From NCBI GenBank assembly GCA_004294005.1, contig RDZP01000010.1:1-41304 (forward strand): 41,304 bases of DNA, given 5' to 3'. Each line of letters begins with the position of its first letter. Position 1 is the stretch's first letter. Source of the stretch: Cytophagia bacterium (GTDB lineage Bacteria; Bacteroidota; Bacteroidia; Cytophagales; Microscillaceae). Below the pieces are notes generated by a model that made no database searches, was not told where the DNA came from, and saw only the letters and a program-made list of their open reading frames with translations. This document shows positions 1-41,304 of the stretch, in pieces. Position numbers and translations under genes: made by a program.

Positions 1-99
1 ATTTTCAGGATTTACAACAAAAATATTTTGACAGGATTACAAGATTTTCAGGATTTACAACAAAAATATTTTGACAGGATTACAAGATTTTCAGGATTT
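1..99. repeat. Tandem direct repeat, 43-bp unit (attttcaggatttacaacaaaaatattttgacaggattacaag), two full copies plus a partial third; continues off the window edge
   Basis: Positions 1-43 and 44-86 are identical; 87-99 restarts the unit (attttcaggattt). Confidence 0.9.
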
Positions 100-273
100 T
101 TGTATGTTAGTTTTTCATTTTTTTTGACTTATTTAAAAAAAATAGGTCATTTTTTATGAAATAAAAAAAATTAACAAATTATTTCAAAAAATAAAGCAAC
201 CTTTCAAAAAAACAATGTCTAATCAATAAGAAGAATACTAAAATAATTCACACGTAACAAAAAATTTAATTTT

Positions 274-417
274 ATGAATAACTTATTGTTTAGCCGCCGT
301 TTTTTTGATTCAAATTATAATAATTTTTTATCTGGCTTAGAGTTAGCATGGCAAAATTTTGATGAAGTTGCCCCTGAAACGCAATATAAAAATACGCAAA
401 AACGTAAAAAAAAATAA
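274..417 (+). CDS. Possible small protein, 47 aa (MNNLLFSRRFFDSNYNNFLSGLELAWQNFDEVAPETQYKNTQKRKKK)
   Basis: ATG to tandem TAA TAA, mixed amino-acid composition, followed directly by a hairpin terminator; below the ORF-track length cutoff. Confidence 0.45.
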   Translation: MNNLLFSRRFFDSNYNNFLSGLELAWQNFDEVAPETQYKNTQKRKKK

Positions 418-423
418 TAAAAC

Positions 424-463
424 GCTTATCTTTCCAATTATAAAGAAAGATAAGCATTTTTTA
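424..463. terminator. Bidirectional intrinsic terminator
   Basis: gcttatctttc / gaaagataagc perfect stem followed by a T tract, between convergent ORFs. Confidence 0.8.
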
Positions 464-1243
464 TTCTCCTAAAAAATCATTTAAAATTGCTAATAAAGTT
501 TGCGGCTGTTCGGCATGTACCCAATGCCCTGCATCTTTGACGGTAATAATTTCAGCGTTTGGAAAATGTTTTTTGATAATAGGTGTATCATTTTCGAGAT
601 TGATATAGTTAGATTTATCGCCTCTGATAAAAATAGTTGCTCCTTCATAACCAAAATCATTCGAATAATTTTCTCCTACATTGTTAATTTTTTGGCTGAT
701 AACGTCCAAATTCATTCGCCAACCAAAGTTTTGATTATCATTTCTATACAAATTTTTTAATAAAAACTGCCTCGTTCCAATATCTAAACCTTGATTTTCT
801 AATTGCTTTTCTGCTTCTTGCCTTGAGGTTAAGTTTTTTAAATCAATACTTTTTAACGCTTCAATAATATTACTATGGTGTGGTGCATAATATCGAGGTA
901 AAATATCTACAACGATAAGTTTTGATAGTTTCTCAGGGAACTTTCCTGCAAATAACATTGCTGTTTTTCCACCCATTGAGTGTCCGACTAATGCAATATT
1001 TTCTAATTGATGTGTGCTAATAAACTCATTCAAATCTTCGCTCATTTCTTCATAACTCCAATTATCACTCCAGCCCGATTGTCCGTGATTTCTTTGGTCT
1101 ATCAAATAAACGTTGTTTTTTTCAGCTAGTTTTTTGCCAATAGTAAACCAATTATCCGCTGTTCCAAACAATCCGTGTAAGATAATAATATTTGTTATTG
1201 TTTTACTATTTTTAGGTGATAATTTTCTATAAAAAAGTTGCAT
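461..1243 (-). CDS. Alpha/beta fold hydrolase (YbfF-like esterase)
   Basis: HGLFGTADNW, nucleophile elbow GHSMGGK, C-terminal GHWVHAEQP. Confidence 0.88.
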   Translation of the reverse strand: MQLFYRKLSPKNSKTITNIIILHGLFGTADNWFTIGKKLAEKNNVYLIDQRNHGQSGWSDNWSYEEMSEDLNEFISTHQLENIALVGHSMGGKTAMLFAGKFPEKLSKLIVVDILPRYYAPHHSNIIEALKSIDLKNLTSRQEAEKQLENQGLDIGTRQFLLKNLYRNDNQNFGWRMNLDVISQKINNVGENYSNDFGYEGATIFIRGDKSNYINLENDTPIIKKHFPNAEIITVKDAGHWVHAEQPQTLLAILNDFLGE

Positions 1244-1587
1244 TTTTTATTATAAGTAGTTAAATAAAATTAATATTATATTTTTGGTTTGAATTTTCAG
1301 CAATATTTTGGAGTTTTTTTTAATATTAATAAAAACATTTTCAGAAAAAAGGCGCTGATTTAATTTTTGAACGGTCAAACCCTTGTTGTATTATGGTATA
1401 AACTATTCAAAAACTAAATTGTGTAGCAACAGTTATAAAAACTCTAAAGTTTTCCTTAAAAATTAAAAAAACAACACAAATTATTTATGTTTGGATACTT
1501 ACTATAAAAAAAGATTTTTACAATTAAAATGTAAAAACCTTTATGAGAAAAATGAAAAATTTTCACTTTTGAATTATATGAAACTTG

Positions 1588-1669
1588 TACGAATGAAGGG
1601 ACTCGAACCCCCACGCCTCGCGGCACTAGATCCTAAGTCTAGTGTGGCTACCAATTACACCACATTCGC
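1588..1669 (-). tRNA. tRNA-Leu (anticodon TAG)
   Basis: Minus strand GCGAATG...CATTCGT acceptor stem, CTAGA-CTTAGGA-TCTAG anticodon arm, GGGGGTTCGAGTCCC T arm, A discriminator, long variable region. Confidence 0.93.
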
Positions 1670-1746
1670 CTATTTTGAGTATGCAAATTTAAAGGACTTA
1701 TTTTTAATTTCCAAATATTTTTTTATTTTTTTTAATTTTTTTATGA

Positions 1747-2724
1747 TTATGCTTGATGTTTTTCATTTTTAAGCAATGATTCTGTTGTCCATTCTAATTT
1801 TTGCATGAATTTTTTTTGTCTTACTTCACAGTTTCCTATCTGACAAATTGCACATGACGTAGGTAAACAAGGGTCAGCGTGAACAAACATTTCTGTTTTT
1901 TGAGGGTGTTTGACAAGCATCATAGCTTCTAATTTTTTGACTTCATTATGTGTTTTTTCTAAATCCCAATAATGAGGAAGTGTAATATGTGTATCTATAT
2001 GAAGATGTTGTCCATATTGAATGATGCGTAGATTATGAATATCAATCCAAGATTGTTCACGATTTTCATTTAAGATTTTTACTACTTCGTTTAATAATGG
2101 TAAATTTGCCTCGTCCATCACACCTGATGTTGCTTTTCTAACCAAAGATATACCCGTATAAATAATAAAAATAGCAAAAGATGCAGCCAAAAAGCTATCT
2201 AACCAATGTAAACCTGTGAAGTGCATCAAAAGAAGTCCTAATAAAAGCCCAAAACTTGAATAAGCATCAGATTGTAAATGATGACCATCTGCTTGCATCG
2301 TCATTGACCTTTGTTTTTTTCCAACAAATACTAAGTAATAGCCCAATAGAAAATTAATCAACGTAGAAATGATTGTAAGAATAATACCCAATAATAATTC
2401 TTCAATTTTATGTGGATAAATAAAAGAGTGAATAGATTTCACTATCATACTCAGACCTGCTAATGCGATTAAACCACCTTCAAAACCCACAGACAAAAAT
2501 TCTATTTTCCCGTGTCCATAAGGATGATTTTCATCTTTGGGTAAATTTGCTAAATATAAACTAAATAATGCAAAAGAGCCTGCCAATATATTGATGATAG
2601 ACTCGAGTGCATCGGTCAATATTGCATCAGATTTTGTAATAAAATAAGCCCAAAACTTAATTAGCATTAAAATAATACTAATAATAAGTGTTTGAGCTAA
2701 TATATATTTTAATTTATGGGGCAT
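1747..2724 (-). CDS. Cation diffusion facilitator (CDF) family transporter
   Basis: HPYGHGKIEF and SDAILTDALES motifs, multiple TM segments, Cys-rich C-terminus (CLPTSCAICQIGNC). Confidence 0.9.
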   Translation of the reverse strand: MPHKLKYILAQTLIISIILMLIKFWAYFITKSDAILTDALESIINILAGSFALFSLYLANLPKDENHPYGHGKIEFLSVGFEGGLIALAGLSMIVKSIHSFIYPHKIEELLLGIILTIISTLINFLLGYYLVFVGKKQRSMTMQADGHHLQSDAYSSFGLLLGLLLMHFTGLHWLDSFLAASFAIFIIYTGISLVRKATSGVMDEANLPLLNEVVKILNENREQSWIDIHNLRIIQYGQHLHIDTHITLPHYWDLEKTHNEVKKLEAMMLVKHPQKTEMFVHADPCLPTSCAICQIGNCEVRQKKFMQKLEWTTESLLKNEKHQA

Positions 2725-3459
2725 TTATAAAAATTTTTTTAAATCACTTAATTGAATTTTACCTTCATAAAAGGATTTACTGAAAATAACACCATATACA
2801 CCTAATTCTTCTAATTTTGCAATATCATCGGCATTACGAATACCTCCACAGGCTAAAAAATTAACTTCTGGAAATTGCGTGATAAGTTCTTGATAAAGTT
2901 CAAATTTAGGACCTAACATTGTGCCATCTCTTTCTATTTCTGTTGTTTTTACATAAGAAACACCCCTTTCTGTAAAGTTAGCAATGTGTTCGAACAAATT
3001 AATGCCTACATTATTTTTCCAACCTTTTGTTCTTACAATATTATCTAAGGCATCAGCTGCCAAAATAATTTTATTTGCACCATAAGAAATCAACCAAGAC
3101 TTAAATTTTTCAGGTTCTTCGATAGCCACAGAAGCAAGTGTCATTGTTTTTGCACCAAATTCGAAGATAGTTCTTACATCACCGTCACTCGAAATACCGC
3201 CTGTATAGTCAATATTAAGTTTTGTATATTTGGCAATAAGTTCTAAAATAGGATAATTAACAACTCGTCTTTGTTTTGCGCCATCAAGGTCAATGATATG
3301 CAAGTGAGTAAGCCCTGCATCTTCAAATTCCATTGCTAAATCCAATGGATTTTTATCATAAATAATCACATCATCAACATCGCCTTTGCGTGTTTTTACA
3401 ACTTTGCCACCTTTGATAGGCATGGCAGGTATTATTTTTATCATAGTTGTATATTTCAC
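2725..3459 (-). CDS. HisA/HisF-related TIM-barrel protein (HisA-like isomerase, diverged)
   Basis: IDLDGAK, TTEIERDGTMLGP and ACGGIRNADDI match HisA; start may be internal M at 3444 (MIKIIPAM). Stop is directly adjacent to the CDF start codon. Confidence 0.8.
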   Translation of the reverse strand: MKYTTMIKIIPAMPIKGGKVVKTRKGDVDDVIIYDKNPLDLAMEFEDAGLTHLHIIDLDGAKQRRVVNYPILELIAKYTKLNIDYTGGISSDGDVRTIFEFGAKTMTLASVAIEEPEKFKSWLISYGANKIILAADALDNIVRTKGWKNNVGINLFEHIANFTERGVSYVKTTEIERDGTMLGPKFELYQELITQFPEVNFLACGGIRNADDIAKLEELGVYGVIFSKSFYEGKIQLSDLKKFL

Positions 3460-3578
3460 TCCCTATTCCCCAATCAAAGAGAGATTTGCGATAAGATTAT
3501 ACCTTCTGGGGCAAGGTTTTTTTGCAAAGATAAATTATTTATTGTAGAAATTAAAAAAATATATATATTATTTTTAAC

Positions 3579-4079
3579 TTATTTCTTCGTAATTCTATCA
3601 AAACAAACGATTTCAAAATCAAATTCATTTTTTTCATCTTTTTTATACTCTTGTAAAATAGTTTGATGAAATAAATGAGCATCAAAATCAGGGAAAAAAG
3701 TATCACCTTTGATGGTAGTTTTCACTTTTGTAACCAATAAACAATCTGTAAACGGCAAAAATAAATCGTAAATTTGACTACCACCAATCACAAATAAATT
3801 TTCAATATTTTCTTCTTTTGCTGTATTGATAATTGTTTCTACTGTATAAAACTTTCTTGTATTCTCAACTGAAAAATGTTTTTGTGTTGTCAATATCCAA
3901 TTATCCCGATGAGGAAGTGGTCTTTTTAATGAATCAAATGTTTTTCTACCCATTACTATTGTTTGATGTGTAGTTTGTGCTTTAAAAAATTGCATATCCG
4001 CCGAAAGTTTCCAAGGAATTTCATTATTGATTCCAATTACTTTGTTATCAGACATAGCCACAATGATTGTTATTTTCAT
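3579..4079 (-). CDS. folA: Dihydrofolate reductase
   Basis: IVAMSDNKVIGINNEIPWKLSADMQFFK...TIVMGRKTFDSL...LFVIGGSQIY. Confidence 0.93.
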   Translation of the reverse strand: MKITIIVAMSDNKVIGINNEIPWKLSADMQFFKAQTTHQTIVMGRKTFDSLKRPLPHRDNWILTTQKHFSVENTRKFYTVETIINTAKEENIENLFVIGGSQIYDLFLPFTDCLLVTKVKTTIKGDTFFPDFDAHLFHQTILQEYKKDEKNEFDFEIVCFDRITKK

Positions 4080-4119
4080 ATTTTTGGGTTATATTCAAAA
4101 AAAATTATAGAGAAAGCAT

Positions 4120-6426
4120 TTATATTTTTGTTACTTTGATAGCAATTTCAGTAGTTTTTCCATTTTCATCTGCACAAGCAATTTTTGTGATGCCCATTTC
4201 AGGTTTAAAATAAATCTGTTTTTGAGGCGAAACACTTTGATAAAATTTACCATTGATGTACCAATCTACTTTTCGAATCAGAGGTGAAACACGACACGCC
4301 AATATTAACTCTGCTTCGTTTTCTTTTTCAATCAAATATTCTTTATGAGGTGAAGGAGAAAGAATAACTGGTTTTTCATTCGAATTTTTGAAGTGTGTAC
4401 AATTGATATTATGAGCAGGAATTTCGATGATTTTATTGTTTTGTTCTAATAAGAAAGATAAAATTTCGGAAGAATAATTCGGATATAATTTTTTCTTAGC
4501 ATTTTTTAAAGGCAGACAAGCATTACAAAAACTTGTTTTTTCGTCATCACTTACCCAAATTTCTTTCAAATGTTCACATTTTTTGATTGATGAAATGTTT
4601 GGAATATAAGTATCCATTATTTTCTTATCGCAAAATATTTGTGGCAAAAGACCTGTTTCGCTACATACTGTTCTAATTTTTACACTATTAGGTGCATCAA
4701 ACCAAGTATTATTTTGATTGTAAGTCAAAGTTTTAAAAATATCTTTCATCAAAGGCGTTGCTACCTCTGCCCCGACCAGATTATTAGCACCTTCCCCCGA
4801 AAAATTCCCCACCCAAACCCCTACTGTATATTGCGGATTGTAAGCAATACACCACGCATCACGCCTACCCAATGAAGTGCCTGTTTTCCAAGCAATTTTT
4901 AATGGATTTTTAAGAAATTCATTTTTTTGCATATTTGATAAGATTTCTCCTATCATATAAGTACTTTCTTCTTTTAAAATATTGATTTTCTTTGATTTTT
5001 TTTCATTTTTCAAATAGACAAAAGGTGTAAATTTACCTTTATTTGCTAACATTTGATATAAATTAACTAATTCTTCTAAAGTTGCTCCTGCTCCGCCCAA
5101 TGCCATTGACAAGCCTAATTTTTTTTCATCTTTTTTGACTTGTTTAAAAATCAAAAGATTTAGTTTTTGAATCAAAAAATCTTGAGAGACGAGTTGTAAT
5201 ATTTTGACTGCTGGAATATTTAATGACCTTTTCAATGCTTCTTCTGCGGTTACTTCTCCACTAAATTTTTGTGTAAAATTATCAGGAACATAGCCACCAA
5301 AATCAGTTGGAACATCAGCTAAAATAGTTTTAGGCGTAATAATTCCTTTTTCCATAGCCAAAGCATAAATAAGTGGTTTGAGTGTGCTACCAGGTGAGCG
5401 AATTGCCTTGATGGCATCATTTTCTCCTTCGTCTTTTTTATTATCAAAATCAGCAGAGCCAATGTATGCTTCCACTGTTTGCGTTTGATTATTGACTACC
5501 AAAACTGCGGCTTGATGGATATTGTATAATTTTGTTCTTTCTGTAAAATTGCTTGTCAGTTGTTGAATTTTCTCTTGTTTTTGTCTATCCAAATGCGTAT
5601 AAATTAAATTCTGTTCAGGGAACAAATTTTTCATTCTTCTACAAAATTGTGGTGCAATCGCAATAGGTTTTTGTCTTTTTTCAGGTATTTTTTCTGTGAG
5701 TGCAGTATTGATTTCTTTGGTTGGAAATTCATTTTTATTGCCCATTTTCTTGAGCCAATTATTTTTTGCTTCTAATAATTTCTCATTTTTTCTGCCCAAT
5801 GCCCACGTATTAGGTCTATTAGGTACTAAAGTAAGCGTTATTGCTTGTGAAAGACTGAGTTGTGCAGGTGTTTTTTGAAAAAATAACCAAGCCGCAGATT
5901 TTACCCCTTCCACATTCCCGCCATAAGGAATTAAATTAAAATAGAATTGTAAGATTTCTTCTTTTGAGTAATGGTATTCTAATTGAAAAGCCTTAAAAAT
6001 TTCAATTAATTTATTAAAATATGTTCTTTTACGTCTTTCTAACATTCTCACTACTTGCATACTGATTGTAGAAGCACCTGAGTTTCTTTTCCATGTCCAA
6101 ATATTATAAAAAAATGCTTTAGAAATTGCCAAAAAATTAACGCCAATATGACTATAAAAATATTTATCTTCTTTAAAAATCAATGTTTTTTTGAGTGTAG
6201 GGCTGATTTCGTATAACTCAGTTTTCATTCTCCATTTGCTATCTTTGCTCAAATAAGTTTCTAAAATACTGCTATCTTTTGCCATCACAATCGTAGAGTA
6301 TTCTATTTTTGTATCCAAAGGATGTATAAAATCTATGAATAAAAAAATAAAAAACAAACTAATAATGAAAAAAAACATTATTAAAATTTGTTTTTTATAT
6401 TTTTTTAGCAAATAAAATTTATTCAT
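4120..6426 (-). CDS. pbpC: Penicillin-binding protein 1C
   Basis: Glycosyltransferase (EDKYFYSHIGV, GASTISMQVVRML) and transpeptidase (SPGSTLKPLIY, KTGTS) motifs plus C-terminal domain. Confidence 0.92.
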   Translation of the reverse strand: MNKFYLLKKYKKQILIMFFFIISLFFIFLFIDFIHPLDTKIEYSTIVMAKDSSILETYLSKDSKWRMKTELYEISPTLKKTLIFKEDKYFYSHIGVNFLAISKAFFYNIWTWKRNSGASTISMQVVRMLERRKRTYFNKLIEIFKAFQLEYHYSKEEILQFYFNLIPYGGNVEGVKSAAWLFFQKTPAQLSLSQAITLTLVPNRPNTWALGRKNEKLLEAKNNWLKKMGNKNEFPTKEINTALTEKIPEKRQKPIAIAPQFCRRMKNLFPEQNLIYTHLDRQKQEKIQQLTSNFTERTKLYNIHQAAVLVVNNQTQTVEAYIGSADFDNKKDEGENDAIKAIRSPGSTLKPLIYALAMEKGIITPKTILADVPTDFGGYVPDNFTQKFSGEVTAEEALKRSLNIPAVKILQLVSQDFLIQKLNLLIFKQVKKDEKKLGLSMALGGAGATLEELVNLYQMLANKGKFTPFVYLKNEKKSKKINILKEESTYMIGEILSNMQKNEFLKNPLKIAWKTGTSLGRRDAWCIAYNPQYTVGVWVGNFSGEGANNLVGAEVATPLMKDIFKTLTYNQNNTWFDAPNSVKIRTVCSETGLLPQIFCDKKIMDTYIPNISSIKKCEHLKEIWVSDDEKTSFCNACLPLKNAKKKLYPNYSSEILSFLLEQNNKIIEIPAHNINCTHFKNSNEKPVILSPSPHKEYLIEKENEAELILACRVSPLIRKVDWYINGKFYQSVSPQKQIYFKPEMGITKIACADENGKTTEIAIKVTKI

Positions 6427-6442
6427 AATTGTTTTTTATACC

Positions 6443-6546
6443 AACAACGGAAAAGGTTTGGCGAAAAACAGGAAATGCTTAGCACAAAAGCTTTCTTTTT
6501 TGTTTTAAAGTTTATGACTTTTGCTAAACCTAAATTATTTGTTGTT
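6443..6546. repeat. Imperfect inverted repeat downstream of the methyltransferase gene
   Basis: aacaacggaaaaggtttggcgaaaa (6443 onward) versus ttttgctaaacctaaattatttgttgtt (6519-6546). Confidence 0.55.
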
Positions 6547-6551
6547 TTCAT

Positions 6552-7781
6552 TTATTTTTCGCAGACTACAATGTACTCAAATAGCATTGTGTTTACTGTT
6601 TTACCTGTTTTGTTCGTAGGTGAATTTTTTGAGGGCATTGATTTGCTTGTTAAGGCTCTTTCGTAAGTTACCAAGTGTTTTAGTCCGTTTTCCTCAAATT
6701 TTTCTGCAATAAATTGGTCTGTTGGTAATTGAATATTTTTAACTGTTCTGTTCCCAACTACATAAATAGATTTTCCGCCTTTTTTAATGCTTGACGCTAC
6801 TTTTTTGATTGAATTTTCTAAATCAACATAGAAAGATGAAACTTCTAAGGCTCTTTTTTTATCTAATATTCCTACTTCTGCAATGTAATCAGTCATTATG
6901 CCACTTTCATACATTTGTTTTGATTTTACGCCTCCCATTAACATTCCGTCTATTTTCCTTGCGTAATCTATGCCTGTCCATTCGTTTGAAAGCGTAGAAA
7001 ACTGTCCGTATGCAACCGTTGTACGACTATCTCCGTAAGGTGGACTTGTCAAAACAACATCAAAACTATTTTCTGAAACTTCAAATGCTGAATAATTTAC
7101 ATTAACATTCACTTCATTTGTTAGTTTTGGAAAATAAATATTGGTATAAATAAAAATAGTATCATTCAATTTTTTAAAGTAAACACCAAAAACATCAGGA
7201 TTAAATTTTAGAATATCCTCTGCTTTCATTTTAAAAAGTTTAAATTCATTATTTCGAGTAAATGAACATTCTCTTACAGTTTCAGAAAAAGGAAGTATAA
7301 AAAAATTTCTAACTTGTTCATTCTCAATTTGAAAAATGAAATGTTTTAGAATATTTAAGTTATTTAGAACTTCATTTGAAAACCAAAAATGAGGATTGGT
7401 AACATTTGGTAAAGGCAATTTTTCTAAATTATTCTCGTCTTTCACAAATTCGAAAACAGCATCACGCAATTTAATTTTAGTTTCAATAATTGTATCTACT
7501 GAGATTTTTGTAAATTTTACTTTTGAAATCAAAATAGCCAACGGGTTCATATCAAAACCAAACATTTCGGTAATGCCACACTCCAAACCACTCGCAAAAG
7601 AAGAACCTGAACCACAATAAGGGTCAAGTAGTTTGCCTTCTGAAATATTAAACTCTTTCAACAACTCAATACCAATTTGGGGCAACATAGTTGCAGGATA
7701 TTTATGCAAATTTGGGTAATTTGTTGCATAAGATTGTCCTATAAAATCGTACTTTTCATTCCGTGTGATTTCGTATTTCAT
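6552..7781 (-). CDS. Type II DNA methyltransferase (SPPY motif; probably N4-cytosine or N6-adenine)
   Basis: DPYCGSGSSFASGL (SAM binding) and TSPPYGDSRTTVAYGQ (catalytic); overlaps the upstream endonuclease stop by 1 nt (TAATG). Confidence 0.9.
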   Translation of the reverse strand: MKYEITRNEKYDFIGQSYATNYPNLHKYPATMLPQIGIELLKEFNISEGKLLDPYCGSGSSFASGLECGITEMFGFDMNPLAILISKVKFTKISVDTIIETKIKLRDAVFEFVKDENNLEKLPLPNVTNPHFWFSNEVLNNLNILKHFIFQIENEQVRNFFILPFSETVRECSFTRNNEFKLFKMKAEDILKFNPDVFGVYFKKLNDTIFIYTNIYFPKLTNEVNVNVNYSAFEVSENSFDVVLTSPPYGDSRTTVAYGQFSTLSNEWTGIDYARKIDGMLMGGVKSKQMYESGIMTDYIAEVGILDKKRALEVSSFYVDLENSIKKVASSIKKGGKSIYVVGNRTVKNIQLPTDQFIAEKFEENGLKHLVTYERALTSKSMPSKNSPTNKTGKTVNTMLFEYIVVCEK

Positions 7782-8464
7782 TATGTTAAATCTTGAATAC
7801 TTTTAAATAAAAAAGGCAATTTATCTTCATAAGTTCTAAAACCTGTTCCGTGATTTCTTGCCATAGTACCTTTATCGTGTAAACGTAAATCTACTAAAAC
7901 ATTCTCTTCTCTAAATTGGTCTGCTAATAATTCGGGTGAAGTTTCCCTCATTAATTGGCAACGATAGTAATGAAAATACTCTAAGCCATCTCTTTCCTCT
8001 GTAAATGCAGAAACAAACATTAGCGCAGGCATTTTTTGCATAAATCTTTCTGCAAGAGTTGCAAGTTGCCAAGTAGCAACTACATTGCCTGATGTGTGTC
8101 TAACAGAAATTTCTGTATCCAAAACTTCTAAAAATAATCCTGCACTATTGGGTTTTAACGACATTGTATAGTACAAACCCTGTCTACCATCTTTGTCCAA
8201 AGAGCCATATTTTTTGACTGCTTCGAGTGGTGGCATTTTCCAAACTTTGCTGTTGAAAGTGAACAAAGTAATTAAACTTTTCCCTTTTGTTCTATGTGCT
8301 TTTAGTTCTGCACCTTCTATGTCGGGGTGTGCATCATTGTTTTCACTTATTCCTAAATGAGTTTCCAGAGTATGCCCAATTCCTGTTGGACCCTTTCTCG
8401 TTGTTGAAATGAAACCTTTTGCTTTAATTTCCCTGAATTTAGTCTGAAATTCCTCTATTGTCAT
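7781..8464 (-). CDS. MvaI/BcnI-family Type II restriction endonuclease
   Basis: GPTGIGHTLETHLGISENNDAHPDIEGAELKAHR resembles the MvaI/BcnI N-terminal and catalytic region; paired with the MTase. Confidence 0.85.
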   Translation of the reverse strand: MTIEEFQTKFREIKAKGFISTTRKGPTGIGHTLETHLGISENNDAHPDIEGAELKAHRTKGKSLITLFTFNSKVWKMPPLEAVKKYGSLDKDGRQGLYYTMSLKPNSAGLFLEVLDTEISVRHTSGNVVATWQLATLAERFMQKMPALMFVSAFTEERDGLEYFHYYRCQLMRETSPELLADQFREENVLVDLRLHDKGTMARNHGTGFRTYEDKLPFLFKSIQDLT

Positions 8465-8543
8465 TTTTTATAATTTTTTTTGCAAATGTAATTATCTTGA
8501 TGGCTTGTCGTATAAAGTAAACATAACTAATTACTTTAAATGC

Positions 8544-8909
8544 CTAACATTCACAAACTTTCATTTGATGTTTGATTTTCATGTTACGCCAATAAGCCAC
8601 TAATAAAGATGTCCCTCCCAAAAGAGAAAATAATATGGCTGATTTTTCAAAATAATGACCTGTAATAATCAAACCAAATCCAACAAATGCCCATAACAAA
8701 GGCTCAATATTTTTATGTTTTTTATAATAATCTACTCCCAAAATCCAACCAGCCAATAAAAAACTACCACCCATTAAAAAAAACTCTATGCTTTCGTGAA
8801 ACCAATCTACTCCTAAAAGAGGGAAAAAAGTAATTAAAAATGGTAAAGTAATACAATGAATTGCACAAGCAACAGATAAAGATACGCCTAATTTTTCAGT
8901 TTTTAACAT
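8544..8909 (-). CDS. MerC-domain membrane protein
   Basis: CAIHCITLPFLITFFPLLG with TM helices and C-terminal CEC, typical of the MerC family. Confidence 0.8.
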   Translation of the reverse strand: MLKTEKLGVSLSVACAIHCITLPFLITFFPLLGVDWFHESIEFFLMGGSFLLAGWILGVDYYKKHKNIEPLLWAFVGFGLIITGHYFEKSAILFSLLGGTSLLVAYWRNMKIKHQMKVCEC

Positions 8910-8927
8910 ATTTATTTCATTTTATAT

Positions 8928-8964
8928 GCAAAGTTAAAACTTTTTTGCAACAAAATTGCAAAAA
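8928..8964 (-). promoter_or_regulatory. Candidate promoter with overlapping operator for the MerC-like gene
   Basis: TAACTTTGC (Bacteroidota -7 element, 8936-8928) preceded by perfect inverted repeat TTTTTGCAA-n5-TTGCAAAAA (8942-8964). Confidence 0.5.
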
Positions 8965-9080
8965 CTTATAATTTTTTTTCTTTAATCATTGATAAAAGAT
9001 ATATTTATAAAAAAAATGATACTTTTTTTTGTAATTGTTAAAATAATAGTTATTTTTGTACAAAATAAATCATTACAATT

Positions 9081-10013
9081 ATGTTATTATTAGATTATAA
9101 AATAGTGTCGTCAGTAGCTGAAGAATTGATAGAAAAAAATGGTTCTACTACTACACTGGACGTAAAAAATGCACTTCGTAATAAAAATTATCAAGCTACT
9201 CAAAATGAAGTTTCAGGTTTTATGAGCCGAATGGCTATCGAGGAATCATTACATACAAATCAAAATCAAAACTTTAAAATATACTCTTTTGCAATGGATT
9301 CAAAAGAAAAACTCAATGGTTATTTTCAAAAAGATGATACATTTTGGGCAATCAAAGTTGAAAATGCAACACTTATTATTGAAGAGGGAAAAATAAATAC
9401 TACAGGTATTTTGACTGAAAAATTATTCAAACGAAATATAAAAGCAATCAAAGAAGGAAAAGAACTCATCAAAAAAAAAGAAATAGAAGGTTTTTTTAAA
9501 ACTCCTGATACACGATTACCACTCAATATCAGAAAAAGTATTGGTGGATATGAAAATAAAAAACTAAAAAAAATAATATTGAGTTTTTTTAATGTTATTT
9601 TTGAAACAGAAGAAAATATTGTTTTTGTTGATAATAAAGAAGAAAAAAAAGGTTTATTTATGACAAAAAAACAAGGTGGCTATCAATTTGCGTGGGAAAC
9701 TAATCTTAAAGAAGTAGAAAAAATTACAAAAACTTCCAACCAAAACCTTGAAATAAGTCAATTTCAATTTGACTATTATCAAACTACAGGTGAAAAAATT
9801 AACCAAAAATATATCGTTGATGAGATTGGAAATACTATCCATCATTCGGTCAATATTATAACTCAATTCAATATCAAAAATCATATTTTGATTGATTTAA
9901 AAAATTTATACATCGCTGAATTATTTTTTGAAACAGGTGAAAAGTTGAATTTAAGTAAATTTGATTATGAAAGTATAAGTATTTTTTTTCAAGTAATTAA
10001 CAATTTTGAATAA
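9081..10013 (+). CDS. Uncharacterised protein with N-terminal winged-helix-like region and WGR-like domain
   Basis: FWAIKVENATLIIEEGKINTTGILTEKLFKRNIKAIKEGKELIKKKEIEGF resembles the WGR pattern; the first ~60 aa look like a helix-turn-helix. Confidence 0.65.
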   Translation: MLLLDYKIVSSVAEELIEKNGSTTTLDVKNALRNKNYQATQNEVSGFMSRMAIEESLHTNQNQNFKIYSFAMDSKEKLNGYFQKDDTFWAIKVENATLIIEEGKINTTGILTEKLFKRNIKAIKEGKELIKKKEIEGFFKTPDTRLPLNIRKSIGGYENKKLKKIILSFFNVIFETEENIVFVDNKEEKKGLFMTKKQGGYQFAWETNLKEVEKITKTSNQNLEISQFQFDYYQTTGEKINQKYIVDEIGNTIHHSVNIITQFNIKNHILIDLKNLYIAELFFETGEKLNLSKFDYESISIFFQVINNFE

Positions 10014-10140
10014 TCATCAAAAAAAACAAATTATCTATAAAATTCTTATAAATACAAAAAAAGTTTTAAACTATTTGTTATTTATGTAAAAATAGGCTAT
10101 CTTTGCCAAATATTATTATATAAAGAACAAAAAAACAAAT

Positions 10141-11478
10141 ATGGAAAATCAAAAACAGACTCGCATTCCCAATATTGGCAAGCCAAGAGTGGTAATTATA
10201 GGAGGAGGCTTTGGTGGATTAGAATTAGTAAAAGCACTTAAAAAAGTTGATGTCCAAACGGTTTTGTTTGATAAACATAACCATCATACTTTTCAACCTT
10301 TGCTTTATCAAGTAGCAACTTCAGGTTTAGAAACAAATTCTATCGTTTATCCTTTTAGAAAAAAATTTGATAGGCAAAAAAACTTTTATTTTAGATTAGC
10401 AGAAGTAAAAAAAATCTATCCCGACGAAAAATACATAGAAACTTCAATTGGAGTATTAGAATATGATTTTTTAGTCATTGCCACAGGTGCAACTACTAAT
10501 TATTATGGTGCGAAAGATATTGCTAAAAATTCACTGCCAATGAAAACAATCGAAGATTCTATCCGATTGAGAAACAGAATTATTAATAATTTTGAAGAAG
10601 CATTATTGGTAGAAGATGACGTAAAATTGAATAGTTTGATTGACTTTGTAGTGGTAGGTGGAGGACCAACAGGCGTTGAGGTTGCAGGAGCATTGGCAGA
10701 ATTACGTAATTATGTATTTCCTACTGATTATAAAGAATTGGATTTATTAAAAATGGATATTGATTTGATAGAAGCAAGTCCAAGTTTATTGAATGGAATG
10801 GCACAGCCCGCAGGTCAAAAAGCACAAAAATTTTTGGAAAATATGGGAGTAAGAGTGCACACACAAACTTCCGTAAAATCTTATGATGGTTATACGGTAG
10901 AATTGAGCAATGGCAAACAACTCATTACTCGAAATTTAATTTGGGCGGCAGGTGTTACAGGTTGTGTGTTACAGGGCTTAAAACCTGAAGCAGTTTCAAA
11001 AGGCAATCGTTATTTTGTCAATGAATTTAATCAAATACAAGGACATGATGATATTTTTGCTTTGGGTGATGTAGCGGCAATGGTCAGTGAAGATTATCCA
11101 CGTGGGCATCCACAAATGGCACCACCTGCAATGCAACAAGGAAAATTGTTAGCTAAAAACATCAAAAAATTGATGAATAAACAACCTTTAAAATCTTTTA
11201 AATATTTTAATCAAGGTTCGATGGCAACCATAGGACGTAATAGAGCAGTTGTTGAAATGGGCAAATTCAAAATACAAGGTTTTATTGCTTGGTTTATTTG
11301 GATGTTTGTGCATTTGATGTCATTGGTTGGTTATCGAAATCGTTTATTAGTGTTTTTTAGTTGGATGTGGAGTTATTTTTCTTATGATAGAAGTAATCGT
11401 TTGATTATTGGTAACGCGGGTACAGAGCATCCAGAGATTGAAAAAATAGATGAGGTATTGCCTAAAAAAACCGAATAA
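10141..11478 (+). CDS. ndh: Type II NADH dehydrogenase / NAD(P)/FAD-dependent oxidoreductase
   Basis: VVIIGGGFGGLE, LIDFVVVGGGPTGVEVAGALAE, DDIFALGDVA. Confidence 0.92.
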   Translation: MENQKQTRIPNIGKPRVVIIGGGFGGLELVKALKKVDVQTVLFDKHNHHTFQPLLYQVATSGLETNSIVYPFRKKFDRQKNFYFRLAEVKKIYPDEKYIETSIGVLEYDFLVIATGATTNYYGAKDIAKNSLPMKTIEDSIRLRNRIINNFEEALLVEDDVKLNSLIDFVVVGGGPTGVEVAGALAELRNYVFPTDYKELDLLKMDIDLIEASPSLLNGMAQPAGQKAQKFLENMGVRVHTQTSVKSYDGYTVELSNGKQLITRNLIWAAGVTGCVLQGLKPEAVSKGNRYFVNEFNQIQGHDDIFALGDVAAMVSEDYPRGHPQMAPPAMQQGKLLAKNIKKLMNKQPLKSFKYFNQGSMATIGRNRAVVEMGKFKIQGFIAWFIWMFVHLMSLVGYRNRLLVFFSWMWSYFSYDRSNRLIIGNAGTEHPEIEKIDEVLPKKTE

Positions 11479-11503
11479 TCATTTATTGTGATAAAAAAAC
11501 ATC

Positions 11504-11550
11504 AAAAACATCATTTTTGTATTTCTAATATTCAAAAAATGATGTTTTTT
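11504..11550 (+). terminator. Intrinsic terminator
   Basis: aaaaacatcatttttg...caaaaaatgatgtttttttt stem with T tract after ndh. Confidence 0.75.
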
Positions 11551-11654
11551 TACATCTGAGTAAATAAAAAAATTGAAAAAAATAAAAAGATTTCAAAAAT
11601 ATTGTTTAATTTTGTAGCTATAATAAAAAATAACAAAGATAATTTTTTTAGATT

Positions 11655-12269
11655 ATGTTTATCGAGCCTACATTCAAGGAAAAAAAACACATAGGTTGGA
11701 TTGAAGTAATTTGTGGTTCTATGTTTTCAGGAAAAACAGAAGAGCTTATAAGACGTATCAATCGAGCAAAAATAGCAAAACAAGAAACAATTATCTTTAA
11801 ACCTGCTATGGATAATCGTTACCATTCTAAACATGTAGTTTCTCATGATGCGAATGCCATTTACGCAACCCCTGTTCAAAAAGCAGAAGAAATTTTGATA
11901 AAAGTAGGCACTGCTAATGTAGTAGGCATCGATGAAGTACAGTTTTTTGATGGCTTTATTGTAGAGGTTTGTAAACAATTAGCCAATCATGGTGTAAGAG
12001 TCATTGTGGCAGGATTGGATATGGATTATAAAGGCGAGCCTTTTGGTTCTATGCCACAATTAATGGCAGTTGCAGAATTTGTTACAAAAGTACACGCCAT
12101 TTGTGTGAGTTGTGGAAGTGTTGCTAATTTTTCACACCGAATCGTATCTTCTGATGAACAAGTTTTGATAGGCGAAACGGATAGCTATGAAGCATTGTGT
12201 AGAAGATGTTTTTGTGAAATAGAAGAAAAACAAATACCTACACATCAAAATGGAAAATCACATACATAA
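11655..12269 (+). CDS. tdk: Thymidine kinase
   Basis: GSMFSGKTEELIRRINRAKIAKQETIIFKP, VVGIDEVQFF, VIVAGLDMDYKGEPFG. Confidence 0.95.
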   Translation: MFIEPTFKEKKHIGWIEVICGSMFSGKTEELIRRINRAKIAKQETIIFKPAMDNRYHSKHVVSHDANAIYATPVQKAEEILIKVGTANVVGIDEVQFFDGFIVEVCKQLANHGVRVIVAGLDMDYKGEPFGSMPQLMAVAEFVTKVHAICVSCGSVANFSHRIVSSDEQVLIGETDSYEALCRRCFCEIEEKQIPTHQNGKSHT

Positions 12270-12336
12270 AAAAATAAATTAAAAAATTAATACATAATAA
12301 AATCAATAATTTTGTAAAAAATATACTATAAAAAAG

Positions 12337-13113
12337 ATGATAATTTTACGCCGTTTATATTCAATTTGGGGCGTTTTTGCTTTTAGTTTGCCCTTTTTAT
12401 TATTTTTACCTTTTTTTCATTTATTTGCTAAAAAACAACAATGGCATATTTACGCATCAATACTCAATCGTTGGTGGGCAAATATTTTTTGGTTTTTAGT
12501 ATTAATGCCTTATCGAATAGAATATAAAGGTAAAAAAACTGATAAATCTCCTGCAGTCTATTGTGGAAATCATACTTCTTTTTTGGATATTTTGACAATG
12601 GGAACTATTGTAAAAGGTGATTATTTGTTTATTGGAAAAGAAGAATTGGCTACTATTCCTCTTTTTGGAAATATGTTCAAAAAATTACATATTACTGTTA
12701 ATAGAAATAATAAAATAAGTGCTTATCGTACTTTGTTAAAAAGTAAAGAAGCAATAGATAATCATCAAAGCATTGTAATGTTTCCTGAAGGTGGGATTAT
12801 TTCTGAAAATCCACCTGAATTAGCGCCTTTCAAAGAAGGTGCATTTCGTTTGGCAATTGAGAAACAAGTGCCTATTATTCCTGTTACTATTTTTTATAAT
12901 TGGTATGTATTGCCTGATGATGAAAAATATCTTTTGAGTTGGCATAGTGGACGTGCTATTGTACATGAGCCTATTATTACACTTGGAATGACTAACGCAG
13001 ATATCGAAACATTGAAAGAGAGAACATATCAAATTATTCGTCAGCCTTTGTTAGAAGCAGGTATGTTGCATAGTAATAAAAAATTAGCGGTTTCTTCAAT
13101 AGAAAAAAATTGA
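12337..13113 (+). CDS. 1-acyl-sn-glycerol-3-phosphate acyltransferase (PlsC family)
   Basis: NHTSFLDI (HX4D-like) and MFPEGG motifs. Confidence 0.9.
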   Translation: MIILRRLYSIWGVFAFSLPFLLFLPFFHLFAKKQQWHIYASILNRWWANIFWFLVLMPYRIEYKGKKTDKSPAVYCGNHTSFLDILTMGTIVKGDYLFIGKEELATIPLFGNMFKKLHITVNRNNKISAYRTLLKSKEAIDNHQSIVMFPEGGIISENPPELAPFKEGAFRLAIEKQVPIIPVTIFYNWYVLPDDEKYLLSWHSGRAIVHEPIITLGMTNADIETLKERTYQIIRQPLLEAGMLHSNKKLAVSSIEKN

Positions 13114-13322
13114 GCAATTGAAAGCATAGATTAGATTTCTTGGTAAGTAATTCATACAACTAATAAAAAAATAATTATTGTTGAATATATTTAATGCTTT
13201 GTTAATAATGGCAATAAATCTAACAAACTTTATTTTTTTTCGTAAATATCATAAAAATAAAAAAATATTTTTTAAATTATAAAATAAAACTCTTTTCACT
13301 TACGTTTAATTGTTGTACTGCG

Positions 13323-13919
13323 ATGAAAAAAAGCGGGCTTGATGATAGCGCATTAGTTATCAATTATAAAAACGGCGACGATAATGCTTTTGCTGAGCTT
13401 TTAAATCGTCATAAGACAAAGGTCTTTACTACAATATTGATTATTGTAAAAGACCATTATTTAGCCGAAGATTTGATGCAAGATACATTCGTCAAAGCGG
13501 TCAAAACGATTAAGTCAGGACGTTATAATGAAGAAGGTAAATTTTTGCCTTGGGTAATTAGAATCGCTCATAACTTAGCCATAGATTATTTTAGGAAAGA
13601 AAAACGCTATCCTGAGGTAGATTTAGATGACCACATAAAGACACTCAACAATATGTATTTTTCTGAAGATTCAGCAGAGGCATCGCAAATAAAAAAGGAA
13701 ACTTATAGTCGTTTGCGTATGTCTATACAACAATTGCCTGAGAAACAACGTGAAGTGTTAATCATGAGGCATTATGCTGAAATGAGTTTTCAAGAGATAG
13801 CAGATGTAACTGATGTGAGTGTAAATACAGCTTTGGGGCGAATGAGATATGCTTTAATCAATTTGAGAAAGCAAATGATAAAAAACCCTTTACAATATGA
13901 TAAAAATGCTCACCCATGA
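13323..13919 (+). CDS. RNA polymerase sigma factor, sigma-70 (ECF) family
   Basis: YLAEDLMQDTFVKA, LPWVIRIAHNLAIDYFRKEKR, LPEKQREVLIMRHYAEMSFQEIADVTDVSVNTALGRMRYAL. Confidence 0.94.
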   Translation: MKKSGLDDSALVINYKNGDDNAFAELLNRHKTKVFTTILIIVKDHYLAEDLMQDTFVKAVKTIKSGRYNEEGKFLPWVIRIAHNLAIDYFRKEKRYPEVDLDDHIKTLNNMYFSEDSAEASQIKKETYSRLRMSIQQLPEKQREVLIMRHYAEMSFQEIADVTDVSVNTALGRMRYALINLRKQMIKNPLQYDKNAHP

Positions 13920-14133
13920 GGATGTTATTCGTTATGCCTACAATGAATGTAATGCAGAAGAAGCCGATATTATTCAGGCTTTGATTGATACGGATAAAAA
14001 ATTGAGGCAATTTTATGATCGCCTCACAAACACAAAAAAGAATTTGGATAGTTTACACCGACAGCCTTCCGCAGAAGTAATTGAGAAGATTTTGAATTAC
14101 TCAAGAAAAGTTGATGATTTGTACTCTGTTTAG
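13897..14133 (+). CDS. Small protein co-encoded with the sigma factor (78 aa, function unknown)
   Basis: Overlaps the 3' end of the sigma gene and is followed by a terminator. Confidence 0.7.
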   Translation: MIKMLTHEDVIRYAYNECNAEEADIIQALIDTDKKLRQFYDRLTNTKKNLDSLHRQPSAEVIEKILNYSRKVDDLYSV

Positions 14134-14167
14134 ACTTTTTTTGATAATTACTATTTTTTTTATATGT

Positions 14168-14203
14168 AAACTATCCAAAACTAATTTTTTGGATAGTTTT
14201 TTT
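14168..14203 (+). terminator. Intrinsic terminator
   Basis: aaactatccaaaa...ttttttggatagttttttt. Confidence 0.8.
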
Positions 14204-14237
14204 ATTATAATCCTTATAAAAGTCTGTTAAAAAAAAC

Positions 14238-14356
14238 GGTTCTACTAAATTTTATACGAAATTTATCGCAAAAAGCACGCGGATAACACGGATTTTACGG
14301 ATTAAAACAGATTTTTATTTTTGTAAAAATTTATCCGTATAAATGTTAGAAGAACC
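14238..14356. repeat. Short element with 21-bp imperfect terminal inverted repeats (MITE-like) and internal acacggattttacggatta
   Basis: ggttctactaaattttatacg (14238-14258) versus cgtataaatgttagaagaacc (14336-14356), 18/21 complementary. Confidence 0.6.
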
Positions 14357-14365
14357 AAAAGAACT

Positions 14366-15391
14366 TTAAAAGTGTTTCCAACCTTGTGCTTTGATAGGAA
14401 CAATTGTGCCTGCTTTTGATTGTAATTGAATAATTGATTGATCTTCCAAAATTTTTCCTATTGCAATAATATCAATATGTTTTCTTATTTTTTCATAATC
14501 ATCAGGATTTAATGTAAATAATAGTTCATAATCTTCACCACCATTCATCATACAAGTCAAAGGGTCAATATGAAAATCAATGGCTGTTTGATAGGTGAGT
14601 TGGTCAATAGGTAAATTTTCTTCCATAATCAATGCACCTACGCCCGATTGTGTGCAGATATGAAATAACTCAGAAGCCAAACCATCAGAAATATCTATCA
14701 TAGCTGTTGGAATGATATTTTTTTCGTTTAATTCGTGAATAAAATCCATTCTCGCTTCAGGTTTTAGTTGTCTTTGTAATAAATAATCAAAACCAACAAG
14801 TTCAGGCTGCATAGTAGGATTGGTTTGATAGACTTGTTTTTCTCTTTCTAAGATATGCAAACCCATATATGCGGCACCCAAATCACCCGTTAGGCAGATA
14901 ATATCATCTTTTTTGGCTGTATTTCTATAAGCAATTTTATTTTTATTTACTTTTCCAATCACACTTATCGAAATCATTAAACCTGATATCGAGGAAGTAG
15001 TATCACCACCCACCAAATCTACTTTGTAATTATCACAGGCAATTTTCATTCCTGCATATATTTCTTCTATTGCTTCAATCGAAAAACGATTACTAATTGC
15101 TAAACCGACTGTAATTTGTTCAGGAATGCCATTCATAGCGGCAATATCAGAAACATTGACCGCTATTGCTTTGTATCCTAAATGACGTAGAGGTACATAA
15201 CTCAAATCAAAATGAATTTTCTCGATAAGCATATCAGTAGAAACAATAGTAAAAAAATCAGTACCATTGTCAATTACTGCACAATCATCTCCTATACCTT
15301 TGATAGTAGATTTATTTTGTAAATGAATATTTTTTTTGAGGCGTTCTATCAATCCAAATTCGCCTATATCTTTAAGTTCTGTTCTTTCCAT
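14366..15391 (-). CDS. thiL: Thiamine-monophosphate kinase
   Basis: GEFGLIERL, GDDCAVID, VNVSDIAAMNG, MIDISDGLASEL; internal M (MERTELKDIG) at 15391 is the more likely start than 15430. Confidence 0.93.
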   Translation of the reverse strand: MERTELKDIGEFGLIERLKKNIHLQNKSTIKGIGDDCAVIDNGTDFFTIVSTDMLIEKIHFDLSYVPLRHLGYKAIAVNVSDIAAMNGIPEQITVGLAISNRFSIEAIEEIYAGMKIACDNYKVDLVGGDTTSSISGLMISISVIGKVNKNKIAYRNTAKKDDIICLTGDLGAAYMGLHILEREKQVYQTNPTMQPELVGFDYLLQRQLKPEARMDFIHELNEKNIIPTAMIDISDGLASELFHICTQSGVGALIMEENLPIDQLTYQTAIDFHIDPLTCMMNGGEDYELLFTLNPDDYEKIRKHIDIIAIGKILEDQSIIQLQSKAGTIVPIKAQGWKHF

Positions 15392-15540
15392 TATTTTTTT
15401 ATATTGATAATAAATTGATAAAACAACCAATTTTCCAAATTTTTTAGAACTTGGCTCATTGGTTGTTTATTTTTTTGTGAATAATTTTGATTATTAACAA
15501 ATATTATAAACTTGGGAAATCTCTAAAATACTTCGCAGAA

Positions 15541-15608
15541 GGTGGCATAAATGCCACCACTATACATAATTTACATTTTTTATGTAAAAAGGTGGCATTT
15601 ATGCCACC
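15541..15608. repeat. Inverted repeat, two 18-bp near-palindromes (ggtggcataaatgccacc / ggtggcatttatgccacc)
   Basis: 15541-15558 is the exact reverse complement of 15591-15608; inner tttacat/atgtaaa. Confidence 0.9.
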
Positions 15609-15650
15609 ATAAATATCTTTTTTGAAGATTTCCGCAGTTATTAACAAATA

Positions 15651-18600
15651 TTATTTTTGAAATTCTGAATCAGGGATTTCAATGTTATAATCTACTGTAA
15701 AAGTCATTGGCAATTCCATTCCATTAGCATTGACAACTGATTTTTTTGGAAATTTCAAACCTTTTACCTCTTGATATTCTTGGATAGAAACTTCACCCAT
15801 ACGAGAAACAGATTTTAACTCTAAACCTGAGTTAGCATCATACCATTTTGTGTTGATGATTTTATCATCTTTTTTGAAAACGACTTTATGGGCATCACGT
15901 CCATCAACCTTTTCAGTGGTTTCAATTTGTGCTTTCAAACCAATTTTAGCATAATCTAATTCTAAGAAAATAGGATTATTAACCATTTCTGTTACAGCTT
16001 CTGCTGGTAGTTCTTGAGTACCTCTATCAGAAACCATAAATCCTTTTCCATCTGCTATCACAGTTTTAGAAGTTTGTCCCATCATATCTTGTTTCATTGC
16101 AAATTTATCTTTTTTTCTTAACATAGACATAGATGAGGCTTGTCCCATTATTTCCATATCTATTTTTTGAGATAAAGAAGTTACGCTTGCAACTTTTGCT
16201 TTTCCACCAATGGCTTCTAAGTATTTGTCTAATACTTTTTCTACCGTAACACTTCCATCATTTTTGCCTGATGCTTTTTGTCCTTCATCTTTTGTGGTTG
16301 CTTTTTCTTCTATTTTTTCAGGCATCATAGATACTACGATACTTGTTTTTTTATAGTCAAAGTATTTTTTTGAAGTTTTTTGTATGTCTTTTGCAGAAAG
16401 TTTTTCGATGCGTTCTCTTACTTTTGCTTCCAACAATCCTTCAGGTTTTGAGCCATCATAATAAATTCTACGCAAACCGCTTGACCAATAGAAATTTTCT
16501 TTACTATTTTTTTCTATTTCGCGTCTTTGTCCTTCTTTTACTTTGTCTAAATCTTCTTTTGAAGGTCCTTTTTTCGCTAATTTATCAATTTCTTCATAAA
16601 CCGCATCTACCAATTTTTTTACATTCTCAGGGGCGCATGTAAAAGAAACTGTCATTGAATATGTTTTATTAGGTTCTTTTTTGAATGAAGGCGAAACGCG
16701 TGGGCTATACACACCTGCTTTGTCCTCTCTCAAATTTTCAGTAATTTTGATACCTAATAGTTCTGTTGCAGAACGAATTAAATATGCGTCTTCATCATTT
16801 TTCAATTCATCGGTGATAGCAATCATTACTTGACTTTTTGGGTCTTTTCCTTTATTAAATGATTCTACTATTTTTCCTTTGGGCGCTCTGATACCTAAAT
16901 CTTTGCCTTGCTCAGCAGGTTTAGATTTATCTGATGGCAAAGAGGAAATGTATAATTCTACAAATTGTTTTAGTTGTGCTTCTTCAAATGCACCTACAAA
17001 TGTAAATGTAAAGTTAGCAGCATTACCAAAACGTGCTTTGTAAAATTCGAGTGCTTTATCTAAATCTATCTTATCAAAATCCTCAGATTTTGGAATTGTT
17101 CTTGAGCGTGGGTGATTTTGTGACATAATTTGACCTAATTTTTCAGCATAATAGAAATTAGGATTGCTACTCAAGTTCTTGAACATACCTTTGTATTTTC
17201 CTGTAAAAGATTTGAAAGAAGCAACATCTTTTCTTGGAGCAGTAAAATATAAGTTCGCAAGTTGAAACATTGTTTCCAAATCTTTTGGAGAAGACTCGCC
17301 ACTCATTCCGTGATTCATTTCTTCTATAAAAGGACTTACTTCTACATTTTTTCCTGTTAATACTTTTTTCAAGTCAGTAGAAGAAAATACTCTCAAACCA
17401 CCTTCTACTACTACTTGGTCTGCTGCAGAAGCAGAAAAGAAATCAGCGTCAGCCGCCAAAGAATGTCCACCTTTTGCAAATGCACCCATAATAATTTGGT
17501 CATCTTTGAAGTTTGTTTTTTTGTAGATTACTTTTGCACCATTCGAAAGTGTTAATTCGGTAGCATCAATTTCAGTAATTTTTTTCTCACCTGTGATGCT
17601 TCCTTTTGTAGGCATTTGTACCATCAAAGGCTCTTTCACAGATTTATCTTCATAAGCATTTACCTTTATTTTTTCTACTTCTGCCAACAAATCTAATACT
17701 TCTTTTTCAGTAGGTATTTTTACACCTGTTTTTTCAGGCATTACAATAGAAATAACTCTATTTTCATCAACTATCCATTGTTTTGCCAATGGATTTACCT
17801 CATTTAATTGTACAGACGGCAACATTGATTTTACAAAATCATATTCAAACTCAATGCCCGGTGCTGGTTCTTCTTCTAAGAAGTTTTGCACATATTCTGA
17901 TACATAACGCCCGCTTGCAGTTTTGTTTCTTTCATTGTATTGATTTTCATAACGAGAAAGTACATTTTTTTTCGCTCTTTCAAATTCTCCTTCTGTAAAT
18001 CCAAATTGCAAAGCACGTTTATTTTCTAATAATAATGTTTTTAGTCCTGTCAAGGCACCACTTTCACTTACTTGTGCAAAAGCCTGATAAGCATTTTTGA
18101 AACCTAAACCAACTTGACCATAAAAAGCAAATCCGCCCATAAATGGTGCATTTTCTAATTTTGTCAATTCTTCCAAACGGTCATTCAACATTGTGTTATA
18201 CAATTCATAGACGATATTTTGGCGATAATCTGCCAAAGTTTTCATTTTTTTCCCGTCTTTTTTATATAATAATTGTACTTGTCCAAATGCTTGTTCTTTG
18301 TCTGCAAAGATAGCAATTTCAGTTGTTTTATGGTCAGGAATGTCATAATTTTCACGTTTACGTGGGTTTTTGCTTGGAGTAATTCTTCCAAAATGGAATT
18401 TAATTTTCGCTTCCATTTCATTGACATCAATATCACCAACTACCATTACGCCCATCAAATCAGGTCTATACCAATCTTTATAAAAACGTTTGATAGCGTC
18501 ATGTTTGAAATTTTTGATGATACCTGTATCACCAATCGGTAATCTATCAATATAACGTGAACCTTTGAATATTTTTGGTAAGGTTGCTTTTTGAACTCTC

Positions 18601-19127
18601 TCAGAAAGTCCACCTCTACTTCTCCATTCTTCCATAATAATTCCTCTTTCTGCGTCAATTTCTTTTCCGTCAAAAGTAACATTATGCGCCCAATCTTCTA
18701 AGATTTGAAAACCGCCATCTACTATTTCTTTTTTATCAGAAGGAATAGGTAAGATATAAACTGTTTCATCAAAACTTGTATAAGCGTTCAAATCAGCACC
18801 AAATTTCACGCCTAATGATTGTAAGTATTTTACCAATTCATTTTTTTTGAAGTTTTTAGTACCATTAAAACACATGTGTTCTACAAAGTGAGCCAATCCT
18901 AATTGGTCTGGGTCTTCGTTGATAGAGCCTGCTTGTATCGCTAAACGTAGCTCAACACGTTTTTCAGGCTTTGCATTTTTACGAATGTAGTATTTAATAC
19001 CATTCGGTAAAGTTCCCGTTTTGACTTGTGCATCAAAAGGAATCGGTTTGTTTAGGTCTTGTGCTAATGTAAAATTAGCAATACAACTAAAAATAACCAA
19101 AAGTAAGAAATTTTTAAGAATATTCAT
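15651..19127 (-). CDS. M16 family metallopeptidase (two M16 repeats) with extra C-terminal domain
   Basis: LAHFVEHMCFNGTKNF (HxxEH) with downstream E; signal peptide; C-terminal ~200 aa resembles LolA/lipoprotein-sorting-type domains. Confidence 0.9.
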   Translation of the reverse strand: MNILKNFLLLVIFSCIANFTLAQDLNKPIPFDAQVKTGTLPNGIKYYIRKNAKPEKRVELRLAIQAGSINEDPDQLGLAHFVEHMCFNGTKNFKKNELVKYLQSLGVKFGADLNAYTSFDETVYILPIPSDKKEIVDGGFQILEDWAHNVTFDGKEIDAERGIIMEEWRSRGGLSERVQKATLPKIFKGSRYIDRLPIGDTGIIKNFKHDAIKRFYKDWYRPDLMGVMVVGDIDVNEMEAKIKFHFGRITPSKNPRKRENYDIPDHKTTEIAIFADKEQAFGQVQLLYKKDGKKMKTLADYRQNIVYELYNTMLNDRLEELTKLENAPFMGGFAFYGQVGLGFKNAYQAFAQVSESGALTGLKTLLLENKRALQFGFTEGEFERAKKNVLSRYENQYNERNKTASGRYVSEYVQNFLEEEPAPGIEFEYDFVKSMLPSVQLNEVNPLAKQWIVDENRVISIVMPEKTGVKIPTEKEVLDLLAEVEKIKVNAYEDKSVKEPLMVQMPTKGSITGEKKITEIDATELTLSNGAKVIYKKTNFKDDQIIMGAFAKGGHSLAADADFFSASAADQVVVEGGLRVFSSTDLKKVLTGKNVEVSPFIEEMNHGMSGESSPKDLETMFQLANLYFTAPRKDVASFKSFTGKYKGMFKNLSSNPNFYYAEKLGQIMSQNHPRSRTIPKSEDFDKIDLDKALEFYKARFGNAANFTFTFVGAFEEAQLKQFVELYISSLPSDKSKPAEQGKDLGIRAPKGKIVESFNKGKDPKSQVMIAITDELKNDEDAYLIRSATELLGIKITENLREDKAGVYSPRVSPSFKKEPNKTYSMTVSFTCAPENVKKLVDAVYEEIDKLAKKGPSKEDLDKVKEGQRREIEKNSKENFYWSSGLRRIYYDGSKPEGLLEAKVRERIEKLSAKDIQKTSKKYFDYKKTSIVVSMMPEKIEEKATTKDEGQKASGKNDGSVTVEKVLDKYLEAIGGKAKVASVTSLSQKIDMEIMGQASSMSMLRKKDKFAMKQDMMGQTSKTVIADGKGFMVSDRGTQELPAEAVTEMVNNPIFLELDYAKIGLKAQIETTEKVDGRDAHKVVFKKDDKIINTKWYDANSGLELKSVSRMGEVSIQEYQEVKGLKFPKKSVVNANGMELPMTFTVDYNIEIPDSEFQK

Positions 19128-19298
19128 TTTAAATTGAATAAATAAAAGTTAAAATTTTGAAGTGCAAAGATATTGTATCTTTACTTTAAATTAGTATATT
19201 TTAATAAAAAAAATTACGAAAAAAGAATACTTTTTATGAAAGTGTATTTTAATAGTTTAAACTTTGTTTTTTATTTGTAAAAAATAAATAAAAAGAAA

Positions 19299-19322
19299 AA
19301 TCCTACAAGTTGTTGTAGGATT
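19299..19322 (-). terminator. Intrinsic terminator for the ABC permease gene
   Basis: aatcctacaa-gttg-ttgtaggatt; T tract on the minus strand. Confidence 0.8.
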
Positions 19323-19363
19323 AAAATGATTATCTAAATAGCTTCATATAAAAAATTGTCAAT

Positions 19364-20611
19364 TTATTCATCTTTCAAAGCAACCACAGGATTGACCATT
19401 GAGGCTTTGCGTGCAGGCACAAGTCCTGCTAATGCACCTGAAACAACCAAAACGATAATAGCAGTAAAAGCGACAACAGGACTGATTTCAGGATTAGCAA
19501 AAAAATCATTTTCACTTCCCGTACTTTTTAGTAATTGATTCAAACCTTCAACCAAACCAACACCAATCAATAAACCAATATACCCCGAAACAAGTGTCAA
19601 AACAATAGATTCTTGAATAATTAAACTTATAATAGAATAAGGTGTAGCACCTAAGGCTTTTCTGATACCTATTTCTTTAGTGCGTTCTTTGACTGTAATG
19701 AGCATAATATTACTCACACCAATCACACCTGCAAAAATAGTCCCAATACTTACTAACCAACTAAACCCTGAAATACCTAAAAAAAGACCTTGTACTTGTC
19801 CTATTTCCTCTTCTACATTAGCACTACCAAATGCTTTTAAATCATTAGGAGCAACTGAATGTCTTGCTGCTAATACTTCTTTTACTCTTTTTTCAATGAC
19901 TGCAGATTTGATATTTGGTTTTGGTAAAAATGCAAACCAGTAAATGGCTGTACCTTGATTAAAAGCAGTTTGTAAGGTTTTGTGTGGTAAATGAATTGTT
20001 TTTGCATCTTCCATAATATCTTCACCGCGTCCAAAAGTACGAAAAACACCTACCACTTGAAAATAAATACCTGCAATTGTAATGTATTGTCCAAGAGGAT
20101 TCTCTTCTTTCTGAAACAATGTTTTTTGTACTTCTTCGCCTATAATGGCTACTTTCCTTCGTTCTGACATATCTTTTTCGTTGATAAAACGTCCAGATAA
20201 TAACATCATTTTTTTTACTTTTCTATAATCAGGCACATCACCAAAAACACTAAAACCTGCACTTTTATTTTTGCGTGTAACATTGGCACCATTCAAAACA
20301 TTTCTTGGAGCAATGACATCAACCTCAGGAATTTGTGTACGGAGTGCTTCTACATCATCATTTTGAAATCTGATAAATCGTCCTGCTTTGAGTCCTTTAT
20401 AAGGCTCACTTGTTTTATTTGACCATAAAAAAACGCTATTGGTTGCAATATCCAGTGTACTCATTACGCCATTTTCAAGCCCTTTGCTTGCTCCAAGCAT
20501 TACAATCAACATAAAAATCCCCCAAAAAACACCAAAAGCCGTCAAAAAGGTACGTAATTTGTGTTTTTTTAACGAAGTGTAAATTTCTTGCCATTTATCT
20601 AAATCAAACAT
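19364..20611 (-). CDS. ABC transporter permease (MacB/FtsX family)
   Basis: TFLTAFGVFWGIFMLIVMLG N-terminal TM, MacB periplasmic core, VKERTKEIGIRKALGATP. Confidence 0.92.
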   Translation of the reverse strand: MFDLDKWQEIYTSLKKHKLRTFLTAFGVFWGIFMLIVMLGASKGLENGVMSTLDIATNSVFLWSNKTSEPYKGLKAGRFIRFQNDDVEALRTQIPEVDVIAPRNVLNGANVTRKNKSAGFSVFGDVPDYRKVKKMMLLSGRFINEKDMSERRKVAIIGEEVQKTLFQKEENPLGQYITIAGIYFQVVGVFRTFGRGEDIMEDAKTIHLPHKTLQTAFNQGTAIYWFAFLPKPNIKSAVIEKRVKEVLAARHSVAPNDLKAFGSANVEEEIGQVQGLFLGISGFSWLVSIGTIFAGVIGVSNIMLITVKERTKEIGIRKALGATPYSIISLIIQESIVLTLVSGYIGLLIGVGLVEGLNQLLKSTGSENDFFANPEISPVVAFTAIIVLVVSGALAGLVPARKASMVNPVVALKDE

Positions 20612-20757
20612 AATTATAAAAAATTTAAGCGGAGTTTCTTCATATTATCAAAAATCTCAAAACTGATAATTTCTTTTCAAAATAGGTAACCAAATAAAAA
20701 CAAAAATTACAATAATAATCCATTACTTTTCTTTTTTAACTTTTTGAGGTTAGAATA

Positions 20758-20819
20758 AAATGCTATCACTGTATATTATTGGTCTGTTTCTTATATAAAA
20801 ATGTGGTATTTATACTACT
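20758..20819. repeat. Degenerate relative of the 15541-15608 palindromic repeat
   Basis: aaatgctatcactgtatattat...aaaaatgtggtatttatactact aligns with aaatgccaccactatacataat...aaaaaggtggcatttatgccacc. Confidence 0.5.
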
Positions 20820-20924
20820 TCTAACACAATTTTTATCAAAAAATTAAAAAAATAAAGCACTTGCAAAAAAAAAATACTAATTTTGCGAATATTTTTTAAT
20901 TCTTATCATTTATTATCCAAAAAA

Positions 20925-23804
20925 ATGCCTCGTAATCATCAAATAAAATCTGTATTAATCATCGGCTCAGGTCCGATTGTCATTGGGCAAGCCTGCGAGT
21001 TTGACTATGCTGGCTCACAAGCCGCAAGGTCTTTGAGAGAGGAAGGAATAGAAGTGGTGCTTATCAATTCAAATCCTGCTACTATTATGACCGATTCGAC
21101 GGTAGCTGATCATATTTATTTGAAGCCGTTAGAAAAAAAATCTATCATTGAAATCTTAGAAAAACATCAAATTCAAGCCGTTTTACCTACTGTGGGAGGT
21201 CAAACGGCTTTAAATTTAGCCATCGATTGTCAAAAAGCAGGTATCTGGGAAAAGTACAATACACAAATTATTGGTGTGGATATTCACGCCGTAGAAATTA
21301 CCGAAGATAGAGAAAAATTTAGGTTGTTGATGCAACAATTAGGCGCAAATGTTTGCAAAGGTCGCACCGCAACTTCTTTTCTCGAAGGTAAAAAAATTGC
21401 CCAAGAAATTGGTTTTCCATTGGTTTTGCGTCCTTCTTATACATTGGCAGGCACAGGTGGCGGATTTGTTGAAAACCCCGAAAAATTTACGAATGCCTTG
21501 CAACACGCCCTGCAATGTTCGCCTATTCATGAAGTTTTGGTCGAGCAAAGCATTATGGGTTGGAAAGAATTTGAATTGGAACTTTTACGAGATGCCAATG
21601 GAAATGTAATTATTATTTGTTCTATTGAAAATTTTGACCCAATGGGTATTCATACAGGCGACTCTGTAACGGTTGCCCCCGCGATGACTTTATCAGACAA
21701 AGTTTATCAAAAAATGCGTGATTTGGCTATCAAATGTATGAATGGTATTGGGCAATTTGCAGGCGGTTGTAATATTCAATTTGCATTACATCCTGAAACT
21801 GACGAAATTATTGTCATCGAAATCAATCCAAGAGTTTCGCGTTCTTCTGCGTTGGCTTCTAAAGCAACAGGTTATCCGATTGCAAAAATTGCAGCAAAAT
21901 TAGCCATTGGTTATCATTTAGATGAACTCAAAAACCAAATTACCAAAACTACTTCTGCTTATTTTGAGCCAAGTATTGATTATGTGATTGTGAAAATTCC
22001 GCGTTGGAACTTTGACAAATTCAAAGGAGCAGACACTTCATTAGGTTTACAAATGAAATCAGTAGGCGAAGCAATGGGCATTGGCAGAACATTCCAAGAA
22101 GCACTACAAAAAGCTTGTCAATCGTTGGAAAATCGCAGAAATGGATTAGGAGCAGATGGAAAAGAACTCACAGACCAAGCCTCTATCTTAAAAAGTTTGG
22201 AGTTTCCGAGTGCAGACCGTATTTTTCATATCAAAGATGCTTTTATGATGGGAATTTCTCCAAAAACCATTCAAAAACTCACTAAAATTGATAAATGGTT
22301 TCTTTCGCAAATTCAAGAATTGGCAGAAACTGACAAAGAAATTCAAAAATATACCATTGATAATATTACTCCTGAATTATTATTGATTGCCAAACAAAAA
22401 GGATATGCAGACCGACAGATTGCCCATCTTTTGCGTTGTTTGGAAAGCAAAGTTTTTGAAAAAAGACAAATCTTGAATATTCATCGTGCTTATAAAATGG
22501 TAGATACTTGTGCGGCTGAATTTGAAGCCAAAACTCCTTATTATTATTCTACTTTTCAAGGTGTAAATATTGGTGAAACGCAAGCAGACCAAATCAAAAA
22601 CTTAAAAAATGAAGCAGTTAAGACAGATAGAAAAAAAGTATTGATTTTGGGTGCAGGACCTAACCGAATTGGACAAGGCATTGAGTTTGATTATTGTTGT
22701 GTGCATGGCGTTTTGGCTGCCAAAGAATGTGGGTATGAAACGATTATGATTAATTGCAATCCCGAAACGGTATCAACTGATTTTGATATTGCAGATAAAT
22801 TATACTTCGAACCTGTTTTTTGGGAACATATTTATGAAATCATCAAAAATGAGCAACCTGAAGGCGTTATCGTACAATTAGGCGGACAAACTGCCCTTAA
22901 ATTGGCTGAAAAATTAGAAAGATATGACATTAAAATCATTGGTACTAATTACAAAGCCTTAGATTTAGCAGAAGATAGAGAGCGTTTTTCGTCTTTGTTG
23001 CGTGATTTAGATATTCCTTATCCTGAATTTGCAGCGGTCAAAAATGCTGAAGATGCGGTAGAAGTATCCAAAAAAATGGATTTTCCGTTGTTGGTGCGTC
23101 CTTCGTATGTGTTGGGCGGGCAAAAAATGAAAATTGTGATTGATGAGGAGGAATTAGAGCAGCACGTGGTAGAAGTTTTGGCTGATTTCCCTGATAATAA
23201 TATTTTGATTGATAGATTTTTGGATAAGGCAATTGAGGCGGAGGCTGATGCTATTTGTGATGGTGAAAATGTGTATATTATTGGCATTATGGAGCATATC
23301 GAACCTGCGGGCATACATTCAGGCGACTCCAATGCAGTTTTGCCTGCGTTTTCGTTGAGTCCTTTGTTGATGGAACAAATTGCAGTACATACTAAAAAAA
23401 TTGCTTTAGCATTAGAAACTGTTGGTTTGATAAACATTCAATTTGCTATCAAAGACAACAAAGTCTATATTATCGAGGCAAATCCACGTGCTTCGCGCAC
23501 AGTTCCTTTTATTTGCAAAGCCTATCAAAAACCTTATATCAACATTGCTACAAAAATTATGTTAGGAGAAAAAAAATTAAAAGATTTTGATTTGGATAAA
23601 TCTGCTACTTCTTATTTTGTGCCTGTGGGGCGTGGTTATGCGATTAAAGTACCTGTATTTTCTTTTAATAAATTTCCAAATGTCAATAAAGAACTCGGAC
23701 CTGAAATGAAATCTACGGGCGAAGCGATTTATTTTATAGAAAGCCTACAAGATGACTTTTTTCAGAAAATATATGGAGAAAGAAATTTGTATTTGAGTAG
23801 GTAG
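20925..23804 (+). CDS. carB: Carbamoyl-phosphate synthase large subunit (short form, lacks C-terminal MGS-like domain)
   Basis: VLIIGSGPIVIGQACEFDYAGSQA, KVLILGAGPNRIGQGIEFDYCCVH, both ATP-grasp halves. Track start 20883 is a TTG inside a promoter-like TTTGCG; ATG at 20925 preferred. Confidence 0.95.
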   Translation: MPRNHQIKSVLIIGSGPIVIGQACEFDYAGSQAARSLREEGIEVVLINSNPATIMTDSTVADHIYLKPLEKKSIIEILEKHQIQAVLPTVGGQTALNLAIDCQKAGIWEKYNTQIIGVDIHAVEITEDREKFRLLMQQLGANVCKGRTATSFLEGKKIAQEIGFPLVLRPSYTLAGTGGGFVENPEKFTNALQHALQCSPIHEVLVEQSIMGWKEFELELLRDANGNVIIICSIENFDPMGIHTGDSVTVAPAMTLSDKVYQKMRDLAIKCMNGIGQFAGGCNIQFALHPETDEIIVIEINPRVSRSSALASKATGYPIAKIAAKLAIGYHLDELKNQITKTTSAYFEPSIDYVIVKIPRWNFDKFKGADTSLGLQMKSVGEAMGIGRTFQEALQKACQSLENRRNGLGADGKELTDQASILKSLEFPSADRIFHIKDAFMMGISPKTIQKLTKIDKWFLSQIQELAETDKEIQKYTIDNITPELLLIAKQKGYADRQIAHLLRCLESKVFEKRQILNIHRAYKMVDTCAAEFEAKTPYYYSTFQGVNIGETQADQIKNLKNEAVKTDRKKVLILGAGPNRIGQGIEFDYCCVHGVLAAKECGYETIMINCNPETVSTDFDIADKLYFEPVFWEHIYEIIKNEQPEGVIVQLGGQTALKLAEKLERYDIKIIGTNYKALDLAEDRERFSSLLRDLDIPYPEFAAVKNAEDAVEVSKKMDFPLLVRPSYVLGGQKMKIVIDEEELEQHVVEVLADFPDNNILIDRFLDKAIEAEADAICDGENVYIIGIMEHIEPAGIHSGDSNAVLPAFSLSPLLMEQIAVHTKKIALALETVGLINIQFAIKDNKVYIIEANPRASRTVPFICKAYQKPYINIATKIMLGEKKLKDFDLDKSATSYFVPVGRGYAIKVPVFSFNKFPNVNKELGPEMKSTGEAIYFIESLQDDFFQKIYGERNLYLSR
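23783..23803 (+). repeat. Left copy of direct repeat R1 (carB 3' end), AAATTTGTATTTGAGTAGGTA
   Basis: 21-bp identity with 28820-28840; weaker similarity extends over about 60 bp. Confidence 0.85.
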
Positions 23805-23823
23805 GAATTTTATTTTTTTGAAA

Positions 23824-23864
23824 AAAAATGCTATAATTGTGTAAAATTATAGCATTTTTTTCTT
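23824..23864 (+). terminator. Intrinsic terminator after carB
   Basis: aaaaaatgctataatt-gtgtaa-aattatagcattttttt hairpin. Confidence 0.85.
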
Positions 23865-23908
23865 AATTTTGCGGTAATTATAAAAACTATTTCCTATATC
23901 CCAAAAAT

Positions 23909-26653
23909 ATGCAAAGTTGGACAAACTTAATAGAAAACAAATTAGAAAAGCAAAATAATAAAATTGCAAAAATTAGCCTCGAAAAAGAAACTATCGCTTA
24001 TTTTGAAAAAATAAAACAAAATAGAGTGCTAAAATCACTCACAGGCAACGAGGAAATTGTGAGGGCTTTTTTGATAGATAGGCTTGTAAATGATTTAGAA
24101 TATAAACCCGAAAATTTGGAAATTGAAAAAGAATATGCCATAAAAGGCGGACATGGAAAACTTAATCCAAGAATTGATACATTGGTAAAAGACGAACAAG
24201 GAAACCCTTTTTTTTTCATAGAAATAAAAGCACCCGAAAAATACGAAAAAGATAAAAGCGAAATAGAAGGACAACTTTTTGCCTTAGCGCAAGCAGAAGA
24301 AAAAGACCATAAAACCAAAGTAAAATATTTGGTGTACTATACCTGTGAGTTGGTTGAAAATGAAATCGTAGATAAAGCAATTATTATTGATTTTCAAAAA
24401 TATAAAACTTATACAGATTGGGAAAATGAAGGCTTTATCTCGATTGGCACAACTTTAACCGCTGGATACGGAGAACCTAAAAAACAAGCCCTTACAAAAG
24501 GAAATGTAGCACACGATTTGAGAAAAAAAATAAACAGAGATGAAATTGAAAGTTTGGGCAGAAATTTACATAATGTACTTTGGGGTGGCGGTGGCACAAA
24601 TGACAGCGAAATATTTTATTCTTTGGTTAATATCATTTTGGCTAAAATACAAGATGAATATGAAAAAGAAAACGGACAAGAATACGATTTTCAAATATAC
24701 CAATATGGTAACAACATAGAAAGCCAAGAAAAAATATATAATCGTGTAAATGCACTATACAAAAAGGCTTTGAAAGAGCAACTAAATGTATCAGAACAGC
24801 AAAAAATTGACGAGGATAGCGTTATTAACCGCAATAAATTTCCACTTAATAAACTTACTTATACCGTTCAAGCATTAGAAAATCTTTCTTTTTTGGAAGG
24901 TAGAAGTTCATTAGATGGTACAGATATTTTGGGGGATTTTTTTGAAAGTATCACTCGTGATGGCTTCAAACAAAACAAAGGTCAATTTTTTACGCCTACG
25001 CCTATTGTTGATTTCCTATTGTATGCCTTGCAATTAGACAATTTAGCCATTGAAAGGCTAAATACAGATAGAGAACTGCCTTTTATCATAGACCCATCAG
25101 CAGGAAGTGGGACGTATATCGTGCAAGCCATGAAACTCATTACTAAAGAACTCAAATACAAACAAGCGCACAAAATAAAATCAAGTAGACAAATAAAAGA
25201 TACTTTTGAAAATTTGTTTTTGCCTGATTATAAAGAAAATAAATGGGCAAAAGAATATTTGTATGCCTCTGAAATCAATTTTGATTTGGGTACTGCCTCC
25301 AAAGTAAATATGATATTGCATGGCGATGGCTCTACTAATATTTTTGTGAAAGATGGTTTGTTGCCTTTTCGCAATTATGTAAAAGATAATGCGATGAGTG
25401 CTTTAGAAGTAAATTCTCCAGATAGTTTGTATGACAACAAAGAAATAAACGGAAAATTTGATGTGGTGGTAAGTAATCCGCCTTTTAGCGTAGATTTAGA
25501 TACACAAACACAAAGAGAAGTAAAAAATACCTTTGTGTTTGGCGACAAAAAAAATTCTGAAAACCTTTTTATAGAACGTTATTATCAACTCCTCAAAGAA
25601 GGCGGAAGATTGGGCGTTGTATTGCCTGAAAGCGTTTTTGATACCACCGAAAATAAATATATTCGTATGTTTATTTTCAAATATTTTGATGTAAAAGCAG
25701 TAGTAAGCCTGCCACAAATTACCTTTGAGCCTTTTACAAGCACCAAAACAAGCCTACTTTTTGCCCAAAAGAAAACCAAAAAACAAGTAGAACAATGGAA
25801 TATAATTTGGGATAAATACGGGAATGAATGGAGTTTGCTCAAAACACGCATAACCGATTATATCAAATATTTTGTAAATAACGAAAAACTGAACAAAAAA
25901 TGGGCGAAAGATGTTGTAACTGATATCGAACAAAATAACATTGATAATATTTTGCAAAACATTTATCGTTTTTTGAAAGATTATCTCACGCAGGAATACA
26001 AAACGCTTACCATAACCGAAATCTTAACCAAATACGCTGACGAAATAGAAAATATTAGCAAATACGACAAAGATACACACGTTTTTGGGTTTTATAATGC
26101 TTGGTGGGTTTTTGGGGAAGTTACCAAAGAATTGGACTTGGATATATTTATGGCTGAGGCTGAAAATGTAGGGTACAAAAAAACCAAACGTGGCGAAAAT
26201 CCTATGCCAAACGACCTTTACGACTTGGAACACGCACCTACCAAACTCAATACAAATGAGATTTTGGAAGAATATAAAACCAATATTCATAAGCAAAAAG
26301 AACAACAAACCATTGACCTCGCAGAACTTGCCACAGCACAAGCAAAATATGCAGAAAAGGAAAATGAAACCCTCAAACAAAAAATTGAAAAACTCAAAAA
26401 AATCATTGAAAGTAAAAGTAAGAAAATCGAAAAATTGGAAAACGACCACAAAATAGTTGTTCATATTTTTGAAACCTATTACCAAAATAACCTGCTCAAA
26501 AATGAATATGCAGAACGCACCGAAAACGAACTACTACAACATTTCAAAAAAAATGGCTTGCTCGAACACCGCAAAAGCAAGGATATTGTACTCCGAAAAA
26601 ATAATCTTCTCACAATTTTAGACTACATTAGAAACGAAGTATCATGGCAGTAA
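23909..26653 (+). CDS. Fused restriction nuclease (HSDR_N-like) / N6-adenine DNA methyltransferase (HsdM-like)
   Basis: N-terminal RIDTLVKDEQGNPFFFIEIKAPEKY...QLFALAQAEE (PD-D/ExK-type) then DPSAGSGTYIVQAM and VVSNPPFSVD (MTase); coiled-coil C-terminus. Confidence 0.88.
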   Translation: MQSWTNLIENKLEKQNNKIAKISLEKETIAYFEKIKQNRVLKSLTGNEEIVRAFLIDRLVNDLEYKPENLEIEKEYAIKGGHGKLNPRIDTLVKDEQGNPFFFIEIKAPEKYEKDKSEIEGQLFALAQAEEKDHKTKVKYLVYYTCELVENEIVDKAIIIDFQKYKTYTDWENEGFISIGTTLTAGYGEPKKQALTKGNVAHDLRKKINRDEIESLGRNLHNVLWGGGGTNDSEIFYSLVNIILAKIQDEYEKENGQEYDFQIYQYGNNIESQEKIYNRVNALYKKALKEQLNVSEQQKIDEDSVINRNKFPLNKLTYTVQALENLSFLEGRSSLDGTDILGDFFESITRDGFKQNKGQFFTPTPIVDFLLYALQLDNLAIERLNTDRELPFIIDPSAGSGTYIVQAMKLITKELKYKQAHKIKSSRQIKDTFENLFLPDYKENKWAKEYLYASEINFDLGTASKVNMILHGDGSTNIFVKDGLLPFRNYVKDNAMSALEVNSPDSLYDNKEINGKFDVVVSNPPFSVDLDTQTQREVKNTFVFGDKKNSENLFIERYYQLLKEGGRLGVVLPESVFDTTENKYIRMFIFKYFDVKAVVSLPQITFEPFTSTKTSLLFAQKKTKKQVEQWNIIWDKYGNEWSLLKTRITDYIKYFVNNEKLNKKWAKDVVTDIEQNNIDNILQNIYRFLKDYLTQEYKTLTITEILTKYADEIENISKYDKDTHVFGFYNAWWVFGEVTKELDLDIFMAEAENVGYKKTKRGENPMPNDLYDLEHAPTKLNTNEILEEYKTNIHKQKEQQTIDLAELATAQAKYAEKENETLKQKIEKLKKIIESKSKKIEKLENDHKIVVHIFETYYQNNLLKNEYAERTENELLQHFKKNGLLEHRKSKDIVLRKNNLLTILDYIRNEVSWQ

Positions 26654-28064
26654 AATGGTTTAAGGTGAAATTATCAGATTTGAATTCTGAATATAGCCTA
26701 AGAAATGATTTTAAATATATAAACTCTTTTATAAAAGGGAATAATAGTTTTTATTCTTATAAAGAAGTTTTTGATATTATTTCATATACACCTATCAATT
26801 TAAACGAGTTAGAAGAATTTTTGTATGCAGAAATTGGAGATGTATCAAAAAACGGTGAAGTAATACCTACAAAATTATCTTTTTTGGATAGGAATGAAGA
26901 AAATGAAAATTTATTCAAAAAAATTGAAAAGGTGATATCATAAAACCATTGAAAGGAGATATTTTAATTTCTAAGATAAGACCTTATTTAAATAAAATAG
27001 TTTTTATTGATAAAGAAAATGAAAACGTATTTTTTACAAAAGCATTTATTCATATCAGACCAAAGGTAAATGCAGAAATTTTATATTTTGCATTGAGAAC
27101 ATTATTTTTTAATCAATTAAATGCTGTTTCTCGACAAGGGAAAGGATATCCAACTTTGAAAGAAGATGATATAAAATCCATTCGTTTTTCTAAATATATT
27201 ATTGATAGTTTGGAAAAACATAATGATACTATATTGATGAAAATAAATCAACTAAAAACTGAAATTGAGCGATTAAAAAACTCAAAATTAAAGCCTTTGG
27301 ATATTATTAATCAGGTTTTTGGGGAGGAATTTGGGTTTGATTGGCAAGAATTTGAGAAATTGAAACAGCAAAAAATATTCTTTTCAAGTTTATCTGAATT
27401 TGCCAATAACATTGATTGTAGAATGGGTTTAAGATTTCATAATAAAGCAGGAAAATATTTATATAGTTTTTTGTGTTCTAAAACAAAAAGAAATATAAAA
27501 GACTTTATTGATGAACCTATTGTTTTGGGGCAAAGTGTTTCCCCAAACGATTATGATGATGAAGGAGAATATTTTTATATTGCTATGTCAAATATTAAAA
27601 CGTATGCTTTTGAGGAGGAAGATTGTAAAAAAGTTTCAGAAGAATATGCTTTAAATAACATAAAGAAAATAGTTAAAAAGGGTAATATTTTGTTAGCACG
27701 TTCTGGCGAGGGTACTATTGGAAAAGTTGCATTAATTGAAGATGAAGAAATAAACGCTATTTTTGCTGACTTTACGCAACGAATAAGATTGATAAATTAT
27801 AATGTGCTACTTGCTTATTATTATTTTCGGAGTGATTTCTTTCAATATTTAGTTTATATGCACAAAAAAGGTTTAGGAAATAATACTAATATTTTTCCAA
27901 GCCAAATTCAACATTTTCCTATTCCAGATTGGGAAGAAACCAAACAAAACGAAATCGTATTACGCATAAAAACGCAAATAGATGCCCAAAACTTGGTGGA
28001 TTTGGCAATAGAAGCCAAGCAACAAGAAATAAATGAGATAATAGAAAATGCTATAAAAGAATAG
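26644..28064 (+). pseudogene. HsdS-type specificity subunit interrupted by a frameshift (fragments 26644-26943 and 26949-28064)
   Basis: Second fragment carries GDILISKIRPYLNK and coil/TRD2; a 1-nt insertion in the AAAA run before GGTGAT near 26937-26940 would restore ...KKIEKGDIIKPLKGDILISKIRPYL. Confidence 0.8.
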
Positions 28065-28082
28065 TATCCAAAATTTAGGAGA

Positions 28083-28102
28083 AAATCAATCTATTTTTAT
28101 CG
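28083..28102 (+). repeat. Direct repeat R2, AAAATCAATCTATTTTTATC
   Basis: 19/20 identical to 28862-28881. Confidence 0.65.
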
Positions 28103-28218
28103 TTTTAATATAATTCTCAAAAATTCAATTTCTAATCAATATAATTTTTTTTGATAATAAAAATACCATTCACTAATTTTGTCCGTTAAAAAATCAATAT
28201 ATAATTATATTTAAAATT

Positions 28219-28407
28219 ATGACAACATTCAATAAAGAACAACTTATCGCAAAAATAAATACTTTGCCTAATGAAAAATTAGCACAAGTGGCGGAACTCG
28301 TTGCAAAACTTACCAAAGAAAAAGAAGATGAAAAACAAGATGAATTTAGTTTGTTAATCGAAACAACCAATAAAAAATATGAAAAAGTGTGGGAGGCGTT
28401 GGCATAA
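28219..28407 (+). CDS. Putative antitoxin of Doc-type TA module (62 aa)
   Basis: Small charged protein ending KYEKVWEALA; TAATG overlap with the Doc start. Confidence 0.65.
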   Translation: MTTFNKEQLIAKINTLPNEKLAQVAELVAKLTKEKEDEKQDEFSLLIETTNKKYEKVWEALA

Positions 28408-28793
28408 TGAAATATCTTACAAAAGAGCAAATCATAGCCATTAATCATAATCAAGTGAAAGTATTTGGTGGTAATTTTATCCCACCTGATAATTTTTTGC
28501 ACGAAGAAAATTTGGATTATCTCATCGAAGCTGTTACCGCTGAAATGTTTGGCGAGTCGATTTATCCTGAAATTTATCAAAAAGCAGGCGTTTATATGTT
28601 TAATATCATTTGTAACCATATTTTTCAAGATGGGAACAAAAGGACAGGATTACAAACATCTATTATTTTTTTACTTCTCAATAAAGTAGAAATAAAAGCA
28701 GACGAAGATTTGCTCATCAATTTCACTATTTCTGTCGCATCAGGTGAACAAACTTTGGAACAGGTGCAAGAATGGTTTAAAAATCATATATGA
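28407..28793 (+). CDS. Fic/Doc family toxin (death-on-curing)
   Basis: HIFQDGNKRTG matches the HxFxDGNKRTG Fic/Doc motif; ATG at 28407 preferred over the track's GTG at 28389. Confidence 0.87.
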   Translation: MKYLTKEQIIAINHNQVKVFGGNFIPPDNFLHEENLDYLIEAVTAEMFGESIYPEIYQKAGVYMFNIICNHIFQDGNKRTGLQTSIIFLLLNKVEIKADEDLLINFTISVASGEQTLEQVQEWFKNHI

Positions 28794-28819
28794 TGTTTTT
28801 CTCAAAATATAGGAAGAAA

Positions 28820-28840
28820 AAATTTGTATTTGAGTAGGTA
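28820..28840 (+). repeat. Right copy of direct repeat (R3), AAATTTGTATTTGAGTAGGTA
   Basis: Exact 21-bp match to the last codons and stop region of carB at 23783-23803. Confidence 0.85.
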
Positions 28841-28944
28841 AAAAATTTTATTTTCCTAAAAAAAATCAGTCTATTTTTATCTTTTTTTTATGCACGTATT
28901 TCTCTATCTTTGCACTTTGATTATAAATTGAATAGCAACGAATA

Positions 28945-28977
28945 TGTTAAACCTTAAATTAGCCACCGACCGTTACA
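28945..28977 (+). pseudogene. miaE: Displaced first 11 codons of miaE (MLNLKLATDRY)
   Basis: In frame with PRWVDIAEKNIEEI at 30326 once the TnpB element is removed. Confidence 0.8.
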
Positions 28978-29074
28978 TAAAACTTACACAAACTTATACA
29001 TTTGCTGTTTACTTCCTGTTTCATTGCGTCCCCTTGCCGTTCGGCTTGGGTGTTTCGACGCTCCGCAGAGTGGG
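28978..29074 (-). ncRNA. Putative omegaRNA 3' region / right end of the TnpB element
   Basis: GC-richer segment between the tnpB stop and the right end with nested stem GCGTC-CCC-tt-GCCG-tt-CGGC-tt-GGG-...-GACGC (29026-29061). Confidence 0.6.
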
Positions 29075-30160
29075 CTAACTGACCACTTGTTTAGCAAGAT
29101 TTACACTTGCATTCAAATCTCTATCTATTCTCAAACCGCATTTTTCACAATGATAAACACGGTCTTTTAAGGTTAAATTTTCCTTTTTATGCCCACAATT
29201 TGAACATATTTTGGAACTCGCAAAAAAACGATTGACTACTACTAATTTTGAACCATACCATTCGCATTTGTAAGTTAATTGCCTGCGAAACTCATAAAAT
29301 CCACCATCTAAAATCGCACTCGATAATTTGTGATTTTTACTCATGCCTTTCACATTTAAGTCCTCAATGGCTATCTTTTCGTGGTTTTTGGAAAGATAAG
29401 ACGTTAATTTGTGTAAAGCATCTTCACGAATACAAGCAATTTTATAATGTAATTTTGCTACTATTTTTTGTTGTTTGTAATAATTTTTTGATTGCTCTTT
29501 TTTGCCTTTTTGAAACTTTTTAGATAATTTTCTTTGCTCAATTTTTAACTTTCTTTTATAAATTTTGTAAGGTCTGCGATTTTCAAAAGTCATTCCATTC
29601 GATAAAGTTGCTAAGGTTTTTATGCCCAAATCAACACCAACAAAACTATGTTTTTTGAATCTAATTTTTTGTGTTTGATGTTCCATTTTAAAACTCACAA
29701 ACCAAAAATCTGCTTGCCTTGAAATGCTTACATTTTTGATATTTTTTACATCTTTTATTTTTTCACTCAATTTTATCCAACCAAAATGAGGTAATTTAAT
29801 GCGATTTTTTTTGACTTCAATATTTCCCTCTAAATAAAAACTATCTTTTCTTCCTTTTTTCTTAAATTTTGGATATTTGCTAACTTTTTTAAAAAATCTT
29901 TGAAAACCTGTATCCAAATCTCGCAAGGCTTGTTGTGGTGCGCATTTCGAAACTTCGTAATACCAATCGTATTTACTTTTTACTTCTGCTACTAATTTTT
30001 TGTGCAAATCAATGCCTGTAGGTCGTTTTTCTTTGTTTTCAAAAGCTTTATTACATACATCAAGTCCCCAATTATAAGCGTGTCTTGCCACACCTGCGTG
30101 TTTGAGTGCAAGTGTTTTTTGCTTATTATTGAGTTCTAAACGAATTTTAAGGCTTTTCAT
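29075..30160 (-). CDS. tnpB: RNA-guided endonuclease TnpB (OrfB)
   Basis: GVDLGIKTLA, IAIEDLNV, CSNCGHKK...CEKCGLRIDRDLNASVNLA: apparently intact RuvC D-E-D and zinc finger. Confidence 0.93.
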   Translation of the reverse strand: MKSLKIRLELNNKQKTLALKHAGVARHAYNWGLDVCNKAFENKEKRPTGIDLHKKLVAEVKSKYDWYYEVSKCAPQQALRDLDTGFQRFFKKVSKYPKFKKKGRKDSFYLEGNIEVKKNRIKLPHFGWIKLSEKIKDVKNIKNVSISRQADFWFVSFKMEHQTQKIRFKKHSFVGVDLGIKTLATLSNGMTFENRRPYKIYKRKLKIEQRKLSKKFQKGKKEQSKNYYKQQKIVAKLHYKIACIREDALHKLTSYLSKNHEKIAIEDLNVKGMSKNHKLSSAILDGGFYEFRRQLTYKCEWYGSKLVVVNRFFASSKICSNCGHKKENLTLKDRVYHCEKCGLRIDRDLNASVNLAKQVVS

Positions 30161-30295
30161 CTATGTTTTTTATTTGAGCAAAAATAAGTGATTTTCTTAT
30201 AAAATGTAAATATTTTCTTATTTATTTTTTAAAATACTTTAAAACTTATATATTTTACATCAAAAAATGATTAAAATGTATAAGTTTATCTAAAA

Positions 30296-30880
30296 ATGTT
30301 CAGATATTTGTTTGCTGATTGTTACCCTCGATGGGTAGATATTGCAGAAAAAAACATAGAAGAAATTTTAATTGACCACGCTTTTTGCGAACAAAAAGCA
30401 GCATCAAGTTGTATTTCTTTGATTGTGCATTATCCACAATTAGAAAAATTAGTTGAAGTGCTTACGCCTGTTGTTACAGAAGAATGGGGACATTTTAGAA
30501 TGGTTTTGAAGGAAATGAAAAAAAGAAATATTGCATTGACACAAAAAAGAAAAGATGACTATGTATTACAACTATTGACTTTGGAACGAAAAAATGGAAC
30601 GCCCAACCAAAGACTAATGGATAAACTTCTTATCAATGCTTTGATTGAAGCAAGAAGTTGTGAACGTTTTAGATTGCTTTCTTTGCATATTGCAGACGAA
30701 AACCTAAAAAGTTTTTATCACGAATTGATGATTTCCGAAGCAAATCACTATGTTAATTTTATCGAATTAGCAAAAGAATATTCACCAAAACAAGAAGTAG
30801 AAAAAAGATTTGAAGAAATGTTAGAAGCAGAAGCAAGCATTCTACAAAATTTGGAAATACGAAAAGACAGAGTGCATTAA
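30296..30880 (+). CDS. miaE: tRNA-(ms2io6A)-hydroxylase, N-terminus replaced by element-encoded residues
   Basis: PRWVDIAEKNIEEILIDHAFCEQKAASS, EEWGHFRMVLKEM, EARSCERF, EANHYVNFIELA di-iron ligands. Confidence 0.88.
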   Translation: MFRYLFADCYPRWVDIAEKNIEEILIDHAFCEQKAASSCISLIVHYPQLEKLVEVLTPVVTEEWGHFRMVLKEMKKRNIALTQKRKDDYVLQLLTLERKNGTPNQRLMDKLLINALIEARSCERFRLLSLHIADENLKSFYHELMISEANHYVNFIELAKEYSPKQEVEKRFEEMLEAEASILQNLEIRKDRVH

Positions 30881-30935
30881 AAAAAGGTAAAATGGCTTCA
30901 GTAAGCCTGAAATTATAGACCAATATTGTAATACC

Positions 30936-30982
30936 AAAAAAGAGAGAAAAACTTTGGAATACCTTGTTTTTTCTCTCTTTTT
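30936..30982. terminator. Intrinsic terminator (bidirectional) between miaE and bcp
   Basis: aaaaaagagagaaaaac...gttttttctctcttttt. Confidence 0.8.
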
Positions 30983-31060
30983 AAATTTGTACCTTGTCCA
31001 AACTCAATAATTACCTACAATTATTTTAATTTTATTTCTAATTTTTCGACAATCAGAGTT

Positions 31061-31519
31061 TTACTCAATTTCTATAATTTGAGCAGTATGTTCTGCGGTT
31101 TTTACCTTATCAATAATATTGGTAATTATTCCATTTTCATCTATCACAAAAGTAGTACGAGCAGTTCCCATATATTTTTTGCCATACATAGATTTTTCTT
31201 TCCAAACGCCATACAATTCATTGATAGATTTATCTACATCAGCAATCAAAGTAAAAGGTAATTCATATTTTTGAATGAATTTTTGGTGCGATTTTTCATT
31301 ATCAGGACTTACCCCTAACACTACATAACCTTCTTTTTCTAATATTGTATGATTATCTTTCAAATTACAGGCTTGTGCAGTACAACCCGAAGTATTGTCT
31401 TTGGGATAAAAATATAAAATTACTTTTTTTCCTAAATAACTTTCAAGGCTGATTTCATCACCATTTTGGTCTTTTGATACAAAAACAGGTGCTTTATCGC
31501 CAATTTTTAATGTACTCAT
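31061..31519 (-). CDS. bcp: Thioredoxin-dependent thiol peroxidase (peroxiredoxin)
   Basis: YFYPKDNTSGCTAQACNLKDNH. Confidence 0.94.
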   Translation of the reverse strand: MSTLKIGDKAPVFVSKDQNGDEISLESYLGKKVILYFYPKDNTSGCTAQACNLKDNHTILEKEGYVVLGVSPDNEKSHQKFIQKYELPFTLIADVDKSINELYGVWKEKSMYGKKYMGTARTTFVIDENGIITNIIDKVKTAEHTAQIIEIE

Positions 31520-31522
31520 TTG

Positions 31523-32968
31523 TTATGTAAATTTACTAATTTTATTAATCAAACCTTTCTTTTTCGTTGTATAAGGTGGATAAAACATTTTCAAAGTTGT
31601 CCAACCTATTCGTTGCGTTAAAACAGACCTTTCATTAGAGAAAGCCAAAAATCCGTGATAACCATGTGTTTTTCCGATTCCGCTATTGTTCACTCCTCCA
31701 AAAGGTAAATCAGGGTTAGAAATATGTGCCAACGTTTCGTTAATCGCTGTTCCACCTGCAGAAGTATTTTTGATGACTTCGTTTTGAAAATCTTTACTTT
31801 TACTAAAAATATACAAAGCCAAAGGTTTTGGTTTTTGATTGATAAAATCTAAGGCTTCTTTTGTATTTTTATACGTAATCAAAGGCAGAATAGGTCCAAA
31901 AATCTCCTCGTGCATTACTTGCATTTCATTGTTTGCGTTAGTGATAATGGTAGGAGCAATATAATTTTCTTCGGGTTTTGATGTACCGCCAACGGCAATT
32001 TTTGCTCCTTTTTGGAGTGCTTCGTCCAATAAATTTTTAATTCTCAAAAAATGTCTTTGATTGACAATTCTTGGATAATCATTAGAATCTAATACTTCTT
32101 TTCCATACAAAGTTTGGATTTGATTTTTGAGTTCTTCAATGAGTGCAGGTGCAATTTTTTCGTTTACTAACGCATAATCAGGTGCAATACAAGTTTGTCC
32201 GCAATTAAAAAATTTTCCCCAAATAATTTTTTGGGCTGTATCTTTTATATTTGTATTTTCATCTACAATTACAGGTGATTTGCCACCTAATTCTAAGGTT
32301 ACAGACGTAAGATGTTCGGAAGCGGCACGCATTACAACTTTTCCTAACATCGGACTTCCTGTAAAAAATATATGGTCAAAAGGTAGTTTTAACAATGCTT
32401 GTGCAATATTAGCATCACCTTCCAAGACTGCGATTTGATTTTCATTAAAGATAGATGACAACATTCTTTTCATCATTGCTGATGTATTAGGAGTCATTTC
32501 AGAAGGTTTTACAACAGCGGTACAACCTGCGGCAATCGCATACACAAGAGGGTCTATCGCCAACTGAAATGGATAATTCCAAGGAGCAATAATCAAAGAA
32601 GTTCCTTTTGGCTCTACATAAATTTTTCCTTTTGATAAAAACATTGGCAATGGCGTAGGCACATTTTTAGGACGCATCCATTTTTTTAAATGTCTGATTG
32701 CGTGAGAAATAGAACTCAAAACGCCAAAAATTTCACCTAAATCTGCTTCTGCTGAACATTTTTTAAAGTCAGCATACACTGCTTGATGAATTTCATCTCT
32801 ATAATTTAAAATTGTACTTTTTAATGTTTTTAATTGATTGATTCGCTCTTGTGCAGTAGAAAGACGCAGCGTTTCTGTGTATTTTTTTTGTAATTCGAAT
32901 ACTCTCAAAGTTTCCTTTTCAATCATTGAACTATCAATTGGAGCATAAGTATTGGTGATTGTTGCCAT
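31523..32968 (-). CDS. Aldehyde dehydrogenase family protein
   Basis: IAPWNYPFQLAIDPLVYAIAAG, VTLELGGKSPVIVDE, GKFFNCGQTCIAPDY. Confidence 0.93.
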   Translation of the reverse strand: MATITNTYAPIDSSMIEKETLRVFELQKKYTETLRLSTAQERINQLKTLKSTILNYRDEIHQAVYADFKKCSAEADLGEIFGVLSSISHAIRHLKKWMRPKNVPTPLPMFLSKGKIYVEPKGTSLIIAPWNYPFQLAIDPLVYAIAAGCTAVVKPSEMTPNTSAMMKRMLSSIFNENQIAVLEGDANIAQALLKLPFDHIFFTGSPMLGKVVMRAASEHLTSVTLELGGKSPVIVDENTNIKDTAQKIIWGKFFNCGQTCIAPDYALVNEKIAPALIEELKNQIQTLYGKEVLDSNDYPRIVNQRHFLRIKNLLDEALQKGAKIAVGGTSKPEENYIAPTIITNANNEMQVMHEEIFGPILPLITYKNTKEALDFINQKPKPLALYIFSKSKDFQNEVIKNTSAGGTAINETLAHISNPDLPFGGVNNSGIGKTHGYHGFLAFSNERSVLTQRIGWTTLKMFYPPYTTKKKGLINKISKFT

Positions 32969-33047
32969 AATAAAAAATTATCAAAATTATGATTTATAAA
33001 AAATATTAAACAAAGGAATAAATAAAAATTTGGGCTACTCTACAACA

Positions 33048-33434
33048 TTAACTTTCACTATTTTTCCCTCTATAACTCACGCCTCCGAACCAATGCAACA
33101 TCAAAATTCGTGAATACCTGAATGAAAAAGGCAAAATAACAATATTTGATGTTACGATAGCCACGATATAATACCATAAAGGCGTATCTTGACCTAATAA
33201 AATAAAAATCGCCAAAGACATTCCTACAAATAATGCCGTCGAAAAAGCATAACTGATATACATTGCACCAAAGTAAAAACCGGGTTCAATATCAAATTTT
33301 TGATGACATTTTTCGCAATATTCATTCATTACCATAAATTTAGAATGAAGAATAGGATATTTAAAAACCTTTCCTTCTCTACAACGTGGGCATTTTTCCT
33401 GAAAGATGGCTTGTTGTTTCGATATGTTGGACAT
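33048..33434 (-). CDS. DUF983-family membrane protein
   Basis: KCPRCREGKVF...CEKCHQKFDIEPGFYFGAMYISYAF. Confidence 0.88.
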   Translation of the reverse strand: MSNISKQQAIFQEKCPRCREGKVFKYPILHSKFMVMNEYCEKCHQKFDIEPGFYFGAMYISYAFSTALFVGMSLAIFILLGQDTPLWYYIVAIVTSNIVILPFSFRYSRILMLHWFGGVSYRGKNSES

Positions 33435-33669
33435 AATTTTTTTGATTTTTTTTACTATTTTTGTACCAGAAATAAATCACGACAACAATGGCTAAATAAG
33501 GAGCAGAAGCCAAATAAATGATACCATAATTAATACCTCTTATTAAATTATCACCATTGCTCATTGAGTTTTCGAGGCTCGCTCTACACATCGCACATTG
33601 AGCAAAGGCAGAAAAATGAGTTAAAAAGTAAGTTATTAATAATAAAACGAATGACTTTTGAATTTTCAT
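33379..33669 (-). CDS. Small secreted/membrane hypothetical protein
   Basis: MKIQKSFVLLLITYFLTHFSAFAQCAMCRASLENS: signal peptide plus one TM; start at 33669; 3' end overlaps the DUF983 ORF start. Confidence 0.7.
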   Translation of the reverse strand: MKIQKSFVLLLITYFLTHFSAFAQCAMCRASLENSMSNGDNLIRGINYGIIYLASAPYLAIVVVIYFWYKNSKKNQKNYVQHIETTSHLSGKMPTL

Positions 33670-34037
33670 CTTTAAATAATTGTTTATGGTTGCAAATATA
33701 ATGATTTTTTTAAATAGTAACAACAAGATAAGTTTTTTTTTAAGATTTTTGTTTAGTTATTGCTTTTATTTTTATTGTGTTTTGTGTTGTCGCTTCGTTT
33801 TAACAAGTAATTGCATTTCCAGTTTTTTATCACTACTTTTAGTAAATGATTATAAAAAAGAATGTCTAAAATGTTGTGTATGAGAACACAAATAACGAAA
33901 TAAGATAAAAAAGGAAAGATACGTTATTATATCAAAGGATATGCTCATCAATCTGATAATTTTGTGGAAAATATGAGCAATGTAATTGAACAATTATTAA
34001 AAGAAAAATAATCAAAACAAATTTTTTATCAATTTAA

Positions 34038-34070
34038 TCCTTCAAAAGTTGTAAGTTTTTGAAGGACTAA
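34038..34070 (-). terminator. Intrinsic terminator after mnmA
   Basis: ccttcaaaa...tttttgaagg with T tract on the minus strand. Confidence 0.75.
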
Positions 34071-34085
34071 AAAAAGTATTTTTTC

Positions 34086-35192
34086 CTAATTTTGATTAAA
34101 AGCTTCCATTATCCAACCACCGCCCAATACATCATCGCCCTCATAAAAAACGGCTGCTTGTCCAGGTGCTATGGCAAAAACAGGCTCATGAAAATTAACA
34201 AAAATACTATCATTTTCTTGATGAATTAAGGCAGGTGTACCATCATCATTGTACCTTACTTTTGTAATAGTTTCAATATTACGCCCAATAATACTATCAT
34301 ATTTTGATAAATTAAGTTGCGATACTTTCATTGCATTGCGTGCCAATTGATGTTGTGTTCCTAACACAACACGATTATTGGCTTTGTCTATTGCCGTAAC
34401 AAAAATAGGATAACCAACACTGATGCCTAAACCTTTTCTTTGTCCAATAGTATAAAAAGGATAACCTTCATGTTTACCAATCACAGTGCCATCTTCTAAT
34501 ACAAAATCACCATTTTTGACTTCTTCTTCTAAATTAGGTAAACGTCTTTTCAAAAACCCTCTGTAATCATTATCAGGGATAAAACAAATTTCATAAGATT
34601 CAGATTTATTGACTAATTCAACAAAGCCTTTTTCTGTTGCCATTTCATAAATTTCTTTTTTATGTAAATTACCCAACGGAAAGATAGTTCGGCTCAAGCT
34701 CTCTTGTGATACGCCCCAAAGTGCATACGATTGGTCTTTGTTTTCGTCTAAACCTTTCGAAATGATATATCGACCGTTTTCATAACGCACTTTTGCGTAA
34801 TGTCCTGTTGCAATAAAATCGCAATTTAATTTATCTGCTCTTCTTAATAATGCATCCCATTTAATATGTGTATTACACAAAACACAAGGATTTGGCGTTC
34901 TGCCTGCAATATATTCATTGGTAAAATGGTCTATGACATAATCACCAAATTCATTTCTAATATCTAAAATATAATGTGGAAAACCTAATTGTACCGCAAT
35001 ATTTCGGGCATCGTTGATTGAGTCCAAACTACAACAACCTGTTTCTTTTTTTGTACCGCCTGATGAAGCATAATCCCAAGTTTTCATTGTCATTCCTACC
35101 ACTTCATATCCTTGTTCGTGTAACAAAACAGCTGCTAATGAACTATCAATTCCCCCGCTCATTGCCACCAACACACGTCCTTTTGTACTCAT
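34086..35192 (-). CDS. mnmA: tRNA-specific 2-thiouridylase
   Basis: VAMSGGIDSSLAAVLL, TPNPCVLCNTHIKWD, GHYAKVRYENGRY, YTIGQRKGLGI. Confidence 0.96.
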   Translation of the reverse strand: MSTKGRVLVAMSGGIDSSLAAVLLHEQGYEVVGMTMKTWDYASSGGTKKETGCCSLDSINDARNIAVQLGFPHYILDIRNEFGDYVIDHFTNEYIAGRTPNPCVLCNTHIKWDALLRRADKLNCDFIATGHYAKVRYENGRYIISKGLDENKDQSYALWGVSQESLSRTIFPLGNLHKKEIYEMATEKGFVELVNKSESYEICFIPDNDYRGFLKRRLPNLEEEVKNGDFVLEDGTVIGKHEGYPFYTIGQRKGLGISVGYPIFVTAIDKANNRVVLGTQHQLARNAMKVSQLNLSKYDSIIGRNIETITKVRYNDDGTPALIHQENDSIFVNFHEPVFAIAPGQAAVFYEGDDVLGGGWIMEAFNQN

Positions 35193-35320
35193 AATTTTAT
35201 TTTTTATTTGATGAAGTTAAAACAATTTATTCAAAAAATATGTTCAAACAAACTTATTTTTTTGATAAAAATATTTAAAAATTAGTCTATATTTTCTATT
35301 CAAGTCAAAATAAAAAATAC

Positions 35321-36553
35321 TTACGACTTTGCCCATTTTCCTCCCCAACCTTGAAATAATTTCAGCAAAAACTCATCCCATTCTGATTTGCTTCTCGAAG
35401 AGGGGTAAGGTTGAGGTTTTACTGCCTTTTCAGAATCCCAAGTAATATCAAATTGTCCTTTACTATTGATTTTTCCTATGCGTGTAGGTCGCCAAGTGTG
35501 TTGTGTTTCACCGTCAATATAGACCAATCCTTCGGGTGCTAAAAAACTCGATTCTGATAAATGTTTTTGAACGTCTTTTGGCTCAAAAGAAGATGCTTTT
35601 CTGACAGATTCAGCCCATAAATAAACTCCAAAATAACCTGTTTCCATCGGGTCATCAAGTACTTTGTCTTGTCCATATTTGGCTTTGTATTTCTTTATAA
35701 ATACTGTATTTTCTATTGATTGATAACTTTGAAAATAAGACCAAGCCGCATAATCACCCACCACATCAGGCACTTGCATAGAGATTAGTTCTGCTTCCGC
35801 TACACTAAAAGAACAAGTTGGTGTTTTTTCAGGCGTAATACCTGCTTTCCTTAATGCCTTGAAAAATTCTACATTTGTATCTCCATTGATATTATTGAGA
35901 ATAAAATCAGGTTTTGCTTTGATAATTTTTTCTACCATTGTTTTCACATCTTTACTCCCTAATGGCACATATTCATCACCTACTACTTTGCCACCTAATA
36001 TTTTGATTTGGTCTTGAATTACTTGGCTGGCAGTTCGAGGATAGACATAATCAGAACCAACGATAAAAACTTTTGTACCAACATTATCAAAAAACCATTT
36101 TACAGCGGGAATAATCTGTTGATTAGGAGCAGTACCTGTATAGACAATATTTTTAGATTTTTCTACGCCTTCATATTGTACAGGATAAAAAAGCAAATGA
36201 TTGTATTTTTCAAAGACAGGTTTCACAGTTTTTCGGCTGGCAGAAGTCCAACAACCAAACACTACTTTTACTTTTGCTTTATCAATCAAACTATCCGCCA
36301 TCTTAGCAAAATGTTCCCAATTTGATTTTCCATCGACAACAATCGGCTCTAATTTTTTACCTAAAATACCACCATTTTTATTGATTTCTTCGATGGCTAA
36401 AAGTGTGGCATCTTTTACATCTTTTTCACTGATAGCCATTGTTCCCGAAAGAGAATGCAAAATACCAACTTTAATCGTTTGATTGCTTTGATTTTGACAA
36501 GCAGTAAAAAAGGAAATAATGATAAGACAAATAAAATAATATATTTTTTTCAT
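35321..36553 (-). CDS. Urea/amide ABC transporter substrate-binding lipoprotein (UrtA-like)
   Basis: Lipoprotein signal (SFFTACQ), IKVGILHSLSGTMAISE, VVFGCWTSASRKTVKPVFE; start M at 36553. Confidence 0.85.
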   Translation of the reverse strand: MKKIYYFICLIIISFFTACQNQSNQTIKVGILHSLSGTMAISEKDVKDATLLAIEEINKNGGILGKKLEPIVVDGKSNWEHFAKMADSLIDKAKVKVVFGCWTSASRKTVKPVFEKYNHLLFYPVQYEGVEKSKNIVYTGTAPNQQIIPAVKWFFDNVGTKVFIVGSDYVYPRTASQVIQDQIKILGGKVVGDEYVPLGSKDVKTMVEKIIKAKPDFILNNINGDTNVEFFKALRKAGITPEKTPTCSFSVAEAELISMQVPDVVGDYAAWSYFQSYQSIENTVFIKKYKAKYGQDKVLDDPMETGYFGVYLWAESVRKASSFEPKDVQKHLSESSFLAPEGLVYIDGETQHTWRPTRIGKINSKGQFDITWDSEKAVKPQPYPSSRSKSEWDEFLLKLFQGWGGKWAKS

Positions 36554-36633
36554 TGTGTATTTTTTTTTCAAAAGTAGATATAATTTTTTAAAATTCAATT
36601 TTTTTATGTCAATTTTTTTAGAATAATTCTAAT

Positions 36634-36679
36634 AAAAAAACTCTTAACGATAAGTTTGACTTATTTTTAAGAGTTTTTT
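36634..36679 (-). terminator. Intrinsic terminator
   Basis: aaaaaactcttaa...ttaagagtttttt. Confidence 0.75.
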
Positions 36680-36733
36680 AAAAATAATTTATTGAGAATC
36701 AATAAATTGTTATTATCAATTTTGTTATTTTTG

Positions 36734-37849
36734 TTAGTTTAATATATCTTCTACAGGTGTATATTCCAATCCAAAAGCATCAGCAACACCTTTGTAAACA
36801 ATCTTTCCATTGACAACATTCAAACCTAATTTAAGTTCGTTATTATGTTTACAAGCATTTTTCCAACCTTGATTTGCTAACTGTAAAGCATACGGTAAAG
36901 TAGCATTTGTTAAGGCAACTGTTGAAGTATAAGGCACTGCACCCGGCATATTTGCTACACAATAATGTAAAATATCATCAACCACATAAGTTGGATTTTC
37001 GTGTGTCGTAGGTTTACAAGTTTCGATACAACCTCCTTGATCAACGGCTACATCAACTACAACAGCCCCTTTTTTCATCAATTTAAGCATATCTCTTGTA
37101 ATTAAATGTGGTGCTTTTGCGCCTGGAATCAATACTGCACCTACTACTAAATCCGCTACCTGAATTGCTTTTGCAATGGCATATTTATTAGACATCAAAG
37201 TTTCGACATTGGCAGGCATAATGTCAGAAAGATAACGCAAACGTGCCAAACTTACGTCCATAATCATTACATGCGCTCCTAAGCCTGCTGCCATTTTCGC
37301 TGCCTGTGTTCCTACTATTCCTCCACCTAATACTAATACATTAGCAGGTTTTACGCCTGGTACTCCTCCTAATAAAATTCCCCTGCCTCCTGATGGTTTT
37401 TCTAAATATTTTGCACCTTGTTGAATTGCCATTCTTCCTGCTACTTCTGACATTGGAATCAATAAAGGCAAAGAACGGTCAGTTTTTTCCACTGTTTCAT
37501 AAGCCAAACAAACTGCTTTTTTTTCAATCATTGCTTTTGTCAATTCTTCTGAAGAAGCAAAGTGAAAATAAGTAAACAATAATTGATTTTCTTTGATTAA
37601 AGGATATTCAACTGCAATAGGTTCTTTTACTTTAATAATCATTTCAGCAATTTTATAAATTTCTTCAATGGTAGCAAGAATATTTGTACCTGCTTCGATA
37701 TATTCTGCATCTTCAAAACCACTTCCTACACCTGCTGTTGATTGCACATAAACCGTATGACCTGCTGTTTTTAATTCTGCTACGCCTGCGGGAGTTAAAC
37801 CCACACGATTTTCGTTGTTTTTAATTTCTTTGGGTACGCCAATAATCAT
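36734..37849 (-). CDS. ald: Alanine dehydrogenase
   Basis: MIIGVPKEIKNNENRVGLTPAGV, VLVLGGGIVGTQAAKMAAGLGA, NMPGAVPYTSTVALTNATLPY. Confidence 0.96.
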   Translation of the reverse strand: MIIGVPKEIKNNENRVGLTPAGVAELKTAGHTVYVQSTAGVGSGFEDAEYIEAGTNILATIEEIYKIAEMIIKVKEPIAVEYPLIKENQLLFTYFHFASSEELTKAMIEKKAVCLAYETVEKTDRSLPLLIPMSEVAGRMAIQQGAKYLEKPSGGRGILLGGVPGVKPANVLVLGGGIVGTQAAKMAAGLGAHVMIMDVSLARLRYLSDIMPANVETLMSNKYAIAKAIQVADLVVGAVLIPGAKAPHLITRDMLKLMKKGAVVVDVAVDQGGCIETCKPTTHENPTYVVDDILHYCVANMPGAVPYTSTVALTNATLPYALQLANQGWKNACKHNNELKLGLNVVNGKIVYKGVADAFGLEYTPVEDILN

Positions 37850-37996
37850 ATTTGTAAAATAGAACTTTTAAATGAAAAAATTGAATTATATTTTGGTGCA
37901 AATGTAATCAATAATTTGATATTTTTTAATTTATCGTATAAAAATTTGATGAAATTTTTGCAATAGTTGATTTTATTCAAATGAGATATAAATAAA

Positions 37997-38030
37997 AAAA
38001 ATGCTTGTTTTTTTTAATAACAAGCATTTT
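37997..38030. terminator. Intrinsic terminator-like hairpin upstream of ald
   Basis: aaaatgcttgtt...aacaagcatttt. Confidence 0.7.
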
Positions 38031-38070
38031 CAGTTCCTAAGGAACAACGATAATTAAATAAAAAAATAAA

Positions 38071-38122
38071 ATCAGCGTTTGAAAATCAGTTTCATCAGCA
38101 TTCTTGGTTTTGGAACGCTGAT
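38071..38122. repeat. Inverted repeat ATCAGCGTT...AACGCTGAT within a dispersed-repeat-like region
   Basis: Perfect 9-bp arms; nearby acgcggatt and atcagtttcatcagc. Confidence 0.5.
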
Positions 38123-38237
38123 GAAGATAATCTAAGCAACGCGGATTGAAGAAGAACTAAGTATTGAACAGAATTATTAAAAAAATGTTAATCTTTAGGT
38201 GGTTTTAACCTGTATTATTTTTTAAAATAAATACTTT

Positions 38238-38645
38238 TTATTGAACATTCACTTGATGAATATCATATTGGTCGGTTATTTTATTAAATAATCTAAATTG
38301 ATAAACTCCTGCCACAGAAGGACGAAAAATATACTCTGTAGAAACAAAAATTGGTATTTGTGTACAAACTTCTGCCCCTCCCTCCATAGTATAATAACCC
38401 TTTAATGTAATTGTAAAACCTTCTTTTTTATCTACTATTCTTGTGCTTCCTACACAAGCGTTTGGTGCATCTATTAATGCTCTAAACCGAATATCTTGAT
38501 TGACAGCAGCCGTTGTTGGCGGTTGAAAAAATTGTATTTTTGAAATATTAAACGGGTCAACAGGTGCTACTTCATTATTATTATTTCTACAGCTATTAAA
38601 AATAATAAAAAACAATACCAAAGATATAAAATATGATATTCTCAT
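38238..38645 (-). CDS. Hypothetical lipoprotein
   Basis: MRISYFISLVLFFIIFNSCRNNNN lipobox; start M at 38645 (track start lies across a terminator). Confidence 0.7.
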   Translation of the reverse strand: MRISYFISLVLFFIIFNSCRNNNNEVAPVDPFNISKIQFFQPPTTAAVNQDIRFRALIDAPNACVGSTRIVDKKEGFTITLKGYYTMEGGAEVCTQIPIFVSTEYIFRPSVAGVYQFRLFNKITDQYDIHQVNVQ

Positions 38646-38664
38646 TTTAATTTTAATTTTTAAA

Positions 38665-38700
38665 AAATGCCCATAATTTTTAGTGATTATGGGCATTTAG
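38665..38700 (-). terminator. Intrinsic terminator-like hairpin
   Basis: aaatgcccataa / ttatgggcattt perfect 12-bp stem between acn 3' end and the lipoprotein gene. Confidence 0.8.
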
Positions 38701-38705
38701 TTTTT

Positions 38706-40967
38706 TTATTTTCCACCAATCAAATTCAAAGCCGAACCTGCTTTAAACCAACCGATTTGTTGTGTGTTATAAGTATGATTTACTTTAAATTCATCTTTTG
38801 AACCATCTTTATGATTCAAAACGATAGTCAAAGGTGTTCCCTCTGCAAAAGTTGTCAAACCTAAAATATCAATACTATCATCTTCTTGTACTTTGTCATA
38901 ATCTGAATTATTGGCAAAAGTCAAGCCTAACATACCTTGTTTTTTGAGGTTTGTTTCGTGAATACGTGCAAAAGATTTCACTAAAATAGCACGTACACCC
39001 AAGAAACGAGGCTCCATAGCAGCGTGTTCTCTTGATGAACCTTCACCATAATTTTCATCACCGATTACAATACTTCCGATACCTGCAGCTTTATAAGCAC
39101 GTTGCACAGCAGGCACTTCACCATAAGTGCCATCTAATTGATTTTTAACCGAATTAGTTTTGTTATCGTTAAAAGAATTGACTGCACCAATCAACATATT
39201 ATTAGAAATATTATCCAAATGTCCGCGGTATTTTAACCAAGGTCCCGCCATTGAAATATGGTCAGTAGTACACTTTCCTTTTGCTTTAATCAATAATTTC
39301 AAACCTTTTAAGTCTGTACCTTCCCAGGCTTTGAATGGTGCTAAAAGTTGTAAACGGTCAGAGGTTTCACTTACTTTTACTTGTACTTTTGAGCCATCTT
39401 CTGCAGGTGCTTGATAACCATTATCGCCTACTGCATAGCCTTTTGGGGGAGCCATTAAGCCTTTTGGTTCGTCTAATTTTACTTTTTCTCCTTTTTCATT
39501 CGTCAAAGTATCCGTCATTGGATTGAAAGTCAAATCACCTGCTATCGCAAAAGCAGTTACAATTTCAGGAGAAGCCACAAATGCGTGCGTTCCTGAATAA
39601 CTATCATTGCGTTTGGCAAAATTACGATTAAATGAAGTAATAATTGAGTTAGCACGATTAGGGTCATCGATATGTCTTGCCCATTGCCCGATACAAGGAC
39701 CGCAAGCATTTGCCAAAACGACACCGCCCATTTTAGCAAAAACATCTAAAATACCATCTCTTTCTGCGGTAAAACGTACTGTTTCAGAGCCAGGTGTAAT
39801 GGTAAATTCAGCGTTTACTTTCAAATTTTTATCTACGGCTTGTTGTGCCAATGATGCTGCACGTGTCAAATCTTCATAAGATGAATTAGTACAAGAACCT
39901 ATCAAACCTACTTCTAATTTTACAGGATAATTATTATCTTTTACGGCTTGTGCAAATTTTGATAAAGGCCAAGCCAAATCAGGCGTAAATGGACCATTTA
40001 CATAAGGTTCTAATTCTGATAAGTTCAATTCTATTACTTGGTCATAGTATTTTGAAGGATTGGCAATTACTTCCTCATCAGGTCTAAGGTTTGCTTTGTA
40101 TTGATTTGCCAAATCTGCTACATCTTTTCTATCTGTCGAAGCCAAATAATCATACATATTTTGGTCATAACTAAATAATGAAGTAGTTGCACCAATTTCA
40201 GCACCCATATTACAAATAGTTCCTTTGCCTGTAGCTGATAATGAATCTGCACCCTCTCCAAAATACTCTACTATATAACCTGTACCACCTTTTACGGTTA
40301 ATTTACCTGCTACCCATAAAATAACATCTTTAGCAGATGTCCAACCTGATAGTTTTCCTGTTAATTTTATACCAATTAACTTAGGGAATTTTAATTCCCA
40401 CGCCATTCCTGCCATTACATCTACCGCATCTGCACCACCTACACCAATAGCAATCATTCCCAAACCACCTGCGTTAGGCGTGTGTGAGTCTGTTCCAATC
40501 ATCATTCCACCAGGGAATGCGTAATTTTCTAATACAACTTGGTGAATAATACCTGCACCTGCTTTCCAAAAACCAAGACCATATTTGTCAGAAACAGAGC
40601 CAAGAAATTCATATACTTCTTTGTTAGAAACATTGGCAGTATCTAAATCCTGTTTTGCACCTATTTTTGCTTGTACTAAATGGTCGCAATGCACAGTACT
40701 TGGTACAGCTACTTGCGGTTTTCCTGCTGACATAAATTGCAATAAAGCCATTTGTGCAGTAGCATCTTGCATAGCCACTCTATCGGGCGCAAAATCTACA
40801 TAATCTACGCCTCTTTTGTGAGCGTGTTTGGGTGTACCTTCGTACAAGTGTGAGTATAAAATTTTCTCAGCTAAGGTCAAAGCACGACCTTCCAATTTTT
40901 TAGCAGCCTCAATGCGTTCGCTCATGCGTGCATAGACTTGCTTTATCATTTCGATATCAAATGCCAT
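38706..40967 (-). CDS. Aconitate hydratase
   Basis: [62 protein letters not shown]. Confidence 0.95.
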
Positions 40968-41284
40968 AATGATAAATATTAATTCGATTTAATTATTTTT
41001 TTCACAAAAATAAACAATAATTATAAAAAAACTAAATTTATTGATAATTTATTTTTTAGAAGTAATATTTTGAAGTGGTTTTTATCTTTTTTTTGATAAT
41101 AAGTATCCGTTAGTATTTAGTTTATATTATTATTGAATTTGCTAAAATTGACCCAACTGGTCATAACTTTGTAAAAAAAAGTTGTAACGAAATAATATTT
41201 TGCAACCCCAACTGGCTTAAGTCTATAAAAAAATCAAAACTATCGCAAGTTTAGCGAAGCGTAACTTGTGATTTTGTATTGATA

Positions 41285-41300
41285 GAAGTCTCCAGACTTC
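41285..41300. repeat. Palindrome gaagtct-cc-agacttc at the window end, part of a repeat-rich tail
   Basis: Perfect 7-bp arms; preceded by cccaactgg direct repeats (about 41152 and 41208). Confidence 0.5.
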
Positions 41301-41304
41301 ACCA

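What the first reader, a model, noticed from the sequence alone, without database searches (positions are those of the whole stretch)
28945..30345. Solo-TnpB element disrupts miaE, with an exactly reconstructable target
ATG TTA AAC CTT AAA TTA GCC ACC GAC CGT TAC (28945-28977) joined to CCT CGA TGG GTA GAT (30326 onward) restores MLNLKLATDRYPRWVDIAEKN, a normal MiaE start. GTTAC occurs at both junctions. In tnpB orientation the element follows GTAAC and ends in GTAAC, which makes GTAAC a candidate TAM/target pentamer. No TnpA is encoded, so it probably relies on a trans transposase.
Basis: partly seen in the sequence, partly recalled or inferred. Interest (0 to 1): 0.7.

Follow-up and report, generated by a model that had tools for sequence, protein, structure and literature searches.

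The report
Transposase-less IS607-type TnpB insertion in miaE

Summary
All 29 uninterrupted miaE N-termini that I read run ...TDPRWV, including a same-genus MLNLKLATDPRWVDIAQKN. The true empty site is GAC-CCT-CGA (ATDPRWVD), not ATDRYPRWVD, so both GTTAC copies belong to the element. In tnpB orientation: ATCGAG[GG]TAACAATC...TTTTATGTAAC[GG]TCGGTGGC, with a shared GG core. All 14 left ends examined follow GGG, and 26 of 29 right ends stop exactly at CGG before unrelated flanks. A second copy, inside a same-genus gene, restores an ORF by the same rule. GG-core insertion is the signature of IS607 serine transposases. A same-genus genome carries an intact IS607 TnpA directly upstream of a close TnpB homologue, and two further copies share one tnpA deletion at different sites, so tnpA-defective copies move. 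The right end encodes a covarying RNA resembling RAGATH-18, the known guide-RNA scaffold of IS607 TnpBs. No Y1 or serine transposase was found in this 80%-complete genome. miaE may survive: an ATG inside the left end opens an in-frame 194-aa MiaE. New member of a known kind; modest interest.

The parts
28970..30326 (-). Whole element in tnpB orientation including both GG cores (body 28972-30324); excision of 28970-30324 leaves one GG
   Evidence: Boundaries from uninterrupted miaE of relatives and from conserved LE/RE limits in other copies
30325..30329 (-). Left flank/TAM side 5'-GAGGG, ending in the GG core (30325-30326); only the GGG is constant among copies
   Evidence: GAGGG is one of two TAMs reported for IS607 TnpBs in PMC11061315
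30161..30324 (-). Left end, starts TAACAATCAGC; holds the ACATTT-type end motifs and the presumed tnpB promoter
   Evidence: similar left ends in G009, G152 and G001 copies
29075..30160 (-). tnpB, 361 aa, RuvC residues D177, E266, D348 present, zinc ribbon intact
29013..29069 (-). RAGATH-18-like reRNA scaffold (helix 1 at 29061-29057 with 29030-29026)
28970..29074 (-). Right end after tnpB, ending ...TTTTATGTAAC plus GG core (28970-28971)
   Evidence: 26 of 29 related right ends stop at the same GG
28950..28969 (-). Predicted 20-nt guide TCGGTGGCTAATTTAAGGTT, taken from miaE codons 2-9 (antisense)
   Evidence: position relative to the right end as in ISFba1/ISXfa1; sequence; inferred
28944..28969 (+). 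Separated 5' end of miaE (MLNLKLATD without the last base)
30325..30880 (+). miaE body (PRWVDIAEKN...)
   Evidence: Pfam MiaE 161 bits
30296..30880 (+). In-frame 194-aa ORF that starts at an ATG inside the element's left end (MFRYLFADCY) and reads into the miaE body

Best explanation
A tnpA-less, non-autonomous IS607-type element. An IS607 serine transposase supplied in trans (inferred) inserted a circular form by recombination between its GG and a GG within GGG on the minus strand of miaE at codons 9-10 (GAC CCT). TnpB with the right-end reRNA is an RNA-guided nuclease whose guide is the adjoining miaE sequence; it should cut re-created empty sites (GAGGG-TCGGTGGCTAATTTAAGGTT) and so favour retention of the element (inferred from the family). 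Shown here: the GG core and empty site, the conserved ends of the family, an autonomous relative with an IS607 TnpA, movement of tnpA-deleted relatives, a covarying guide-RNA scaffold, and an intact catalytic triad.
For: Empty site matches 29 relatives' miaE. All 14 left ends examined follow GGG and 26 of 29 right ends stop at CGG with unrelated flanks; GGG occurs at 0.4% of positions. A second copy restores an ORF by the same rule. Intact MerR-Resolvase TnpA, NF033518 215 bits, three bases upstream of a tnpB in the same genus, and an 80% identical TnpA upstream of a G152 copy. Two G001 copies share one tnpA deletion at different sites. RAGATH-18-like RNA in this and four related copies, with compensatory changes at 8 of 24 pairs. 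GG-core mechanism: PMC6188088, PMC4058570, PMC10711439.
Against: No IS607 TnpA or other resolvase-domain protein was found in the window's own genome, though it is only 79.8% complete. RAGATH-18 scores are below the gathering cut-off. NCBIfam's IS200_TnpB model scores higher than IS607_TnpB, neither over its cut-off. TAM-reading residues differ from ISFba1, so nuclease activity and TAM are inferred.
Confidence: 0.92

Rival explanations
1. One reading: a solo-TnpB element inserted beside a GTAAC pentamer that is both target and TAM (IS200/IS605 style, Y1 TnpA in trans).
For: GTTAC at both junctions; the best NCBIfam score is to the IS200_TnpB model.
Against: Relatives' miaE lack the two codons it requires; other copies lack GTAAC at the left end and share GGG; no Y1 TnpA in the genome; the associated TnpA in relatives is a serine recombinase.
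Confidence: 0.03
2. The element is IS607-type but now a fixed fossil: TnpA is lost from this lineage, and TnpB persists only by neutral delay or for another role.
For: Only one full copy and no serine recombinase found in the genome.
Against: The tnpB ORF and catalytic triad are intact, the ends keep the family motifs, tnpA-deleted relatives did move, and the genome is 20% incomplete.
Confidence: 0.3
3. miaE is simply knocked out by the insertion (against: the element supplies a start codon and MiaE is still made).
For: The native start and first nine codons are cut off; no clear promoter was identified in the left end reading towards miaE.
Against: A 194-aa ORF opens at ATG 30296 in frame and keeps the whole Pfam MiaE stretch from profile position 15; no stops or frameshifts; dN/dS about 0.09 and no excess replacement on this branch, which a recent insertion would also give.
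Confidence: 0.5

Closest known systems
IS607 family (IS607, IS1535, ISXfa1)
   Same: GG crossover dinucleotide, (G)GG target, no longer duplication, tnpA(serine)-tnpB order in relatives, reRNA at the right end
   Different: This copy has no tnpA
ISFba1 TnpB with RAGATH-18 reRNA (8IAZ; PMC11061315)
   Same: Best natural PDB match (187.5 bits); RAGATH-18-like scaffold after tnpB; GAGGG on the TAM side
   Different: Shorter right end (about 105 nt against a 187-nt scaffold), sub-threshold RAGATH-18 score; K80, K83 and N121 replaced by C73, Q76 and G112; other copies share only GGG
IS200/IS605 (ISDra2 TnpB)
   Same: Homologous TnpB (171 bits); Gln at the position of ISDra2 Q80, going by the correspondence given in PMC11061315
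   Different: No Y1 TnpA in genome or element; GG core instead of insertion beside a fixed motif
IStrons
   Same: TnpB elements inserted inside genes
   Different: No group I intron found, and the element lies antisense to miaE

Membership tests
IS607 element | Insertion at a GG dinucleotide shared by target and element ends, without longer target duplication | tested here: met
   Empty sites from relatives and a second copy; 14 left ends and 26 of 29 right ends
IS607 element | MerR-type serine transposase TnpA within the element | tested here: not met
   Absent in this copy and not found in the genome; present in sister elements of G001 and G152. So the claim is a tnpA-less derivative, not an autonomous IS607
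IS607 TnpB with RAGATH-18 reRNA | RAGATH-18 RNA downstream of tnpB | tested here: inconclusive
   33.6 bits, below the gathering score 44.9, but at the same place in five copies and supported by covariation
IS607 TnpB with RAGATH-18 reRNA | TAM AGGAG or GAGGG | tested here: inconclusive
   This copy has GAGGG; other copies CAGGG, TGGGG, AGGGG, GTGGG, TAGGG, TTGGG
Active TnpB nuclease | RuvC D-E-D triad | tested here: met
   D177, E266, D348 align with ISFba1 D194, E290, D371
Active TnpB nuclease | reRNA-guided DNA cleavage | not testable with these tools
   Needs an interference or TAM depletion assay
IS200/IS605 element | Y1 (HUH) TnpA in the element or available in trans | tested here: not met
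   No PF01797 match in the genome; controls rang
IStron | Group I intron in the sense of the host transcript | tested here: not met
   Only RAGATH-18 found in 28500-31000; the element is antisense to miaE

The most novel reading that the evidence does not exclude
A Cytophagales clade of IS607-type TnpBs with its own TAM reading (GGG, with Gln where ISFba1 has Lys83), whose left end often carries an outward ATG in frame with a target CCC codon, so that some insertions leave the host gene expressed with a swapped N-terminus.
Probability: 0.2. Interest if true: 0.4.

Novelty: new member of a known kind. Interest (0 to 1): 0.22.

Why it matters
It is a clean, internally controlled example of telling IS607 from IS605 insertions when only tnpB remains: shared letters alone (GTAAC) gave a wrong target, while uninterrupted relatives and sister copies give GG. 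It also supplies a directly testable guide, target and TAM, and shows that tnpA-deleted IS607 copies have moved in a related genome.

Tried and rejected
GTAAC as target or TAM: rejected. Y1 transposase in trans: none found. IStron: no group I intron. Nuclease-dead TnpB (TldR-like): triad intact. Transferring the ISFba1 TAM by residue homology: the residues differ, so only the flanks support the TAM; GGG is constant, and the GA before it would match by chance about 1 time in 16. Two right-end copies in this genome (C114, C122) looked like sister insertions but are about 55-60-bp right-end pieces joined to an unrelated repeat; they add two GG-ended right ends and no left end. The L103 and L106 insertion sites were not usable as further ORF-restoration tests: no gene is clearly interrupted. 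Assembly chimera: unlikely, because the two junctions together give a perfect GG-core empty site in one gene.

Full report
Observation. The insert in miaE is real. The only recognisable protein gene in it is a 361-aa TnpB on the minus strand (29075-30160), with OrfB_IS605, zinc-ribbon and HTH domains. The body of MiaE lies just beyond the far junction.

The empty site. I compared this with miaE in relatives: 47 of 57 genomes searched have the gene, and the N-termini of 29 uninterrupted copies were read. All run directly from D to PRW (some are on the opposite strand in the printout). The same-genus G002 reads MLNLKLATDPRWVDIAQKN, and G001 has the same nucleotides, GACCCACG, at the site. Removing 28970-30324 here gives MLNLKLATDPRWVDIAEKN. 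The RY pair, and so both GTTAC copies, came with the element.

The ends. In tnpB orientation the junctions are ATCGAG[GG]TAACAATC and TTTTATGTAAC[GG]TCGGTGGC, with empty site ATCGAG[GG]TCGGTGGC. All 14 left ends examined in related genomes and here begin right after GGG. The right end stops exactly at CGG in 26 of 29 copies, with unrelated sequence beyond. GGG occurs at only 0.4% of positions in this window, so this is not chance. GTAAC is not constant at the left end. A second insertion, L104 in the same-genus genome, interrupts a gene whose reading frame is restored by the same GG rule (...NDMVDIDPQIQVTQERELDFLKKI...).

What moves it. Insertion at GG without duplication, with (G)GG preferred, is what was measured for IS607 (PMC6188088) and modelled as a serine-recombinase crossover (PMC4058570; PMC10711439). 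I tested the prediction that autonomous relatives carry an IS607 TnpA. G001 has a 199-aa TnpA (NF033518 215 bits, cut-off 110; MerR and Resolvase domains) ending three bases before tnpB, and G152 has an 80% identical one upstream of its tnpB. That G001 copy's tnpB is itself broken by an internal duplication with a frameshift. Two other G001 copies share one internal tnpA deletion (residues about 45-140 missing) yet lie at different sites with different flanks, so a tnpA-defective form was mobilised, presumably in trans. In the window's own genome no IS607 TnpA, no resolvase-domain protein and no Y1 transposase was found, but that assembly is only 80% complete.

The RNA. Rfam gives a RAGATH-18 match at 29013-29069 (33.6 bits, E 6e-4, below the gathering score of 44.9), and the same match in four related elements at the same place. 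On 15 right ends, 8 of 24 pairs show changes on both sides that keep pairing, and helix 1 pairs in all sequences (GCGTC/GACGC, GTGTC/GACAC, GTACC/GGTAC, GCCTC/GGGGC). On the counts of paired cells, both-sided changes and covariation score, no shuffle and no slid control reaches this; related sequences can inflate such counts, but the slid controls keep relatedness. RAGATH-18 RNAs are the reRNA scaffolds of IS607 TnpBs (PMC11061315), and the structure of that system, 8IAZ, is the best natural PDB match of this TnpB. The TAM side here is GAGGG, one of two TAMs reported there, but other copies share only GGG and the TAM-reading residues differ, so I claim GGG, not GAGGG. The predicted guide is TCGGTGGCTAATTTAAGGTT, the antisense of miaE's first codons. 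It would direct TnpB to the empty miaE allele; that step is inferred from the family.

Is miaE dead? The left end has an ATG at 30296 in frame with the body, giving MFRYLFADCY|PRWVD... (194 aa), almost the native length. The coding body shows strong constraint (dN/dS about 0.09 against both same-genus genes) and no excess of replacement changes on this branch. This fits either a retained protein or a recent insertion. By eye the outward frame is open in some related left ends (L105, L100) and closed in others (L082, L092; sequences), so it is probably a lucky by-product of the ACATTT-type end motif.

Class. By its ends and relatives this is a tnpA-less IS607 derivative. NCBIfam's IS200_TnpB model scores above its IS607_TnpB model, neither over cut-off, so the protein model alone would have misled.

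Noticed in passing
window 41200-41304; L009 130-292; L164-L166; G002: An intergenic repeat of about 160 bp (core CACTCTCCGAGTGGTGAAGTC...AAACTTGCG...CAGTTGGGG), 54 matches in this genome and 48 in same-genus G002 but none in G001; often in inverted pairs bracketing short stretches. At C114 and C122 it is joined at the same point to a right end of this IS607 family, and at C178 to a shorter one. Nature unknown.
   Followed up: partly
L104 1556-4447 (same-genus genome G001): The copy with intact IS607 tnpA has a broken tnpB, the complement of the tnpA-deleted copies. It interrupts an ORF whose restored frame looks like an Rpn/YhgA-like nuclease by eye (no Pfam match to the 3' part). Here too the left end supplies an in-frame start, TTG.
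   Followed up: partly
window 30296-30325: Outward-facing ATG in the left end in frame with the interrupted gene; the same register is open in left ends L105 and L100 and closed in L082 and L092.
   Followed up: partly
window 23909-28064: Type I restriction-like methylase gene (N6_Mtase, HSDR_N_2) followed by an HsdS-like reading frame split by an apparent frameshift near 26930 (26644-26943 and 26949-28064; no Pfam match to either piece).
   Followed up: partly
window 28219-28793: A Doc/Fic-type toxin gene (TIGR01550) overlapping a small upstream ORF of 62 aa, a likely toxin-antitoxin pair.
   Followed up: no
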